Positions 1 through 64,000 of a DNA stretch of 64,000 nucleotides are shown one piece after another; position 1 is the first letter of the stretch; every line of letters begins with the position of its first letter. Made by a program: the position numbers and the translations under genes. The DNA is taken from contig CP058732.1 in the NCBI GenBank assembly GCA_013414795.1, positions 484,501-548,500 of the forward strand, given 5' to 3'. The notes under the pieces are model-generated. The model searched no databases. It saw nothing but the letters and a program-made list of their open reading frames with translations, and had not been told where the DNA came from. This stretch comes from Candidatus Kapaibacterium sp. GTDB lineage: Bacteria; Bacteroidota; Ignavibacteria; Kapaibacteriales; UBA2268.

Positions 1-1
1 A

Positions 2-868
2 AAAGTTTTTGTGCTTGGTGCTGGAACAATGGGCAACGGTATTGCCCATACTTTTGCACAATTTGGTTACAATGTTGTTCTCTGCGACGCTTTCGAGCCA
101 GCCTTGAAAAACGGAATGTCCACAATCGAGAAAAACCTTGGTCGACAACTTAAGAAAGGGACGATAACTGAAGACCAAATGAAGGAAACGCTTGCAAGAA
201 TCACGCCCACGACAAACTTCAACGATGGTGCCGATTGCGACTTCGTTGTCGAGGCAATTAGCGAAAACAAGGAGTTGAAATTCAAAGTTTTTGCCGATTT
301 GGACTCCCTGGTTCGACCAGAAGTGATACTTGCTACAAACACCTCGACAATTTCAATTACAGAAATTGCTTCGAAAACCAAGCGCCCAAACAAAGTTATT
401 GGTATGCACTTTATGAACCCAGTGCCGATGATGCGTTTAGTTGAAGTTATCCGAGGGCTTTCTACAAGCGATGAAACATACGAAATTGTTAAATCTCTGG
501 CGGAAAAACTTGGGAAGGTTCCCGTATTGGCAAACGATTATCCTGGCTTTATTGCCAATCGAATTTTAATGCCATTTATCAATGAAGCAATTTGGGCACT
601 TATGGAAAACATTGGAACAGTTGATGGTATTGACGAAGTAGCTAAATTGGGCTTTTCCCACCCGATGGGACCACTTGCTCTTGCCGACTTAATTGGATTG
701 GACACTACGCTTGCGATTATGAATGTGTTGCACCAGGACCTTGGAGACCCAAGATTCCGTCCAGCCCCGCTTTTGAAGAAGTTGGTAGCTGCTGGTCACC
801 TTGGACGAAAGTCTGGACGTGGATTTTATGATTATTCTGGTGAGAAACCTGTTCCACTAAAATTTTAG
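2..868 (+). CDS. 3-hydroxyacyl-CoA (3-hydroxybutyryl-CoA) dehydrogenase, 5'-truncated
   Basis: NAD-dependent oxidation of 3-hydroxyacyl-CoA to 3-ketoacyl-CoA (fatty-acid oxidation or butyrate/PHB-type metabolism), cytoplasmic. The frame is open to the window edge: Lys-Val-Phe precede Val-Leu-Gly-Ala-Gly-Thr-Met-Gly, so the GTG at 11 is internal to the N-terminal Rossmann strand and only a few residues are missing. The GxGxxG dinucleotide loop (GAGTMG), the HFMNPVPMM segment with the catalytic-region His, and the C-terminal dimerisation domain ([17 protein letters not shown]) are all present. The visible part, about 288 residues, fits the usual ~285-290 aa family. A TPR gene follows 8 bp downstream, probably in the same transcript. 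The choice between short-chain and general substrate specificity cannot be made from the sequence. Confidence 0.93.
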
Positions 869-876
869 GGTGAAAT

Positions 877-1572
877 ATGAGTGAATTTCAAAGATTAGAT
901 TCGGACGACCCCGATATCCTTTCTGCTTATCAAGCAGAAACGGAGGGGCAATATTTCAAAGCCATTGAATATTACAAAAAAGTAATTGAACGCGACCCAC
1001 AGCGTGGGATAGTTTACAAGCACTGCGGAAATGTTTACTATCGAATTGGGGACCTCGACCAAGCGGTCAAGTATCTTGAAAAGGCTGTTGAACTTTTGCC
1101 CCAGTTCCCAACAGCCCGATACGAGCTCGCTCTTGCTTACTACCGTCAAGTTCGCATTCGTAAAGCGATTGAAACAATGAAAACCGTTTTGGAATTGGAC
1201 CCGAACTTCCTTATGGCTCGCTATTGGCTTGGTATTTTAAACTACCATTATGGACATCTTCGAGAGGCACGCGAACATTATAAAGCAGTAATCGAAAAAA
1301 ATCCAAACTTCTATATTGCCTACCATCACCTTGGGGTTACAAATCTACGATTAGGAAACTACGAGGAAGCAGTTGATAATTTCACCAAAATAATCGAGAA
1401 GACACCAGATTCTGCGGCAGCATACGCCCTGCTTGGAGATGCCTATCTTTATCTTGGAAAGAAATACGAAGCGAAGTTAGCCTACCGTAAAGCGTTGGAA
1501 CTCGACCCGCTCGACAGAAAAGCCCAGCGACAACTTGAATTGCTCGACGAATTCAAAGACGTTACTTTTTAA
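877..1572 (+). CDS. TPR-repeat protein
   Basis: A 231-aa soluble protein made almost entirely of about six tetratricopeptide repeats from residue ~15 to ~222. The TPR pattern (small residue at 8, Ala at 20, Pro at 32) is seen in units ending ERDP, ELLP, ELDP, EKNP, EKTP and ELDP. There is no signal peptide or membrane segment, so it is probably a cytoplasmic scaffold. TPR arrays bind partner proteins, but nothing here identifies the partner. The start ATG is preceded by GGGTGAAAT, and the gene sits 8 bp after the hydroxyacyl-CoA dehydrogenase, suggesting co-transcription. Confidence 0.85.
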   Translation: MSEFQRLDSDDPDILSAYQAETEGQYFKAIEYYKKVIERDPQRGIVYKHCGNVYYRIGDLDQAVKYLEKAVELLPQFPTARYELALAYYRQVRIRKAIETMKTVLELDPNFLMARYWLGILNYHYGHLREAREHYKAVIEKNPNFYIAYHHLGVTNLRLGNYEEAVDNFTKIIEKTPDSAAAYALLGDAYLYLGKKYEAKLAYRKALELDPLDRKAQRQLELLDEFKDVTF

Positions 1573-1594
1573 GAAGTACGAAAGTTGATTGAAA

Positions 1595-1624
1595 TTACCA
1601 ACTTCCTTTGGACGAGGTTGGTAA
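1595..1624. terminator. Stem-loop between convergent genes
   Basis: TTACCAAC (1595-1602) is complementary to GTTGGTAA (1617-1624) with a 14-nt loop. It lies between the stops of the TPR gene and the minus-strand transaldolase. No strong T tract follows on either side, so a bidirectional terminator is inferred from position. Confidence 0.4.
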
Positions 1625-1625
1625 C

Positions 1626-2300
1626 TTATATCAACATCGACTTTTGTCGTTCGGTAAGATAACGGTCGTAGTCTTTGATAAATTTTTCCAAGCCAATATC
1701 AGTTAAAGGATTTTTCAAGGATTGCATAAGCACATTGTACGGTACGGTGGCGATGTCGGCGCCAGCACGTGCAGATTCGACAATGTGCAATGGATTGCGT
1801 ATCGAAGCAGCAATTATAAGCGAATCATAACCTTGTACGTCCCAGATTTCGCAAATATCGTTCAATACAGCAATTCCATCGTATGCAATATCATCCAATC
1901 GCCCAAGGAAAATCGAAACATAGGAGGCTCCTGCTTGTTGTGCAGCAATCGCTTGCGTCGCAGAAAAGATTAAAGTTACATTTGTTGGTATACCACGTGC
2001 CGAAAGTTCCTTGACAGCAGCAAGCCCTTGGGGTATCATTGGGATTTTAATAGTTGCCTCGGGGAACCATTCGATGATTTCCTCTGCTTCTCGAACCATT
2101 CCGTCTTTGTCTGTGGAAATCACTTCGACGGAGACGTGTCCACCGACTAATCTATGAATTTCAATTATTCTTTGTTTGAAGTCTACCGTTGGGTCTTCTT
2201 TTGCCAGAAGAGAGGGATTCGTTGTAACCCCCCTAATAATTCCCATTTCTGCAACTTCTTTGATTTGTTCTAAATTTGCAGTGTCAAGATACAATTCCAT
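1626..2300 (-). CDS. Transaldolase / fructose-6-phosphate aldolase family (TalC/FSA type)
   Basis: A class I (Schiff-base) aldolase of 224 aa, the compact size of the FSA/TalC/MipB family rather than of classical ~320-aa transaldolases. The N-terminus has the family LYLDTAN strand and VTTNPSLLAKE (from residue 25). The Schiff-base lysine is Lys85 in ATIKIPM, matching the FSA position. GASYVSIFLGRLDD carries the phosphate-site region. It likely interconverts sugar phosphates in the pentose phosphate pathway. Small family members are usually true transaldolases in bacteria lacking a long Tal, so that role is preferred over aldolase. Start ATG is preceded by GAGGG. It is the last gene of a minus-strand group pgi-plsY-tal, 42 bp after plsY. 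Confidence 0.9.
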   Translation of the reverse strand: MELYLDTANLEQIKEVAEMGIIRGVTTNPSLLAKEDPTVDFKQRIIEIHRLVGGHVSVEVISTDKDGMVREAEEIIEWFPEATIKIPMIPQGLAAVKELSARGIPTNVTLIFSATQAIAAQQAGASYVSIFLGRLDDIAYDGIAVLNDICEIWDVQGYDSLIIAASIRNPLHIVESARAGADIATVPYNVLMQSLKNPLTDIGLEKFIKDYDRYLTERQKSMLI

Positions 2301-2342
2301 TTTTCCCTCGGATTTTCTAAAAAAATTAAAATTAAGAAAAAT

Positions 2343-2960
2343 TTACTTTTTTTTGGTACTGGACAAAACGATATGTGTATACTTGGAAACAATAATTAAT
2401 GCAATAATGCCAACAGCAATAAACAAAACAATCTTGGATTCAAAAGGATAGAAAGCGGATTGGTAAACGAAACTCTCTGGTATTAGAAACGATGCAAATG
2501 GAGTTAGAATTGTTGCAATTGGGTTGGCAAAATCCATATCCTTTTTAATAAAATTGTAGATGATTAGCCAAAAGATAAACCAGATGAACGAAACAATTGG
2601 TTGGACCAAAAAAAGTACACCAAAACTTGTGGCAAGTCCCTTTCCTCCCTTGAAAAGAAGGAAAATGCTATAGTTATGCCCTAAAACAGCACTACATCCA
2701 GCAATAAGCATCGAAAAGTCGTTTTGGGGAAAAAATTTATTTGAAACCAAAATCGGCACAAAGCCCTTAAAGAAATCGAAAAGAAACACTAAAATTGCAA
2801 GAGCAATATTTTTGGTGGTGTCGTAAGCATTGAATGCTCCAACGTTTCCACTTCCTTCTTTTAAAATGTTTTTCTTTGAAATTAACTTAACAAAAATGTA
2901 AGCAAAAGGTATTGAACCAAGCAAGTATGAAAATAATCCAAGTAGAATGAATTGATACAT
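2343..2960 (-). CDS. plsY: Acyl-phosphate:glycerol-3-phosphate acyltransferase PlsY
   Basis: Inner-membrane enzyme that moves an acyl group from acyl-phosphate to sn-glycerol-3-phosphate, the first acylation of phospholipid synthesis. The 205-aa length and several hydrophobic segments fit the family. Signature loops are visible: GSIPFAYIF (residues ~16-24), GSGNVGAFNAY with the conserved Ser/Gly-rich phosphate site, and LGHNYSIFLLFKGGKGLAT with the conserved His and GGKG motif. Its ATG lies one base past the pgi stop codon, so translation is probably coupled. plsX is not in the window. Confidence 0.93.
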   Translation of the reverse strand: MYQFILLGLFSYLLGSIPFAYIFVKLISKKNILKEGSGNVGAFNAYDTTKNIALAILVFLFDFFKGFVPILVSNKFFPQNDFSMLIAGCSAVLGHNYSIFLLFKGGKGLATSFGVLFLVQPIVSFIWFIFWLIIYNFIKKDMDFANPIATILTPFASFLIPESFVYQSAFYPFESKIVLFIAVGIIALIIVSKYTHIVLSSTKKK

Positions 2961-2961
2961 A

Positions 2962-4611
2962 TTACATCTTACGATTTTTTAAATAATATTCAATTAGTTT
3001 TCTTGTCGAAGGATTGACCGTATCGTCAATTTTTTTCGACTCGATGTATTGAAGTACTTTTTTTGCAAGTTGTTTACCAAGTTCGACGCCCCACTGGTCG
3101 AACGAATTGATGTTCCAAATAATTCCTTCGACAAAAACTCGATGCTCGTAGAAAGCGAGCAAAGAACCAAGAGTTTTAGGCGAAAGTCTTCGATAGAAAA
3201 TCGTTGTGGAAGGTCGGTTACCTGGGAAAACCTTGTGGGGAAGAAGTTCAATTTTGTCAAGCGGGTCGAGGTTGGTACTGTCAAGTTCAATTTCTGCTTC
3301 CTCTTTAGATTTGCCTTGCATTAATGCTTCTGATTGAGCAATCAAGTTTGAGATAAGCACATTGTGGTGATTATCCAACGAATGAAAAGGCTCGACTGGG
3401 GCAAGAAAATCGATTGGAACGATTTGAGTGCCTTGATGTAGCAATTGAAAGAAGGAATGTTGGCAATCGGTTCCGACTTTTCCCCAAATGATTGGGCTTG
3501 TTGGATAGTTGACTACGTTTCCCTCTTTGTCGATTCTCTTTCCGTTACTTTCCATTATCAATTGTTGTAAGTAATCGGGAAGTAGGCGTAAATTTAAATC
3601 GTATGGAATAATTGCTTGCGAATTGAAATTCCAAAAGTTATTGTACCAAACCGAAAGCAAGCCCATAAGCACTGGAATGTTTTGATGCAAAGGCGTGTTT
3701 CGAAAATGTTTGTCGACAAGGAAGGCTCCTTCGAGCAAACTTTCGAAATTCTCGAAACCAATGTAAAGAGCGATAACCAAACCGATTGCACTCCAAAGAG
3801 AAAATCGCCCGCCGACCCAATTCCAGAAGTGGAACATATTTTCTGGTGGTATTCCAAATTTCCGACAGGCTTCCTCGTTGGTCGAAATCGCAACAAAATG
3901 CTTTGAAATATCTTTTTCGCTGGCGTTTGTGTTTCGAAGAAACCACTCCTTTGCAGTGTTAGCGTTAATCAAAGTTTCTTGGGTGGTGAAACTTTTAGAC
4001 GCAATGATGAATAGAGTTCTGAATGGATTCAAATTGTTTAAAACTTTTTGAATATCCCGACCATCGACATTGGAAACAAAGTGGACATTGATGTTTGGTT
4101 TGCGGTATGGCTCCAAAGCGTCGCAAACAAGACGAGGACCGAGGTCGGAACCGCCAATTCCAATGTGAACAATGTCGGTAATCCTATCGCCACGGAAACC
4201 ACGCCAAAAACCGTTGTGAATCATTTCTGTGAAATTTCGCATCTTCAAAAGGACCGAGTTGACTTTTGGCATAACATCCCAGCCATCGACCTTTATGGTT
4301 CGGTTCTCAATATTACGCAGAGCAATATGCAATACTGCACGATGTTCCGTGAAGTTGAGTTTTTCTCCGTTGAACATTTGCTCGATTTTTTCTGGCAACT
4401 TTTGTTCTTCCGCAAGTTCAATTAATAAATTCAATGTTTGCCGATTAATTAAGTTTTTTGAAAAATCGAACAAAAAGTCGTTGAATTCAAAAGTGAAATC
4501 ATCGATTCTTTTGGGGTCCAATTCAAAAAGTTTAGAAATTCGAACATTATCCAAACTTTTCTTGTGCTCCTTCAACTTTGCATAAGCAAGCGTTTCTGTC
4601 AATTTTGCCAT
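2962..4611 (-). CDS. pgi: Glucose-6-phosphate isomerase
   Basis: Interconverts glucose 6-phosphate and fructose 6-phosphate in glycolysis/gluconeogenesis (cytoplasm). Signatures: HIGIGGSDLGPRL phosphate loop, FIIASKSFTTQET, NWVGGRFSLWSAIGL (PGI signature with the Arg of the active site) and HSFFQLLHQGTQ with the catalytic His. The reading frame is open 26 codons upstream, but ATG at 4611 (MAKLTETLAYAKL) gives 549 aa, the length of the E. coli enzyme, and leaves a clean divergent gap to dusB; the upstream extension is hydrophobic and would overlap dusB. First gene of the pgi-plsY-transaldolase group, all sugar- or glycerol-phosphate related. Confidence 0.95.
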   Translation of the reverse strand: MAKLTETLAYAKLKEHKKSLDNVRISKLFELDPKRIDDFTFEFNDFLFDFSKNLINRQTLNLLIELAEEQKLPEKIEQMFNGEKLNFTEHRAVLHIALRNIENRTIKVDGWDVMPKVNSVLLKMRNFTEMIHNGFWRGFRGDRITDIVHIGIGGSDLGPRLVCDALEPYRKPNINVHFVSNVDGRDIQKVLNNLNPFRTLFIIASKSFTTQETLINANTAKEWFLRNTNASEKDISKHFVAISTNEEACRKFGIPPENMFHFWNWVGGRFSLWSAIGLVIALYIGFENFESLLEGAFLVDKHFRNTPLHQNIPVLMGLLSVWYNNFWNFNSQAIIPYDLNLRLLPDYLQQLIMESNGKRIDKEGNVVNYPTSPIIWGKVGTDCQHSFFQLLHQGTQIVPIDFLAPVEPFHSLDNHHNVLISNLIAQSEALMQGKSKEEAEIELDSTNLDPLDKIELLPHKVFPGNRPSTTIFYRRLSPKTLGSLLAFYEHRVFVEGIIWNINSFDQWGVELGKQLAKKVLQYIESKKIDDTVNPSTRKLIEYYLKNRKM

Positions 4612-4682
4612 AGCCACAAAAAAACAATAAACCACAAAAATAATTGTTTCTAAACTATGAAAAAAATTGCAAATTTGAAAAG

Positions 4683-5717
4683 ATGGCAATATTGAAAATT
4701 GGAGACAAAATTCAAATAAAAGATGCAGTTGTGCTTGCTCCGATGGAAGATGTTACGGAGAAGCCATTTCGAATGATATGCAAAGAATTTGGTGCCGACG
4801 TTGTTTATTCTGAATTCATTTCGAGCGAAGCACTTTACCGAAGAGTAGAAAAGTCGCTTCGGAAAATCGATTTCGATGAAAGCGAGCGACCTATAGGTAT
4901 TCAAATTTTCGGTGCGAACGATGAACCAATGGTCGAAAGTGCAAGAATTGTTGAAAGTTTTAATCCAGATATAATTGATATAAATTATGGTTGCTGGGTC
5001 AAAAACGTTGTAAAAAACAACGCTGGCGCTGCGATGTTGAAGCAACCAGACAGAATGGTTGAACTAACACGCCTTGTCGTACAAAGCGTAAAGTTGCCAG
5101 TTACGGTAAAAACTCGTCTGGGTTGGGACCGAAAGAGCATTGTAATTTGCGATGTTGCTCGTAGGCTCGAAGACGTTGGTATATCTGCTCTGACGATACA
5201 TTGCAGAACACGGGAAGATGCACACAAGGGTGAAGCCGACTGGTCTTGGGTTGCCAAGGTTAAGCAAATTGTGTCGATTCCAGTGATTTTGAACGGAGAC
5301 GTCAAATCTGCCCAGGATGTGAAGAGAGCCTTCGACGAAACTGGTTGTGACGCTGTTATGATAGGTCGAGCAGCAATTGGCAACCCGTTTATTTTCCACG
5401 AAGCAAAGCATTTTCTTCAAACTGGCAAAATACCCGAACCGCCAAATGTTCGCCAACGAATCGATGTTTGTCTTCGCCATTTGAAAATGAATATCGAGTA
5501 CAAAGGGGAAAGATTGGGACTTGTGGAGTTCAGAAAGTTTTATAGTGGATATTTAAAAAATTTGCCAAACGCAAGCAAAGTTCGTTCGAAAGTAGTCGTT
5601 TCGGAATCCTACAACGAAATCGAAGAAATATTAATGAATTATTGCAAACAACTTGAAGAAGGTGCAGTTTCGGAAATCAAGCAAGAATTTGAAATAGAAG
5701 AACCAACTACTTTTTAA
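4683..5717 (+). CDS. dusB: tRNA-dihydrouridine synthase (DusB-like)
   Basis: FMN/NADPH-dependent reduction of uridine to dihydrouridine in tRNA. TIM-barrel with LAPMEDVTEKPFR (N-terminal FMN strand), YSEFISSEAL, QIFG, DINYGC containing the catalytic Cys, HCRTRE and VILNGDV, then MIGRAAIGNPFIF near the C-terminal side of the barrel. ATG at 4683 (MAILKIGDK) is chosen; an upstream TTG would add 13 residues reaching toward pgi. 344 aa, usual for DusB. Oddity: the loop after the catalytic Cys is GC-Trp-VKNV where family members nearly always have GC-Pro-x-K-K/N-V. It is divergent from pgi. Confidence 0.9.
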   Translation: MAILKIGDKIQIKDAVVLAPMEDVTEKPFRMICKEFGADVVYSEFISSEALYRRVEKSLRKIDFDESERPIGIQIFGANDEPMVESARIVESFNPDIIDINYGCWVKNVVKNNAGAAMLKQPDRMVELTRLVVQSVKLPVTVKTRLGWDRKSIVICDVARRLEDVGISALTIHCRTREDAHKGEADWSWVAKVKQIVSIPVILNGDVKSAQDVKRAFDETGCDAVMIGRAAIGNPFIFHEAKHFLQTGKIPEPPNVRQRIDVCLRHLKMNIEYKGERLGLVEFRKFYSGYLKNLPNASKVRSKVVVSESYNEIEEILMNYCKQLEEGAVSEIKQEFEIEEPTTF

Positions 5718-5730
5718 ATTTTAATTTATT

Positions 5731-5762
5731 TTTGTTTATTTTGAAAAATATTTTTAATTTTG
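5731..5762 (+). promoter_or_regulatory. Candidate Bacteroidota-type promoter for rpsF-rplI
   Basis: TTTG (5731-5734) and TAATTTTG (5755-5762, fits TAnnTTTG) are separated by 20 nt, resembling the -33/-7 elements of the Bacteroidota primary sigma factor. It sits 51 bp upstream of rpsF in very AT-rich DNA, so a chance match is possible. Confidence 0.3.
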
Positions 5763-5812
5763 AAACTCTTTTAAAAATAGAAATTTAGAATTTTTATACA
5801 ATTGGTGGAAGT

Positions 5813-6319
5813 ATGAGTATAAGGAAGATTTACGAAACAACTTTTATAGTGAATGCTGCACTGGAAGACCCAGACATCGAGGCTATTATTACGAAGGTTA
5901 CGAATTACATAAGCAACCTGGGTGCTGACATTTTGCAGATAAACAAATGGGGACGACGACGCCTTGCTTACCCAATCAACAAAAAGTACAATGGCTTTTA
6001 TGTTCACGTGATTTATGATGCTTCACCTTCGATTATTCCATTAATTGAACGCTATCTTGTTCTGGACGATACCATTTTAAGACATCTCACACTTGCCCTT
6101 CCAAAGAAACTGCGTGAATATCGATTGCGTGCAATTGCAGAAGGTAAGGCAACAGAACTGGCACCTCAATCTTCGACACAAACAAGCGTTGAAAAGCCCG
6201 CAGAAACCGTTTCGAGTGAGGAAACCACTGAAATGGCTTCTTCAGAGGTGGTTAGCGAACAGCCCGCAGAGGCTGATGCTACAACTGGTCAAGAGGTAAA
6301 AACAGAAGAAGCAGTTTAG
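5813..6319 (+). CDS. rpsF: 30S ribosomal protein S6 with acidic C-terminal tail
   Basis: Binds 16S rRNA with S18 in the central domain of the 30S subunit. Residues 1-~105 are the S6 ferredoxin-like fold (IYETTFIVN start, WGRRRLAYPINKKYNGFYV, LDDTILRHLTLALPKKLR). Residues ~110-168 form a low-complexity Ala/Glu/Thr/Ser tail, so the protein is much longer than the common ~100-130 aa. ATG follows GGTGGAAGT. rplI follows 32 bp downstream; rpsR and ssb, normally between them, are absent here. Confidence 0.95.
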   Translation: MSIRKIYETTFIVNAALEDPDIEAIITKVTNYISNLGADILQINKWGRRRLAYPINKKYNGFYVHVIYDASPSIIPLIERYLVLDDTILRHLTLALPKKLREYRLRAIAEGKATELAPQSSTQTSVEKPAETVSSEETTEMASSEVVSEQPAEADATTGQEVKTEEAV

Positions 6320-6351
6320 CGGATTTTTTTTGATTTATTTGGAGAAGAAAG

Positions 6352-6807
6352 ATGAAAGTAATATTAAGAAAAGATTTAGCAAATTTGGGCAGAATGGGCG
6401 ATGTTGTTAATGTTAAGGATGGTTACGCCCGAAACTATTTGATTCCCCGTGGCTATGCATATTTTGCAAGCGAAGGGGCAATCCGAGCCATCGAAATTGA
6501 AAAGAAAAGGCATTTGAAAAAGTTAGAGCAAGAGCGTGCGAAAGCCGAAGCATTTGCCCAGGAACTTTCCCAAATCCAATTGACAATACCAATGAAAGTT
6601 GGCGAAGAAGGCAAACTTTATGGTTCCGTGACCCCGCTTATTATTTCTGAATATTTGCTTAACGAGCATAAGATTGAAATTGATAAGAAGCAAATACTGC
6701 TCGAGGAACCAATCAAATCACTTGGCGTTTTCGATGTCAAAATCAAATTGTTCCAGGATGTGTTCGCTACAATTAAAGTCTGGGTTATTAACGAAGAAGA
6801 AGCATAA
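6352..6807 (+). CDS. rplI: 50S ribosomal protein L9
   Basis: 23S rRNA-binding L9. The N-terminal domain MKVILRKDLANLGRMGD with VNVKDGYARNYLIPRG is the L9 signature; a long connecting helix (residues ~45-75, KKRHLKKLEQERAKAEAF) and the C-terminal domain (GKLYGSVTPLIISEYL) follow. 151 aa, the normal length. Preceded by a strong GGAGAAGAAAG ribosome-binding site and followed by an intrinsic terminator. Confidence 0.96.
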   Translation: MKVILRKDLANLGRMGDVVNVKDGYARNYLIPRGYAYFASEGAIRAIEIEKKRHLKKLEQERAKAEAFAQELSQIQLTIPMKVGEEGKLYGSVTPLIISEYLLNEHKIEIDKKQILLEEPIKSLGVFDVKIKLFQDVFATIKVWVINEEEA

Positions 6808-6831
6808 ACTTTTAGTTTTTTGACATTATTG

Positions 6832-6862
6832 GGCTGTCCATTTTTGGGTACAGCCTTTTTTA
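6832..6862 (+). terminator. Rho-independent terminator after rplI
   Basis: GGCTGT (6832-6837) pairs with ACAGCC (6850-6855), with extra CC/GG pairing in the loop, and is followed directly by TTTTTT. Confidence 0.8.
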
Positions 6863-6872
6863 TTTTTGTAAT

Positions 6873-8285
6873 ATGAACACAAAGCAAAAAGTTGTAACGA
6901 AAATCGAATCGCTTGCTTTCGAAGGCAAAGGCGTTGCCCGAGTGGATGGAAAAGTTGTTTTCGTTCGTTATGCGGTTCCCAATGATATTGTCGAAATAGA
7001 ACTTTTGCGAAACAAAAAAAATTTTGCCGAGGGGAAAATCACTCGAATTGTCGAACCTTCTCCATTTAGAATAGAACCTATATGCAAGCATTTTGGAGTA
7101 TGCGGTGGGTGTAGTTTTCAAAATATCCCATACGAAGTCCAACTTGAATGGAAACGAAGGTTTGTTGTCGATGCTTTCGAAAAAATTGGAAAAATTTCCA
7201 ATGTTGAAATAAAATCAGTTTTGCCTTCACCAAAAATCTTTGGCTATCGAAACAAGATGGAGTTCTCTTTTGGAACAAGCCGTTGGTTGACGGACGAAGA
7301 GATTGAGACCCAAACTGAAATTTCGACCAAAGAAAAACAATTCGCACTCGGGTTCCACATCCCAGAGCGTTTCGATAAAGTTTTGAATATTAATTACTGC
7401 CATCTCCAAGATGAGCGTGGAAACACAATTGTCAACTCCATTCGCAACAAAGCATTCGAACTGGATATCCCAGCGTATAATCTTCGAAACCACATTGGCT
7501 TTTTACGAAATCTCATTTTAAGGTTTTCTTTTACCACGAACGAATTGCTTTTGAACCTGGTTACAACCTCTCAAGTTGGAGAAAAAGAGAAAAAATATCT
7601 CGATTGGTTTAAAGAAAATTTCACCAGTTCAGAATTAGTCGACCAACTTTTGGTTACTACAAACGATAGTTACTCGCCAACTGCTTTTGGAACCATTGAA
7701 ATTCTTAAAGGGAATGGGTATTTGTTTGAAAACATTGGCGAGGTACGATTTCGAATATCCCCATTCGCATTTTTCCAAGTCAATACATTACAAGCAAATA
7801 ATCTTGTTTCGAAAGTTATTGAGTATGCAAACGCAAAAGAAAAAATTGTATGGGATATGTATTCTGGGGCGGGGACATTTTCTCTTCCGCTTGCAAAAGT
7901 AGCAAAAACTGTGATTGGTTTAGAATCATTGGAATCTGCTGTTGAAGATGCAAAATTCAACGCTCAACTCAACGGAATCGAAAATGCATACTTTATTGCA
8001 AAAGATTTGCACACGAAGAACATTTTGCAAGAACTTTCGAAATTCCCAAATCCAGAAGTTATGATTATCGACCCGCCTCGTTCTGGAATTCATAAAAATT
8101 TACTAAATGCAATTATAACTATAAAACCAGAAAGAATAGTTTACGTAAGTTGCAATCCAACAACACAAGCCCGAGACTGTCAAGAATTCGCCAAATATTA
8201 CGATTTGGTTGAAATACAGCCAGTTGATATGTTTCCACACACTTATCACATTGAATCAATTGCTTTGTTAGTCAAAAAAGGGTAA
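6873..8285 (+). CDS. 23S rRNA (uracil-5-)-methyltransferase, TrmA/RlmD family
   Basis: SAM-dependent m5U methyltransferase acting on RNA. Order of parts: N-terminal TRAM domain (residues ~1-60), a CKHFGVCGGCSFQ cluster with Cys spacing of a [4Fe-4S] site (a fourth Cys lies further on), a central RNA-binding region, and a C-terminal Rossmann methyltransferase with MYSGAGTFSLPLA (SAM loop), MIIDPPRSGIH and VSCNPTTQARD containing the nucleophilic Cys. 470 aa is typical of RlmD/RumA-type enzymes. The exact target (U1939, U747 or another) cannot be read from sequence. It starts immediately after the rplI terminator and is four bases from queE, heading a four-gene operon. Confidence 0.9.
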   Translation: MNTKQKVVTKIESLAFEGKGVARVDGKVVFVRYAVPNDIVEIELLRNKKNFAEGKITRIVEPSPFRIEPICKHFGVCGGCSFQNIPYEVQLEWKRRFVVDAFEKIGKISNVEIKSVLPSPKIFGYRNKMEFSFGTSRWLTDEEIETQTEISTKEKQFALGFHIPERFDKVLNINYCHLQDERGNTIVNSIRNKAFELDIPAYNLRNHIGFLRNLILRFSFTTNELLLNLVTTSQVGEKEKKYLDWFKENFTSSELVDQLLVTTNDSYSPTAFGTIEILKGNGYLFENIGEVRFRISPFAFFQVNTLQANNLVSKVIEYANAKEKIVWDMYSGAGTFSLPLAKVAKTVIGLESLESAVEDAKFNAQLNGIENAYFIAKDLHTKNILQELSKFPNPEVMIIDPPRSGIHKNLLNAIITIKPERIVYVSCNPTTQARDCQEFAKYYDLVEIQPVDMFPHTYHIESIALLVKKG

Positions 8286-8288
8286 TTT

Positions 8289-8969
8289 ATGGGCATATTT
8301 GAAACTATTTTAAAATTTAAATATAATGTTTCGGAAGTATTTGCTTCCGTTCAAGGCGAGGGGACTCGTGCTGGCAAGCCGTGCTTTTTCATACGCTTGC
8401 AAGGATGTGAGTTGCGATGCAAATGGTGCGATACGCCTTATGCATTGGATTTAAAAGAACGTGCTACAATCCTTTCGGGCGAGGATTTGTTGAATAAACT
8501 TTATTCCTCTGGTATAAAATTTGTTACAATAACTGGTGGGGAACCGTTGAACCAAAAGGCGATTATTCCTTTGATGACTTTTTTGTGTGACAAAGAATAT
8601 GAAGTTTTACTCGAAACGAATGGACATCTGGACATTTCAGAAGTCGACAAGCGAGTTATCAAAGTTATGGACTTGAAGTGTCCTGGCTCGGGGATGGAAA
8701 AGTTCAACAATTACAAGAACATAGAGTATCTTGATCAAAAGGATGAAATTAAGTTCGTAATAAAGGACAAGAAAGACTATGAATGGGCAAAAGAAAAGAT
8801 ACGTGAGTATGAATTGGGTAAACGTGTTGGGGCAATACTTTTTTCGCCAGTCTGGGGCGACTTGGAACCAAAGTACCTTGCAGAATGGATACTAAAAGAT
8901 AATCTCAAAGTTCGGTTAAATCTACAAATACATAAATACATTTGGGGTCCAAACGTTCGTGGAGTATAA
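8289..8969 (+). CDS. queE: 7-carboxy-7-deazaguanine synthase QueE
   Basis: Radical SAM enzyme converting 6-carboxytetrahydropterin to 7-carboxy-7-deazaguanine in queuosine (tRNA) synthesis. FASVQGEGTRAGKPCFFIRL is the diagnostic QueE N-terminus, followed by the radical SAM Cys motif CELRCKWCDT and the SAM loop TGGEPLNQ. 226 aa, as in the family. Only 3 bp separate it from the preceding methyltransferase, so both RNA-modification genes are co-transcribed. queC, queD and queF are not in this window. Confidence 0.95.
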   Translation: MGIFETILKFKYNVSEVFASVQGEGTRAGKPCFFIRLQGCELRCKWCDTPYALDLKERATILSGEDLLNKLYSSGIKFVTITGGEPLNQKAIIPLMTFLCDKEYEVLLETNGHLDISEVDKRVIKVMDLKCPGSGMEKFNNYKNIEYLDQKDEIKFVIKDKKDYEWAKEKIREYELGKRVGAILFSPVWGDLEPKYLAEWILKDNLKVRLNLQIHKYIWGPNVRGV

Positions 8970-8981
8970 GGAGTATTTATT

Positions 8982-10076
8982 ATGAATGCTAAAGCAATTG
9001 CAATCGTATTGGCAGGTGGTCAAAGTCCTTCTCTTTGGCCAAAGAGCACAATCAAGATTCCGAAGCAATTTCTCCACTTTGTGGGCGATGGTTCGCTATT
9101 GCAAAACACTGTTAAACGCATATCCAATATTTTTGACAAAGAAAATATTTTTGTAGCAACGATTAAAGAGTTTGTTCCATTGGTCGAAGAACAACTGCCC
9201 GAACTGCCAAAAGGGAACATCATTTGCGAGCCTTTTCCAAAGAATACTCTTCCTTGCGTATCGCTTGCATTAACACAACTTTCAACCCAAACGAACGAAG
9301 ACACTGTTGTAGTTCTATTCCCTTCCGACCACCACATTGCCAATTTAGGTGAATTCTATCAAACACTGGAAGTTGCCATTGATTTTACCTACGAAAGAGA
9401 TGCAATCGTAGCAATTGGTGTAACCCCAACTCGCCCTGAAACCCATTATGGATATATACAAGTTGACCGAAATCCAAATGGGCTTGGAGAATACTTTAAT
9501 AAAGGAATAAGATACTCGAAGACTTTCGCCGAAAAACCCGATTACGAGTCGGCAAGGCGTTTCCTTTCGACGGGAGAATTCCTTTGGAACACAGGAATTT
9601 ATGTAATGAAAATTTCAACTTTTTGGAATACCCTTAAAGTTTGTTCTTATGAAATTTTCAACTATTTCACAATCTTGAAAAAATTGGTTGGACGGCCCCA
9701 ATTCGAGCAAGCGGTGATGGAAACTTTTAAGCAAATCCAATCGCAATCAATAGACACAGGAATTATGGAGCGAACTCGCAATGTCTATGCACTTGAATCA
9801 AGTTTCTCCTGGAGTGATGTTGGCACTTGGGACGAGATTTATCGCCTATCTTTAAAAGATGCAGAAAACAACTACCTGGTTGGAGATGTAATTGCTTTGG
9901 ACACAAGAAATTGCTTGATTCAGATCCAGGAAAAAACAATAGCCGCAATTGGTGTCGAGGACTTACTCGTAATTGATTCAAATAATGCACTATTAATATG
10001 CAAACGTGGTTTATCCGATAGAGTGGGCGAAATTGTGGCTTATCTTCGACGGAAAAATGCAGACCCTCTACTTTAA
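8982..10076 (+). CDS. manC: Mannose-1-phosphate guanylyltransferase
   Basis: Makes GDP-mannose from mannose 1-phosphate and GTP for surface glycans. Nucleotidyltransferase fold: LAGG at the start, PKQFL, FPSDHHI (metal-binding Asp region), GYIQ, FAEKPD with the sugar-phosphate Lys, and GEFLWNTGIY. The C-terminal part has SFSWSDVGTWDEIY and a short left-handed beta-helix; there is no fused isomerase domain (364 aa, GMP-only size). Oddity: the first loop reads GGQSPSLWPKS where the family has GG-x-G-x-R-LWP-x-S, so the invariant Arg is missing. Good Shine-Dalgarno (AAGGAG). Third gene of the operon, overlapping rlpA. Confidence 0.88.
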   Translation: MNAKAIAIVLAGGQSPSLWPKSTIKIPKQFLHFVGDGSLLQNTVKRISNIFDKENIFVATIKEFVPLVEEQLPELPKGNIICEPFPKNTLPCVSLALTQLSTQTNEDTVVVLFPSDHHIANLGEFYQTLEVAIDFTYERDAIVAIGVTPTRPETHYGYIQVDRNPNGLGEYFNKGIRYSKTFAEKPDYESARRFLSTGEFLWNTGIYVMKISTFWNTLKVCSYEIFNYFTILKKLVGRPQFEQAVMETFKQIQSQSIDTGIMERTRNVYALESSFSWSDVGTWDEIYRLSLKDAENNYLVGDVIALDTRNCLIQIQEKTIAAIGVEDLLVIDSNNALLICKRGLSDRVGEIVAYLRRKNADPLL

Positions 10077-10464
10077 ATTATTGCTATTGGCTTTGATTTT
10101 GTTATTAAGTTCTTGTTCTTCAACCGTTTTCTATACAAAGTCCAATAATCAATCGGAGAAGTTTTCTAAAAAATTTGTTGAAGAAGGTTTCGCCTCGTAT
10201 TATTCAGATGAGTTTGTTGGGAGAACAACTGCAAACGGGGAAATTTACAATCCAGTTCTGCTCACCGCTGCACACCGAAGTTTACCTTTTGGTACCAAAG
10301 TAAAAGTTACAAATTTGAAAAACGGGCGAGAGGTTATAGTTATCATAAACGACAGAGGACCATTTGTTCAAGGGAGAATAATTGACCTTTCAAAACAAGC
10401 GGCAAAAATTTTGAATTTTTTACAAGAAGGAATTGTAAGAGTAAGAATCGAAAGTGTTGAATAA
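10057..10464 (+). CDS. rlpA: RlpA-like lipoprotein (septal-ring lytic transglycosylase family)
   Basis: Double-psi beta-barrel lipoprotein that cleaves or binds denuded peptidoglycan at division sites. ATG at 10057 is chosen over an upstream in-frame start because it puts a signal sequence with lipobox LLLSSC (Cys20) at the N-terminus. The DPBB domain follows: EEGFASYYSDEFVGRTTANG, LTAAHRSLPFGTKVKVTNL, VIINDRGPFVQGRIIDLSK, with the catalytic-region Asp-Arg-Gly-Pro. 135 aa, lacking the C-terminal SPOR domain of E. coli RlpA. The gene overlaps the end of the guanylyltransferase by 20 bp. Confidence 0.9.
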   Translation: MQTLYFKLLLLALILLLSSCSSTVFYTKSNNQSEKFSKKFVEEGFASYYSDEFVGRTTANGEIYNPVLLTAAHRSLPFGTKVKVTNLKNGREVIVIINDRGPFVQGRIIDLSKQAAKILNFLQEGIVRVRIESVE

Positions 10465-10467
10465 AAG

Positions 10468-10485
10468 TGTGTAATTTTTTACACA
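10468..10485. promoter_or_regulatory. 18-bp perfect palindrome upstream of the giant T9SS cargo
   Basis: TGTGTAA (10468-10474), four T, TTACACA (10479-10485). A perfect dyad of the size bound by CRP/FNR-family dimers, placed 166 bp before the cargo ATG and right after the rlpA stop. It could instead be a weak stem-loop ending the rlpA operon, but no T tract follows. Confidence 0.3.
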
Positions 10486-10650
10486 GTGTAAAGAAAAATA
10501 TGCAAAAATTTTTTGATATGTTCAAAAAAAAAATATGTATCTCTTCAAAAGAGCAAAAATCAAACAATTTTTATTTGATAAAAGTGTATTTTAGTATGTA
10601 CAATTCTTTGAAAATTGGTTAGTTTGTTCAACAATTTCAATGGTGATTTT

Positions 10651-11919
10651 ATGAATCAAGTTCTAAAAAAGTCTTTGTTGCTGGTTACAGCAATTCTGAT
10701 GATGGCAGGATATTCTGCCAAAGCCCAGCGTTTAACAGATATGACCTTTTCCGTCTCGCAAGGAAGTTGGCAACAGTCCACTGGTTGGACAGTGCTTGCA
10801 AATGTTGTTGATGATGCTTCATACTACGTATCTTTACCTTTTCAATTCAAATTTGATGACTATTACAACTCATATGTCTATATGAGTTCAAACGGTCATA
10901 TTTCTTTTTACCCCTACTACGGATATTACAATCTTACAAACTATTATCTAACTTACACTTACGCCTCCGTCCAGGTAATGAAAAGAGATTTGTATGTTTA
11001 TAATGGTATGGGCTATGAAGTTCAAGGTGTTGCTCCAAATCGTGTAATTGTGTTCCAGTGGCTCGGAGTGGACTTTTATTATGGTTACAGTGCCAATATG
11101 AACTTCCAAGTAAAATTATATGAAACTTCGAACCGTGTAGACATTGTATTTGGACCAATGAACTATGGTTCATTCCCATTCCAGGATTACTATTACTATG
11201 CCCCACATCTTGGATTTACTGGTACCAATAGTTCAACCTACATTAATATTGAACCGGGACCAACATTTGTCGCCCACTTTTCCAACCGAAACCCAGAACC
11301 GCGTTACACAAGTTCATATATAATTAGCAGCCAAATTGCAGGCTATTGCACTCAAGGTGTTACAATCTCTTTGACATCATTCCCATCTTTTGTTGATGTT
11401 TGGCCACAAAGCGGAACCATCTTGCGTCGTGGAAACATCTACGATGGAACCGGCGGAACTATGAAACCCGGTATGTATTTTTCTAGAATTGCTGGACAAG
11501 CAGAAGTTTACGGTCGTTATCAAATTTCTGGTCCGCTTCCAGCAGACCCAAGAAGAAATCCACAATACAAAGTTATTTACACCGGAACCAAGGTTGGAAA
11601 CCCAACTGACGAGTTGATTTACTTCTCGCCACAACCAGTTGGCCAACCAGCGTTTGCCCCAATTCCCGCTGCAAAAGGTATTGCCGCAGGAACGAATGGT
11701 GCCCTTGATTTGTTCACCAATCGGAACCAAATTCCCGGCGGCGAATATATGGTCGAAGCAAGAATGGAACTACCAAACTATAACTACGTACAGCCAATTG
11801 ACCCAGTTATTTTTGTAATTGCCAATGACTATGACCTTGCAATCACAAGTTTGATTTCACCAAAGTCTAAAACAGATAGAAAATACCCATTATCGGTAAC
11901 AATCCCACTACAAGCCTGA
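10651..11919 (+). CDS. T9SS cargo protein, N-terminal segment (cut by in-frame TGA)
   Basis: First 422 codons of a giant exported protein. ATG at 10651 (upstream GGTGATTTT) gives a signal peptide MNQVLKKSLLLVTAILMMAG ending near SAKAQ; an earlier GTG in frame would add 12 non-signal residues. Residues ~25-230 are rich in Tyr/Phe beta strands and resemble the N-terminal sugar/adhesion-like sandwich of Bacteroidota exported proteins; the last part starts a CARDB-like Ig domain (YDLAITSLISPKSKTDRKYP). The frame stops at TGA 11917-11919, but the same frame stays open afterwards and continues the same domain, so this is not a natural C-terminus. Catalytic function unknown. Confidence 0.75.
   Translation: MNQVLKKSLLLVTAILMMAGYSAKAQRLTDMTFSVSQGSWQQSTGWTVLANVVDDASYYVSLPFQFKFDDYYNSYVYMSSNGHISFYPYYGYYNLTNYYLTYTYASVQVMKRDLYVYNGMGYEVQGVAPNRVIVFQWLGVDFYYGYSANMNFQVKLYETSNRVDIVFGPMNYGSFPFQDYYYYAPHLGFTGTNSSTYINIEPGPTFVAHFSNRNPEPRYTSSYIISSQIAGYCTQGVTISLTSFPSFVDVWPQSGTILRRGNIYDGTGGTMKPGMYFSRIAGQAEVYGRYQISGPLPADPRRNPQYKVIYTGTKVGNPTDELIYFSPQPVGQPAFAPIPAAKGIAAGTNGALDLFTNRNQIPGGEYMVEARMELPNYNYVQPIDPVIFVIANDYDLAITSLISPKSKTDRKYPLSVTIPLQA
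11917..11919 (+). other. Single in-frame TGA interrupting a 1864-codon reading frame
   Basis: The frame from 10651 to 16245 is uninterrupted except for this TGA at codon 423, in the middle of a CARDB-like strand (PLQA-stop-ITNIGI). One C-to-T change from CGA (Arg) would explain it. TGA serves as a normal stop elsewhere in the window (for example 35500-35502 and 50914-50916), so a changed genetic code is not supported. Confidence 0.85.
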
Positions 11920-12078
11920 ATTACAAATATTGGAATTGCAACCATTGACTCCTTTGTTACTGCTGTTACTGTTCGCAAAGTTGGTGGGGATATTGAACTT
12001 ACAGATACTGTTCGTTGGCCTACTGTTGCTAATACGCCTGGTTTAACCACTGGACAAAGTGTTCAAATCAATTTTAAA

Positions 12079-15000
12079 TTGTTCAGGCCAAGAGATGTTG
12101 GAGATTATGAGGTGGTCGTAACAGTAACACCAACCTATCCACCTTATGATGATGAAACTTACAACAATAGATATCCAAGAAGTGGCGAAACCTTTGTTTT
12201 CAATGTTGCATATGACGTCGAAGCAGAAGCCAAATCTGTACTTGTCCCAGAAGACAGCGTCTTTGTTGGAAGACCCTTACGTGTGAGGGCTGTTTTCCAA
12301 AACAATGGTGTTGGTGTTATATCTGATGCTCCCGCTTATGCCTACATTGTGAAAATGGAACCACCTTACGATACTGTTTTCCGAACGACAACTATTATTC
12401 AGGATATTCCAACAGGACGCAACAATATTACTAACGTAATCTTCCCCGATAACTTTATTCCACCTTCCGCTGGTACTTACAAGGTTTGTATTGGAGTTAA
12501 GGCTGAGGGCGACCCAGTTGAAACCAACGACGAATATTGCAAACTCTTCCAGGTTGTACACGCTATGGCTGGCACTTACACAATTGGTACAACTTATCTT
12601 GGAAATCCGCGAAACTATCCAACAATTCAAGATGCTATAAATGACTTGTTCAAACGCGGAGTAACTGGACCAGTTGTCTTCGAGTTGACGGATGCATACT
12701 ACGAAGTTGGAAATATTAATTCACCATTACCTGCAATCGATTTGACCTCGAAAATAATTGGTGTTAGCCCCGAAAATACTATCACATTCAAACCTTCAAT
12801 TATGCGAAGTCTTTCTCGCGGTTCAATTACAATAAAATTGAACTCTGGTGCTGGCATTGGTATTTTGATTGGTCAAAATGCCTCACCATCTAACAGTTAC
12901 GCCCCAGTACTTGAAGTTGTTCCAAGTATTATTCGAAAATATGCAAACTCCGATGGCTTCTTCATCTTTGATGGTGGCAAGCAAAAGTCAATACGCTTTG
13001 CTCTGAACACAAATAATACCTTCCGTGCTGTTTTCTATTTGGCCAACGGTGCGTCTAATATTACTATTCAAAACTGCATAATTGAAAATTACGACAATAA
13101 TAATGTCTCCAAGGCTGTCTCGCTTCCTTTGGTAATGTATAACTCTGCTCTCTCTATGTTCCAATACCAAGACGACAAACGCTCGACAACAGAAACTTAT
13201 TCTGCTGGTATCGTAATGCGAAGCAAGACCCCCGTTGGAAAGGACGACCCCACGTCGAATACATTTAACCTTGATACCATACCAAATATGAATAATATTA
13301 TCCGTGGGAATGAGATAAATGGTTTTGGTTATGGTATCGTTTCTCTTGGTGTTGGTCCACTCTTTAACGCTGGCAAAGCAGCATACCAACGCTACTATAA
13401 CAAGAACAACTTAATAGCCGACAATAAGATTTATGATGTTGCGCGTGCTGGTATTTTCCTTGGTTATGAAGAAGGAACCAAAGTTCAAAACAATAGGATT
13501 TACAATGTCAACGCACCAAGTGGTTGGGACGCTGCTGGCATCCTTGTTGGCGGGCAAAGGCGAACCGGCTATAATGGATATAACACTATTGATGTTGAAA
13601 TTGCTGGTAACGAAATTAGCAGCGTAAACTCTGGTGTGGCTTCTTGGGGTATTAAAGTAGAACAGGCAAGAAATGCTTATCCATTCACGAATCCACCACA
13701 AGTCTTCTTCCCAGATGTAGCAGAGAATACAAAGATTTATAACAATATTGTTTGGGGCTTGACAACAACTTCCCAAAATGCTCATCGTGCAGGTATTTAT
13801 TTACTCACAGAACGAGGAAATTATCCAGAAGTTCCATTAACTAGGGGTTATTATACTAGAAACGACAAAATTGTTAACAACACTGTTGTAATTCAAAATA
13901 TTGCAACATTGACAACCGGGTACGTTGCTGGTATTTCCATCCAAAGCGCTAAGAATACCCAACTTATGAACAATGCTGTTGCGTTGATGGATATGAATGT
14001 AGATCCGAACAATCAAGTGTATGCCTGCTTATTCTATCAAGGGATGATGCCAAGCGAGATGGGATTGACCAGCGACCGAAACGCATTCTGGTATGCAAAT
14101 GGTAGCGGTGGCACAGTTGTTCGATTTGTCGAGACAGATGAAAACGACAATATATTGGACAACGGAGGCAATCGCAACGACTTTGCGACATTGGAGCAGT
14201 GGCAGAACTGGACTGGAATGGACGCCAACAGTGTATTTGGCAACTTCACAAATGATTTTGTCTACCAAGGCTATGCTCCGAACCAGAAGTTGCGTATAGC
14301 AACGAACCCAACACCACTTGGTTCGATATTGAACAACAGAGGCAATCGCATTGATTGGGTAACCCACGACATAGATGGGAACATTCGTGGAGCAGCTGGG
14401 CAGCGATATGACATCGGAGCAGTCGAATTCGATGGCAGATTGTATCTCAGCGACCTTGAGATGATAAAGATAACCTATCCAGCGAAGTATCAGTCGTCGA
14501 CTGGAATGTTCAACGACGCCCAATATGTAATGGACAATTCGCCTACGAATGTAAAGGCATTGGTACGCAACAGTGGCAACTTACAGCAATCTGCTGTAAA
14601 TGTAACAGTGAACATATATCGCGAGATGCCCGATGGCAATTTCAGCACAGTGCCAGAGGTAACTGCGACCAAGCAAGTAACTCTTTCAAGCGGAGAGAGC
14701 ATTGAAGTCGACTTCGCATTGAACGACGGGCAAGCCCCCGACTTCAAGCCGAAGACATATGGAGAATTGGCGAACGAAGGCTACTATGTGCCCGACCAAT
14801 TCTTGACGATGCAAGCGAACGTAACGCCAAGATACAAGATAGTAGTTTCGTTGGGAGGCGACCAACAGAACGCAAACAACAGCGTATCGAAAGTAGTGCG
14901 ATACTATATACCACAGAGCAAGACCCGCGCATTGTTAAGCGTTGAGAACTCTATGGTGCAACTCGATGCCAACTCGACAGTAGACGAGATAGCCGGAAGA

Positions 15001-16245
15001 TTGAACTACGATAGTTTGATTACTGCATTCCGCAAGTTAGGATGGATGATAGACATACCCGAGGGTATCTTCGACTTTGACATATTCGACCGCAAGGGAT
15101 GGGAGCCGAAGGCAGTCGATTACACATTATTCAATTCGATTTTGTGGGCAGATGGCGACGACAAGCCATTGACGAAGATGGAGAAGATTGACTTGCGGCG
15201 ATTCCTAACGAGCGGAACAGTTGAAGCGAAGAAGAATTTAGTGATAAGCAGTCAAGAGATAGTACGTGCCAACGCTTCTGATGCAGAATTTGTTGGCGGA
15301 TTATTGCGAGCGAAGAATGTAGCGCCGGGCAATCCGCAAGGAGCCGGAGTGAGCAACGATGGTAATGCTGTGATTGGCTTGGCAGTCGGAAGGAAGTTAG
15401 CGATGAGCATTCGAAGCACTGGCTACAATGGTGATGTACCACCATATTGCGGATTAATGGCAGTCGAGGCGAATGGAGCAGGACAAGCGCTTGCTGGTGG
15501 ATATTATCGAAGCCATCAAGGAAGCACAACAGATTCGATAGCCGGAGTAGCCACGACGACATTAACGAGGAACGTAATATTGTTCGGAGTCGACTGGCGA
15601 CATTGGGGCAGAATTGATATGATAATCCGAGCGATACTCGACTTTGCCAACGCAAACGGTGGGTTCATCATACCAGTAGAGTTAAGCGAATTCAATGCCA
15701 AGCCAGTAGGGAATGTAGTATACGTTACCTGGGCAACAGAGAGCGAATACAACACGAGCAAGTTCGAAGTAGAGCGAGCCGAGGTGCAAGGAGCGACGAA
15801 GAGCGAATTTGTAAAAGTTGGCGAAGAGAAAGCAGCTGGAACAAGCACAAGTCGTAAGGAATACGGACCCGTTGTCGACCGAGGCGTAGGATTTGGCAAA
15901 GTGTATGTCTATCGGTTGAAAGTAGTCGATGTAGACGGAGCGACAAGTTACAGCCGAGAGGTAATGGTGAAGATGGAAGGCGAGGTTAACTGGGTGAGCG
16001 AAGTAATGCCAAATCCAAGCGACAATGAAGTGAAGTTCGAAGTAAGTGCAATTGAAGGAGCGAACATCGAGGCTCGAATCATCGACCTTGCTGGACGCGA
16101 GGTGAAACAAGTGTACAATGGTGTTGGCAACGGCAATGTAGTGAAGGTAGTAGCCAATGTAAGCGACCTACCGAGCGGAATGTACACATTAGTAGTTAAG
16201 ATAGGAAACGAAACGATAACACGCAGCGTGAACATAGTGCGATAA
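12079..16245 (+). CDS. T9SS cargo protein, C-terminal segment: CARDB, parallel beta-helix, sorting domain
   Basis: Continuation of the protein begun at 10651; the frame is open from 11920 and the first usable start after the TGA is TTG at 12079, which has no convincing ribosome-binding site or signal peptide. Parts in order (residues from 12079): CARDB-like Ig domains (to ~150); a right-handed parallel beta-helix (~155-640) with Asn-rich turns such as NNIIRGNEINGFGYGIVSLG and NKIYDVARAGIFLGY; a mixed region with another CARDB-like unit; a short fibronectin-like module (PVELSEFNAKPVGNVVYVTW); and a type A T9SS sorting domain over the last ~80 residues (VMPNPSDNEVKFEVS, SGMYTLVVK). Surface adhesin or polysaccharide-acting protein are both possible. 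From ~14.0 kb onward codons end mainly in A or G, unlike the first half. Confidence 0.8.
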   Translation: MFRPRDVGDYEVVVTVTPTYPPYDDETYNNRYPRSGETFVFNVAYDVEAEAKSVLVPEDSVFVGRPLRVRAVFQNNGVGVISDAPAYAYIVKMEPPYDTVFRTTTIIQDIPTGRNNITNVIFPDNFIPPSAGTYKVCIGVKAEGDPVETNDEYCKLFQVVHAMAGTYTIGTTYLGNPRNYPTIQDAINDLFKRGVTGPVVFELTDAYYEVGNINSPLPAIDLTSKIIGVSPENTITFKPSIMRSLSRGSITIKLNSGAGIGILIGQNASPSNSYAPVLEVVPSIIRKYANSDGFFIFDGGKQKSIRFALNTNNTFRAVFYLANGASNITIQNCIIENYDNNNVSKAVSLPLVMYNSALSMFQYQDDKRSTTETYSAGIVMRSKTPVGKDDPTSNTFNLDTIPNMNNIIRGNEINGFGYGIVSLGVGPLFNAGKAAYQRYYNKNNLIADNKIYDVARAGIFLGYEEGTKVQNNRIYNVNAPSGWDAAGILVGGQRRTGYNGYNTIDVEIAGNEISSVNSGVASWGIKVEQARNAYPFTNPPQVFFPDVAENTKIYNNIVWGLTTTSQNAHRAGIYLLTERGNYPEVPLTRGYYTRNDKIVNNTVVIQNIATLTTGYVAGISIQSAKNTQLMNNAVALMDMNVDPNNQVYACLFYQGMMPSEMGLTSDRNAFWYANGSGGTVVRFVETDENDNILDNGGNRNDFATLEQWQNWTGMDANSVFGNFTNDFVYQGYAPNQKLRIATNPTPLGSILNNRGNRIDWVTHDIDGNIRGAAGQRYDIGAVEFDGRLYLSDLEMIKITYPAKYQSSTGMFNDAQYVMDNSPTNVKALVRNSGNLQQSAVNVTVNIYREMPDGNFSTVPEVTATKQVTLSSGESIEVDFALNDGQAPDFKPKTYGELANEGYYVPDQFLTMQANVTPRYKIVVSLGGDQQNANNSVSKVVRYYIPQSKTRALLSVENSMVQLDANSTVDEIAGRLNYDSLITAFRKLGWMIDIPEGIFDFDIFDRKGWEPKAVDYTLFNSILWADGDDKPLTKMEKIDLRRFLTSGTVEAKKNLVISSQEIVRANASDAEFVGGLLRAKNVAPGNPQGAGVSNDGNAVIGLAVGRKLAMSIRSTGYNGDVPPYCGLMAVEANGAGQALAGGYYRSHQGSTTDSIAGVATTTLTRNVILFGVDWRHWGRIDMIIRAILDFANANGGFIIPVELSEFNAKPVGNVVYVTWATESEYNTSKFEVERAEVQGATKSEFVKVGEEKAAGTSTSRKEYGPVVDRGVGFGKVYVYRLKVVDVDGATSYSREVMVKMEGEVNWVSEVMPNPSDNEVKFEVSAIEGANIEARIIDLAGREVKQVYNGVGNGNVVKVVANVSDLPSGMYTLVVKIGNETITRSVNIVR

Positions 16246-16264
16246 TTGTAGAATAAATCGAAGC

Positions 16265-16304
16265 GAGCCGCTGGCGGACTTTCCCCCAGCGGCTCTTTGT
16301 TTTT
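16265..16304 (+). terminator. Rho-independent terminator after giant T9SS cargo
   Basis: GAGCCGCTGG (16265-16274) pairs perfectly with CCAGCGGCTC (16286-16295), followed by TTTGTTTTT. Confidence 0.92.
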
Positions 16305-16358
16305 AAAAAAATGAAACTTTTGAAATATCGTTAACAAAAAATTAGAAAAAGAGAGAAG

Positions 16359-16760
16359 ATGAAACTGTTGTTTTTGGTAAATGGAAACGCAAAAAAAATT
16401 TTAGACGCACAAAAATTGCGAGAAGAAGATTTTGAAATTGTTAAAATTGACGAAAAGACTTTAGCGAATCCAAAAAAAATCATAGAACATTTGCGAAAAA
16501 AGTTCGATGAAGTGTATTTTGGATGTATTTCAATTGATTTCCAGCGATTTATTCCATTTATGTTGATATATATACTATTTTCAAAACCAAAAAGGGGTGG
16601 AATAATCGACGAAGATGGATTGAAAATTAAATTTTCAATTATCAAAACAATATTCATCACCATTCCACTTCTAATTGTTGAGTTTATCGGAAGTGTGTTT
16701 ATTGTACTTTATTCATATATATATTATTTCGTATGGAGAAAATTCAAAGTGAAATATTGA
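16359..16760 (+). CDS. Small membrane protein preceding a glycosyltransferase
   Basis: A 133-aa protein of unknown function. Residues 1-~85 look like a small alpha/beta domain (MKLLFLVNGNAKKILDAQKL start, resembling the first strand of a Rossmann-like fold). Residues ~90-125 form a strongly hydrophobic stretch (IKTIFITIPLLIVEFIGSV then FIVLYSYIYYFVW), probably one long or two short membrane helices, ending in a basic WRKFKVKY tail. Its stop TGA (16758-16760) overlaps the glycosyltransferase start region, so the two are translationally coupled and likely act together in glycan or glycolipid assembly at the inner membrane. ATG is preceded by AGAGAGAAG. Confidence 0.6.
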   Translation: MKLLFLVNGNAKKILDAQKLREEDFEIVKIDEKTLANPKKIIEHLRKKFDEVYFGCISIDFQRFIPFMLIYILFSKPKRGGIIDEDGLKIKFSIIKTIFITIPLLIVEFIGSVFIVLYSYIYYFVWRKFKVKY

Positions 16761-17941
16761 GAATTTTGTTCTGGAGAATTGATTACACTGGAGCATTGGT
16801 TGATGGTGGAATTAGTACAACTGTACGGAGTCTGATTTCAGAGTTGTTAAAAATGAGTCATAAGGTTTTTTATATATCCGGAAGTAGGGCGAAGTTGCCA
16901 GGTGGTGTCAACTCTTATTTTATACAATTTAGTCGTTTTTTCAGAAATTTTCCAGAAATATTTTCCTTTCCATACCAGTTTACTTCTACAAAAAAAGGCA
17001 GAAAGATAATAGAAAATCTTTTACCATTGAATTTTATTTATCAAGTTATACATGATTTTAATTTTTCCGGAGCAATTGTAAAAAAAGAATTAGGTTTGCC
17101 GTTATTTCTTCAAGCCGATGGTGTGCAAATTTGGGTTAAACAAAATTGGGGTAAATTATTCTTCAAACATTTATTGAAATGGGCAGAAGAAATACAATGG
17201 ATTTCTGCCGATAGGATATTTACTTTTTCTAATCAACTAAAAAATTTATTGATATCCTATGGAGTTCCAGAGTCGAAAATTGTTATCAATCCTTGCGGTT
17301 TCGACCCCAGTATGTTCCATCCCAATATTGAATGCCAGGATATTAAACAGAAATTAAATTTATTTGGAAAATTTGTTGTTGGTTTCTCCGGTTCTTTTGG
17401 CTATTACCACGGTATATCATTCCTTGCAAAAGCCATTAAAATTGTATCTAAAGCAATTCCAAATGTTGTTTTCTTGTTTGTTGGCGATGGTGCCTATCGT
17501 GCCCAACTCGATGAAACCATAAAGCAAGATAAAGTTGAAAAACATACAATAATTACAGGTTTTCTGCCTTTCGAAGAGGTTCCAAAATACTTGGCTTGTT
17601 GCAATGTTCTTGTCTCTCCTTGTATCAATAATGACGATGGGACTGAATTTTTTAATAGTCCGTTGAAAAATTTTGAATATATGGGCTTGCGAAAACCCAT
17701 TATTGCAACTGCTGTTGGACAACAGAAAGAGTTCTTCCAGCATCGCTGGAATGCTTATCTTGTCGAAGAGCGAAATCCCCAAGCAATTGCAGAGGCAATC
17801 ATCGAATTGCACAAGGACCCAGACCTCGCTTCTTTAATTGCAAACAATGCCTATATCGATGGAATTTCTAAACATACCTGGAAACATCGTGCCGAAAATT
17901 TACTCAAAACTTATTACGATTTAACTGAAAATAAAATATAA
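16733..17941 (+). CDS. Glycosyltransferase, GT4-like (GT-B fold)
   Basis: Transfers a sugar from a nucleotide donor, probably onto a surface glycan or lipid. The N-terminal domain begins LRILFWRIDYTGALVDGG (acceptor-side Rossmann fold with a Gly-rich loop). The C-terminal donor domain shows VVGFSGSFGYYHG, VVFLFVGDGAYR, ITGFLPFEEVPKYLACCNVL and the GT4 Glu-containing stretch PLKNFEYMGLRKPIIAT. Start is uncertain: ATG 16733 overlaps the previous gene by 28 bp, while TTG 16757 overlaps its stop as TTGA, a classic coupling arrangement, and begins directly with the conserved strand. Donor and acceptor cannot be told. Confidence 0.85.
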   Translation: MEKIQSEILRILFWRIDYTGALVDGGISTTVRSLISELLKMSHKVFYISGSRAKLPGGVNSYFIQFSRFFRNFPEIFSFPYQFTSTKKGRKIIENLLPLNFIYQVIHDFNFSGAIVKKELGLPLFLQADGVQIWVKQNWGKLFFKHLLKWAEEIQWISADRIFTFSNQLKNLLISYGVPESKIVINPCGFDPSMFHPNIECQDIKQKLNLFGKFVVGFSGSFGYYHGISFLAKAIKIVSKAIPNVVFLFVGDGAYRAQLDETIKQDKVEKHTIITGFLPFEEVPKYLACCNVLVSPCINNDDGTEFFNSPLKNFEYMGLRKPIIATAVGQQKEFFQHRWNAYLVEERNPQAIAEAIIELHKDPDLASLIANNAYIDGISKHTWKHRAENLLKTYYDLTENKI

Positions 17942-17988
17942 AAAATTACTTTGCGTTTTAATTTTTACAAATTTTACTTGGAGGAAAA

Positions 17989-19254
17989 ATGGGATTAAAT
18001 TTTTCCCCGCAAAATCTTTATAGGCTCCCTTGGAACCTTGCAGATAACGCAATTTCTTGGTTAGAACCAACTTATGCGTGCAATTTGTATTGCGATGGTT
18101 GCTACAGAGAAAATCGTAAAGCCTCGCACAAATCCCTTTCTGAAATTGAACGTGAACTCGATTTGTTTGCCAGTTTGCGTAAATCGGATTCAATTTCAAT
18201 TGCTGGGGGCGACCCCTTGGTGCATCCTCAAATTGTTGAAATTGTAAGAATGATTCGTCAACGAGGTTGGAAGCCCATCATCAACACCAATGGTCAAGCC
18301 TTGACCAAGGATTTGCTTCTAAAATTAAAAGAGGCTGGCGTATGGGGATTTACTTTCCACATCGACAGCTACCAAAATCGACCTCACTGGAAAGGTAAAA
18401 ACGAAATCGAATTGAACGAACTTCGCTTGCATTACGCAAAAATGCTTGCCGAAGTTGGCGGAATTACTTGCTCGTTCAATGCCACGGTTTATCCAGAAAC
18501 TATTAAATACGTCCCTGAACTTGTTAAATGGGCGCAAGAACATATCGATATTGTTCACATTATGGTTTTTATCATCTATCGTATTGCCACTTTGGATGGG
18601 CTTTACGACTACTACATTGGCGACAAAAAAGTTACTTTTGATGATATTACCTATGCAAGAGAATTCGAAACCCGTCGTACTGATGTGAAGTCCGAAGAAA
18701 TTGTTGCAGAAATACGAAAGGTATATCCGGATTTTATGCCCTGTGCTTTCCTAAATGGAACTCATCTCCCCAATTCTTACAAATGGCTTCTTACTGGAAG
18801 AATGGGAAACAAACATCAAATATTTGGCTATGTTGGCTCGAAATTTATGGAATTGGTACAAACAATGAACCACTTTTTCACTGGAAGATATTTAGCCTAT
18901 TCCCATCCAAAGACTCAACGGCGAGGCAGGCTTTATTTCCTACTTTCACCTTTCGATAAAGGAATTCGTCAGATTGCCAAGAACTATTTCAAATCGTTTT
19001 TCTCCAATCCCAAAGCATTTTTCAATCGAGTGTATTATCAATCGATAATGATTATTCAACCAATAGACATTTTGCCCGATGGAGAAACAAATATGTGCGA
19101 CGGTTGTCCCGACATTACAGTTTGGAAAGACCGCCTGGTTTGGTCTTGCCGTATGGAAGAGCAACTTAAATGGGGTCAACAAGCGCGAGTAGTTCCAAAA
19201 GCAAAGGAATTAGTTGAGACAAAAGAACAAAAGCAAGAAGTCGAAGCCAAATAA
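17989..19254 (+). CDS. Radical SAM protein with C-terminal extra-cluster cysteines
   Basis: A 421-aa radical SAM enzyme of unknown substrate. The SAM-cluster motif CNLYCDGCYRE lies at residue ~30, followed by SIAGGDPLVHP (SAM Gly-rich loop) and PIINTNGQ. The C-terminal part has NMCDGCPD and, 13 residues after the second Cys, VWSCRMEEQ: a Cys-x2-Cys-x13-Cys arrangement suggesting an auxiliary [4Fe-4S] site of twitch/SPASM kind. Strong GGAGG site before ATG. It follows the glycosyltransferase by 47 bp in the same direction, so a role in modifying a lipid- or glycan-linked product is a reasonable guess; a peptide modification role is less likely because no small precursor ORF was noticed beside it. 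Confidence 0.85.
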   Translation: MGLNFSPQNLYRLPWNLADNAISWLEPTYACNLYCDGCYRENRKASHKSLSEIERELDLFASLRKSDSISIAGGDPLVHPQIVEIVRMIRQRGWKPIINTNGQALTKDLLLKLKEAGVWGFTFHIDSYQNRPHWKGKNEIELNELRLHYAKMLAEVGGITCSFNATVYPETIKYVPELVKWAQEHIDIVHIMVFIIYRIATLDGLYDYYIGDKKVTFDDITYAREFETRRTDVKSEEIVAEIRKVYPDFMPCAFLNGTHLPNSYKWLLTGRMGNKHQIFGYVGSKFMELVQTMNHFFTGRYLAYSHPKTQRRGRLYFLLSPFDKGIRQIAKNYFKSFFSNPKAFFNRVYYQSIMIIQPIDILPDGETNMCDGCPDITVWKDRLVWSCRMEEQLKWGQQARVVPKAKELVETKEQKQEVEAK

Positions 19255-19495
19255 TATTTTATTCTTTTGTAATACAACTAATTAAAGAGCAGAAATTCAA
19301 AGATTCTGTGTTTTAATGAATACAATTTTTTAAGTTTTGCAAATAGTTCTCTTCTATTTGTTTTTGAAGTAATTTTAACATTTAAAATTTTTCCTTAAAA
19401 GAAAGAATAACGAGAAAAATCTTAAAATAACTAAAAAGCCATTCTCCAAAATGATTTGAAGAAAAACGCCAGGGTATTTCTTTAATATACTTGAA

Positions 19496-20566
19496 TTACT
19501 CTTTTGGTTGAAATTCCATTACGGCTTGGTAGACGGCGTCGACGATTTCTTCTTCTTTAACTTTTCGTACAATTTCCCCATTGATGAACAACAGACCACC
19601 ACCCTTTCCAGCCGCAATTCCTATGTCGGCTTCGCGGGCTTCCCCGGGTCCGTTCACAGAACAGCCCAAAACCGAAACTTTTACAGGTTTCTTTATGTTT
19701 CTGAGCCGTTTTTCAAGTTCCTCGGTGATTTTGAATAAATCAACATCCAACCTTCCGCAAGTTGGGCAAGAAATCAACTCGACTGTTCTTTGTGCCAGAC
19801 CAAGCGAGCGGAGTATTTCTTTGCCAACTTCAACTTCTTTCTCTGGCGGTGCTGTTAGTGAAACTCTGATTGTATCGCCAATTCCTTCGGCAAGCAGAGT
19901 GCCAATCCCCACTGCCGACTTAATCGTCCCAACGCTTTCACGCCCTGCCTCGGTAACTCCTAAATGCAATGGGAAGTCAGTCTCTTGGGCAATTAGCCTA
20001 TATGCTTCTATCATCAAGGAAACATTGGTGCTTTTAACCGAAATTACAATATCTTCGAAACCAAGTTCAGTGCAATATTTAACGTGTCGCATTGCACTTT
20101 CGAATAGTGCTTCGGCTGTGGGGTAGCCATATTTTTCGAGTAAATCCTTTTCGAGCGAACCGCTATTGACGCCAATTCGGATAGGAATTTTCTTTTTCTT
20201 TGCGGCTTCAATTACTTCCTTGATTCTATCTTTCGAACCAATGTTTCCAGGATTGATTCGAACTTTTGCCACGCCCGCTTCGATTGCAGCAAGTGCATAT
20301 ATGTGATTGAAATGGATGTCTGCTACAATTGGAACTTCGACACGGCGAACAATTTCTTTGATTGCTTCTGCTGCATGCTTGTCGTTTACAGTAACCCGAA
20401 CGATGTCGGCTCCCGCTTCCTGGCAACTTTTAATTTGAGCGACGGTGGCTTCAACATCCGCCGTCTTGGTTTTTGTCATTGTTTGAACGGAAATTGGGGC
20501 ACCGCCTCCAACGGGAATGCCACCAACAAGTACTTGACGTGAAATTCTACGATTGTATCTAACCAT
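19496..20566 (-). CDS. ispG: 4-hydroxy-3-methylbut-2-en-1-yl diphosphate synthase IspG (GcpE)
   Basis: [4Fe-4S] enzyme of the MEP isoprenoid pathway converting MEcPP to HMBPP. TIM-barrel N-terminus: VLVGGIPVGGGAPISVQTMT, VRVTVND, VADIHFNHIYALAA, KVRINPGNIG. C-terminal cluster domain: ISCPTCGR and LGCSVNGPGEAREADIG, giving the three ligand cysteines and the conserved Glu. At 356 aa it is the short bacterial type, without the long middle insertion seen in many Bacteroidota/Chlorobi. Its ATG lies 27 bp after the rhomboid gene stop, so they form a two-gene minus-strand unit. Confidence 0.95.
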   Translation of the reverse strand: MVRYNRRISRQVLVGGIPVGGGAPISVQTMTKTKTADVEATVAQIKSCQEAGADIVRVTVNDKHAAEAIKEIVRRVEVPIVADIHFNHIYALAAIEAGVAKVRINPGNIGSKDRIKEVIEAAKKKKIPIRIGVNSGSLEKDLLEKYGYPTAEALFESAMRHVKYCTELGFEDIVISVKSTNVSLMIEAYRLIAQETDFPLHLGVTEAGRESVGTIKSAVGIGTLLAEGIGDTIRVSLTAPPEKEVEVGKEILRSLGLAQRTVELISCPTCGRLDVDLFKITEELEKRLRNIKKPVKVSVLGCSVNGPGEAREADIGIAAGKGGGLLFINGEIVRKVKEEEIVDAVYQAVMEFQPKE

Positions 20567-20593
20567 TGGATTTAATCTTTTTGTGGAACATTA

Positions 20594-21541
20594 TTATAAT
20601 CTTTTACTAAGTTCAAGCAAGATTCTTTTCTCTTTTTCTGTTAAACTTTGGTAGCCTCGTTCAGCAATCTTGTCTAAAATTCTGTCGACAACATCTTGGG
20701 TGATTTCTTCGCCTTCGTAGGAAAAATAGGATTTAGGCTTTTCTTTTTTGGGGGAATCATATATTTCATAAAACTCGGGTTCTTCATCTTCGTAAAAAAC
20801 TTTCTCTCTTTTTCTACTTCTAACGAAAGGGCTTGGTTCAAAGGTCTCGTAATATCTTTGCGAGCCACCAGTTAATCGATTAACCAGCCTGTAGAGACCA
20901 ATTTGGTCACCAAAGCGAAACAAAAGAAAACCAGTTACAGCACCACCAAGATGGGCTATGTGGGCAACGTTGCCAGCAGAACCAGTAATTCCCAAAAGAA
21001 AGGCAAGCCCAGCATAGAGAATTACAAAAAATTTGGCTGGTATGGGTATGAAAATTGGAAACATAAACACTGGGCGATTTGGAAAAGTGAAGCCAAAGGC
21101 AGTTAATACCCCAAAAACAGCACCAGAAGCACCAATAGTTGGAAGCGGTTCTGCGAACAATGGAGCAATAAACAATTGAAACAACCCAGCACCAATCCCA
21201 GACAGCAAGTAGAAGGTAAGAAACTTTCTACTTCCCCAAATGGATTCCAACTCGACCCCGAACATCCAAAGTGCGAAAAGATTGAAGAAGAGATGCCAAA
21301 TTCCACCGTGAATGAATTGATATGTAATCAATTGCCAAATGTAAAAATTTCCGCTTTCTATTGGTTGGAGATAAAAGTATTTGCCAAAGTAAAATGATAG
21401 AGGGACATTGTGTATGTGGTAGAATCCAAGGAAGAAAGCATCGAAAAGAAATACCACTACATTGATTATTAACAATGATTTTATTACTGGCGGAAAAAAT
21501 GAAAAACCGCCAAATCCATTTCGAACAAAAAACTTACTCAT
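20594..21541 (-). CDS. Rhomboid family intramembrane serine protease
   Basis: Membrane-embedded protease that cuts transmembrane substrates. Residues 1-~205 hold about six membrane helices, with FFNLFALWMFGVELE (L1 loop side), the catalytic Ser in GASGAVFG and the catalytic His in HIAHLGGAVTGF on a later helix. Residues ~215-315 are a charged cytoplasmic tail with clusters such as FYEDEEPEFYEIYD and helix-rich ILDKIAERGYQSLTEKEKRI, a feature common in Bacteroidota/Chlorobi rhomboids. 315 aa. First gene of the rhomboid-ispG unit. Confidence 0.92.
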   Translation of the reverse strand: MSKFFVRNGFGGFSFFPPVIKSLLIINVVVFLFDAFFLGFYHIHNVPLSFYFGKYFYLQPIESGNFYIWQLITYQFIHGGIWHLFFNLFALWMFGVELESIWGSRKFLTFYLLSGIGAGLFQLFIAPLFAEPLPTIGASGAVFGVLTAFGFTFPNRPVFMFPIFIPIPAKFFVILYAGLAFLLGITGSAGNVAHIAHLGGAVTGFLLFRFGDQIGLYRLVNRLTGGSQRYYETFEPSPFVRSRKREKVFYEDEEPEFYEIYDSPKKEKPKSYFSYEGEEITQDVVDRILDKIAERGYQSLTEKEKRILLELSKRL

Positions 21542-21591
21542 ATTTCACCAAAATAATAAACAGAGACGTAATTTTTGGGTTTTAATTTGAA

Positions 21592-21984
21592 TTAATTTAA
21601 GTAGATTTTATGAATGTCGAAAGGTTCGAGCGTGTTTTGTATGTATTTGTATACTTTTTGCCAAATTTCAAGGAATTGCTCCCAGTTGTTTTTAAATTCT
21701 TCAGGTTCTTGGTCGAAGTTTCTCCAAGCATCGATAAGTTTTGTTAGTTTCCCTTCGAACGAAACGAGCAAATCAAAATCAAGCACTATGTTCTGGCGTA
21801 CTTTGAAAAATATGGGAAGGAAACCAGAAAGTTGATGTAAAAACATCAAAACAAGTGTAATGCTTATATATAAATTTGAATTTTTTTCTTTGTCATTCAA
21901 AAGTTTTTGCACAATTTCGTTCGACCTTTGAATTATGTTGTCTATCATTTCAAATTGTTTCTTTTCGAACATTGTGTTTTTCAT
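21592..21984 (-). CDS. Small helical protein of unknown function
   Basis: 130 aa, not recognised. It is mostly alpha-helical with a hydrophobic stretch at ~43-65 (LYISITLVLMFLHQLSGFLPIFF) that could be one membrane or membrane-associated helix, followed by a charged helical tail with Trp-rich segments (NNWEQFLEIWQKVYKYIQN). The start ATG (MKNTMFEKKQ) is preceded by GAGGTAACT; the downstream ATG at codon 5 is an alternative. It is 50 bp upstream of the rhomboid gene on the same strand. Confidence that it is a real gene is moderate. Confidence 0.55.
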   Translation of the reverse strand: MKNTMFEKKQFEMIDNIIQRSNEIVQKLLNDKEKNSNLYISITLVLMFLHQLSGFLPIFFKVRQNIVLDFDLLVSFEGKLTKLIDAWRNFDQEPEEFKNNWEQFLEIWQKVYKYIQNTLEPFDIHKIYLN

Positions 21985-22182
21985 AGTTACCTCGACCTCT
22001 TTCTCTAAATAATAAAAAACGAAAACAATTTCAAATATTGTTAAACTGAATTTTAGGATTTGCGTAAAGTTAAAGGAAAAAACAATTAGGATCCGAAAGA
22101 AATTATTGTAACTTATTATAAAAATTTGTGTTGTTTGTATTGTTTTATTTATTAATTTACTTCAATTGAATTTGGAGGAGTT

Positions 22183-25100
22183 ATGAAAAAATTTCTACTT
22201 CTTTTTTTCTTCCTTTTGGGAAGTTATTCTGTAGTCTATTCAACTGTAAGTATAATACCAACCGATACATCGCAAAAAGATTTTCTTCGTGGTTATAAAT
22301 TTGCCTTATACTACTCCTATCTTGACTATCGTTTCACTAATTCAACAATGGATAGTGTCCTTTTCCCGAAGTACGGGGAATTTTCAATCTATTGGATTGT
22401 AGAAGGAGAAAATGCTGGCAGTTTTGTCTATCCAGATGCAATTCCCAAAGATTATGCAAGCGTAACAAGGGAAGAATATTCAAATTACGAATGGAGAAAC
22501 CGAGAACACTTTTCTCTTCAATTTAAACACAACTCGCAAGTTGTTTGCATTTTCCAAAGCGAGTTCAAGCAAAATAATGCTACTGTTTCCTGGGCATCAT
22601 TTTACTATAAAAATCTTTTCGATATGAACTTTTTCGATAATATGTACTATTTTGCCAATGAAAAAACAATCGACAGCGTTGGTATTTCTTCATCTTGTCG
22701 ATTATTGATAATTCCACCTTTCCGAAAGTTTGCCGAAGACGATAGGTATTATATCGACAAAATATTTGAGAAATATCCAAACATAAAGCGTAGGTTCGAC
22801 GATTTTCTTGCTCGTGGCGGAACAATATATGCCGAAGGTAATGCTGTTTATTTTATCGAAAAATTAGGATATCTTGAAAAAAATTCTGTGGATTTTGAAA
22901 ATGGTATTTCCTTAGCAAACGAAGACAATCTTGCTGATGTCAATTTTACAGGAATAAAGCATCCCTTATCTTTCACAAGTCTTGCAGTCGGAAACAAATT
23001 GTACGGTGGAACTTTTCCCAAAGTTACAACCAATGTAGCAGAAGTAGTTGCTACACTACAAAACACACAAAATCCTGTTGTTTTCCTTCTTCGTGGTAAA
23101 AATGCTAACGGTGGAAAAATCATTATCAATACTGGAATGCCTACTGTTGGTGGAATTAATGATTTGAACAAAGGAAGTCGGCAATTGCAATGGACATTTA
23201 ATGCAATATTTTCAGCATTCTGCTCTGATGTCGATGTTACCCGCTCGATTTACAACGACTTACCTTCGGAAATTACTGCTGGTGCCAATGCAATTTCATA
23301 CGATAGACTCGACACTTTTGAGGTTAGAATTAAAATTAGAAATCTTTCCAATAATTTGGTGTCAGATTTAAAAATTACAGAATGGGTTCGTGATTATTTC
23401 CAGGTTGTTGGTGTAAAAAATACAAACATTTCCTATCAAATTTCTGGTACAAAAGTAGTTTTAAGCAACATTACACTTAATCCGTTCGAAGAGAAAGAAG
23501 TTGTTTTGCTTGTTTCAACGCCTGACCCCAACAGCAAAATACACGAATTGGTCAACAAATACATATCTTGGGCAAATTATATTTATGTTTCCTATTGCGA
23601 AGTGGTTAACGATGGTGGAAAAGGAATTGAGTTTTTTGCAAAATATCGTAACTATGCCGATTTAATGTTTTCTGCTCGTTTGATTGCCGATACAGATTTG
23701 AATTGGAAGAACTTTTTGTATCTTGACTTCCAACCATTTAAGGTTTTCACCATTATTGAAAATAAAGAAAGAACTTCGGCAGTTGAAACAAAGTATGTTC
23801 AATATATTCCCAAAGATGTACCATTCTACTGGACAGACCACACAATTGATATACCAATTCTGAAAACCCCAGGCGGGAAGTTTGTCGATGTACTTCGTGG
23901 AAGCAACGACAAAAACAATCCTGAATATGATATGGACAGCGACGGGTATCCAGACGTTTGGCTCGACACATCATCAATTTTCCCCAAAGGGTATACAATC
24001 GAAGAAACCGAGGTTTACTGGCTCAATCCTTGGGAATACTATCGCAGTGGCGATTCATTGTATTACGAGGACATTGACCACGACGGGAAACGGGCAATCG
24101 ATTTGGATGGCGATGGGGTTGTTGATATTGAAGAACCTGGGGACAAAATCCGCGTCTGGAAAGTTACCTGGGACATTGGAAAAGTTGCTGGTTACGAATA
24201 CTTTGATCCATATTGCTATTACGAAATCTGGGTCGACCCCCCCGACCTCGTAAAACTTGCTGCTGGTGTCGGAAAGGTTTTTGGTAAACTCGACGAAGAC
24301 GTTCCAGGAATGTTCTTCCCATATACAAAAGACCTCAGCAAAGCAGACAAAAACGACCCACGCTGGAAATATTGGATGGAAGCAGACAAGAACGGTAATC
24401 CATTATGGAAGCAATTCATTTATCAAAAGATACATAATTACGAAGGATATACATTTATTGACACTGCAAAAGAAAATTATAAATTGAAACCGACTGACCA
24501 TTGTGTTGGGACTGTTCCCCAACCACACCAGGAGTTTATTGCAGTTCTTTCTCTTGGTGGACGGGATATTGATATGAACAGCCCGGTTACCAGTTCTTCG
24601 CAATATTCGAATTTGACATATAAAACTATTTTCAACGAAACAAGAACCACACCGATACGAACGACCTATACATATTGGGCTCCTCTTCCAAATCCATTGC
24701 AATTTGAATATCTTACAAATAGTTTTGAAATACTCGATACAACCGGAACAGTTCGATATCAAACCTTGCCTATGTTTGGAAAAGCGCTATTAAAGTTTAC
24801 AATGGACGCTTCTACTGAATATTCATACTACTGGATTCGCAACGCTGGTCACGACGTCGATTACAACGATCCATCTGAAAAAATCGAAGGAGTTGAATCT
24901 CTTGGGGACGGTGTCTTTGGTTACTTGATTTATGACATACCCAAAGGAATAGGCGGTTACAAAATCACATTACCAAAGAACGACGACGGTACTTATGATA
25001 TTAATAGCATTGTGAAAATTGATGGGAAGCCTTTCCAAAAGTGGTTAGATAATAAAAACACCAAAAACCAAATCGAAATTATTGAAGACCCGTTTGTATA

Positions 25101-27747
25101 TCACATTTATATTCCTCAACTTCTCATTCCACCTGCCTTGGACGACGATAACCACGATGGTATTGACGATTGGATCGACGACCGTGGCGACCGTTTCCAA
25201 TCCTCAACTGGATTTCTCCACGATGCGTTTATGCTTGGTAACGGCGAAGATTACAAAGATTGGCCCAAAGTACCCTTCCAAGATGACATTTATGGAACTG
25301 TGACATCGGGATGGTATCCTGGAGAGGATGGAACCTATGGCGACGATAAGTTCGAAAAACTTGGTAAAACCCGAATTGAAATTAATGCCATCTACGAGGG
25401 TATGGGTCGAGAAGGTTCAATCGAGATCAGTAAAGGTGGTTGGCTCGTTGTTGAGGAAATTTTCGGTGGTTCTCCCTGGGTAATTACCTCGCATACACTT
25501 TCTGGGTTTGCAATTGGTTCGAATTTGAAACTCACCTCGAAAGTCCAACCCACAAATGTTCGCTACGGAATTGACACTACATATATTCTTCACACAATTG
25601 AAGACGTAGGAGAACCCCACTATTTCAATATCAACTTCGATCCATTCCATCTTTCCTATGGTTATGGTGAAGTTACAATCACTACATATTCTGGGGGACG
25701 TGATCCAAGCAACCTACTGTCCCCAAATCCAGTTCTTCCAACTATAATTGACCCGAAAGTAGATTCGCATACATTGACAATTCTACCGTTTGCCGATTCC
25801 ACTGACCCAAAATTTAAAGGTTATCCAAAAGTTGTTTCGGGTACATTTGTAGAGGTTCGAGTTGAGATTAACAACAGCACTGATTACAATTTCTGCAACT
25901 TAAAAATTGAACCAATTATTCCGCCCAATTTGAAAACTTCAAGTTTAGTGTTCAGTTACGTATTATATCCAAGACCACTTGTTCCCGCTAAATTCGACCC
26001 CGCAACTGGGAAAATCATACAAGGCGGGGACGACTTTGGAACACTTCGCACTGGCTGGCGGTTCAACCAACCAGAAGGCGAAATGCTGGTTACTCTTGGA
26101 AACACGCTAAATATGTTGCAAGCAGGTAGGCGAGCATATTTCATATTCCTATTTAAAATTGATTCTACTCTTCCGCCCTCGGTGTACTCAATTAATTTCA
26201 AATCTTCTGGTGAGATACTAACTTACGCAAGCGAAAAGAAAGGCAATTTTAACTACGAAGTGCCTTTTGCTCAATTTAGTATAACCAAAAAGAAACCCGA
26301 TAAAACTGTCGCTGAATATCAAAAATTCGTCATCGGACAATCCAATCTGAAACGAATCGATGTTCAAGGAAATCAAGCCTTCAATGGTTTAAAACAAGCA
26401 AAATGGTCTTATATTCCAATAACTTACCTCGATTTCGATACCTTGAAACAAAATCTAAATGTATCGTTCGATTCGAAAAATCGAATTGAAACATTAGACT
26501 TAACCCAATTTAAATCGTTCCCAACAAAAGACTTTACTAAATTATACGTTTTGGAAAAAGTTGAAGTCAATAGTTCAAATCTTCCCGATAAATTCGATTT
26601 AACCCGAGCGGAAAACTTGACTTACGAAGTTCAACCTTTTGGTGATTATGTTACAAAAGATAAAAATCTTACGCTAAGTAGCGTTGGACCGCGCCTAACT
26701 CACTTCAAACGAATTTCTGCTATCGATGGGAAAATGCTACCCGAAAATGCTTCTATTTTGTTGAATAACCGAACAAAGCAACTGGCTGTTACATTCTACG
26801 TAATCAATATTGGAAGCGATATTGCCGAAAATGTCAGTTTGTCTTTCAAACTTGGTAAATACTTCGTCGTTGATAATCAGCAGAACAACATTACTAAAAT
26901 TCAAGAATCGAAATATGTTGTTCCCGTTGGACTTTTGGTACCAGGCGAAATGAAAGAAGTTACCGTGCTTCTTAACCCGAATGAGCAAATCTGTATGAAT
27001 TGGTACGACAATTACCAGGTAGTCCAAGATGTGGAGATTGACTACTTTGGTCCAAGAAGCAAATTTATTACAAAGAAAGAGGCATTTTCATATCTGGATG
27101 AAACTCCGCTCGATGCTCCTTCCTATGACGTGTTTGTTAAATCATTTAAGCCAAATTCTCGGGAAGTCAAAACTGGCGAAACAATTACTATATCTTGGGA
27201 AATTGGCAATGGACTGGTTCCTTTGACCCAAAACTTGAAATACAATGTCTATGCAATTCTCAATCTTACAGATACATTGCTAATTCTTCAAGATACTTTA
27301 CCAAAGTTGAATTTGCTTGAGTACTTCAAATCTTCTACCCCTTTCACTTTGCCCGATAGTTTGTACTTCCTTGAATTTATGATTGTTGCAGACCCAGATG
27401 AAACCATACCCGAAATCTGCAAGGAAAACAATATTCGTTTGTTTGCTGTTGAGTTGATTGGACCAGATTGGATGAGAAAAGTTAGTGTCCAGCCGAATCC
27501 GTTCGACTTCTTTACTTCCGTCTCTTATGTTATTTCGCAAGATATTAGCAAACTTGATGCATATATATATTCTCTTGATGGTTCTTTTGTTGGGAAAATC
27601 GAGAACTGCCCAAGTCAACTTGGATTGAATCACTTCTATCTGCAGATGCCAAACCTTGCGAAAGGCACTTATCTTATTCGTTTCGAAGGAATAACGCCCG
27701 AGAATACCAAGGTCGTTAACTATGTTAAAGTCATTAAGGAGAAATAA
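22183..27747 (+). CDS. Giant exported T9SS cargo protein (1854 aa)
   Basis: Signal peptide MKKFLLLFFFLLGSYSVVYS behind a strong GGAGGAG site. Residues ~175-345 resemble a glutamine-amidotransferase-like flavodoxin fold (RLLIIPPF, FDDFLARGGTIYAEG, GKIIINTGMPTVGG) without an obvious catalytic triad. Asp-rich calcium-binding-like loops occur at ~582 (DMDSDGYPDVW), ~630 (DIDHDGKRAIDLDGDGVVD) and ~986 (DDDNHDGIDDW). Several Ig-like/CARDB-like beta modules follow (for example VGTFVEVRVEIN-type strands, and FKPNSREVKTGETITISWEI near 1655). The last ~90 residues form a T9SS sorting domain (VSVQPNPFDFFTSVSYVIS, AKGTYLIRFEG). Function unknown; a cell-surface or gliding/adhesion role is an inference. 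The OmpA-type protein follows 11 bp downstream. Confidence 0.85.
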   Translation: MKKFLLLFFFLLGSYSVVYSTVSIIPTDTSQKDFLRGYKFALYYSYLDYRFTNSTMDSVLFPKYGEFSIYWIVEGENAGSFVYPDAIPKDYASVTREEYSNYEWRNREHFSLQFKHNSQVVCIFQSEFKQNNATVSWASFYYKNLFDMNFFDNMYYFANEKTIDSVGISSSCRLLIIPPFRKFAEDDRYYIDKIFEKYPNIKRRFDDFLARGGTIYAEGNAVYFIEKLGYLEKNSVDFENGISLANEDNLADVNFTGIKHPLSFTSLAVGNKLYGGTFPKVTTNVAEVVATLQNTQNPVVFLLRGKNANGGKIIINTGMPTVGGINDLNKGSRQLQWTFNAIFSAFCSDVDVTRSIYNDLPSEITAGANAISYDRLDTFEVRIKIRNLSNNLVSDLKITEWVRDYFQVVGVKNTNISYQISGTKVVLSNITLNPFEEKEVVLLVSTPDPNSKIHELVNKYISWANYIYVSYCEVVNDGGKGIEFFAKYRNYADLMFSARLIADTDLNWKNFLYLDFQPFKVFTIIENKERTSAVETKYVQYIPKDVPFYWTDHTIDIPILKTPGGKFVDVLRGSNDKNNPEYDMDSDGYPDVWLDTSSIFPKGYTIEETEVYWLNPWEYYRSGDSLYYEDIDHDGKRAIDLDGDGVVDIEEPGDKIRVWKVTWDIGKVAGYEYFDPYCYYEIWVDPPDLVKLAAGVGKVFGKLDEDVPGMFFPYTKDLSKADKNDPRWKYWMEADKNGNPLWKQFIYQKIHNYEGYTFIDTAKENYKLKPTDHCVGTVPQPHQEFIAVLSLGGRDIDMNSPVTSSSQYSNLTYKTIFNETRTTPIRTTYTYWAPLPNPLQFEYLTNSFEILDTTGTVRYQTLPMFGKALLKFTMDASTEYSYYWIRNAGHDVDYNDPSEKIEGVESLGDGVFGYLIYDIPKGIGGYKITLPKNDDGTYDINSIVKIDGKPFQKWLDNKNTKNQIEIIEDPFVYHIYIPQLLIPPALDDDNHDGIDDWIDDRGDRFQSSTGFLHDAFMLGNGEDYKDWPKVPFQDDIYGTVTSGWYPGEDGTYGDDKFEKLGKTRIEINAIYEGMGREGSIEISKGGWLVVEEIFGGSPWVITSHTLSGFAIGSNLKLTSKVQPTNVRYGIDTTYILHTIEDVGEPHYFNINFDPFHLSYGYGEVTITTYSGGRDPSNLLSPNPVLPTIIDPKVDSHTLTILPFADSTDPKFKGYPKVVSGTFVEVRVEINNSTDYNFCNLKIEPIIPPNLKTSSLVFSYVLYPRPLVPAKFDPATGKIIQGGDDFGTLRTGWRFNQPEGEMLVTLGNTLNMLQAGRRAYFIFLFKIDSTLPPSVYSINFKSSGEILTYASEKKGNFNYEVPFAQFSITKKKPDKTVAEYQKFVIGQSNLKRIDVQGNQAFNGLKQAKWSYIPITYLDFDTLKQNLNVSFDSKNRIETLDLTQFKSFPTKDFTKLYVLEKVEVNSSNLPDKFDLTRAENLTYEVQPFGDYVTKDKNLTLSSVGPRLTHFKRISAIDGKMLPENASILLNNRTKQLAVTFYVINIGSDIAENVSLSFKLGKYFVVDNQQNNITKIQESKYVVPVGLLVPGEMKEVTVLLNPNEQICMNWYDNYQVVQDVEIDYFGPRSKFITKKEAFSYLDETPLDAPSYDVFVKSFKPNSREVKTGETITISWEIGNGLVPLTQNLKYNVYAILNLTDTLLILQDTLPKLNLLEYFKSSTPFTLPDSLYFLEFMIVADPDETIPEICKENNIRLFAVELIGPDWMRKVSVQPNPFDFFTSVSYVISQDISKLDAYIYSLDGSFVGKIENCPSQLGLNHFYLQMPNLAKGTYLIRFEGITPENTKVVNYVKVIKEK

Positions 27748-27758
27748 GCAAATCATCG

Positions 27759-29819
27759 ATGGTAAGAAGATTCGCCATTGCATTTTGTGTTTTTTTATGC
27801 ACAATTAATTACACTTTTGGACAAAAATTTGGTTTTTTCCTAAACTCTGGCTTAATTAGATTAGAAGGAGATTTCCGCCAATTTAAAACTATTCAAGATT
27901 CGATACCACTTATTGGTAGCGGAAGTTCAATAAGTTTCGGAATTGGTACTTTTTTGCAAGTCCCTCTGATTCGTAACATTTACTTAAACAATAATTTTTC
28001 TATTCGTTACTTTTCAACAAATATTGAAGCAAACAGAAACCTTTCTGCTCGATTCGATTCAAATCTTGTCTCCAACAAATTCATTCTCGAAATGTCTGGA
28101 AATTTAAATTATAAGTCATTTCAAGTGTCCTATTTTCCTTCGTTGCAATTTCAAATTGCTAAAAACTTCTTTGCTAATGCTGGAATATCTATTGGCTATG
28201 AGTTTTTCACCCCCAAAAATTTGATTTATTACGAAAAATCGTATATCAAAGGTTTAGATTTTGTCTCGTCCACACAAGAATTCACAGAAGGCAAACACCA
28301 GTTCCCCATTATTTTCACATTCGACATTGGTGCAAACTATACCATTCCCTTAAACTTTTTTGGACTTTTCCGATTTGGCATTGCCCCATACTTTTCCTTT
28401 GGCTTTGTCAACGTCGCCAAAGATTTTGTCGCAGATGTTACAAACCTCGGTGTGAATTTTTATATCTATCCAGAAAGAATTCGCCAAAAAAGGCAACCAA
28501 TCGAGCAAATTCCTTTACCCCCAGTTGAAGATTTGTTGCCCAAACCTCCATTAGTGATTTATCAAGATACGACTCCAATAAGCAAGCCCTTGGAAACAAT
28601 TACAGTCGATTTCGTCGGAATTTTTCGAGAAGATGGGAAAGAACGGTTCGTCCCCGCCGAAGTTTCAATTATAGATCAAATGTACGACGCGAATGTTCCT
28701 TTATTAAATTACATTTTCTTTGACTATGCGACTTCGGAAATACCAAGAAGATACAACAAAATCCATTCCCCAACAGAGTTCAATATTAAATCATTAGTTG
28801 CCAAAGATATTCTTGATGTTCATTATGACATTTTGAATATTATTGGATATCGTCTTCGCCAGAAACCAAATTCGACAATAACTCTTGTTGGTTGCAATTC
28901 GAAAATTGGAGAAGAACTTGATAATATTGAACTTTCCAGAAAGCGTGCAACCGAAATTGCCAACTACCTTGCTTCAGTTTGGGAAATCGAACCTCGACGC
29001 ATACAAATCGAGGCTCGTGGGCTTCCAGCCCACCCATCCAATCCCAATGTCCCCGAAGGTTCTGCCGAAAATCAAAGGGTTGAAATATATTCCGACGACC
29101 CCGAAATCCTCTCCCATATCACTCTTGTCGATACTGCATACTCATTTCAACCTCATTCTTTGAGATTTTATACAAAATGGAATTTTACAACCAAGCCTAT
29201 ACTTTTGAATATTATTATCAGAAGTCCTTTGGACACAACAAAATCAATGTCGCTTATGTCGAAAACGATTTATCCACCAATTGATTCTTTCGACATTGAA
29301 CTTCAAAGTGTTTTTTTAAAAGACTTTTTGAATTTTCCGTTGATTGAATTTGAACTTAATTTTGACTTTGCTGAAAACCAGAATTCGAACCAAAAGAAAA
29401 TTATTCCAATAATGGTTAAACGCCAAATATCAATTGAAAAACCTCGAAAAAATAAAATTTTGCTACCTCCATTCGACTTCAATTCCAGCGTTTTAAAACA
29501 ACAGCAAATCGATTTCATTCAAATTTTTAAGCCAACAATCTCTTCTGCAAAGGAAATAACATTGGTTGGCTATTCTGATGTGATTGGCAGTAGCGACTAC
29601 AATTTTTCTTTGGCGAAAGCAAGGGTAGACGCTGTTGAAATGTATTTAAAAAATGCAATTTTTTTACCTTCGAAAATCGTCTCTTCTTCCAATTCCCAAT
29701 CAAATACTTCAATAATTATTAACAAAAAAGCAATAGGGGAATTCGACCAAATCTTTGATAATAAACTTCCAGAAGGCAGGTTCTTTTCTCGAACAGTCGA
29801 AATCTTTATTGACAATTAA
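27759..29819 (+). CDS. Outer-membrane beta-barrel protein with two OmpA-like domains
   Basis: 686 aa with signal peptide (MVRRFAIAFCVFLCTINYTF, cut near FGQ). Residues ~25-235 alternate hydrophobic/aromatic strands typical of an outer-membrane barrel. A first OmpA-C-like peptidoglycan-binding domain spans ~315-445 (IFFDYATSEIPRRY, ELSRKRATEIANYLAS, NQRVEIYSDD). A second, more diverged one is at the C-terminus (~570-686: PPFDFNSSVLKQQQIDFI, VGYSDVIGSSDYNFSLAKAR). Two OmpA domains in one chain is unusual. It begins 11 bp after the 1854-aa cargo and may be co-transcribed with it, so it could anchor or receive that cargo; that link is inference. Confidence 0.85.
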   Translation: MVRRFAIAFCVFLCTINYTFGQKFGFFLNSGLIRLEGDFRQFKTIQDSIPLIGSGSSISFGIGTFLQVPLIRNIYLNNNFSIRYFSTNIEANRNLSARFDSNLVSNKFILEMSGNLNYKSFQVSYFPSLQFQIAKNFFANAGISIGYEFFTPKNLIYYEKSYIKGLDFVSSTQEFTEGKHQFPIIFTFDIGANYTIPLNFFGLFRFGIAPYFSFGFVNVAKDFVADVTNLGVNFYIYPERIRQKRQPIEQIPLPPVEDLLPKPPLVIYQDTTPISKPLETITVDFVGIFREDGKERFVPAEVSIIDQMYDANVPLLNYIFFDYATSEIPRRYNKIHSPTEFNIKSLVAKDILDVHYDILNIIGYRLRQKPNSTITLVGCNSKIGEELDNIELSRKRATEIANYLASVWEIEPRRIQIEARGLPAHPSNPNVPEGSAENQRVEIYSDDPEILSHITLVDTAYSFQPHSLRFYTKWNFTTKPILLNIIIRSPLDTTKSMSLMSKTIYPPIDSFDIELQSVFLKDFLNFPLIEFELNFDFAENQNSNQKKIIPIMVKRQISIEKPRKNKILLPPFDFNSSVLKQQQIDFIQIFKPTISSAKEITLVGYSDVIGSSDYNFSLAKARVDAVEMYLKNAIFLPSKIVSSSNSQSNTSIIINKKAIGEFDQIFDNKLPEGRFFSRTVEIFIDN

Positions 29820-29859
29820 TTTTTCTGAAATTCTTAATTTATAATTTTTAAAAATTTCA

Positions 29860-30537
29860 ATGGACGGAATTTTAGAAAATCATAAGCGTGAAACCAAATC
29901 GGTTTTGTCTTTTATTGAAAAACCGCTTATTCGGTGGTTCGTCGTTCGGCTACCACAATGGATAACCCCAGATACATTGACCACCATTGGTGTGCTTGGT
30001 GCTTTACTAACTGGCTTGGGTTATGCTTTGTCGTACTATCATAAAGATTTCCTCTGGCTGGCAACACTTGGGCTTTTTGTAAACTGGTTCGGCGATAGCC
30101 TCGACGGAAGCCTTGCCCGATTTCGAAATATTGAGCGACCACGCTATGGTTTCTTCATTGACCACACGCTCGATTCCATCAGTATGGTGCTTGTTGGCAT
30201 TGGCGTCGGACTTTCTCCCTACGCCAGAATGGAATTCGTTTTGTTTGCACTTGTCGGCTACCTTTTGATGTCGATTTTCGTTTACATCAAAACTATGATG
30301 ATAGGAGTTTTCTCCATCACATATTTTGGTTTTGGACCAACCGAGGCTCGGGTGTTCATAGCAATTGGGAACACACTTGTATACTTTTTCGGTGCGGGGG
30401 AAATCCGCTTGTTCGGGCAAACGTGGACTATTCTCGATTTGTTTGCTCTTTTCTTTGCTTTTTTAATGATTTTCCTTTTTGTACTTTCGGTAATTATCGA
30501 CGGAAACAAATTGAAAGAGATCGACTCGAAGAATTAA
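29860..30537 (+). CDS. CDP-alcohol phosphatidyltransferase family protein
   Basis: Integral-membrane enzyme that transfers a phosphatidyl (or related) group from a CDP-lipid or CDP-alcohol. The complete CDP-AP motif D-G-x2-A-R-x8-G-x3-D-x3-D is visible as DGSLARF, then RYGFFIDHTLD (around residues 83-106). About six hydrophobic helices follow the family pattern. 225 aa. Family members make phosphatidylglycerol-phosphate, phosphatidylserine, phosphatidylinositol-type or cardiolipin lipids; the acceptor alcohol cannot be predicted here. Third gene of the 22.2-30.5 kb group, 40 bp after the OmpA-type gene. Confidence 0.92.
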   Translation: MDGILENHKRETKSVLSFIEKPLIRWFVVRLPQWITPDTLTTIGVLGALLTGLGYALSYYHKDFLWLATLGLFVNWFGDSLDGSLARFRNIERPRYGFFIDHTLDSISMVLVGIGVGLSPYARMEFVLFALVGYLLMSIFVYIKTMMIGVFSITYFGFGPTEARVFIAIGNTLVYFFGAGEIRLFGQTWTILDLFALFFAFLMIFLFVLSVIIDGNKLKEIDSKN

Positions 30538-30583
30538 CCATCCGAGCAATAAATTTAAATTCATTCACCAAAAACCAATATTC

Positions 30584-30630
30584 TCCCCCGTGGTTCAATT
30601 CAAACACCACCGCCCGCCCCTGCTTCCAAT
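30584..30630 (-). repeat. Dispersed repeat family B, copy 1
   Basis: On the minus strand this reads TTGGAAGCAGGGGCGGGCGG followed by TGGTGTTTGAATTGAACCAC and GGGGG. A near-identical segment is at 47144-47189 on the plus strand. The unusually GC-rich first half stands out in AT-rich spacer DNA. It lies between the convergent CDP-alcohol transferase and Asp-box genes. Confidence 0.7.
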
Positions 30631-30670
30631 CATCCACCAGGGATTGGGAAAATGAATTCGCTGCAAAAAT

Positions 30671-32350
30671 TTAATCTATAATCAACGCAAAAATTACTCT
30701 CTTTTTGGATTTTAAAATATAAAACCCATTTGGCAAAATTGTGATTTGCTGTGGTCCGCAATTGGACAATAGTTTCAAACCTAAAAGATTGTAAATATCA
30801 AAAGGATAGTTTTCATATAAATACCCAAGTTCGTTGCTCTTGCTTTTTTCTATTAGTAAGTAATTGCTCTTTATCTTCGTATCAAAGTCATTATCATCAA
30901 CAAAATTAGGTTCCTTTGCTGTAACATAAAAATCTGAGTACCAAGGAGAGGTTTGTTCCGGATATTGATTTAAAGAACGAATTCTGCAGGTATACTCTTT
31001 GTAATACTTTGTATTAGGAATTTTAAATGTTAAAGATTTTATTACTGTGTCAACATAAAGAGGTGTTTTTTCAAAATCTGGTGCAGGTTTAGGATCGTAT
31101 AATTCATAGCCTTCTCTTTCAATGATTTGCAAGTGGTAACTTTCGGCTCCTTCTATTGGTCCCCATTTAAGTTCAAAGTCGAGTGGTAATTTAAAATGCA
31201 ATTGGGGCTCGTAAAATTCTGGTGGAGCAAGCGTGGAATCTCCATACCATCTTAAAACGTAATGTGGGTCAAGTAGTGTGAAAGCAGTAGCGAGAGCAAG
31301 ATGTTCACCCACAAAAAATGGCATTAGATAAAGTTTGGTTCCATCTAAATACACCCAAAGGTAAAATTTGGAGTATCTTTTCCAACTTTTTCCATTATCT
31401 CTTGTAAAAAACACATTTAGTGAATCGTCAATAAAAGCAAAAGAAGAATCATTTAAAATAGAAAAAAGTGGCGATGATTTTTGTTGAGTTGAGCTGAATA
31501 TAGTATCCCAGGTTTGGCCTAAGTTTTTACTTTTGAAAATAGTGAATCTTTTACTCATTGAATCATAAGCGGGGATTAAAATTGTAGAATTTCTTAGAAA
31601 GTAAACTCCGGTTGCCCCAACTTCTTTGATGAAATTCATACTATTCCAACTCTTACCGAAATTATTTGTATAATACATTTCGCCTTTTTGTGTAAAAATA
31701 ACTATACTTCCCTGAGAATATGCAGCCATTTTTGTTCCAGCTATTATCTGATTACCGATCTCGATATATGTTTTCCACCCATCTTCGGTGATAATTATTC
31801 TATCTGTATTTTCCAAAGTATCGGGATATTGGACCAAAATACCAGATAAAGAATCGGTCATTTGGAACCAAGCGGATGGCCTTTTCCTTAAAATCAGATT
31901 TTTTGAGGTAGGATAAGTTTGCCAATTTTTTCCCCCATCGGTAGATTTATAAATGAAAGAAGTGTATTTTCGGTAAATATTAACACCATCTGTATAATGA
32001 AAATATGAACTATCCACAACACAAAAAATCAAATTGCTATCAATGTACTGTGGATTATGAATAGCAAATCCACATTGTACGTCGTTAGGATTTTCCAATT
32101 TTAAAACATTTTTTTCACCTCCATTAAAAAAGAACCCAAGACAGGGATTTTTTTCACTTATATAACGAGAAGAATTGTTGGAAACAAAAAGATAATGGGT
32201 GCTGTCGAACACAGTCCAATATGAGAGCTCAATGTTGGCCTTTAATTGTTCTTCCGCTTCTTTTACAGAAAAAATTACCTCCCATTTTGGTATCATTTGC
32301 GCAAAAGCAATTTCACTTATAATAAAGAATAACAAAAAAAACTTTTTCAT
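30671..32350 (-). CDS. Exported Asp-box (BNR/sortilin-like) propeller protein
   Basis: 559 aa with signal peptide (MKKFFLLFFIISEIAFAQ). Residues ~20-390 carry Asp-box blades: STDGGKNWQ, TEDGWKTY, TNNFGKSWN, SKNLGQTWD and TRDNGKSWK, the Ser/Thr-x-Asp-x-Gly-x-x-Trp pattern of beta-propellers. A fibronectin-like module follows (~400-495: FELKWGPIEGAESYHLQI ... YTCRIRSLNQYP). The last ~65 residues resemble a shortened T9SS sorting domain (PFDIYNLLGLKLLS, LPNGFYILKSKKR). Ligand unknown. Repeat family A copy 1 lies upstream in the same orientation. Confidence 0.8.
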   Translation of the reverse strand: MKKFFLLFFIISEIAFAQMIPKWEVIFSVKEAEEQLKANIELSYWTVFDSTHYLFVSNNSSRYISEKNPCLGFFFNGGEKNVLKLENPNDVQCGFAIHNPQYIDSNLIFCVVDSSYFHYTDGVNIYRKYTSFIYKSTDGGKNWQTYPTSKNLILRKRPSAWFQMTDSLSGILVQYPDTLENTDRIIITEDGWKTYIEIGNQIIAGTKMAAYSQGSIVIFTQKGEMYYTNNFGKSWNSMNFIKEVGATGVYFLRNSTILIPAYDSMSKRFTIFKSKNLGQTWDTIFSSTQQKSSPLFSILNDSSFAFIDDSLNVFFTRDNGKSWKRYSKFYLWVYLDGTKLYLMPFFVGEHLALATAFTLLDPHYVLRWYGDSTLAPPEFYEPQLHFKLPLDFELKWGPIEGAESYHLQIIEREGYELYDPKPAPDFEKTPLYVDTVIKSLTFKIPNTKYYKEYTCRIRSLNQYPEQTSPWYSDFYVTAKEPNFVDDNDFDTKIKSNYLLIEKSKSNELGYLYENYPFDIYNLLGLKLLSNCGPQQITILPNGFYILKSKKRVIFALIID

Positions 32351-32863
32351 ATTTCTCTCCTATTACAGTTAATACAACTTTTTCCAATTTATAGACAAAA
32401 AAACTTATAATAAAGTTACAACATTACTTGCTCGCAGCGTCTTTCCTTCGAGGGGCGAAGAACGCAAGGCAACAGCAAAAACTTTTCGCTTAGGCGGTCC
32501 ACGGCAGCGGGAACAATAGTGGAACGGAATTCGAGCCAAATCTATCGAATTGTAGCAATGCTCTGCTCTCCGCCGTGTAAGTTATTGTAAACAAAGAAGT
32601 TACAGAACAGCAGGATTGATTATCAAAATACACACTTCCCCATTGCGTTAAAGGAAATCGAGCAGGTATGTTTCCAACCCAAATCATTTCGATTTGCAAA
32701 GTATCAAATAGTAAAATAAACAAAAAAAATTAAAAATGCAGATTTTGGTAGGTAACTTTGTTATTTAATGTTCATCTCTTCACTTGCTTGCCTCATTTTC
32801 TGAATTTTTATTCTTCCAAATGGATGGTGATTTAAAACTTTATTATAATTAAGTTTGTAAGTT
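32351..32863. other. 513-bp spacer between divergent genes, holding repeat A copy 1
   Basis: No gene is supported here. About half is repeat family A copy 1. The segment 32430-32487 is GC-richer than its surroundings and unlike the other copies' flanks; 32742-32863 is plain AT-rich leader of the ABC gene. A minus-strand frame of 77 codons over the repeat is a by-product of the repeat, since other copies break that frame. Confidence 0.6.
32488..32741 (-). repeat. Dispersed repeat family A, copy 1
   Basis: About 250 bp. In the minus orientation it runs from TGCATTTTTAATTTTTTTT through CAAATCGAAATGATTTGG, GGAAACATACCTGCTCGA and AATGGGGAAGTGTGTATTTT to ACTTACACGGCGGAGAG, ATTGCTACAATTCGATAG and GTGGACCGCCTAA. 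Copies 2 (43096) and 3 (47221) match over the whole length with scattered substitutions; the G-tract position is replaced here by GGCGGAGAG. It points toward the exported Asp-box gene downstream on the minus strand. Confidence 0.85.
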
Positions 32864-33529
32864 ATGAAAAGAATAGAAATTCTTGGAAAGGGCATTTCAA
32901 AATCCTACAATGGAATTGATTACGTGTTCCAAAATCTATCTTTTGAAATTTGCAATGGGGATGTTTTTGGGGTCTTTGGACCAAACGGAAGCGGTAAATC
33001 GACACTCTTGAAAATCATTGCAAGAATTCTTCTTCCAACCGAAGGCAAAATCACAATCGTAAATGAGGGCAATGAAATTCCATTCGAAAAACAGAGATTA
33101 CTACAAGGTCTTGTTGCCCCATACCTTGTTCTCTTCGAGGAGTTCAATCCAATCGAGCATATAAAAATTAGTGCAAATATTTTGGGAAAGGATTTCAACG
33201 CAGAAAAAGCAAACGAACTCATCGACAAATTTGGTTTAGAAGACGCGGTCGCCAAGCATATCAAAGAGTTTTCCTCGGGAATGAAGCAAAGAATGAAGTT
33301 CATTTTGGCACTGTATTTCGAGCCAGAAATTCTTCTGCTTGACGAACCATTTACAAATTTGGATGAAAAGGGTATTCAATATGTTGAAGAATGCATTAAA
33401 GAATTTCAAAGCCAAGGTAAAATCGTTGTTATAGCAACTAACGACAAGCGAGAGGCTTCTTTGTGTAACAAATACATACGAATTGGGAAGTCAACGGCGA
33501 ACGAACCAGATTTCCACCCTTCGGTTTAA
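32864..33529 (+). CDS. ABC transporter ATP-binding protein without adjacent permease
   Basis: 221-aa ABC ATPase: Walker A GPNGSGKST (residues 39-47), signature FSSGMKQR, Walker B EILLLDEPF followed by TNLD (D-loop), and an H-loop position occupied by Asn (ATNDKREA) instead of the usual His. It is the size of a CcmA- or YhaQ/NatA-type exporter ATPase. No membrane subunit lies next to it, so the substrate is unknown. The last 39 bp overlap the 3' end of the convergent PorE-like gene. Confidence 0.88.
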   Translation: MKRIEILGKGISKSYNGIDYVFQNLSFEICNGDVFGVFGPNGSGKSTLLKIIARILLPTEGKITIVNEGNEIPFEKQRLLQGLVAPYLVLFEEFNPIEHIKISANILGKDFNAEKANELIDKFGLEDAVAKHIKEFSSGMKQRMKFILALYFEPEILLLDEPFTNLDEKGIQYVEECIKEFQSQGKIVVIATNDKREASLCNKYIRIGKSTANEPDFHPSV

Positions 33530-35503
33530 AGCCCTACCTTCCTCGGTTTCGTTTGTTGCGACTGGCATTGAAGCACCAAAGCCAAAAATTGTAATTCTTT
33601 CCCTTGCTATTCCTTTCGAAACGAGGTAATTGCGAACTGCTTCGGCACGTTTCCTCGACAATTGCAAATTGTATTCTTCGGTTCCAATGCTGTCTGTATG
33701 TCCTTCTATATGTATATTGAAATTAGGATTTTCGTTTAATATTTTTACCACACGGTCCAGTTCCAAGAATGACTCTGGTTTCAAGTCGTATTTGTCGAAA
33801 TCGAAGAAAATATTGTTCAATCGCACTTTTTTTTGCTTTTCGACCAGAAATTCTATTGGATAGAGGATTATGTCGAAAGAAATGTTTGTATCTTGCTGGA
33901 ATTTTGTTAAATCTATGTTGTTGGAAATCGGGAAGTAACCTTCCTTTTCGGCATAATAGCCATAGTTTTTTCCAAGAGGCAGAACAATAAGAAAGGAACC
34001 ATTCTCGGGATTGCTCGAAAGCGTTCCAATATTTTTCCCAGTTTGCAAGTCTTCGATATTAATTTTCGCAGACAAAGGTTTTCCGAACGGGTCGATAATT
34101 TTGCCCCGAACTGTGGCAAACTTTTGAGGTTTCGCATATTTTGGCAAAGTTACGGAATACAAATCCCAGCCACCGTAGCCATCAGTTCTCCAATGGCTTG
34201 CAAAGAATGCACTGTCGCCACGCAAGGAGACCTTGTAGCCCCAATCATCGAGTATAGTGTTAATTTCTTTACCTAAATTTACTGGCTCGCTCCATTCTGT
34301 CCAGGAATCTTCCCTCAATCTTACTGCTTTAAATACATCGAGTCTTCCAAGCCCAGGATGACCATCACTGCTAAAATACAAAGTCTTTCCATCGGGATGC
34401 AAGTATGGGGAGCGTTCGGCATAAGGAGTATTAATTGTAGCACCAAGATTGACAGGCTGGCTCCATCCACTATCGGTTTTGAAACAGACGTAAATGTCCA
34501 TATTTCCCATTATGTTGCCGTGGTAAAGTCTACCGTAGGGATGGAACTCCCCAACTCCGCCAGGTCTGTCGGATGTAAAGACAAGGACTTTACCATCGGA
34601 AGACAGGCAGGCACCTTCATCAACATATTGAGTGTTAATTGGATAGGGAAGGTGTTGCAAAGGACCCCAGCCATTTTCTTCTCGTTTGATGTAATAAATA
34701 TCGAATTGCCCAAAGGTTCCTTCGAAAGTGCCAGAAAGCCAAATTCCATTGCCGTCGGGGTCAATGTTGTCGATTGTTTCGTCCCTTTTTCCGTTTATTT
34801 TTGGTCCGACATTTTGTGATTTCTGCCAGACACCATTTTCGTTTTTGGCGAAGTAGACGTCAGAGTTTCCGTAACTGTCGGGACGACCACGAGTTGAAAA
34901 GAAAATATAGGAACCATCTGGGGTTGGACAAGGGTCCCATTCGTCTGCAGAGGTATTTATATTAGGACCAAGATTGTGGACAACCAAGCCTTCGGTTGGT
35001 GCCAGAAGTATTTCTATAATTTTTTCGATATGTTTCTTCTTTTCTGGGAACAAATGCATAAATTTTCGAAAAATAGCAACAGCAGAATCCCATTTTCGAT
35101 AGTTGATTAAATTTTCTGCTCTCCGTTTCAAAGCAACGAAAGCGTACTCGTCGGGGGCAAAGTCTTGTATGAACTCTTCAAGGACGGGATAGTCCTCTTC
35201 TTTGGGAGTCGGATATATTGCAATTTCCTTTATGTTATCCAATAATTGCTGTAATGTAGGTTTTCTATTGGGGAATAGCGGGGAAAACTCTTTCCAAATC
35301 TTGTAGGCTATCAAACCTCTATTGAGATTGTTATAAGAGTTGATTAAATAGTTAAAAACACGAAAGGCACTATCGCTCGGGGCGTAAGTTTTTATGTAGT
35401 CAGTCCATTGAGAGAAAGTGGAATCGTTTAGCGGCTTTCTAAAAATTGATTGAGAAAGTAGAACACAAGGCAAAAGGAAAAGAATCAACCAGCATTTTCT
35501 CAT
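33491..35503 (-). CDS. PorE-like envelope protein (TPR-like, PD40 propeller, CRD, OmpA)
   Basis: 670 aa. ATG 35503 (MRKCWLILFLLPCVLLSQS, signal peptide) overlaps the stop of the upstream gene as ATGA; the frame is open ten codons further. Parts: helical TPR-like region (~20-180), PD40/WD40-like propeller (~190-470; IFFSTRGRPDSYGNSDVYFA, LVFTSDRPGGVGE, LYFSSDGHPGLGRLDVF), a carboxypeptidase-regulatory-like domain (~475-550; GKIIDPFGKPLSAKINIED), and a C-terminal OmpA domain (~560-670; FFDFDKYDLKP, IEGHTDSIGTEEYN, NRRVEIWF). This is the domain order of T9SS protein PorE, which links the secretion complex to peptidoglycan. The T9SS role is inferred from architecture and from cargo in the window. 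Confidence 0.82.
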   Translation of the reverse strand: MRKCWLILFLLPCVLLSQSIFRKPLNDSTFSQWTDYIKTYAPSDSAFRVFNYLINSYNNLNRGLIAYKIWKEFSPLFPNRKPTLQQLLDNIKEIAIYPTPKEEDYPVLEEFIQDFAPDEYAFVALKRRAENLINYRKWDSAVAIFRKFMHLFPEKKKHIEKIIEILLAPTEGLVVHNLGPNINTSADEWDPCPTPDGSYIFFSTRGRPDSYGNSDVYFAKNENGVWQKSQNVGPKINGKRDETIDNIDPDGNGIWLSGTFEGTFGQFDIYYIKREENGWGPLQHLPYPINTQYVDEGACLSSDGKVLVFTSDRPGGVGEFHPYGRLYHGNIMGNMDIYVCFKTDSGWSQPVNLGATINTPYAERSPYLHPDGKTLYFSSDGHPGLGRLDVFKAVRLREDSWTEWSEPVNLGKEINTILDDWGYKVSLRGDSAFFASHWRTDGYGGWDLYSVTLPKYAKPQKFATVRGKIIDPFGKPLSAKINIEDLQTGKNIGTLSSNPENGSFLIVLPLGKNYGYYAEKEGYFPISNNIDLTKFQQDTNISFDIILYPIEFLVEKQKKVRLNNIFFDFDKYDLKPESFLELDRVVKILNENPNFNIHIEGHTDSIGTEEYNLQLSRKRAEAVRNYLVSKGIARERITIFGFGASMPVATNETEEGRALNRRVEIWFVRR

Positions 35504-36252
35504 TTTGGAAATATAATTGGATTGCAGCCGCATTTTGCTTGGACAATAGGCTTTTCTGCTTCGGCTTTTTCGCGCGTGGGATAATCCCCAATTACGACAG
35601 CATACATTGTAATCGAATCGATTTGCTTGGTGAAAATGTCTGCACGAAGTCGCATCGACTTGAAACGCTCAACCTCGGCTCGTGCAGATTCGATAGTGGA
35701 GTACAAACCAACTTGCAAACCGAATGTACCTTTCTTCGGAGTTTCAACCTTTGGAGCTTCTTTTGCAACTTCTTTGGTTTGTTCTTTGCTTTGCTCTTCT
35801 TTTGTATTCGTTTTTAAGCGAGAAGGATTTAATTTGGAAATATTAATTGCTGTTCGCACAAGGTCGGACGCAGGTGTAATAAATAAAGATTTTGGAAAGG
35901 CTTTTTTGTAGTTTTCCAGTTCACGACTTGCTCGCTCGACCTCGCCTTTCAAAGCATAGTATTGAATAATTCTCCAATAGCATTCGTCGGCATATTCGCT
36001 TTGGGGATAAGTGCGAATGATTTTCTCATATATTTCAACAGCCTTGGTTGCATCTTCGAGCACGGAGGCGTGGAGAAATTGCACTCCGGGGTCGTTTGGA
36101 TATTCTGCAAGCAAATCCGGTAATGCAAGTTTGACTTCGGTTACTTTGCCTTCTTCAACCATCTTCAAATATTCTTTAATTTTCTCCGATTGGCCGTAGG
36201 AATGGAGAACCATTAATACAAATAAGAATAAAATCGAAATTTTCGATTTCAT
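35500..36252 (-). CDS. Exported TPR/SPOR-domain protein
   Basis: 250 aa from ATG 36252 (MKSKISILFLFVLMVLHSYG, signal peptide ending at GQ); an upstream in-frame start would add 11 residues before the signal. Residues ~25-140 are TPR-like (YPNDPGVQFLHASVLEDATK, YPQSEYADECYWRIIQYYAL). A Lys/Glu/Thr-rich linker (~150-180) leads to a C-terminal SPOR domain (~182-250; FGLQVGLYSTIESARAEVER, YAVVIGDYPTREKAEAE), a fold that binds denuded septal peptidoglycan. Its stop overlaps the PorE-like start (ATGA), so the two cell-wall-binding proteins are translationally coupled. Confidence 0.85.
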   Translation of the reverse strand: MKSKISILFLFVLMVLHSYGQSEKIKEYLKMVEEGKVTEVKLALPDLLAEYPNDPGVQFLHASVLEDATKAVEIYEKIIRTYPQSEYADECYWRIIQYYALKGEVERASRELENYKKAFPKSLFITPASDLVRTAINISKLNPSRLKTNTKEEQSKEQTKEVAKEAPKVETPKKGTFGLQVGLYSTIESARAEVERFKSMRLRADIFTKQIDSITMYAVVIGDYPTREKAEAEKPIVQAKCGCNPIIFPK

Positions 36253-36327
36253 TTTTGCTCCAAAATGTAAAAAGCAAAAATACAAAAAGATTGAGAAAAT
36301 GTTAAATCTTTTTATTTAAATTGTTAA

Positions 36328-36363
36328 TTTGTTATATCACACCAATTTTTATTCTTAATTTTG
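36328..36363 (+). promoter_or_regulatory. Candidate promoter of maeB
   Basis: TAATTTTG (36356-36363, fits TAnnTTTG) lies 31 bp before the malic enzyme ATG, with TTTG at 36328-36331 upstream. The 24-nt spacing is longer than the usual ~19-21, and the DNA is AT-rich, so this is tentative. Confidence 0.25.
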
Positions 36364-36394
36364 TTTTTCTTTATTTTTCATTTTTGAGGTTACT

Positions 36395-38662
36395 ATGAAA
36401 ATTCAACGAGAAGAAGCACTTGAATACCACTCATCTGGTAGAAAGGGTAAAATCGAAGTAATTATTACTAAACCTTGTGTTACACAACGTGACCTTTCTC
36501 TTGCATATACTCCTGGTGTTGCTGAACCCTGCCGCGAAATCCACAAAGACATCGAAAAAGTATATGAGTACACTGCAAAAGGCAATCTTGTCGCTGTTAT
36601 TTCCAATGGTACAGCAGTTCTTGGACTTGGAAATATCGGTCCCGAGGCTGGTAAACCAGTAATGGAAGGTAAAGGCGTTCTTTTCAAAGCATTTGCGGAC
36701 ATCGATGTTTTCGATTTGGAACTACGCACCGAAGACCCCGAAGAAGTTGTGCGTGTTTGTCAAATTCTCGAACCAACTTTTGGTGGTATCAATCTCGAAG
36801 ACATTAAAGCGCCCGAATGTTTCTACATTGAAGAAAAGTTAAAAGAGACACTACAAATACCAGTTTTCCACGACGACCAACACGGAACAGCAATCATTTC
36901 TGGTGCTGCTCTGTTAAATGCCCTCGAACTTGCTGGCAAAAAAATTGACGAGGTTAAGGTAGTCTACAACGGTGCAGGGGCTTCTGGTATTGCTTGTGCC
37001 AAATTCCATATTTCCCTTGGCGTTAAGAAAGAAAACATAATAATGTGCGACACCATTGGAGTAATCTACAAAGGCAGAACAAAAGGGATGAACCCCTACA
37101 AGGAATACTTTGCTGTTGAAACCGACAAACGAACATTAGCCGAAGCACTTGAAGGGGCTGATGTCTTCGTCGGCTTGTCTGTTGGTGGAATACTGACAAA
37201 AGAAATGGTTCGCTCGATGGCACCAAACCCAATAATATTTGCAATGGCTAACCCCGACCCAGAAATCACCTACGAAGACGCTCTCGATGCTCGTCCCGAT
37301 GTGATTATGGCTACTGGTCGTTCCGACTATCCAAACCAAGTCAACAACGTACTCGGGTTTCCGTTTATCTTTCGTGGGGCACTCGACGTACGAGCAACTA
37401 CTATTAATGAAGAGATGAAGAAAGCAGCCGCATATGCATTAGCCCAACTTGCAAAAGAAGAAGTCCCAGAAATTGTTAAAAGAGCATATGGAGTTAAAGA
37501 GTTGAAATTTGGGCGTGAATACATCATCCCGAAGCCATTCGACCCACGAGTGCTTACTTGGGTTGCCCCTGCAGTTGCCAAAGCCGCAATGGATAGTGGC
37601 GTTGCAAGAAAACCAATTACTGACTTCGAGGAATACAAACTGCAACTCGATATTAGAATGGGGCGTGCTCAATTAATTATGACACCAATCTTCAACAAAG
37701 CCGCTTCCAACCCGAAACGCATTGTATTTCCCGAAGGTACAGAACCCAAAATCATTCGTGCAGCAATCCTTTCAGTTCAAGAAGGAATCGCCAAACCCAT
37801 TCTTCTCGGCAAAAAAGAAATTATTGAAAAAGTGGCGCAAGAAAATGATTACGACCTAACGGGCATTGAAATTATCGACCCAGAAAAATATCCAAAATTA
37901 GACCAATACATCACAGAGTATTTCCGACTGCGTCAAAGAAAAGGTGTCACCCACGAATCTGCCGAAAGCGATATGAAATTCCGTCGCAACTACTTCGGCT
38001 CGATGATGGTCCGAATGGGCGATGCCGACGGAATGATTTCTGGTTTGACCAAGCATTATCCAGAAACAATTCGACCTGCATTACAAATTGTTGGTCGGGA
38101 CCCGAGATATTCAAAAGTTTCTGGTTTATACATTCTTTCGTTTAAAAACTCTGTCTACTTCCTTTCCGATACGACAGTCAATTTGAACCCATCGGCAGAA
38201 GATATTTGCGACATTACATTGCAAGCAGCTGAATTTGTTAAGAATTTTGATATTCAGCCAAAAATTGCTTTGCTATCGTATAGTAATTTTGGCTCTGCAG
38301 AGGGCGAAATACCAGAAAAAATGCGAAAGGCTTTGCAGTTGATTAAAGAAAAGCGACCCGATTTAATTGTCGACGGCGAAATGCAAGCCGATACCGCTGT
38401 TGTTCCCGAAATCATCGACGAAACATATCCATTTAGCGAACTTAAGGGTGGGGCAAATGTTTTAATATTCCCCGACTTGGATAGCGGTAACATTGCCTAC
38501 AAATTGCTCTCCCGACTTGGCGGAGCCCATCCAATCGGACCAATCCTTCTTGGAATGAGCAAGAGCGTCCACGTTCTCCAACGCGGTGCCTCGGTAAACG
38601 AAATACTCGAAATGATTGCAATCGCAGTCGTCGACGCCCAAAATAAAGAAAAAGCACAATAA
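36395..38662 (+). CDS. maeB: NADP-dependent malic enzyme with phosphotransacetylase-like domain (MaeB)
   Basis: Oxidative decarboxylation of malate to pyruvate with NADP reduction. 755 aa, the size of MaeB-type fusions. Malic domain (residues ~1-420): [11 protein letters not shown] (catalytic Tyr region), [40 protein letters not shown] (metal-binding Asp), [15 protein letters not shown] (nucleotide loop) and [14 protein letters not shown]-terminal phosphate acetyltransferase-like domain (~430-755): [49 protein letters not shown]. In characterised MaeB proteins that domain is regulatory (acetyl-CoA inhibition) rather than catalytic. ATG follows TTTTGAGGTTACT. Monocistronic, with its own terminator. 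Confidence 0.96.
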
Positions 38663-38682
38663 TTTTAACAATAAACTATCAA

Positions 38683-38722
38683 AAAGGCTACCGCAGTTAC
38701 TCGGTAGCCTTTAATTTTTTTA
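38683..38722 (+). terminator. Rho-independent terminator after maeB
   Basis: AAAGGCTACCG (38683-38693) pairs with CGGTAGCCTTT (38702-38712) and is followed by AATTTTTTT. The flanking A/T runs could let it serve the convergent DUF444 gene as well. Confidence 0.9.
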
Positions 38723-38754
38723 CAAAAGTCAGTCCGTATTATGATTCTAAAATT

Positions 38755-40071
38755 TTAACTTACAAGTATTTTTATACCTTGGATCAGTCTGTTTTCGTCG
38801 TAGGTTTCTGCATCAAATCCATCGATTTTAATCAAATCGGGTCGCTCCTTCAAGATTGAACTCCGTTCGAAATATTTTTCAACTGTGGACTTTGTGGCTC
38901 CGCCCCAAGGATTTCGGGCAATTGTTATTCCAATTCGGTTGACGAATTGGAACATTTTACGAACTGCCTCGATTGTTTCGCGTCCGTCCTCGTCCCAATC
39001 GTCGCCGTCGCCACCATAGAAAACATAAATATTGTTCTCAAGGTAAAGCCTTTCTTCTTCGATGATTTTATCAACTAATTGAAATGCTGGGGCAACTCTT
39101 GTTCCGCCAGCAACTTGCAATCGGATGTATGTCATAAAGTCGGGCACTTCGCGTGCGTTGGTGTCGTGGAGAATGAATCGAGTTGTAACATTGTTTTGGT
39201 ATTGATACATAAGCCAACTGTAAATGAAAATGTGCTGTCGAGTGACGACTTCTGTGGGTTTTCCGTGCATCGAGCCAGAATAGTCCCGAATAAAGAAAAC
39301 TACCGCTTGTGCTTCGTAATCTTTTTCTTTGGAGACAATTCGATAGACGTGGTCTGTTGGTATAATCAAAAATTCGGATGGGTCTGTGGATAAAGTTTCA
39401 TCGACTCGCCCAAGGAGTAAATTCGTTTTTATTATCGACTTAATAGTAGCCTTTTTGTCGAGAATTTGACCAAATCCTCGATGTATGTCGGTCAAATCGT
39501 ATTGAAATTTAGTAAACGATGGCTTCTTCCCCTTGGGCTTGATATTGGGAAGTTCGAATTTTTCCGTAAGAATTTTACCCAAATCGAATGCTTCCTCGCT
39601 AATTTCGTGTGCTCCGCCTTCACCTTGTCCAGGACCATATCCTTCGCCCTCGCCTTCTTGTGGTTGAAGAGGTGCCTCGCCGATGACTTCGCCTTCTTCT
39701 TCCTCGCCAGTTCCACCAGTTTGAGGTTCCTCCTCTGTTGTTACCCGAGTGTCGTGGTAAAATTTGGGCTCGACAGTGGTTGGAACAATAACGATTTTAG
39801 GCTTTCCGCTTCCGTCAGGTCGCATTAACTTTCCAATTCGGATGCGTCGAGGGAACCCATCTTTTTCTCTTTGTTTGTCCCGTTCAAGCAATTCTTCAAG
39901 TGTTTGTAGTTCTACTTTCGGGGAATATAATCGGGACTCTGGCTTTAAAAAAATATGAACATCATCGAGTTTGAATAAATCGTTCAGTCTTGCTCGAATT
40001 TTGTTGACTATATCTACAAAGTTTTCAAAGTTTAAGTCATTTTCCTTAATTTCTTGGCTTTTTTCTGGCAT
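38755..40071 (-). CDS. DUF444 / YeaH-YhbH family protein with a von Willebrand A-like domain
   Basis: Family of unknown biochemical function; in other bacteria it is encoded with the PrkA serine kinase and SpoVR and linked to stress or stationary phase. 438 aa from ATG 40071 (MPEKSQEIKEN); a TTG six codons earlier is less likely. The middle has an acidic/Gly-rich linker (TGGTGEEEEGEV, QGEGGAHEI). The C-terminal half is vWA-like with a MIDAS-type motif FIRDYSGSM (family: RDVSGSM), then ILHDTNAREV, QVAGGTRVAPAFQ and YGGDGDDWDEDG. No prkA or spoVR is adjacent, so it is separated from its usual partners here. Confidence 0.85.
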   Translation of the reverse strand: MPEKSQEIKENDLNFENFVDIVNKIRARLNDLFKLDDVHIFLKPESRLYSPKVELQTLEELLERDKQREKDGFPRRIRIGKLMRPDGSGKPKIVIVPTTVEPKFYHDTRVTTEEEPQTGGTGEEEEGEVIGEAPLQPQEGEGEGYGPGQGEGGAHEISEEAFDLGKILTEKFELPNIKPKGKKPSFTKFQYDLTDIHRGFGQILDKKATIKSIIKTNLLLGRVDETLSTDPSEFLIIPTDHVYRIVSKEKDYEAQAVVFFIRDYSGSMHGKPTEVVTRQHIFIYSWLMYQYQNNVTTRFILHDTNAREVPDFMTYIRLQVAGGTRVAPAFQLVDKIIEEERLYLENNIYVFYGGDGDDWDEDGRETIEAVRKMFQFVNRIGITIARNPWGGATKSTVEKYFERSSILKERPDLIKIDGFDAETYDENRLIQGIKILVS

Positions 40072-40122
40072 ATTTAAAATTCCAATCAAAGTACATTTAA
40101 AAACACAAATTAAGGAATTTTT

Positions 40123-43002
40123 TTATCTTACCACTAAAAATGGAAAAACATAAGTTCTGTTGTTAAAATCTAATCTAACGAAGTATGCTCCATTGGCTCT
40201 TCCTTTTACAAGCATATACAAAGGAACAATTTCAACACCCGACCTGGTATTGATGTTTCCTTCGTATATCTTATCTGCAAGCGTATTATAAATTGTTATT
40301 CGAATAATCTCGTTCTCTGGGGTCTCAACAATAATCACATCGCTTTCTTGTCCAGAAACTAATGAAGGAACTCGAATTTTAGTTTCTGACCCATCTTCTA
40401 CAAAAGTTGCCGTAGTATCGACTTCTCCGACAAAGATATTGTCGAACCAAACTGTTCCGGCATGTCCTCGAAAAAGGCAATACACATTCCCGAACAAAAT
40501 TGGGAAAGGCGGTTTGTGAATCGTTGCTGAATATTCCCAATCGTGAGTACCAGTTGAAAAGCGTGTTACTCTGCCATACCAAGGAATATTCTCGTCCGAG
40601 AAGAAATCCACATAGATAGAATAATTGTAGTCAGCCGAGCCAGAAACATTTTCTGCCTTCGACCAACCAGAGATGAGTATTGGTTGTAAAGTTGGATTAT
40701 CAAAGAAAATGTATGAATAGGCACCACCAGTATCAAGAGGAGTATTGTTTACAACTTTTATGCAACGCTTCAAATGTTGAGCATTCACCTCGTTTGTGTC
40801 GTAAATATATCCATTTCGATAGTCTTGCCAAAAGTCTGGTTTATCGTCAAAATCCGAATCATATTCGAAACTGAAATTTGGAACAAGATTGCTAAAATCC
40901 AGATTTTCAAGTTCTGGTTCTGTATAAACAATGGTCATCAATCCAGTTGTTGAAAGTGCAACGATTGGGACTTCTATGTTTTTAAACTTTGCTCCAGGCG
41001 GAATGGTTATTTCGCCAAAGTATGTCGAAAAGTTAGGATTTGCAGATGTGCCGTCATTTTGAAGCACTATTTCCTCCAAAATTCCAAGTTCGGACAAATC
41101 TGCATAAACATACAAAGAAAGTTGTTTGTTGCCAAGAAAGTTTTGCGAAGAAGAATCTGCACATTCGACCTGGACTTCTACTGTAATGTAATCTTTTCCT
41201 TTTCCGCTGATTTTTACTTTTGGATTCTTAATTGCTGGGGATGATAGCCTGGTGTTCGGTTTCAAGATTATCTTTGCACTTAATGGATAAAGAATTGAAT
41301 CCGATTTGATTGTATACAATCGAGCGCCCTGGATTGATAGGGCACTATCTACAAATACCATTGGTGCATTTTGTAATTCTGGCAAATAAACAGTATCCTT
41401 GCGACTGGGATTGACGTATACGGTGCAATTTGTAAATTCCCTCTTGAAGTATCTTCGCCCTTTTGCATCATAATAGGCAAGTTCCGTTATAGAATATTTT
41501 GCACTTTCCTTTGGCTGTCCAATAGGAATGTCGAATTCTGGAAAATGTGCAAAAGTTTGATAATTTGTCGCATTTGCAAAGTAGGATTTTTCTCCTGCAC
41601 AAAGAAGATATGATGATAGACAGTACAAGCGTGCCTTTGGCGATAGATTTTGTATCCCACCCAGTGGTAGCCACACCTTATTGTACGTGTTTTGGCATTG
41701 CAAGCCACGATTGCAAGCGTTAATCCAATTTTCGTCTCCAACGTAACCAGACCAATGGGTAAAAGCAAAGCCTTCGTCCATTCCACCGTCGGCAATTTCT
41801 AAAAATCCTAATGCGTAGTTTGTAAATAATCCATTAAAATACATTGGCTTGTCTCCAATGGCTTTGTTGACTTCTGTCAGAAATTCAATTATGTTCATAT
41901 ACCAAATACTATCGTTGTAATTTAACGGCGGGTATGCATCAACTCCCCAATTTGAAACACGATACCAGGTGTCGTCCATAAAAAGTCCATTGTAGCCACG
42001 TGTAAAAGCCCGTTCTACTTGTTCAATATAGTTTTTCAACCACTTCTTGTTTCCTACATCCATCACAAAGAAATCGTATTCTTCGTTTTTAATTCTATTA
42101 TTCGGGTTGGTCGTCCAATAGCCCACTTTCGGGAGTCGATATTGCTTTCCCTCCTTGAAGCAAATCAAATATAATTCGACCCCCGCTCTGATGTAATTGT
42201 TATTTAAATAATTATAAAAAGAAATTGTATCAAGGTTGCTATTGAAAACTATTGGTTTCTCGTTAAATGCATTGTCTTTGTCGATGTCAGCATAAAGATA
42301 AACTGAATCTGGCAAAACACCGCCAACTGATTTAAATTCCAATCGAAAGGTTGTCGTGTTATCTCCAGAACTTGCTTTCTTTACCAAGCGTAATGGAACA
42401 TACAACGGCTCATTGTCGGAATAATACAGTTGAACTGGAAAACTATAGGGAATCTCAAGTGTGTCGTTTACCAGACTTTTTAACAACACCCAACGAGCAC
42501 TTTTGGGAAGCGAGACTTTCAATTCTGTCGCTTTAACCACAGTATCAACTGGATTGAATGTCCCGCTTGAGTCGAATCCCCAATACAAACGATACGAAAC
42601 TTTCACTGTCGTGTCGAATCTTCTGTCTGGCATCCAATAGAATTTCCAACCGTTTTCAAATGCTACGGTCAGCGATGCTGGTTCGGATGTGTGTAAGAAA
42701 GCATCTTCTTCGAGTATCATTTTTTTGTACTCGGGAAGATAGTTGTTCAATGCAACGACATCCTTGTAGAAAAGAATCAGATAGTTTTTGTCGAAGCGTC
42801 GAATAAAATCGATTTCTTTTTGATATGCTTCGTCGAGGAAAGCAAATCGTTTGTAAGCCAGTTTCGTTAAAAATGGATTAGTGCGAACCGCACCGTAATT
42901 GACCAAATACGATTTTGTTCCTTTTGGTTTGTAGTCGTCGGGCTGTGAATTTGCATCGCTAATTATAGACAATGCAAATACAAATAACAACAAAACAAAC
43001 AT
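40123..43002 (-). CDS. Exported GHL15-like putative glycoside hydrolase with T9SS sorting domain
   Basis: 959 aa from ATG 43002 (AGGTGAAT just upstream; signal peptide MFVLLLFVFALSIISDANSQ); a start 11 codons earlier is open but adds charged residues. Residues ~25-85 and ~330-560 resemble the hypothetical glycosyl hydrolase family 15 (Pfam GHL15) TIM-barrel: YLVNYGAV, FDKNYLILFYKD, FVMDVGNKKWLKNYIEQ, YNGLFMDDTWYRVSN (candidate acidic catalytic pair MDD) and FNGLFTNYALGFLE. A carbohydrate-binding-like beta sandwich follows (~720-870; NLVPNFSFEYDSDFDDKPDFW). The last ~80 residues are a T9SS sorting domain (IIRITIYNTLADKIYEG, ANGAYFVRLDF). Substrate unknown; a role in surface polysaccharide breakdown is inferred. 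Confidence 0.8.
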   Translation of the reverse strand: MFVLLLFVFALSIISDANSQPDDYKPKGTKSYLVNYGAVRTNPFLTKLAYKRFAFLDEAYQKEIDFIRRFDKNYLILFYKDVVALNNYLPEYKKMILEEDAFLHTSEPASLTVAFENGWKFYWMPDRRFDTTVKVSYRLYWGFDSSGTFNPVDTVVKATELKVSLPKSARWVLLKSLVNDTLEIPYSFPVQLYYSDNEPLYVPLRLVKKASSGDNTTTFRLEFKSVGGVLPDSVYLYADIDKDNAFNEKPIVFNSNLDTISFYNYLNNNYIRAGVELYLICFKEGKQYRLPKVGYWTTNPNNRIKNEEYDFFVMDVGNKKWLKNYIEQVERAFTRGYNGLFMDDTWYRVSNWGVDAYPPLNYNDSIWYMNIIEFLTEVNKAIGDKPMYFNGLFTNYALGFLEIADGGMDEGFAFTHWSGYVGDENWINACNRGLQCQNTYNKVWLPLGGIQNLSPKARLYCLSSYLLCAGEKSYFANATNYQTFAHFPEFDIPIGQPKESAKYSITELAYYDAKGRRYFKREFTNCTVYVNPSRKDTVYLPELQNAPMVFVDSALSIQGARLYTIKSDSILYPLSAKIILKPNTRLSSPAIKNPKVKISGKGKDYITVEVQVECADSSSQNFLGNKQLSLYVYADLSELGILEEIVLQNDGTSANPNFSTYFGEITIPPGAKFKNIEVPIVALSTTGLMTIVYTEPELENLDFSNLVPNFSFEYDSDFDDKPDFWQDYRNGYIYDTNEVNAQHLKRCIKVVNNTPLDTGGAYSYIFFDNPTLQPILISGWSKAENVSGSADYNYSIYVDFFSDENIPWYGRVTRFSTGTHDWEYSATIHKPPFPILFGNVYCLFRGHAGTVWFDNIFVGEVDTTATFVEDGSETKIRVPSLVSGQESDVIIVETPENEIIRITIYNTLADKIYEGNINTRSGVEIVPLYMLVKGRANGAYFVRLDFNNRTYVFPFLVVR

Positions 43003-43499
43003 ATTCACCTCAATGAACCTTGCAAATTTAAACAAGAAATTTTATCAATCATATCATTTCAGAAAAAATACCAGCAATCGAAAAAAATTTTTTTATTTAC
43101 CCCTTGCATTTTTAATTTTTTTGTTTATTTTACTATTTGATGCTTTGCAAATCGAAATGATTTGGTTTGGAAACATATCTGCTCGAATTCCATTGACGCA
43201 ATGGGGAAGTGTGTATTTTGAAAATCATATCTGTTGTTCTGTAACTTCTTTGTTTACAATAACTTACACGGGGGGGTACAGAGCATTGCTACCATTCGAT
43301 AGATTCGGTCAGTATTCCGTACCACTATTGTTTCCGTTGCCGTGCCCCACCAAGGAAAAAGGATGTAAGTCCTCCCATTAAGTTCTTTGTAAATCGATTG
43401 GAAACACAGCGAGCAAATACAGTTGGGAATTCGTAAATGGATTTTTGTTTTAAAAAAATTTTTAAAAAATTTTGTTTAATAATTTAAAGGAGGAATAAA
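43003..43499. other. 497-bp divergent spacer holding repeat A copy 2
   Basis: Contains the leader of the minus-strand GHL15-like gene (TAAATTTG on the minus strand at 43023-43030 is a candidate -7 element), repeat family A copy 2, and an A/T-rich leader ending in AAAGGAGG before the small exported-protein gene. A 122-codon plus-strand frame crosses the repeat but lacks support: repeat copies elsewhere do not preserve it. Confidence 0.6.
43096..43353 (+). repeat. Dispersed repeat family A, copy 2
   Basis: About 258 bp matching copies 1 and 3: CTTGCATTTTTAATTTTTTT, CAAATCGAAATGATTTGG, TTTGGAAACATATCTGCTCG, GACGCAATGGGGAAGTGTGT, ACTTACAC followed by seven G (43270-43276), then TACAGAGCATTGCTACCATT and CCACTATTG. 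Points toward the small exported-protein gene at 43500. The G tract has seven residues here and nine in copy 3. Confidence 0.85.
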
Positions 43500-43715
43500 A
43501 TGAAAAGAATAATGATATTGTTTGTTGTACTGTATCTTTATGCTGGCATTAACGAAGTTAAAACTGCCACTGTCTATGTTTATGGAAAAGGTGGAGTAAT
43601 CGAGCTTCCAGATGGAACCCGTTGCTATTGTCCTGAGCCTGCACCTATTCTTTGTGCTGTAATAAAAGAAGATGCATCAGGGGTTCCAGGGTATCCGGAC
43701 ATTTTAACACATTAA
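43500..43715 (+). CDS. Small exported protein
   Basis: 71 aa. Strong ribosome-binding site (AAAGGAGGAATAAA) and a clear signal peptide (MKRIMILFVVLYLYAGINEV, cut near KTA). The mature part is only about 48 residues with three Cys in CYCPEPAPILC and a Gly/Pro-rich end. Not recognised. Small Cys-containing exported peptides of this kind accompany T9SS cargo in this lineage, but no function is known. Repeat A copy 2 lies immediately upstream, and the leader resembles that of the Cys-rich gene at 47627. Confidence 0.65.
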   Translation: MKRIMILFVVLYLYAGINEVKTATVYVYGKGGVIELPDGTRCYCPEPAPILCAVIKEDASGVPGYPDILTH

Positions 43716-43726
43716 GATGAGGGGAG

Positions 43727-43873
43727 ATGCCAATTGAGACTGTAAACGTAAAACGAGCTGGTGAAATGCCAAATGGTCAACCAACTTGGTGGGTTCAACC
43801 ACCGACCGGACCACGTTTGAATAGAATTGACAAATATGAAAATAATTCGAACCAAGAAAAGGAGATGAACTAA
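43727..43873 (+). CDS. Possible short ORF (48 aa)
   Basis: ATG 43727 to TAA 43871-43873 in a different frame from the 71-aa gene, 11 bp after its stop. The encoded peptide (MPIETVNVKRAGEMPNGQPT, then WWVQPPTGPRLNR and an Asn/Glu-rich end) is hydrophilic with no signal peptide. GGGGAG directly abuts the ATG, too close for a normal Shine-Dalgarno. It could be a real second cistron or the decayed end of a longer original gene. A good terminator follows. Confidence 0.3.
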   Translation: MPIETVNVKRAGEMPNGQPTWWVQPPTGPRLNRIDKYENNSNQEKEMN

Positions 43874-43880
43874 ACAATTA

Positions 43881-43915
43881 TGGGGTAGGAATTTAAATTC
43901 CTACACCATTTTTAA
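43881..43915 (+). terminator. Rho-independent terminator after the small-protein gene(s)
   Basis: GTAGGAATTT (43885-43894) and AAATTCCTAC (43895-43904) form a perfect 20-bp palindrome extended by TGG/CCA, followed by TTTTT. Confidence 0.75.
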
Positions 43916-43929
43916 AATGGGGGTGAAAA

Positions 43930-45681
43930 ATGAAAAGATTGTTAATATTAGTTTTAATGGGTGTGTTTTCGTTTTTTGCTAGTTTAACGAGTTCGGATTA
44001 TTTTAGGATTTATTTCAATGGTCAGTCTAAAAATTTACTCAGCGTTTACCAGGCATTGAATTTAACAAGTGATGAGATTATTGTTTATTTTATTTATCCG
44101 AATGCGGCTCCAAGATTGGAAACTTTAATAAATGATTCTTACAATTACATTAAAAAACTAAATTTCACAGGTGATATCATAGGAGTTATTAACTATCCAA
44201 AATATTGGTATGCTAAAAATTATATAAAAAGAATGGGGTTCCCTTTCAAATGCATAATAGATACAACCTTTTCTTTTTTTTCCGAGCTAACAAATATGAA
44301 CCCGATTGTTCCACCCTTACTACTAAGATTCGATAAAAAAGGATATATTAAAAACCAGATATGTCTCTATGGGGTAAATTTATCAAGTCAAATCGTTCCA
44401 TTTATTAAAAATTTAGATACTATTACTTTAAAAATAGAAAAAAGAAGAGTTCAAAATGGTTTTGATATAAATGAATTTGCAAACTTGCCACGATTACAGC
44501 CAAATGGCTTTTGGGAACTAAATGAAGACTCGGTTGTTTTTTTAGATCTTATTTATTCATTTAAAGTTGACCCCATGGAGAAGTTTTTATTTTTAAACGG
44601 ACGAGGCTCTTTCCGTTGGGAAATTTACAAAGTAAGTAAAGATGCAGAAAATTTTGAAATCGTGCCAGAGTTATCTATTCGGAAATTTTTTTCTCCAGAT
44701 TTTGATTCATTAGAATTTCTTGAGCTTGAGAAAAATTTTTCATATGCCAAGAGTATGTTTATGGATGGTTTTTTTGTAGGGGACAGCCTATTTATTATCT
44801 TGTCGGTGTTACCTCAAATATCAGTAAAAATTTCGAATAGCGATACGATATATTATGCCTCTACAAGATTTGCGTTCTTACACTACAACTACTATTTAAG
44901 GAAAGTACAAAAATTTATCCCCATTAACCTCGAACAACTACCAAACTATTTTGGTGTTGCACCTTATACTCCATTGAATTCCGTTAATCGCAAAACGAGA
45001 GAAGTAGCACTTATGTTGCACAAGGGTTACCCGACCGTTGGTTTTGAAAAACCAAAGGATACCTCTTTCGCTTCGAATCCTTTTTCACCAAGTTTTTATT
45101 ATTTTGCACCCCTTTTTGGTACGTTCAACTTTGAAACCGGTGAATTAATTAGGTATTTGGGAAAGGTTGGGCAAAGTCATGCAAAATTAGCTGCAGGGTA
45201 TTTTATGTGTATGCCTTTGGTTGCTTTTGACGAAGATGGGCATTATTATCTTTCCCAAAATCTATCAGACTGTATTGAAACTGACACTTGTCTCTTAAAG
45301 ATTAAGCCATATTTCGAGGAATCATTATTGGCTCAAAACCTTAAACAAGTCGACTCATTACCCGATATTTCGTTTTATTATCTCATCTCGGACTCGACCA
45401 AAGGAAGAATTGAATATATGAAAACGTATAAAAATAAATTAATATTACTTTGGAAGTTAAAAGAAAAAAACAAAACCCTTAATGACTCTGAAATATTGTT
45501 ATTGCAAATATACAACATAGATAGCAAAACTTTAGAAAAAGAATATATTCTTCCCTATTCATATGATGGTTTGAAATTTTCAACTTATTTCTTTAGTGAC
45601 AAGAAACCTTATTTATTTGCCTTGTATTTTAATTCCCGTAAGACAATAATTGTAAAATATGTATTGCCATTAACTTTGTAA
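43930..45681 (+). CDS. Exported protein of unknown function (possible thioredoxin-like plus propeller)
   Basis: 583 aa with signal peptide (MKRLLILVLMGVFSFFASLT) after GGGGGTGAAAA. The N-terminal ~150 residues could be a redox-inactive thioredoxin-like domain (EIIVYFIYPNAAPRLETLIN, GDIIGVINYPKYWY, FPFKCIIDTTFSFFSE) but no CxxC is present. The rest has alternating beta segments like a six-bladed propeller of Bacteroidota surface proteins (LFIILSVLPQISVKI, GFEKPKDTSFASNPFSPSFY, FNFETGELIRYLGKVGQSH). No T9SS sorting domain was seen; it ends IIVKYVLPLTL. The fold assignment is tentative. Confidence 0.65.
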   Translation: MKRLLILVLMGVFSFFASLTSSDYFRIYFNGQSKNLLSVYQALNLTSDEIIVYFIYPNAAPRLETLINDSYNYIKKLNFTGDIIGVINYPKYWYAKNYIKRMGFPFKCIIDTTFSFFSELTNMNPIVPPLLLRFDKKGYIKNQICLYGVNLSSQIVPFIKNLDTITLKIEKRRVQNGFDINEFANLPRLQPNGFWELNEDSVVFLDLIYSFKVDPMEKFLFLNGRGSFRWEIYKVSKDAENFEIVPELSIRKFFSPDFDSLEFLELEKNFSYAKSMFMDGFFVGDSLFIILSVLPQISVKISNSDTIYYASTRFAFLHYNYYLRKVQKFIPINLEQLPNYFGVAPYTPLNSVNRKTREVALMLHKGYPTVGFEKPKDTSFASNPFSPSFYYFAPLFGTFNFETGELIRYLGKVGQSHAKLAAGYFMCMPLVAFDEDGHYYLSQNLSDCIETDTCLLKIKPYFEESLLAQNLKQVDSLPDISFYYLISDSTKGRIEYMKTYKNKLILLWKLKEKNKTLNDSEILLLQIYNIDSKTLEKEYILPYSYDGLKFSTYFFSDKKPYLFALYFNSRKTIIVKYVLPLTL

Positions 45682-45738
45682 ATCAAAATGGAAATATAAA
45701 AGTTTAGGGAAATGTTAAATAAAATTTTGGGGGTTGAT

Positions 45739-46950
45739 ATGAAAAAATTTCGGTTCTTAATTATTACGACTATTTTTCTCCTTTGTCTTGAAGTAAAAGG
45801 CGGAGAATGGATTGCACAAACACTCCCACCCGGGGACTGGGCTTTAAATGCTGTCCATTTTGTGGATTCTACTCGTGGAGTTGCAGTTGGCCCTTTAAAT
45901 ACGGTCTTTTATACTAACAATGGGGGTGAGAATTGGAAAACGTCTATCCTGCCCAATTTACAAAATATTTATATGTTATCAGATGTTTATATTAATAGCG
46001 ATGGTTTCGGTATTATAATTGGTTCAAATGGTTTAGTATTGAAAACTTCAAATTATGGACAGAGTTGGGAAAAATTATCTTTTCCAGCTACAGATTATCT
46101 AAATTCTCTTGAAATTTCAAAGTATATCTGGATAGTTTCGCAACAGGGGAAAATATATTTTAGCACAGATTGGGGGAATAGTTGGTTAAGTCACCAACAA
46201 TCGTTTTCTTTTCCTATTTCATCGATAAAATTCGTAAACCCAATGGTTGGTTTCATTTCTAGTAGCAATGGTCCACTTTTAAAAACCACTAATGGTGGAA
46301 TTTCTTGGGAAACAATCGAAGAAGTTTCAAACGTAAATAAAATATTTTTTGTCGACAGCCTAATTGGTTGGGTTATTGGGGACAAGGGATATGTTGCAAA
46401 GACTACTGACCAGGGTTTAACTTGGGAAAAGATTAATTTTCCAACGACAGATTACTTGACTAGCCTTTTTTTTGTGGATAACTTTCATGGTTGGATTACA
46501 ACCTTTTCTTCAAAAATATTTTTTACTACTGATGGTGGCCAGACCTGGACCTTGGAATACCAAAACTCTAAGCAATATTGTTATCTTTTTGACATATTTT
46601 TTGTTAACCCGCAAAAAGGCTGGGCTGTGGGTTCGGGTGATAGAAACAATACAATTTTGACTTACAAAAGTGTTTCTTCTTTTGACGAAGAACTAAAACT
46701 CGACTCTTCACTTTTTTCTATAATTAACAATTCTCTTGTTTTCAATTTCACTAAGAGTAATTATCGACTATCGGAAGTAAAAGTGTATAATTTACTTGGT
46801 AATCAAGTTTTTCATTACAACTTTCTAGATAATCCTTATCCTAGTAACATTATTTTGGATTTTCTTCCTTATGGAGTCTACTTTGTGGAACTTACTTTCT
46901 TCTTGGATCAAAATCTTAAAAGTAAAGTTGTTAAAATCCTTATTAATTAA
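45739..46950 (+). CDS. Exported Ycf48/Asp-box propeller with T9SS sorting domain
   Basis: 403 aa. ATG 45739 (after GGGGGTTGAT) begins the signal peptide MKKFRFLIITTIFLLCLEVK; the open frame extends nine codons upstream. Residues ~20-315 are repeating blades in the style of photosystem assembly factor Ycf48: VHFVDSTRGVAVG, YTNNGGENWK, TSNYGQSWEK, STDWGNSW, TTNGGISWE, TTDQGLTWEK, TTDGGQTW and GWAVGSGDR. The last ~80 residues are a T9SS sorting domain (EVKVYNLLGNQVFHYNF, LPYGVYFVELTFFL). In this lineage such proteins are surface-exposed with no link to photosynthesis; the ligand is unknown. Confidence 0.82.
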   Translation: MKKFRFLIITTIFLLCLEVKGGEWIAQTLPPGDWALNAVHFVDSTRGVAVGPLNTVFYTNNGGENWKTSILPNLQNIYMLSDVYINSDGFGIIIGSNGLVLKTSNYGQSWEKLSFPATDYLNSLEISKYIWIVSQQGKIYFSTDWGNSWLSHQQSFSFPISSIKFVNPMVGFISSSNGPLLKTTNGGISWETIEEVSNVNKIFFVDSLIGWVIGDKGYVAKTTDQGLTWEKINFPTTDYLTSLFFVDNFHGWITTFSSKIFFTTDGGQTWTLEYQNSKQYCYLFDIFFVNPQKGWAVGSGDRNNTILTYKSVSSFDEELKLDSSLFSIINNSLVFNFTKSNYRLSEVKVYNLLGNQVFHYNFLDNPYPSNIILDFLPYGVYFVELTFFLDQNLKSKVVKILIN

Positions 46951-47143
46951 GCAATTTATTCATTTGGTTATTCTTAGTGGATAAATATAAAGTTTAAAAG
47001 TTTTTGAAAAAAATTAAAATTATTAGTTTTCAACATATTATTTAATAATTATTGCTTGAAAATTTATTTAACTGCTTTGTTTTTGTCTCCATTTATTAAG
47101 CAAATATAAATGGTATTTGCGTTAGCATTGCCATTAATTGATG

Positions 47144-47189
47144 TTTGGAAGCAGGGGCGGGCAGTTGTCTTTGAATTGAATCACGGGGC
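47144..47189 (+). repeat. Dispersed repeat family B, copy 2
   Basis: TTTGGAAGCAGGGGCGGGCA then GTTGTCTTTGAATTGAATCA and CGGGGC. It differs from copy 1 (30584-30630, opposite strand) at only a few positions. Confidence 0.7.
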
Positions 47190-47220
47190 TGGAAAATAAA
47201 TTTGAAAAAAATTTAAAATT

Positions 47221-47490
47221 TTTTTATTTACCTCTTGCATTTTTAATTTTTTTGTTTATCTTGCAATTTGATACTTTGCCAATCGAAATGGTTTGGTTTG
47301 GAAACATATCTTCTCTGATTCCTTTAACGCATTGTAGAAGTGTGTTTTTTGATAATCAAATCTGTTATTCTGTAACTCCTTTGTTTGCAACCACTTACAC
47401 GGGGGGGGGAGTACAGAGCATTGCTACAATTCGATAGATTTGGTACGCATTCCGTTCCACCATTGTTCAAGTTGTAGTGGACCACCTAAC
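47221..47490 (+). repeat. Dispersed repeat family A, copy 3
   Basis: About 270 bp: TTACCTCTTGCATTTTTAAT, CCAATCGAAATGGTTTGG, GGAAACATATCTTCTCTGAT, CTTACAC followed by nine G (47401-47409), GTACAGAGCATTGCTACAAT and GTGGACCACCTAA. Same orientation as, and upstream of, the Cys-rich exported-protein gene. Confidence 0.85.
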
Positions 47491-47626
47491 GTCGATGTCG
47501 CTTTGCTTTTCGCTTTTCTCCGATGTTATGAGAAAAATTCGAGCATTTAAACATTGGAAATTCGCAATAAAATTTGTTCTTTTAAATTTTTTAAATAATT
47601 TTGTTTAAAAATTAATGGAGGAGAGA

Positions 47627-48333
47627 ATGAAAAAGATAAAATCTTCTACATTTTTAAAGTGGTTGTTATCTGTTTAGTTTTTTTGTTGGCAATCTTTTCA
47701 AGCAAGGCGCAAGACGATATATGTCCTGGCGCAGTTGCTGAACGGGAAACCTATTTACTTGTCGATTGCCCACCATTTCATAATTGCATTTTAAGGATCT
47801 ATTATTGCTGTTTCTTTGATGAGACAAACCAGGAATTAACTGTGAGAATAAAGCAAATTCATTTCTTAGGCCAAACAGATGATAGGTCATCCCGAGCTGC
47901 CTGGAATTGTTATCTTGCTTGTTACCGATATAATGAAGAAAAGTTTTGGGATGATGTGGCCTCGGGAATTGTAAAAGACTTAAAGCGATATGATAATCCC
48001 TGCTTGCCATTTGTTCCTGAATGTGGCGGAGGAGGTAACGCTTTTATTATTGTTAAAATTACTCGTTCTACGTGCTGGTATTTTGAAAATTTTTGGTTTA
48101 CAAAATATGAAGACCAATGGTTACTTGGAATGAAGCCTTGCGGAGTTGAGAAATGTTTTTGGGAGTATAAAATTTGTAAAAGAGGAGGCGATGTAGAAAT
48201 ATTGGAAAAACTCAAGTACGCTACAGCACCGCCTGAATGCAATTGGGAGGAACCAACTGAACTTCCACCACCGGGTAAGACTTGGGAAGAATATTGGAGA
48301 ACCGACTGTTTTCCAAAACCTTGTGTTTTTTAA
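47627..48333 (+). pseudogene. Cys-rich exported protein, apparently frameshifted in its signal peptide
   Basis: The only good start is ATG 47627 behind AATGGAGGAGAGA, but that frame ends after 16 codons. A different frame, open from GTG 47659, reads VVICLVFLLAIFSSKAQ: the hydrophobic core and cleavage site of a signal peptide without its basic start. One extra T in the T5 run at 47651-47655 would join them into MKKIKSSTFFKVVVICLVFL. The mature part (~205 aa) has 16 Cys, including CPPFHNC, YYCCFF, CGVEKC and a C-terminal CFPKPCVF, suggesting a disulfide-rich extracellular protein. Either a sequencing error, a recent null mutation or slipped-strand phase variation. Without the fix, translation would need the GTG at 47659. 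A strong terminator follows. Confidence 0.65.
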
Positions 48334-48341
48334 TAAACGAG

Positions 48342-48374
48342 ACCCTTTCCAACGGGAGTTGGAAAGGGTTTTAT
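48342..48374 (+). terminator. Rho-independent terminator after the Cys-rich gene
   Basis: ACCCTTTCCAAC (48342-48353) pairs perfectly with GTTGGAAAGGGT (48358-48369) around GGGA, followed by TTTATT. Confidence 0.92.
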
Positions 48375-48411
48375 TAATTTTGTAGTACAATTAACTGGAG
48401 GGGAAAATAAA

Positions 48412-50916
48412 ATGTTGCAAAGATACTTAATTTTGGTATTGATAATTCTTTTTTTGCAAACAAAACTTTTTGGACAAATCTCGCTTGAAGATTTATTTGA
48501 AATGAAAAGAATATCTTGTGATTTTAAGGGTTCTGTAACAAACGGTAAGTCTTTATTAGTTTTTGGTGAGGGTGGTGTAATACTTAAAACTACGGATGTA
48601 GGTAAAAGTTGGGAACAAATAAATCTTAATGACTACCTTGACATTAACCAAATGCTTACAATAAACCAGACATATTTCGGGAACGGAACAAGCGGAATAT
48701 TTAAGTCAAATGATGATTTTAAAACTTGGGAACAATATTACCTAAATGACAAAATAATTAAAATTTTTAATTATAAAGGCAACTTGCTTTGTGTAGCAAA
48801 AGACATTATTATTATTTTAGATACCAATTTAAGAACTATAAAACAGATTGATATTAAGTTAGAACCATCATTTAACAAGCCTATCAAACGTAGTTCTACT
48901 TATTATTCAGTAGAATTGTGCGGCGACAATTTAGTTTTTTACTCAAAGGGAGGGAAGTTTGCATTTTTTAACTTAGAAACTGAAAAACTCTCTGAAATTG
49001 AATTGAAAAACTTTAAATCGAGATTTGATTTGTTAATCCAAAAAGATATTAAAAAAATCAACGAGGATAAAATAGTTTTTTTATATGAAGATTCTGTTAT
49101 GATATACAAAATTGGTCTGGACACAGTTGATTTCTTTTTTAAAATTCCCGATACTCTGAGCCCGCAAAAATTCGTTTTTTATCCTTACAACGATACAATA
49201 TTTGTTCTTTATACAAGAACAAACCAAGTAATCGATTGGGACTCTATAAAGTATAGTCCTTTTTTAGATTCTGTATATTATGGATATATCGACCCGCAAA
49301 GTAAAAAATTTATTAACATAAAAGAAATCGAAAATGATTATTCTTTCAATGATTTGACCTTTCTAAATATATCAAGGCATAGAATAGGAAATTCCGATGT
49401 ATTAGTTGGCGTTGGTATTGGTAAACTAATCAATATATCATACGATTTGGGCAGAAATTGGGAACTTAAATCTTTGCTAAATATTCCTTACTTAGTTAGA
49501 TCCGATTATACATCGCTTAATTTTAAAGCACCAATTTGGCTTTTTAATAAGCAAATGGCTAGAATTATTACCCAAGATGGAAGGTTTTATTCAACTGACG
49601 ATGGCGGAACAACCTGGCTACCGCAAAAAAATTTCTTACCCCGCAGAAAGTTCTTCTTCCTAAGATTTGCTAAATTTATAGACTCTCTGAGAGGTATGTA
49701 CATTTCTGATGAAGTATCAAGGGAAATTGACAGTGGAAAAATTGTTACTCCTCCTCGACAATTCTTCTCTTTGGATGGGGGGAAAACAGTAGGTTTTAGG
49801 GATTTAAGAGTAACAAATATACACTTGCGTAGAAATACAGTTTTGATGCCTTTCGGACAACCGGTCCTTTTTATCTCTCCAAATACCTTTTATATTTTAG
49901 ACGATAGTTTAAAAATCAAAAAGAAAATTCAACATACAAGGGAAGGTATCCCGTTATTTACAGACTCTATTATTGTAGTCGTTGATTCTTTAGGATTAAT
50001 TTCTGTTTTTGAGTTTAATGATACTCTGTGGGGTATCGCGCCTGTGCTCCCAAATTTTTCTGAACCGTACAAGTACCAAAAAATCGACTTTTGTTATTCC
50101 GCAGATATGGGCATTACTTGGTCTAAATTATTTCAGATTGACATTCCAAATTGGCAAAGCACTAAACTATTTGATGCTTATCAATATTGGGATACTCTTC
50201 TGTTACATTTTGACCAAACTTCTAATACAAGAAGTTTTCAAACGATTATACTTTTGATTGATTTAAAAAATAAAAACTATAATATTTTTGTAAAACCTAT
50301 GTGGGGGTTTACTCATATATTCCAAATTTGTAGTCAGTATTATTTGTTTTCCTCAAAAGAAGATGAACAAGGCCGGAAACAAACAGTTTTTGTTGGGGAA
50401 AAATTTGACAGTGCTCATCAAAATTTCCAGGAATATGAGGTACCAAGGTTCTTGATTGATCTGAAAAAATCGACGAGTTTTGAATCATATAGTTTTGATG
50501 TGTTTTTTAAATTAGATTCACCGGATTCAACATTCCCGTTTGTTCTTTATGATAAATTGTTTGGAAAATATGCTCTTTACTTTGCAAAGATAAGACCCTG
50601 TGTTGAGATAAATATTCCAAGAACAAACAGTAAGGATTTATATGTTGGTAAAATTTACCCAAATCCAGCAAATAGAAAAGATATTGTAAATTTTCGCATT
50701 TATTCTAATCACCTCGATAAGATTGAAACTTTATCAATAAATGCCTATGATATACTTGGAAGAGAAGTGGCAAACTCGAGCTCTTTCCGAATTTCACAAA
50801 TTGGAAATCATTTCGTTGATGTGGAATTGGAAATCAATGCCTTATCTCCTGGGGTATATATCATTGTTGCCTCGATGGATGGAATGGTCTCTTCCAATGC
50901 TGTTGTAATATATTGA
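48412..50916 (+). CDS. Exported Asp-box propeller protein with T9SS sorting domain
   Basis: 834 aa, strong AACTGGAGGGGAAAA site, signal peptide MLQRYLILVLIILFLQTKLF cut near GQ. Residues ~30-700 are beta-propeller-like with Asp-box blades (LKTTDVGKSWEQ, KSNDDFKTWEQ, YDLGRNWELKS, STDDGGTTW, SADMGITWSK). The last ~95 residues are a T9SS sorting domain (VGKIYPNPANRKDIVNFRI, NAYDILGREVANSS, SPGVYIIVASMDG). It is paralogous in style to the proteins at 30671 and 45739. Stop codon TGA. No catalytic motif recognised. Confidence 0.82.
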   Translation: MLQRYLILVLIILFLQTKLFGQISLEDLFEMKRISCDFKGSVTNGKSLLVFGEGGVILKTTDVGKSWEQINLNDYLDINQMLTINQTYFGNGTSGIFKSNDDFKTWEQYYLNDKIIKIFNYKGNLLCVAKDIIIILDTNLRTIKQIDIKLEPSFNKPIKRSSTYYSVELCGDNLVFYSKGGKFAFFNLETEKLSEIELKNFKSRFDLLIQKDIKKINEDKIVFLYEDSVMIYKIGLDTVDFFFKIPDTLSPQKFVFYPYNDTIFVLYTRTNQVIDWDSIKYSPFLDSVYYGYIDPQSKKFINIKEIENDYSFNDLTFLNISRHRIGNSDVLVGVGIGKLINISYDLGRNWELKSLLNIPYLVRSDYTSLNFKAPIWLFNKQMARIITQDGRFYSTDDGGTTWLPQKNFLPRRKFFFLRFAKFIDSLRGMYISDEVSREIDSGKIVTPPRQFFSLDGGKTVGFRDLRVTNIHLRRNTVLMPFGQPVLFISPNTFYILDDSLKIKKKIQHTREGIPLFTDSIIVVVDSLGLISVFEFNDTLWGIAPVLPNFSEPYKYQKIDFCYSADMGITWSKLFQIDIPNWQSTKLFDAYQYWDTLLLHFDQTSNTRSFQTIILLIDLKNKNYNIFVKPMWGFTHIFQICSQYYLFSSKEDEQGRKQTVFVGEKFDSAHQNFQEYEVPRFLIDLKKSTSFESYSFDVFFKLDSPDSTFPFVLYDKLFGKYALYFAKIRPCVEINIPRTNSKDLYVGKIYPNPANRKDIVNFRIYSNHLDKIETLSINAYDILGREVANSSSFRISQIGNHFVDVELEINALSPGVYIIVASMDGMVSSNAVVIY

Positions 50917-50981
50917 TTTTAAATTGTTTTCTTTTGGGGTTTTGTGATTTCTTGTATTTCGCTTTTCCACAAGATTTCGAA

Positions 50982-51158
50982 TTATTTACCTTTAAATTTT
51001 CTCTCCTTCTTAAAATAAAAATCAGTGATAACTATGCTGAAAAAAAGAAATATTAAAACAAGCACTTTATAAATGATTGAGTTAAGACATTTTTCGCATT
51101 GTTCACATAGAAGCAAAGTATAATTCAAAAAATTTGCATTTTGAAATTTTCTTATCAT
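50982..51158 (-). CDS. Doubtful small membrane ORF (58 aa)
   Basis: From ATG 51158 it encodes MIRKFQNANFLNYTLLL, then CEQCEKC and one membrane-helix-like stretch (VLVLIFLFFSIVITDF) with a basic end (KKERKFKGK). The frame extends upstream into repeat A copy 4 (to 51275), which is probably fortuitous. No Shine-Dalgarno at proper distance. Could be a degraded gene. Confidence 0.25.
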   Translation of the reverse strand: MIRKFQNANFLNYTLLLCEQCEKCLNSIIYKVLVLIFLFFSIVITDFYFKKERKFKGK

Positions 51159-51184
51159 TGTAATTTCATAGCCTCCAAATCTAT

Positions 51185-51272
51185 ATGTTTTGGTTTTGGA
51201 ACATACCTGCTCGAAATCTTTTAACGCATTGGGGAAGTGTGTATTTTGATAACCATATCTGTTGTTGTGCAA
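51185..51272 (+). repeat. Dispersed repeat family A, copy 4 (truncated)
   Basis: Only the central ~88 bp remain: TGGTTTTGGAACATACCTGC, TTTTAACGCATTGGGGAAGT, GTGTATTTTGATAACCATAT and CTGTTGTTGTGCAAC. The left A/T-rich part and everything from the G tract on are missing. Confidence 0.75.
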
Positions 51273-51351
51273 CAATTTTAAATAATTACTAATACAAGAA
51301 CTTAAATTCGGAACAATCTAATCGCTAAGACTGGTATTACAACTTTCAACC

Positions 51352-51396
51352 TCAAAAGAAATCACCTTGGCCTTGCTAAGTGCAAAATCAAGGTGA
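51352..51396 (-). terminator. Terminator of the sortilin-like gene
   Basis: TCACCTTG (51362-51369) pairs with CAAGGTGA (51389-51396), with an inner TTGC/GCAA stem. Reading the minus strand, the hairpin is followed by TTTCTTTTG. Confidence 0.7.
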
Positions 51397-51444
51397 ATCA
51401 ATAATTATAAATCAGTTGTGTGCTACTAAACTTGCGATTTACTT

Positions 51445-54400
51445 CTACAAATCGTCAATGTTTGGGAATCTTCCGGGTGTCCAGGGAGCACCAACTTTGT
51501 CCAGTTCCTTCTCGAACGCCGGTAACTCCTTCATCACAATTTCTTTCAATTTAGAAATCACAACTGATAAATCATCTTTTGCAATCGAAAACGACTTTGC
51601 TTGGGTTTCCGTTGGTTCTTGGGTAGTTGCCCAAAGTCCCCAAAGAATATAATTCATCCTTTCGATTATCGACGGTGGTTGGTTTTCGTTCAAGCGTTGC
51701 AAAGTTGGATTTCCGTTAAGTTGCATATTCAAAGTGTCCAATATTGCTTGAACTTCCCGTATTCGATTCAACATCTTGTCGTCGTAATTCATCGAAAGAA
51801 GGAAGGAGTTTTTGATTGCATTTACCCTTTTTCTGGTTTCTTGCAAAAGACTATTAGTGCCAAGAATCGCATTTTGAAGTTTGGCAACTCTGCGTCGAAA
51901 AGCGTCCAGTTTTGCAAAATCTTTAGCCGGCAATGTCAAATTGTTTAACAGTTTGCATTCAAATTCGACTGGCTCGGTCAATGCAGACAATTTCCCATCC
52001 ACGCTTTTGAACATTTGCACTTTGTATTTTCCGGGAACGACTGGCATTCCTTGTGCTTTATTAATGTCCGTTGTATCGGAAATTGGCGAAGTGTCTGGAT
52101 AGCGTAAATCCCAGGTGATTCGATTGAAACCTTTTTTGGGACTTGTAGTAAGTGTGCGGACGGTGTTACCGTTCTCATCAAATATCTTGAATACCAGAAG
52201 CGGTTTCTGTTCAAGGTCCTCGGCAGTAAGTTCATCAAAGGAAGGGTAGGAAATCGATTTGCCCTCTTCTTCGAGCTTCTTTTCTTGGTCTTTGCGTATC
52301 TGTTTTTTAGTTTTGATTTCCTCGCGCAAATAGTAAGTGAAAGTGGCACCGAAGGGAGGATTTTTGGCGCGCCAGAAAGAGCTCCCTAAATCATCTTTCC
52401 TTTTAGAATCATCTTCGTTGTAAATCAAAGCAGGCTTAATAGGGAAAATTGTTGCACTCGCTTTGTTCAAAACGCTATCGTTTAAATTCCTCATAAAAGA
52501 ATAATCGTCAAGAATGTAAATTCCACGCCCAAAAGTTCCAACGACAAGATCATTTTCACGCTTTTGCATTTCAAGGTCGCGAACAGCAATCGTGGGGAAG
52601 TTTCCTTTAAGTTGAATCCATTCTCCCCCACGGTTGGTTGAAACAAACAACCCATATTCTGTGCCAATGAACAAAAGTTTTGGGTCCTTAAAATCTTCTA
52701 CAATTGTGTAAACTGGACCAGTTTCTGGCAAATTCGAGGATATAGTTTGCCAAGTTTTGCCCAAATCGGTTGTCATAAGTACGTATGGTTTAAAATCGGA
52801 ATTCTTATGGTTATCAAAACTCGCGAAGAAAACGTTCCTATCGTGATGAGAAGCAAAAACATCGCTGACATAGGTTGTTTCCGGAACGGTTGGAAATTTT
52901 TCAATCTTTTGCCAATTTTTCCCGCCGTCAGTTGTAATTTGAATCAAACCATCATCAGTACCAACAATTAGGATATTCTCATCGATTGGAGATTCAGAAA
53001 AAGCAACGATATTACCGTAGAAAGATGTCGACGCATTTTTTGCTACAGCATCTGGGCTCCAAATCTTGCCCATAACTGGCAATTTGTTCCTATCGATTTG
53101 CCGAGTTAAGTCTGGACTAATTACTTTCCAACTTTGACCGCGGTCGTCGCTACGAAATACTTTGTTGGCACAAATGTAAATTCTTGTTGGTGAATGCTTG
53201 CTCAAAAGTAAAGGAGTGTCCCAATTCCAACGCAAAGCCTCCCCTTTCTCCGGTTGAGGTTGAATGTAGAAAACTTCTCCACTTTTACGGTCGTATCGAA
53301 CAAGATTACCATATTGCCACATTGCGTAAACAATATCTGGATTATTCGGGTCAATCTGGGCTTTGTAACCATCGCCGCCAACAACTAAGAACCAGTCTTC
53401 GTTGGTAATCCCTCCACTCGAAGTAGTTCGCGAGGGTCCACCCCAGGTGTTATTGTCTTGCGTACCACCATAAACATAGTAAAACGGTTCAGAATTGTCG
53501 CAAGCAATTCTGTAAAATTGTCCCGTTGGAATATTGGCAAAGAACCGCCAGGTCTTTCCATCGTCATAAGTTTCGTAAAGGCCGCCATCCCCACCAACCA
53601 AAAGGTGTTTAGTATCGTCTGGGTCAATCCAAACCACGTGGTCATCGACGTGCCTGTTGTTGTTTGGCACTCGCTTTAAAGTTTTACCACCATCCTCGGT
53701 AACTCTTAGATAAGTGTCAATAAAGAATACACGGTCGGGATTTTTGGGATCACAAAACACTTCGTGATAATACTGAGCCGAGGGGGAGAACCAAGAATTC
53801 CTCTTTTCCCAGGAGGCTCCTCTATCGGTCGAACGGTAAATTCCACCTTTACCTTCATTTCCCTCGATTATTGCATATATATAATCGGGATTGGCTGGGG
53901 AAATTCCCAAGCCAATTCTTCCAAGATCCCCAGATGGTAGACCATTTTTCAACTTTTCCCAAGTTTTACCTCCATCAGTTGTTTTGTATATTGCTGCCTC
54001 GGGTCCACCATTAATCAAAGTCCAAACGTGCCTCCTTCTTTGATATGAGGCACAATAAAGTACATCTGGATTTCGTGGGTCCATTACAACATCGGTCACC
54101 CCCGTGTTTTCGCTAATATTTAGAACTTGTTCCCAGGTTGCACCTCCATCTGTTGTTTTGTATAATCCGCGGTCTCCGCCCGGACCCCAAAGAGGTCCTT
54201 GCGCAGCAACATATACAATATTTGAATTTTGGGGGTGAATGACAATTTTCCCAATGTGTTCAGATTTCTTCAAACCCACATTCTTCCAGGTCTTTCCTCC
54301 ATCAAGAGATTTGTATACACCGTCGCCCCAAGAGACACTTCTTTGGCTATTATTTTCTCCAGTACCAACCCAAACGATAAATGGATTATTTGGGTCGATT

Positions 54401-54711
54401 GCCACGCAGCCGATTGAAAAGGAACCATAAGTGTCGAAAATAGGGTCGAAAGTTATTCCACCATTTGTGGTTTTCCAAACGCCACCGCTTGCAACCGCTA
54501 CATAAAATTCTTTCTTATTATTTGGATTTATCGCTAAATCCGAAATCCTTCCCCCAAAAACCGCTGGACCAAGTAATCTCAATTCAATATTGTTAAAATC
54601 AATCGTGGGCTTTTTGCTAGCTTGAACTTCGTTCTTTTTTGGTTCCTTTGAATTCAAAGGAAAAGAAAATAAAAGCAAAAAAATTGCAAAATATCTCACA
54701 AACGAATTCAT
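51445..54711 (-). CDS. Sortilin/VPS10-like exported propeller protein (1088 aa)
   Basis: Signal peptide MNSFVRYFAIFLLLFSFPLNS after AAAAGGGTG. Residues ~40-800 hold about eleven Asp-box blades (TTNGGITF, SLDGGKTW, TTDGGATW, TTDGGKTW, STDRGASW, TEDGGKT, TYDDGKTW, SDDRGQSW, TTDGGKNW, TTDLGKTW, STNRGGEW), the sortilin-N-terminal/BNR type often annotated as glycosyl hydrolase. A FlgD/Ig-like module follows (~830-940; LLVFKIFDENGNTVRTLTTS, GFNRITWDLRYPD), then a helical C-terminal region (~945-1088). No T9SS sorting domain, so it may be periplasmic or use another route. Enzymatic activity should not be assumed. Divergent from the histidine kinase. Confidence 0.85.
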   Translation of the reverse strand: MNSFVRYFAIFLLLFSFPLNSKEPKKNEVQASKKPTIDFNNIELRLLGPAVFGGRISDLAINPNNKKEFYVAVASGGVWKTTNGGITFDPIFDTYGSFSIGCVAIDPNNPFIVWVGTGENNSQRSVSWGDGVYKSLDGGKTWKNVGLKKSEHIGKIVIHPQNSNIVYVAAQGPLWGPGGDRGLYKTTDGGATWEQVLNISENTGVTDVVMDPRNPDVLYCASYQRRRHVWTLINGGPEAAIYKTTDGGKTWEKLKNGLPSGDLGRIGLGISPANPDYIYAIIEGNEGKGGIYRSTDRGASWEKRNSWFSPSAQYYHEVFCDPKNPDRVFFIDTYLRVTEDGGKTLKRVPNNNRHVDDHVVWIDPDDTKHLLVGGDGGLYETYDDGKTWRFFANIPTGQFYRIACDNSEPFYYVYGGTQDNNTWGGPSRTTSSGGITNEDWFLVVGGDGYKAQIDPNNPDIVYAMWQYGNLVRYDRKSGEVFYIQPQPEKGEALRWNWDTPLLLSKHSPTRIYICANKVFRSDDRGQSWKVISPDLTRQIDRNKLPVMGKIWSPDAVAKNASTSFYGNIVAFSESPIDENILIVGTDDGLIQITTDGGKNWQKIEKFPTVPETTYVSDVFASHHDRNVFFASFDNHKNSDFKPYVLMTTDLGKTWQTISSNLPETGPVYTIVEDFKDPKLLFIGTEYGLFVSTNRGGEWIQLKGNFPTIAVRDLEMQKRENDLVVGTFGRGIYILDDYSFMRNLNDSVLNKASATIFPIKPALIYNEDDSKRKDDLGSSFWRAKNPPFGATFTYYLREEIKTKKQIRKDQEKKLEEEGKSISYPSFDELTAEDLEQKPLLVFKIFDENGNTVRTLTTSPKKGFNRITWDLRYPDTSPISDTTDINKAQGMPVVPGKYKVQMFKSVDGKLSALTEPVEFECKLLNNLTLPAKDFAKLDAFRRRVAKLQNAILGTNSLLQETRKRVNAIKNSFLLSMNYDDKMLNRIREVQAILDTLNMQLNGNPTLQRLNENQPPSIIERMNYILWGLWATTQEPTETQAKSFSIAKDDLSVVISKLKEIVMKELPAFEKELDKVGAPWTPGRFPNIDDL

Positions 54712-54786
54712 AAAGACACCCTTTTAACAAAATAATTAAATTAGTATTTTTCCGTTTATTTTATTGCATTTAGAATAAATTTAGAA

Positions 54787-56391
54787 TTGGCAAGCAAATT
54801 ACCGTTAAGAGCGAAATTAGCATTCTGGTATGGAACGATTGTAGCAGCGACACTGCTCGCCTATGGACTTTATACCTATCTTTCAGTTTCGAACGAATTA
54901 CACAAAAATTTAGACGCCTCTATCTCAAAAGTAGTCAACGCGCTCGACATTGTAATCTCACGAAATCAAAACGATATTCAACAAATTAAACCCAAGCAAA
55001 ATTATAGAAAAGTCCAAGACAAATTTGCCCTTCTACGAGAACTTGAAGAAATGCGATTTGTTGGACCAATTCGCCCAACAGTTCAAAGAGAAAAGTTTGT
55101 TGAAGAAGACCTGGGGGAAGTATGGGCAGAAGTATTTGAACATATTCTCTTAAATCCCAAAGACTTCTTTGTCCAAATCGCAGATACAAACAACCATATT
55201 GTATGGCGTTCGCAAAATTTACAAAACGATACCTTGCCGACCCTTCTGGGTTTTATGACTGTGAATCGAATTGACACTGTCTTCGTACCTGCTCGCGATA
55301 GGGACTCGATTATTCAATTATCAATGGAAGTGCCCCATACTCTCAAAATCGATTCCATTCTTACCACAACTACTGTTATGGGCACCGACATAAGGCTTTT
55401 GATTAAAAGAACTAATCAAGCAGTAATTTCAGTTGGATACATATTGAAGGATTTAAGAACCACTTTGCGAAAACTTTTTATTATACAAATCATTGCTTTA
55501 CCCTTTATACTTCTTATCTCTATCGTCGGGGGATGGATTTTGTCTTCGTATTCCCTTAAACCCATTGATGTAATTATTCAAACTGCCGATGAAATCACTG
55601 AGAAAAATCTTAGCCGTCGTCTTCCAGAAATAAACACAAACGACGAAGTAGGCCATCTCACTCGAACATTGAACAATATGATTAGCAGACTCGAACAATC
55701 ATTCACACAAATCAAAAAGTTTGCAGCGGACGCTTCCCACGAACTTCGCACTCCATTAACAATTTTGCAAGGTGAACTGGAAATTGCGCTACACTCGAAA
55801 AAGACCCCGGAGGAGTACGAAGAAGTCCTCATTAGCGCATTGGAAGAAGTAAGTAGATTGTCCAACGTTGTCGAATCAATACTTGAACTCTCACGTGCTG
55901 AAACTGGACAAATAGCAATCAACTTGAAAATGGATAACATTTCAAAAATAGTGGAAGAAGTCGCCGAGGATATTTCAATCATCGCCGAACAAAAGCAAAT
56001 CCAAATCGATAAACAAATCGAGCCAAATATTTTTGTGCCTATTGATTCTTTGCGTATTCATCAGGCTTTGATCAATCTTTTGGACAATGCAACAAAATAT
56101 TCTCGACAAGGTGGAGTAGTTTGGATAAAACTTTATAAAGACACAGATTATGCAATCATCACTGTTGAAGACAATGGAATTGGCATTCCCAAAGAAGATT
56201 TGAACAACATATTCGACCGAATGTATCGTGCTAAGAAAAACGAAAAATCGGGTATTAAAGGCTATGGTATTGGCTTATCGATAGTAAAATGGATTGTCGA
56301 GGCACATCAAGGAACGATTGAAGTTGAAAGCGAAGTGAATAAATTCACCCGTTTCACAATAAAATTGCCAATAAATCCAGAAGAAAACTAA
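54787..56391 (+). CDS. Sensor histidine kinase (two-component), orphan
   Basis: 534-aa inner-membrane kinase. TM1 ~12-30, a periplasmic sensor region ~31-235, TM2 ~236-258 (IIALPFILLISIVGGWIL), HAMP domain ~260-312, HisKA with the phospho-acceptor His in ADASHELRTPLTILQ (~320-335), and HATPase_c with N box LINLLDNATKYS, G1 EDNGIGIP, F-box IFDRMYRA and G2 GYGIGLSIVKWIVEAHQG. Start: no ATG fits; TTG 54787 (ASKLPLRAK basic lead-in before TM1) is the best choice, although no Shine-Dalgarno is apparent. No response regulator is adjacent: the upstream gene is divergent and the downstream gene convergent. Confidence 0.9.
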   Translation: MASKLPLRAKLAFWYGTIVAATLLAYGLYTYLSVSNELHKNLDASISKVVNALDIVISRNQNDIQQIKPKQNYRKVQDKFALLRELEEMRFVGPIRPTVQREKFVEEDLGEVWAEVFEHILLNPKDFFVQIADTNNHIVWRSQNLQNDTLPTLLGFMTVNRIDTVFVPARDRDSIIQLSMEVPHTLKIDSILTTTTVMGTDIRLLIKRTNQAVISVGYILKDLRTTLRKLFIIQIIALPFILLISIVGGWILSSYSLKPIDVIIQTADEITEKNLSRRLPEINTNDEVGHLTRTLNNMISRLEQSFTQIKKFAADASHELRTPLTILQGELEIALHSKKTPEEYEEVLISALEEVSRLSNVVESILELSRAETGQIAINLKMDNISKIVEEVAEDISIIAEQKQIQIDKQIEPNIFVPIDSLRIHQALINLLDNATKYSRQGGVVWIKLYKDTDYAIITVEDNGIGIPKEDLNNIFDRMYRAKKNEKSGIKGYGIGLSIVKWIVEAHQGTIEVESEVNKFTRFTIKLPINPEEN

Positions 56392-56399
56392 ACTCTAAC

Positions 56400-57203
56400 C
56401 TATGGTAATAGCCTTTTGAAATTTTGATATCTGTCTTGGAACAGATTTCCTTCGTTTGGTGGTGGCAGATTGTCGTCTTTGATTTTTTTGTTCAATCTAT
56501 CTATTCGGTCTTGACTCAATGGATGTGTTGACAACAGTACTTCAAGGAAGGAACTACCTTCGTTTTTCTTTACTTTGTCGAAAAAGAAAATAAGAGCACC
56601 AGGATACCATTGCGTCGATTTCAAATACTCATAAGCCCATTCATCTGCTTCATATTCGTCGTCACGACTGTTCTTTAAAAAAGCAAGCCCGACGAGAAGA
56701 TTCGCAGCAATTTCTTCTGTTTTGCCTGGGTTTTTGCCAAGAACAATATCTAGCAAGAAACTTACACCGTAAGCCTTGGTCATCCGCTGGGTAGCGTGTC
56801 TTCGTTCGCAATGTGCAATTTCGTGGGCGAGAACCCCGGCAAGTGTGGCTTCGTTGTCTAAAAATTTGAGAAGACCAGTATAGACATAAATGAACCCACC
56901 CGGAGTTGCAAATGCATTTACAATTTCGTCGTTGTTGATAATTGTAACCTGATATTTGAAAGTGCTTCTGTACTTAATTTTTGGAGATAGAATTATCGCG
57001 TTTACGATGTCTTGAACATAATTGGTAACTTGTTGATTATTCAAAACTGGATATTCTTTCGGATTTCCAACAATTTCGTTGTGAAGTTGTAGCCCAAGTT
57101 GAACGTCATCGCTCGGAGTAAAGATATTAACTCCGTCTTCACATCCAAAGAAAAAAGCGGAAAGAAAAATTAAAAGAATTGATAGAAAAATTCTGATTAC
57201 CAT
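56400..57203 (-). CDS. M48-family zinc metalloprotease lipoprotein
   Basis: 267 aa from ATG 57203 (MVIRIFLSILLIFLSAFFFG followed by Cys: lipoprotein signal with lipobox FFGC); a TTG 12 codons earlier is rejected because it puts charged residues before the signal. Peptidase M48 core: LAGVLAHEIAHCERRHATQR with the HExxH zinc motif, and the downstream third-ligand Glu region DDEYEADEWAYEYLKS. This is the YfgC/BepA-LoiP-like family of periplasmic quality-control proteases acting on outer-membrane proteins. Convergent with the histidine kinase, 8 bp apart. Confidence 0.92.
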   Translation of the reverse strand: MVIRIFLSILLIFLSAFFFGCEDGVNIFTPSDDVQLGLQLHNEIVGNPKEYPVLNNQQVTNYVQDIVNAIILSPKIKYRSTFKYQVTIINNDEIVNAFATPGGFIYVYTGLLKFLDNEATLAGVLAHEIAHCERRHATQRMTKAYGVSFLLDIVLGKNPGKTEEIAANLLVGLAFLKNSRDDEYEADEWAYEYLKSTQWYPGALIFFFDKVKKNEGSSFLEVLLSTHPLSQDRIDRLNKKIKDDNLPPPNEGNLFQDRYQNFKRLLP

Positions 57204-57249
57204 AATTTTTTCAACATTATTAAACAAAACTTCCTTCAAAATTAATTCT

Positions 57250-57257
57250 TAACTTTG
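57250..57257 (+). promoter_or_regulatory. Candidate -7 element (TAACTTTG)
   Basis: TAACTTTG fits TAnnTTTG and lies 22 bp before the DUF2520 ATG. No clear TTTG at the -33 distance, so weak. Confidence 0.2.
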
Positions 57258-57279
57258 CAAATTACAAAAGGTTTGGAAG

Positions 57280-58104
57280 ATGAAAGCAACTGTGATTGGA
57301 TTTGGAAAATTGGGCAAGTCGCTTGCATTAAAACTTGAGGAAAAAGGAAAACTCTACGTAATCGTTTCCAAACATTACAAAAATCTTCCAGAAAACCAAA
57401 AATTCCCCAACAAGAATATTAAAGTTCTTGAGACAATCAACGAACTTAAAGAACTGTCCGATGTTGTCTTTATCACAACAACAGACAATGAAATTCCATT
57501 GGTTTCAAATGAAATTGCACGAATCTTTGGGAACAGAACAAAAGGAAAAGCAATTATTCATTGCTCTGGAATCTACTCGGATAGCATTTTGTCGGAACTT
57601 GAAGAATATGGTGCAATAACTGCTTCTGCCCATCCATTACAAACATTTTACGAATTCTCGCCCAACATTTTCGATGAAATTTTTTGGATTGTCCAAACAA
57701 AACACTTCGCTAAAATCCAAGAGATTGTCGAAAGTGTTGGTGGAACTGCAATCCAAGTAGATTTCGACGATAGAACTCGTTCAATTTATCACGCCTCTGC
57801 TGTTGTCGCCTCGAACTTTTTGAATCTACTTTTGCTTTTTGCTAAAAAACTAATCTCGCAAACAAATTTGCCACCGAAAATTCTTGTTCCTTTGGTAAAA
57901 CAAACGATTGAAAACAATTTGAAACACTTTGATGATGTCGACTTCACACCACTGACTGGTCCAATCATTCGCGGAGATTTTCAAACAATTGAAAAACACC
58001 TCAATGCACTCGAGCAACACAAAGAAATGCAAGAAATATATTCTCTGTTGTTTAATGCACTAAAAGGAGTTATCAATGTCAAAGCCAATCAAAAAACAAA
58101 TTGA
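57280..58104 (+). CDS. DUF2520 Rossmann-fold protein (F420-oxidoreductase/6PGDH-like)
   Basis: 274 aa. N-terminal NAD(P)-binding Rossmann domain (MKATVIGFGKLGKSLALKLE; GxGxxG variant GFGKLG), DVVFITTTDNEIP and a Ser/His stretch IIHCSGIYSDS. The C-terminal helical DUF2520 domain (~165-265) has IYHASAVVASNFLNLL and FTPLTGPIIRGDFQTIEKHL, the family's signature. The reaction is unknown; related folds are ketopantoate reductases and pyrroline-carboxylate reductases. ATG follows GGTTTGGAAG. Upstream of nrfHA in the same direction with a 93-bp gap, so co-transcription with nrfHA is doubtful. Confidence 0.88.
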   Translation: MKATVIGFGKLGKSLALKLEEKGKLYVIVSKHYKNLPENQKFPNKNIKVLETINELKELSDVVFITTTDNEIPLVSNEIARIFGNRTKGKAIIHCSGIYSDSILSELEEYGAITASAHPLQTFYEFSPNIFDEIFWIVQTKHFAKIQEIVESVGGTAIQVDFDDRTRSIYHASAVVASNFLNLLLLFAKKLISQTNLPPKILVPLVKQTIENNLKHFDDVDFTPLTGPIIRGDFQTIEKHLNALEQHKEMQEIYSLLFNALKGVINVKANQKTN

Positions 58105-58197
58105 CCTACAACACAATGATACAGTTTTTAAGCAAAATTTTAATTCAGACAAAATAATCCTTTTTTATGATTATTTTTGTTTTTTTAAAAATGAAAT

Positions 58198-58746
58198 ATG
58201 AAGGTATATTTCTCGATATTAGGTGGAATTTTTGTTGGGTTGTCGCTTTTTGGAATTTATGTTTCTAATGTTACCTCATATCTCTCCGACGACCCAAAAG
58301 CCTGCGTCAATTGCCACGTAATGACACCATTCTTCGCTACTTGGTCCCACAGCAGCCATCGAGAGCGAGCAACTTGCAACGACTGCCACGTTCCACACGA
58401 CAACAAAATACGTTCGCTTTGGTTCAAAATGAATGATGGTATTCGCCATTCCACAATATTCACGCTGGGGACATATCCGCAAGTTATTAGAATTCGCAAG
58501 GCTGGAACTAATGTTGTTCAAGAAAATTGCGTCCGTTGTCATTCCCACCAAATAAGTGCTCTTGGTTTTATTTCTGAAAATGATAAAATCCATAGCAATA
58601 TTTCGTCACGCCTTTGCTGGGATTGTCATAGAGAAGTTCCGCACGGAAGAATTTCAAGCCAAGCCTCTACCCCATATGCAAGAGTTCCAGTTAATAAAGA
58701 AATAGTACCACAATGGTTGAAAAAGCAATTAAATATGTCTAACTAA
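58198..58746 (+). CDS. nrfH: Cytochrome c nitrite reductase small subunit NrfH (NapC/NirT type)
   Basis: Membrane quinol dehydrogenase passing electrons to NrfA. 182 aa: one N-terminal membrane helix (~3-22, FSILGGIFVGLSLFGIYV) and four CxxCH haem sites, CVNCH (residue 36), CNDCH, CVRCH and CWDCH, with spacing of the NrfH family. WSHSSHRERATCNDCHVPHD is the conserved block between haems 1 and 2. TATTTTTG (58172-58179) upstream is a candidate -7 element. nrfA follows 13 bp downstream. Confidence 0.95.
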   Translation: MKVYFSILGGIFVGLSLFGIYVSNVTSYLSDDPKACVNCHVMTPFFATWSHSSHRERATCNDCHVPHDNKIRSLWFKMNDGIRHSTIFTLGTYPQVIRIRKAGTNVVQENCVRCHSHQISALGFISENDKIHSNISSRLCWDCHREVPHGRISSQASTPYARVPVNKEIVPQWLKKQLNMSN

Positions 58747-58759
58747 TAAATGGTGCAAT

Positions 58760-60250
58760 ATGGCAGAGAAAAAATTTTCCGCAAAATATTTGATTATTGG
58801 ATTTCTGGCAACAATAGTTGTATTGTTGCTTGCAATTTTGGTATCTACAATTGTCGAGCGGAGAAGTGAATCGATTGCAAGATTTCAGATTGTTAAGCCA
58901 ATTGCTGATTGGGAACCTCGAAACGAAGTCTGGGGAGAAAATTTCCCAAGGGAATTTGAATCCTACAAACGAACTCTTGATACCACATTTCGAAGTAAAT
59001 ATGGTGGCTCTGGACATATCGACCTACTCGAAGATTGCCCCGAATCTGTGATTATGTGGGCTGGCTATGCTTTTGCAAAAGATTACAATCAAGCGAGGGG
59101 CCACGCTTGGGCTGTCTATGATGTTCGAGCCACATTACGAACTGGCGGGGTTAAAGAAAGTCCGCAACCTGCAACTTGTTGGTCCTGCAAGACAACAGAC
59201 TTTCCAAGGATGATTGCCCAACTTGGTGCAGAAGCATTGTACAAAAAGAAATTCATCGAAATGGGACCAGAAATGGTAAATCCGATTGGATGCCAAGATT
59301 GCCACGACCCGAAAACAATGAATTTGCGTATAACCCGACCAGCCCTTATCGAAGCATTACAACGAAGGGGTGTCAAAATGGAAAACATTACCCACCAAGA
59401 AATGCGTTCTTTGGTTTGTGCCCAATGCCACGTTGAATACTACTTCAAAGGTGAAGGTAAATATTTGACTTTCCCCTGGGACAAAGGATTTTCCGCTGAT
59501 TCAATGGAAGCATACTACGATGAAATTGGTTTTAGCGACTGGACTCACAAGTTGAGCAAAGCAAAGATGTTAAAAGCCCAACACCCAGATTATGAACTTT
59601 ATATGACTGGTATACACGCAAAACGAGGCGTCGCTTGTGCGGATTGTCATATGCCTTACAGAGTGGAAGGCGGGGTTAAATACACCGACCACCACATTCG
59701 CAGCCCCTTAGCAAACATCTCGAACGCTTGCCAAGTATGCCACCGCCAAAGCGAGGAAGAATTAATTCGGGACGTTTACGAAAGACAGGATAAAGTGCGC
59801 GAAGTAAGGAAAATTGCCGAGCAAGCAATTTCAAAAGCCCATTTAGAAGCCAAAATCGCTTGGGAGAATGGAGCAACGGAAAAGGATATGGAACCAATTT
59901 TGAGGTTGATTCGTTCTGCACAATGGCGTTGGGATTGGGTTGCTGCTGCCAATGGTGTTGGTTTCCATTCTCCAGTTGAAGCCCTAAGAGTGTTGAGCAC
60001 CGCAATTGAACGAGCGGAGAAAGCCCGCGGTCTTCTGGCTGTACTTTTCACTCGGCTTGGAGTAAAGGTTCCAGTTGAATTGCCAGACCTTAGCACAAAA
60101 GAGAAAGCACAAAAATATATTGGCTTGGATATGAAAGCCCTTTGGGACGACAAAAACGAATTTCTTAGGACGATAGTTCCACAATGGGACGAAATTGCTC
60201 GCAAACGTCAAGGCGAATTGTACAAATATTATCAAGAAAATACAAAATAG
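58760..60250 (+). CDS. nrfA: Cytochrome c nitrite reductase, ammonia-forming (NrfA)
   Basis: Six-electron reduction of nitrite to ammonium on the periplasmic face. 496 aa with an N-terminal signal/anchor helix (LIIGFLATIVVLLLAILVS). Pentahaem pattern: the active-site haem has the Lys-ligated CWSCK motif (residue 140); the others are CQDCH (178), CAQCH (220), CADCH (293) and CQVCH (324). HVEYYFKGEGKYLTFPWDKG carries the conserved Lys/Tyr calcium-site region, and GVACADCHMP is diagnostic. C-terminal helices (~335-430) fit the dimer interface. Paired with nrfH; no separate nrfI/ccs assembly genes nearby. Confidence 0.97.
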   Translation: MAEKKFSAKYLIIGFLATIVVLLLAILVSTIVERRSESIARFQIVKPIADWEPRNEVWGENFPREFESYKRTLDTTFRSKYGGSGHIDLLEDCPESVIMWAGYAFAKDYNQARGHAWAVYDVRATLRTGGVKESPQPATCWSCKTTDFPRMIAQLGAEALYKKKFIEMGPEMVNPIGCQDCHDPKTMNLRITRPALIEALQRRGVKMENITHQEMRSLVCAQCHVEYYFKGEGKYLTFPWDKGFSADSMEAYYDEIGFSDWTHKLSKAKMLKAQHPDYELYMTGIHAKRGVACADCHMPYRVEGGVKYTDHHIRSPLANISNACQVCHRQSEEELIRDVYERQDKVREVRKIAEQAISKAHLEAKIAWENGATEKDMEPILRLIRSAQWRWDWVAAANGVGFHSPVEALRVLSTAIERAEKARGLLAVLFTRLGVKVPVELPDLSTKEKAQKYIGLDMKALWDDKNEFLRTIVPQWDEIARKRQGELYKYYQENTK

Positions 60251-60280
60251 AATTTAAAATAGCACACAGTTAAAACAAAA

Positions 60281-60312
60281 AACGGGAGCCACTTTGGCTC
60301 CCGTTGATAAAT
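60281..60312. terminator. Bidirectional terminator between nrfA and the oxidoreductase operon
   Basis: AACGGGAGCC (60281-60290) pairs perfectly with GGCTCCCGTT (60296-60305). On the minus strand the hairpin runs into TTTTTGTTTT, a good terminator for the minus-strand operon; on the plus strand the T tract is weak. Confidence 0.88.
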
Positions 60313-60325
60313 GAAGCAAATGAAA

Positions 60326-60883
60326 TCAAATCAGAACTGCTGAATCTACGTTAACAGCATTATATCCTCTCATAAACGCCTCTTGATTCAAAGGTATCAG
60401 CTTGTGGTAGCGTTCTGGAAGTACTGATTGAAGTCCTTTCCAAATGGATTCGACACTAACCACATTGGTGATTTTGATAAATGCACCAAGCATAATCATA
60501 TTGAGAACTTTGGTATTTTTCAATTCGACGGCAATATCCCCAGCGGGTAAAGAATAAATGTGAATATCAGACCTTGTCGGTGGCTTTAAAGTAGTTGTAG
60601 TATCATAGAGAATATTTCCCCCCGGTTTGACTGCTTTTTCGAATTTATCAATAGATGGTTGATTCAAAGCGACAACAGTATCGAATTTAGAAATTATCGG
60701 TGAACTTATCATTTCATCAGAAACAATAGTAATACAATTAGCAGTTCCACCGCGCATTTCGGGACCATACGAAGGCATCCAAGTCACTTCCTTGCCTTCG
60801 AAAATAGCTGCGTAGCCAAGTATCATTCCCATTGTTAGAACACCTTGGCCACCGAAACCAGAAAAAACTGTCTCGTGTGTCAT
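60326..60883 (-). CDS. 2-oxoacid:ferredoxin oxidoreductase, gamma subunit
   Basis: 185 aa, the gamma (KorC/VorA-type) subunit of a four-subunit CoA-acylating 2-oxoacid oxidoreductase. FSGFGGQGVLTMGMILGYAA is the family N-terminus; SYGPEMRGGTANC and VALNQPSIDKFE follow. Start ATG overlaps the beta-subunit stop (ATGA), so the subunits are translationally coupled. Last gene of the operon. Confidence 0.93.
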   Translation of the reverse strand: MTHETVFSGFGGQGVLTMGMILGYAAIFEGKEVTWMPSYGPEMRGGTANCITIVSDEMISSPIISKFDTVVALNQPSIDKFEKAVKPGGNILYDTTTTLKPPTRSDIHIYSLPAGDIAVELKNTKVLNMIMLGAFIKITNVVSVESIWKGLQSVLPERYHKLIPLNQEAFMRGYNAVNVDSAVLI

Positions 60884-61674
60884 TTTTTCACCTCCGGCAC
60901 TTTAATGTCACCTAATGGATAATAAGGAATTAGAACCTCTTGAACATACTTATTCGACTCCAACGGGGTCATTTTCCAGTTAGATGGACAGTTTGAGACT
61001 ATTTCAACAAGGCAGAAACCAAGACCCATTTTCTGATATTCCAGGGCTCTTTGCAATGCTTTTTTCGTACGACGAACATTTTGAACATTATTGACAGCCT
61101 GGCGTGTAACATATGCAACACCCGGAAGCGGTGCTATCAACTCACCAAATTTTAAAGGATAGCCCATAACTTTTGGGTCCCGACCATAAGGTGATGTTGT
61201 TGTTACCATCCCCTCAAGTGTCGTAGGAGCCATCTGCCCGCTGGTCATTCCATAGACAGCATTATTTATGAAAATAACAAGGAAATTCTCTCCCCTGTTC
61301 GCAGCGTGGAGAGTTTCGTTACCACCAATTGCCGCGAGGTCGCCATCTCCTTGATAAGTAAATACATACTTATCGGGAAGCATTCTTTTGATACCAGTCG
61401 CCACAGCACAAGCCCGGCCGTGTGCTGCCTGTTGCATATCCACATCCATATAGTTATATGCAAAAACAGCACAACCAACGGGCGCAACGCCGATAATATC
61501 ATTTTGTATGCCCATCTCTTCGACCACTTCCATAAAGATTTTGTGTACTGTACTGTGTCCACAGCCGGGACAATAGTGCATATCCACATCTAAAAGCGTG
61601 GTTGGCTTTCTATAAACCAAATTTTCTGGAGTTACTATATTTTCAACAAGAACATCAACATTCTCTTCTGCCAT
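60880..61674 (-). CDS. 2-oxoacid:ferredoxin oxidoreductase, beta (thiamine diphosphate) subunit
   Basis: 264 aa. The thiamine-diphosphate binding subunit: YCPGCGHSTVHKIFMEVVEE, AHGRACAVATGIKRMLPDKY and the TPP/Mg motif QGDGDLAAIGGNE ... IFINNAVYGMTSGQMAPTT. With the alpha subunit it forms the catalytic centre that decarboxylates a 2-oxoacid with CoA and ferredoxin. AGGAG precedes the ATG; only 2 bp separate it from the alpha gene. Confidence 0.95.
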   Translation of the reverse strand: MAEENVDVLVENIVTPENLVYRKPTTLLDVDMHYCPGCGHSTVHKIFMEVVEEMGIQNDIIGVAPVGCAVFAYNYMDVDMQQAAHGRACAVATGIKRMLPDKYVFTYQGDGDLAAIGGNETLHAANRGENFLVIFINNAVYGMTSGQMAPTTLEGMVTTTSPYGRDPKVMGYPLKFGELIAPLPGVAYVTRQAVNNVQNVRRTKKALQRALEYQKMGLGFCLVEIVSNCPSNWKMTPLESNKYVQEVLIPYYPLGDIKVPEVKK

Positions 61675-61676
61675 TG

Positions 61677-62744
61677 TTATTCTCCTTTAATAAACATTCT
61701 TTCAAAATTCTCAAGGATTTCTTCTGGTGTTGGAACAACACCACCCATTCTTCCGTAATATTCAACACGAGTTTTCCCGCAAACAGATAGTTTGACATCT
61801 TCGACCATTTGTCCAGAATTCATTTCAATATCGAGAATACCTTTAACTCTCGGCGCAACTTCTTGGAAAATTTTCTCTGGAAACGGGAAAAGTGTGATTG
61901 GTCGTATCCAGCCAATTTTGTATCCTTTCTGTCTGCCCAAATCCATCGCTTTCATTGCAATTCGAGAAACCAAACCAAAAGCAGTAAAAATGTATTCAGC
62001 ATCTTCAAGATTTTTAGTTTGGTATCGGACTTCTTCTTCTTTCATTTTTTGATATTTCTGTTGCAAGCGAATGTTTATCTCTTCCATCTTTTCGGGTTGA
62101 ATATGTAAAGATGTAATAACCCTTCGTTCCCCATTTTTCGGTTTTCCAGTTGTTGCCCAAGGATATTCAACATTTACTCTTGGTTCTTGCGGTGGCAGTT
62201 CAACTTTTTCCATCATTTGCCCAAGGGCACCATCTGCAAGAATCATTACTGGGTTTCTGTACTTAAAAGCAAGTTCAAAACCAAGTTTGACAAAGTCTGC
62301 CATTTCTTGAACGTTATATGGGGCAAGGACAAGCAATCGGTAGTCGCCGTGCCCGCCACCCTTTGTTGCTTGGAAATAATCACCTTGGGCTGGTTGAATC
62401 GTACCCAATCCCGGGCCTCCTCGATTGATATTTGCAAGCAAGCAAGGAAGTTCTGCACTTGCAATGTATGAAAGTCCTTCTTGCATAAGGCTTATTCCAG
62501 GACTGGATGAAGTAGTCATTGCTTTTTTTCCGCAGCCAGCAGCTCCATAAATCATATTAATTGCTGCAACTTCACTCTCTGCTTGAAGTACAAGCATACC
62601 AGTTCTTTTAGTCGCTTCACGCGAAAGATATTCTATAACTTCAGACTGTGGCGTTATAGGATAACCAAAGTAAGCGTCGACACCAGCACGTATTGCCGCT
62701 TCGGCAAGTGCCTCGTTTCCTTTCATCAATTTTACTTCGCCCAT
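61677..62744 (-). CDS. 2-oxoacid:ferredoxin oxidoreductase, alpha subunit (KorA/VorB type)
   Basis: 355 aa. Pyrimidine-binding/transketolase-like domain: LAEAAIRAGVDAYFGYPITP, QAESEVAAINMIYGAAGCGK and TSSSPGISLMQEGLSY, then the C-terminal domain II GWIRPITLFPFP. The short alpha without fused gamma, together with separate beta, gamma and ferredoxin genes, matches the KorDABC / VorABCD organisation. Substrate could be 2-oxoglutarate or branched-chain 2-oxoacids; pyruvate is less likely. Confidence 0.94.
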   Translation of the reverse strand: MGEVKLMKGNEALAEAAIRAGVDAYFGYPITPQSEVIEYLSREATKRTGMLVLQAESEVAAINMIYGAAGCGKKAMTTSSSPGISLMQEGLSYIASAELPCLLANINRGGPGLGTIQPAQGDYFQATKGGGHGDYRLLVLAPYNVQEMADFVKLGFELAFKYRNPVMILADGALGQMMEKVELPPQEPRVNVEYPWATTGKPKNGERRVITSLHIQPEKMEEINIRLQQKYQKMKEEEVRYQTKNLEDAEYIFTAFGLVSRIAMKAMDLGRQKGYKIGWIRPITLFPFPEKIFQEVAPRVKGILDIEMNSGQMVEDVKLSVCGKTRVEYYGRMGGVVPTPEEILENFERMFIKGE

Positions 62745-62757
62745 AAACTTTCCTCCA

Positions 62758-63003
62758 TTATGCAGGTACTTGTTGTTTTGTTTTGTAAACTTTTCGATAA
62801 ACAGTTATTACTGCGTCTGGGCAAATTATCGCACAATTAGCACAACCCGTGCAATTATCGTTTATTTTAACCACATACTGGTACCCTTTATGATTGAGTT
62901 GTTTACCCAACGCAAGGGTTTGCTCGGGACAGGCTTGTACACAAAGCTCACAGGCTTTGCATCTTTCAATATCAATAACAACTTCCCCAACAACTTTTGC
63001 CAT
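62758..63003 (-). CDS. 2-oxoacid:ferredoxin oxidoreductase, delta subunit (2x[4Fe-4S] ferredoxin)
   Basis: 81 aa from ATG 63003 (MAKVVGEVVIDIERCKACEL; AGAGGTAAAA upstream); an earlier in-frame start is rejected. Two complete 4Fe-4S motifs, CKACELCVQACP and CTGCANCAIICP, relay electrons to external ferredoxin. First gene of the delta-alpha-beta-gamma operon, 13 bp from the alpha gene. Confidence 0.93.
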   Translation of the reverse strand: MAKVVGEVVIDIERCKACELCVQACPEQTLALGKQLNHKGYQYVVKINDNCTGCANCAIICPDAVITVYRKVYKTKQQVPA

Positions 63004-63106
63004 TTTTACCTCTATGTTAATAAGCAAAAATGCAAATTAAAACTTCTATTTTGATTTTAAAAGGAATAAATCTATTTAATTTTAGAATTGTTGCTTTATG
63101 TTGTTG

Positions 63107-64000
63107 TTAATCATAGATGTATTTTGTGAGTTTAGAGTTGAGAAGAGCAAGAACAATCTTTCTAAAAATTGGTACAACAGTTGAACCAGCATAAATAGAA
63201 GTTTGTGGCTCGTCGAGCAAAACAAGCATTATCACCTTTGGATTGTCTGCGGGAAAGAACCCAACAAATGTATTGACATAACTACTTTTCGAATAAGCAC
63301 CTTGTTGATACTTTTGCGATGTTCCAGTTTTTCCGGCTATTTCAAAACCCTCTAACTTCGTCGAAATTGCTGTTCCTTCGTTTACAACCCCTACTAAATA
63401 TTTATTCAAAATTTGTACAACTTCCTTGTCAAGAATTTCATTTTTTGTATCGCCAGTCGTATCATTAGCAAGCAGCTTAGGTTTAACAATAATTCCATTA
63501 TTAGCAATCGAGGTATAAGCAACTAATAATTGAATTGGGGTAGTTAATATCCCATAACCAAAACCTAAAAACATTTGTTGAGTAAGCGTCAAACTATCTG
63601 TTCGTTTTACATAACCTTTTAATTCTCCTGGAATTGGAATTCCTGTCTTTTGCCCAAATCCAAAATTCTTTAAATCGTTTTCAAGTAATTCATTTGGTAT
63701 TAGCGAAGCGATTTGTGCAAATGCAATATTACTTGAATAAACCAAGGCATCTCGAAGATTAACAGTCGAAAACGGATGTTCATCTGTGATTAAAACATCT
63801 CCATATGAAAATTTCCCGTTATAACCATTGAATAGAGTGTGTTCATTTATCAATTTTCGACTCAAAGCAATAGCCGCGATGAAAGGTTTAATCGTTGAAC
63901 CGGGTTCAAAACCAAAATTTACTGGATAGGAAAATAATCTATCGTTATCCAGTTGTGTGTTCTGGTTCGGATCGAAATTTGGATAACTAACAAAAGCCAG
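63107..64000 (-). CDS. Class B penicillin-binding protein (FtsI/PBP2 family), C-terminal part
   Basis: DD-transpeptidase that cross-links peptidoglycan in septation or elongation. The frame runs from the window edge to the stop at 63107 (about 297 residues), so the N-terminus is outside. Catalytic motifs: EPGSTIKPF (SxxK with the acylated Ser), SSNIAFAQI (SxN) and GKTGTSQK (KTG). FSTVNLRDALVYSSN and FGFGQKTGIPIPGELKGY are typical FtsI. No PASTA domain at the C-terminus. Whether it is FtsI or MrdA-like is not decided here, though GIPIPGE and this motif spacing favour FtsI. Confidence 0.92.
   Translation of the reverse strand: MAFVSYPNFDPNQNTQLDNDRLFSYPVNFGFEPGSTIKPFIAAIALSRKLINEHTLFNGYNGKFSYGDVLITDEHPFSTVNLRDALVYSSNIAFAQIASLIPNELLENDLKNFGFGQKTGIPIPGELKGYVKRTDSLTLTQQMFLGFGYGILTTPIQLLVAYTSIANNGIIVKPKLLANDTTGDTKNEILDKEVVQILNKYLVGVVNEGTAISTKLEGFEIAGKTGTSQKYQQGAYSKSSYVNTFVGFFPADNPKVIMLVLLDEPQTSIYAGSTVVPIFRKIVLALLNSKLTKYIYD

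Follow-up and report, generated by a model that had tools for sequence, protein, structure and literature searches.

Why does a single gene change its codon habits abruptly part-way along its length? The question is raised by a cargo gene (W) in the window, that is, the whole 64,000-nucleotide stretch of Candidatus Kapaibacterium sp. contig CP058732.1 analysed here, for which the initial annotation had suggested that the C-terminal half may have a different origin, for example domain replacement between cargo genes. The abrupt change of style in W marks recombination, not foreign origin. Its source, with a probability of roughly 0.6, is ectopic GC-biased conversion, together with recurrent homogenisation of the C-terminal module (M) between genes of the W type and those of the type of a second cargo gene of the same genome (P). 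The unshared upstream half is called N; G000 is the genome of the window, G001–G004 are other genomes of the genus, higher G numbers are other genomes, and L numbers are loci.

The 5' part of W, counted from the first ATG of its frame, occupies positions 10,651–11,916 of the plus strand, on which all features below also lie. Its N-terminus is hydrophobic as judged by eye, and over 422 aa it is 88% and 87% identical in amino acids to the orthologues G001b and G002a. It stops at an in-frame TGA (11,917–11,919), because of which W is listed as two ORFs, a break in what had been described as one gene. In G001 and G002 the orthologues have an uninterrupted frame, to which the part of W behind the TGA retains 84% amino acid identity; the TGA is either a recent nonsense change or a sequence error. 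The remainder of N (11,920–13,965) contains a beta-helix (PF13229 at 13,288–13,629, under its cut-off), and M follows as 754 codons of altered style at 13,981–16,242.

At the end of M, a T9SS type A C-terminal sorting domain (16,006–16,227) passes the curated cut-offs of both TIGR04183 (E 1.4e-7; 31.4 bits, cut-off 23) and PF18962 (E 6e-8; 33.3 bits, cut-off 27), and on this profile evidence W is predicted to be a T9SS type A cargo protein. In the structural model, residues 668–754 of M match PorU (6za2; Z 10.9, rmsd 2.3). Residues 277–565 (14,809–15,675) are predicted to form an alpha/beta domain (pLDDT 84.8), and the top structural matches of the model are a GH42 enzyme domain and an Ignavibacterium beta-1,2-glucosyltransferase domain (Z 14–15), which we take to be Rossmann-like. 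Domain-level matches were used here, and whole-model Foldseek matches (TM 0.1–0.2) were set aside. A search of the PDB at E 0.01 returned no sequence relatives.

The codon switch is real, and the GC3 profile across it is not smooth. GC3 rises from 0.33 to 0.52, and a maximum-likelihood changepoint in the frame 10,651–16,245 falls at codon 1086 (window position ~13,909; 2-lnL interval 13,891–14,041) with lnLR 32.3, a value equalled in none of 200 permutations. At fourfold sites T falls from 0.41 to 0.15 while A+G rises from 0.40 to 0.64, and Ile ATA, Lys AAG and Ser AGC increase strongly. The move to A/G-ending codons noted in the initial annotation therefore holds for fourfold codons, but two-fold pyrimidine codons shift to C (0.45 to 0.62). 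Among sampled ORFs of at least 250 aa from the same genome (n = 237; 236 for AAG), M is exceeded by one in GC3 and by one in ATA, and by none in T3, fourfold T, fourfold purine or AAG. Measured between adjacent 250-codon windows, the GC3 step is 0.208 in W, with a maximum of 0.200 in 91 sampled genes of at least 500 aa; the same step in P is 0.160, within the range of those genes.

Several causes of this style were tried and rejected. High-expression codon usage was rejected on the ribosomal-cluster genes of G000, which lack the style (GC3 0.35, fourfold T 0.36), and replication strand or local composition on the nearly identical style of N in W, which is on the plus strand, and in P, on the minus strand. 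Antisense frames in the first 1818 nt of M (183, 96 and 177 codons) are mostly inside the range of synonymous shuffling (95% points 183, 146 and 128), with one frame beyond it, and antisense genes were discarded. The motif AGCGA is dense in M (20 seen, 8.4 expected from synonymous shuffling, z 5.6) and lies on the sense strand in 20 of 20 cases, yet in the genome sample GAGCGA occurs about as often as a Markov model predicts (187 observed against 181), and a Chi-like motif was likewise dropped.

A search of the genome for a cargo gene sharing the module at the nucleotide level found P, which lies ~110 kb from W in inverted orientation (tract part at G000:C1 ~386.12–388.47 kb, minus strand). 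The two genes have in common a 2.35-kb segment with 99.3% nucleotide identity, as against 48% over the whole of N. In the window this homogenised (converted) tract spans 13,966–16,315, with 16 mismatches in 2350 bp and both ends sharp. No mismatch occurs over the 1562 bp from 14,407 to 15,968, presumably the youngest portion of the tract. The 3' end of the tract includes a terminator-like hairpin and T-run (16,265–16,304), recognised by eye in the W/P alignment; identity stops 11 nt past it, and in G001 and G002 the 3' border also lies just beyond the T-run. Upstream of M, identity extends by 15 nt in G000, 43 nt in G002 and 57 nt in G003, ends that are sharp and vary between species. The codon switch of W is located at the 5' border of this tract, and the style changes at the tract border in both W and P, so that neither upstream half carries it.

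W and P represent two old T9SS cargo gene types, which share the C-terminal module but diverge in N. Two further species of the genus have upstream halves that group by gene type and modules that group by genome. Over N, orthologues are 74–77% identical in nucleotides and same-genome paralogues 48–49%. Over M, same-genome paralogues reach 99.3% (G000), 87.3% (G001, 606 codons) and 99.1% (G002, 76 codons), and identity between genomes is 74–80%. Paralogues are closer than orthologues in the tract and the reverse is true in the flanks, as concerted evolution predicts. In G003 both contigs stop 44 bp into M, and their final 101 bp are identical. On quick trees of 18 genes (LG+G4), N requires a single change of gene type and M requires 8. 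For M the AU test rejects one W-type clade (p 7e-8), and for N same-genome clades are rejected in all 7 groups tested (p <= 2.7e-6). The N parts of G025 and G033 also cluster by genome, so the case for conversion there comes solely from the contrast in identity (0.64–0.72 vs 0.98–1.00). From these sequence comparisons it is nearly certain that recurrent gene conversion homogenises M within genomes while N stays type-specific, a concerted evolution found in several Kapabacteria/Ignavibacteria lineages. Exchange between cargo genes, one part of the earlier proposal, is borne out and recurs in several lineages. The other part, that the style stems from a different origin, is not supported, since both genes switch at the border and M is about as diverged from its G001 relatives (74–76% nt, 83–85% aa over 606 codons) as N is (76–77% nt, 86–87% aa).

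The style is not a general property of cargo C-termini in this genome. Six of 11 further cargo matches were examined, three of them cut by the edge of the fetched sequence, and in none of their frames was there an internal GC3 step above lnLR 7.1. One cargo gene (C1 268.9–273.5 kb) is GC3-rich throughout (0.65). It does look foreign: no matches at E 1e-20 were found in four other genomes of the genus, and it is 68% identical to a gene in another family.

Across lineages, we surveyed the GC3 step by changepoint in 63 full-length homologues, which superseded a test of the mean difference M minus N (p 0.006 per assembly; outliers lay in either direction, and 4 of 82 gene rows were left out because their parts were short). 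The 10 largest upward steps (lnLR 22–111) all belong to tract genes, the tract being seen in seven and inferred from contig ends in three, while the largest upward step among 49 non-tract genes has lnLR 11.3. These 10 genes come from five groups (this genus; G025; G033; G040; G041 with G042), whose independence was tested for part of the groups only; in G040–G042 the tract is inferred from contig ends and not directly seen. GC3 is raised in the tract relative to the rest of the gene in 5 of 6 homogenised-tract groups (two of the five inferred from contig ends). The exception, VEQR (L120), is a tandem pair identical beyond codon 472 with no GC3 step; its parts before that codon differ by only 11%, and the pair may therefore be young. 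The GC3 of the tract is reached by 1 of 237 sampled same-genome genes in G000, 0 of 48 in G025, 0 of 37 in G033 and 0 of 45 in G041. For G040, N lies under the genome mean (0.35 vs 0.56), so that the contrast may come partly from N. The step falls 10–19 codons from the tract edge in G000 and G040, and about 100–340 in G025, G033, G041 and G042. No significant step was found by changepoint in G001b, and upward steps are present in two single-copy cases, G004 (lnLR 11.3) and L138 (lnLR 10.2).

Three genes that seemed to be single-copy but have a raised module (L126, L143 and L116), chosen for look-up on account of their step, each have a partner whose contig ends inside the gene. Among 16 other apparent singles serving as a control, the partner is cut at a contig edge in three (G054, G057 and G060; Fisher p 0.02); among the 12 of these singles covered by the GC3 survey, it is cut in one (p 0.009). 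L130 and L133 have cut partners and GC3 that is not raised. In the first cross-lineage test "single" referred only to the loci that had been fetched; of 16 such genomes searched, 4 hold further full-length copies, which are not homogenised (module 49–58% nt).

C-ending and G-ending two-fold codons are both up in all six tabulated step genes. At fourfold sites A and T both drop in G025, G033, G040, G041 and G042, whereas in G000 and G002 T drops and A climbs; the letters raised vary by lineage, with G in G025 and G040, C in G033, and A and G in G000. Polarised substitutions in P show an excess of AT>GC in M relative to N (54/117 vs 88/278, p 0.008) and a deficit of GC>AT (16/57 vs 29/60, p 0.036), and the differences in G001a, G004 and W have the same direction without being significant. 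In G000, T>A is also up (20/97 vs 18/36, p 0.002) and ATA replaces ATT, neither of which GC bias predicts. The known near-identical pieces of G002 (head and tail) have style scores of 0.21–0.24, higher than any of the 133 N windows of 57 codons (maximum 0.02), and by the same score the style is absent from the single-copy G004 module. In G001, diverged bins lack the style and near-identical bins are mixed (some +0.10 and +0.20, one -0.31 at 98%). Its 35-codon tail scores 0.23, at the upper edge of the range in 217 equally long N windows (maximum 0.24), and a within-gene dose response was not significant there (rho 0.20, p 0.47) and was set aside. The score of G000 itself is circular because the style model was trained on its own module.

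GC bias of gene conversion in bacteria is disputed; in these copies it is likely, if not proven. Homologous repair would copy one module over the other. The upstream copies would be too diverged to pair, and downstream the copies would end past the terminator, which would give a tract with fixed limits. If mismatch resolution in the module copies favours G/C, many rounds of it would let synonymous sites in the tract drift from the usual codons of the genome, and the style would fade where conversion slackens or the partner is lost. In this genus an additional replacement of T by A, its cause unexplained, strengthens the effect.

That the style of M is an outlier in its genome would also be expected had the module arrived from a lineage with other codon habits, by horizontal transfer or as an imported allele, and later spread to W and P, and foreign cargo genes such as the GC3-rich one do exist in G000. 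M is, however, about as near to its genus orthologues as N and does not qualify as horizontally acquired. On the M tree G000 groups with G001 and next with G004, and the N parts of the genus all have GC3 of 0.28–0.37, so there is no known congeneric donor with this style. Import is very improbable. A scenario with no long-term conversion, in which the module was duplicated recently or the assembly collapsed, is hardly credible: several MAG contigs do stop inside the gene, but both gene types are old and occur in other species of the genus with homogenised modules of their own, G001 keeps two distinct copies at 87%, and in G000 the copies sit on one contig and differ at either end.

Selection on the module, through codon choice for expression, folding or secretion or through an RNA-level signal, could create a style that conversion only spreads. 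The excess of AGCGA beyond codon usage, all on the sense strand, and the raised T>A fit such selection. We consider it unlikely, as both halves lie within one gene, the style is missing from ribosomal genes and from the single-copy G004, and the 49 non-tract homologues with the same module show no comparable step. Causality might also run the other way, if GC-rich or motif-rich (Chi-like) DNA recombines more and only such modules remain homogenised. The G000 module and the known G002 pieces are indeed near-identical and styled, the G004 module is neither, and AGCGA is dense on the sense strand. GAGCGA near its Markov expectation is unlike a Chi site, though, and raised letters that vary by lineage are odd for a single motif. 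GC content was not linked to conversion frequency in M. tuberculosis, according to the available part of a preprint (PMC13061034). Such reversed causality is improbable, and we return to biased conversion as the preferred reading.

The rgpA, kgp and hagA genes of P. gingivalis are T9SS cargo genes. They are similar, by description only, in their repeated adhesin regions, and the repeats confounded the assembly of hagA (PMC5266723, in the part available). In Helicobacter pylori, homA/homB (and babA/babB) are paralogous surface-protein genes of which the 3' part (segment 3) pairs by strain, through conversion, and the 5' part by gene; the accessible portion of that paper reports no codon step (PMC2795765). 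Strains of one species were compared there, whereas here the genes are T9SS cargo, the pattern recurs across genera, and a GC3/codon step accompanies the tract. Lassalle et al. 2015 likewise describe GC and GC3 that rise with recombination, argued to be independent of codon selection, but in the sections available they contrast recombining with non-recombining core genes, while here both states occur inside one gene; the words paralog, duplicat and ectopic are absent from their main text (PMC4450053). Recurrent homogenisation of prokaryotic paralogues over long times was described by Wang and Chen 2018, whose 26 genes, as far as the available text goes, are mostly key members of important pathways, unlike the present case in which only the C-terminal part is homogenised; the phrase "GC content" is absent from the main text of that paper (PMC6053082). 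Primate X-chromosome palindromes also combine frequent arm-to-arm conversion, >99% identity and GC bias (PMC8981503, available part), but they are eukaryotic and involve entire palindrome arms. Counting against GC bias, an AT bias is reported for bacteria in an excerpt citing Bobay and Ochman 2017 (PMC8223754). Among the partly available texts from our literature search, none reported that cargo genes of Kapabacteria undergo conversion or that codon usage steps at a conversion tract in bacteria.

Because one gene contains both a converting and a non-converting half, the two share expression, strand, replication position and population size. This within-gene comparison repeats over several lineages and bears on the disputed GC bias in bacteria. 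It is close to an even call whether ectopic conversion between bacterial paralogues is itself GC-biased, and enough so to rewrite the synonymous codons of half a gene; half-shared pairs would then be natural experiments with the unconverted half as control, and codon steps could locate converting tracts, including those collapsed in assembly. In three fragmented genomes, the GC3 step led to second copies of the gene that had been cut off. A shift in codon usage within a gene is not, on its own, evidence of foreign origin.

The T9SS cargo gene of the window (W, frame 10651-16245) has a third-position GC content (GC3) of 0.33 until ~13.91 kb and of 0.52 beyond. The abrupt codon switch noticed here in the initial annotation was accepted as real, because the C-terminal module (window 13981-16242) lies far outside the range of its genome, where at most one sampled ORF exceeds it for any of six codon measures (minimum length 250 aa, n = 237; 236 for AAG), and because the ribosomal cluster has codon usage like the genome background and not like the module. 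Within the module, the ATA share of Ile codons rises from about 0.11 to 0.57, and AGCGA is present 20 times, always on the sense strand (synonymous shuffling predicts 8.4). W is interrupted by an in-frame TGA (window 11917-11919). This is a recent change or a sequence error, as the reading frame of the orthologues in two congeneric genomes, G001 and G002, is uninterrupted and W retains 84% identity to them behind the TGA.

The genome that holds the window (G000, one 2.66-Mb contig, C1) was searched at the DNA level for cargo genes sharing the module, as proposed with the initial annotation, and gave one further copy of the segment, on the minus strand inside a 1862-codon open frame (gene P). 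The shared segment (W 13966-16315; P at C1 ~386.12-388.47 kb) has 16 differences in 2350 bases and a central run of 1562 bases without any; of the 15 codons that differ in its coding part, 14 encode the same residue. Upstream, identity drops at once to 58-64% over the last 200 codons and is 48% over the entire N parts (the type-specific upstream halves); downstream, it stops 11 nt past the terminator T-run. P contains a GEVED domain, which was searched for in W and not found. W and P are therefore distinct cargo proteins that share their C-terminal half. This half holds the last part of the beta-helix together with two further domains (alpha/beta and fibronectin-like) and the T9SS sorting domain.

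The codon switch of W recurs in P at the corresponding position (log-likelihood ratio of the GC3 changepoint, lnLR, 23.6), so the style was not brought over from P's upstream half. What a foreign gene looks like in this genome is illustrated by another cargo gene (L075 4380-9000; G000:C1:268879-273499), which has a GC3 of 0.65 along the fetched frame. A second copy of it was not found, the other four genomes of the genus gave no relative at E 1e-20, and of 20 genomes searched the best match came from another family (G025, 68% identical). By these sequence criteria it was probably acquired; the module is unlike it, and a foreign module was rejected. A 1036-codon gene with a GC3 of 0.61 (L153 15534-18642; C1 ~455.5-458.6 kb), perhaps also acquired, is closest to the module style among sampled genes of at least 250 aa. 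Elsewhere, a CRISPR-like array of at least 292 repeats with about 66-bp spacing spans a full 19.5-kb stretch (L154; G000:C1:580001-599500).

Orthologues of both W and P, assigned by their N parts, are present in G001 and G002; G004 has the P type only. N parts are 74-77% identical (nt) to their orthologues versus 48-49% to the same-genome paralogue. Module pairs within a genome are 99.3% identical in G000, 87.3% in G001, and 99.1% in G002 (over only 76 assembled codons), versus 74-80% between genomes. In G003, both genes reach a contig end 44 bp into the module with their last 101 bases identical, as expected of a collapsed repeat. Identity extends upstream of the module start by 15 nt (G000), 43 nt (G002), and 57 nt (G003). 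A style score, which is circular for G000 since it was trained on that module, is high in the known G002 pieces (0.21-0.24; the highest of 133 N windows reaches 0.02); the G004 score is low. G001 is mixed, with a low score in the diverged stretch and near-identical bins in both directions; its identical 35-codon tail has a high score that falls at the margin of what N windows of equal length reach.

In a tree of 50 gene copies (quick method), N parts of W-like and P-like types separate within the window's family, and in the module tree same-genome copies pair in G000, G001, G008, G010, G012, and G018, as well as in the ancestor shared by G022 and CALHRB. Trees of 18 copies need a single change of gene type for N and 8 for the module; a single W-type clade is rejected for the module (p = 7e-8) and same-genome clades for N in 7 of 7 groups tested. 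G017, G020, and the G023 group are lineages without recent homogenisation. The homogenised stretch begins further upstream in G025, which has two copies, and in G033, of whose four tandem copies three were used. N parts in both also group by genome, and conversion there thus rests on the identity contrast between parts. Named relatives are mostly Ignavibacteria/Candidatus Kapaibacterium MAGs. An additional N-part copy with one internal TGA lies at G050:C14:93235-96043. The different origin initially suggested for the C-terminal module is not supported as the source of the codon style, as P switches at the same point; the suggested exchange of this domain between cargo genes is borne out by the W/P segment and the pairing of modules by genome. 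We consider gene conversion between the cargo genes close to certain (probability about 0.95).

GC3 changepoints were surveyed in 63 genes whose N part and module are both long (rows with N <900 or module <500 codons excluded; duplicates between two collections removed). Ten genes head the ranking of upward steps, with lnLR from 22.0 to 111.0. Seven are W, P, G025a, G025b, G033a, G033b, and G033d, all with a homogenised tract in view; the others are L126, L143, and L116 (in G040, G041, and G042), single-copy at first look. N-part searches gave a partner gene for each of these three, with the contig ending inside the gene (G040:C25 at 9517; G041:C19 at 212289; G042:C117 at its base 1), from which we infer tracts assembled as collapsed repeats. 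Among 16 other apparent singles searched with the N-part profile, a contig edge cuts the partner in three (G054, G057, G060), one of them among the 12 in the survey (3/3 versus 3/16, p = 0.02; versus 1/12, p = 0.009); additional full-length copies occur in four control genomes, and every one is diverged (module 49-58% nt). L130 and L133, from G057 and G060, show no GC3 rise; these cargo genes are shorter (1427-1429 codons), with N-part pieces in separate nearby frames or on short contigs.

Overall, lnLR is at least 20 in 10 of 14 tract genes versus 0 of 49 others. The tract genes below 20 are G001a (12.4), G001b (3.3), and two copies without an upward step, the tandem full-length VEQR pair (L120/L172, G043:C116), which is identical past codon 472 and is an exception to the rule. 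Among non-tract genes, the strongest steps are 11.3 (G004, where the partner may have been lost) and 10.2 (L138). Step and tract edge are separated by 10-19 codons in G000 and G040; in G025, G033, G041, and G042 the distance is about 100-340 codons. Tract ends may shift over time, and the distance leaves room for causes other than conversion. Live rivals as the source of the style are reverse causation, with GC-rich DNA being more prone to conversion, and selection acting on the module itself. Tract GC3 is above the sampled genes of the respective genome in G025, G033, and G041, and in G000 above all except 1 of 237; the G040 tract is only moderately raised (reached by 2 of 26 sampled genes), and its N part is unusually AT-rich.

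C- and G-ending forms of two-fold codons both rise in G000, G025, G033, G040, G041, and G042, and A and T both fall at fourfold sites in the latter five, which fits a bias to G and C. In the window's genus, T falls and A rises, with ATA in place of ATT. Polarised substitutions in P show excesses of AT>GC (p = 0.008) and of T>A (p = 0.002), the latter not being predicted by a GC bias.

A limited literature search gave no description of a codon-usage step coinciding with a tract of gene conversion in bacteria. Passages of one source argue for GC-biased conversion in bacteria (PMC4450053), and a passage of another, citing other work, disputes it (PMC8223754). Prokaryotic concerted evolution can be long-lasting according to PMC6053082, and PMC2795765 describes concerted evolution of a 3' segment in hom/bab genes; the separate elements of the present case are already in the literature. 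On balance, we lean towards conversion between the cargo genes also producing the codon style through GC bias, which would explain most cases.
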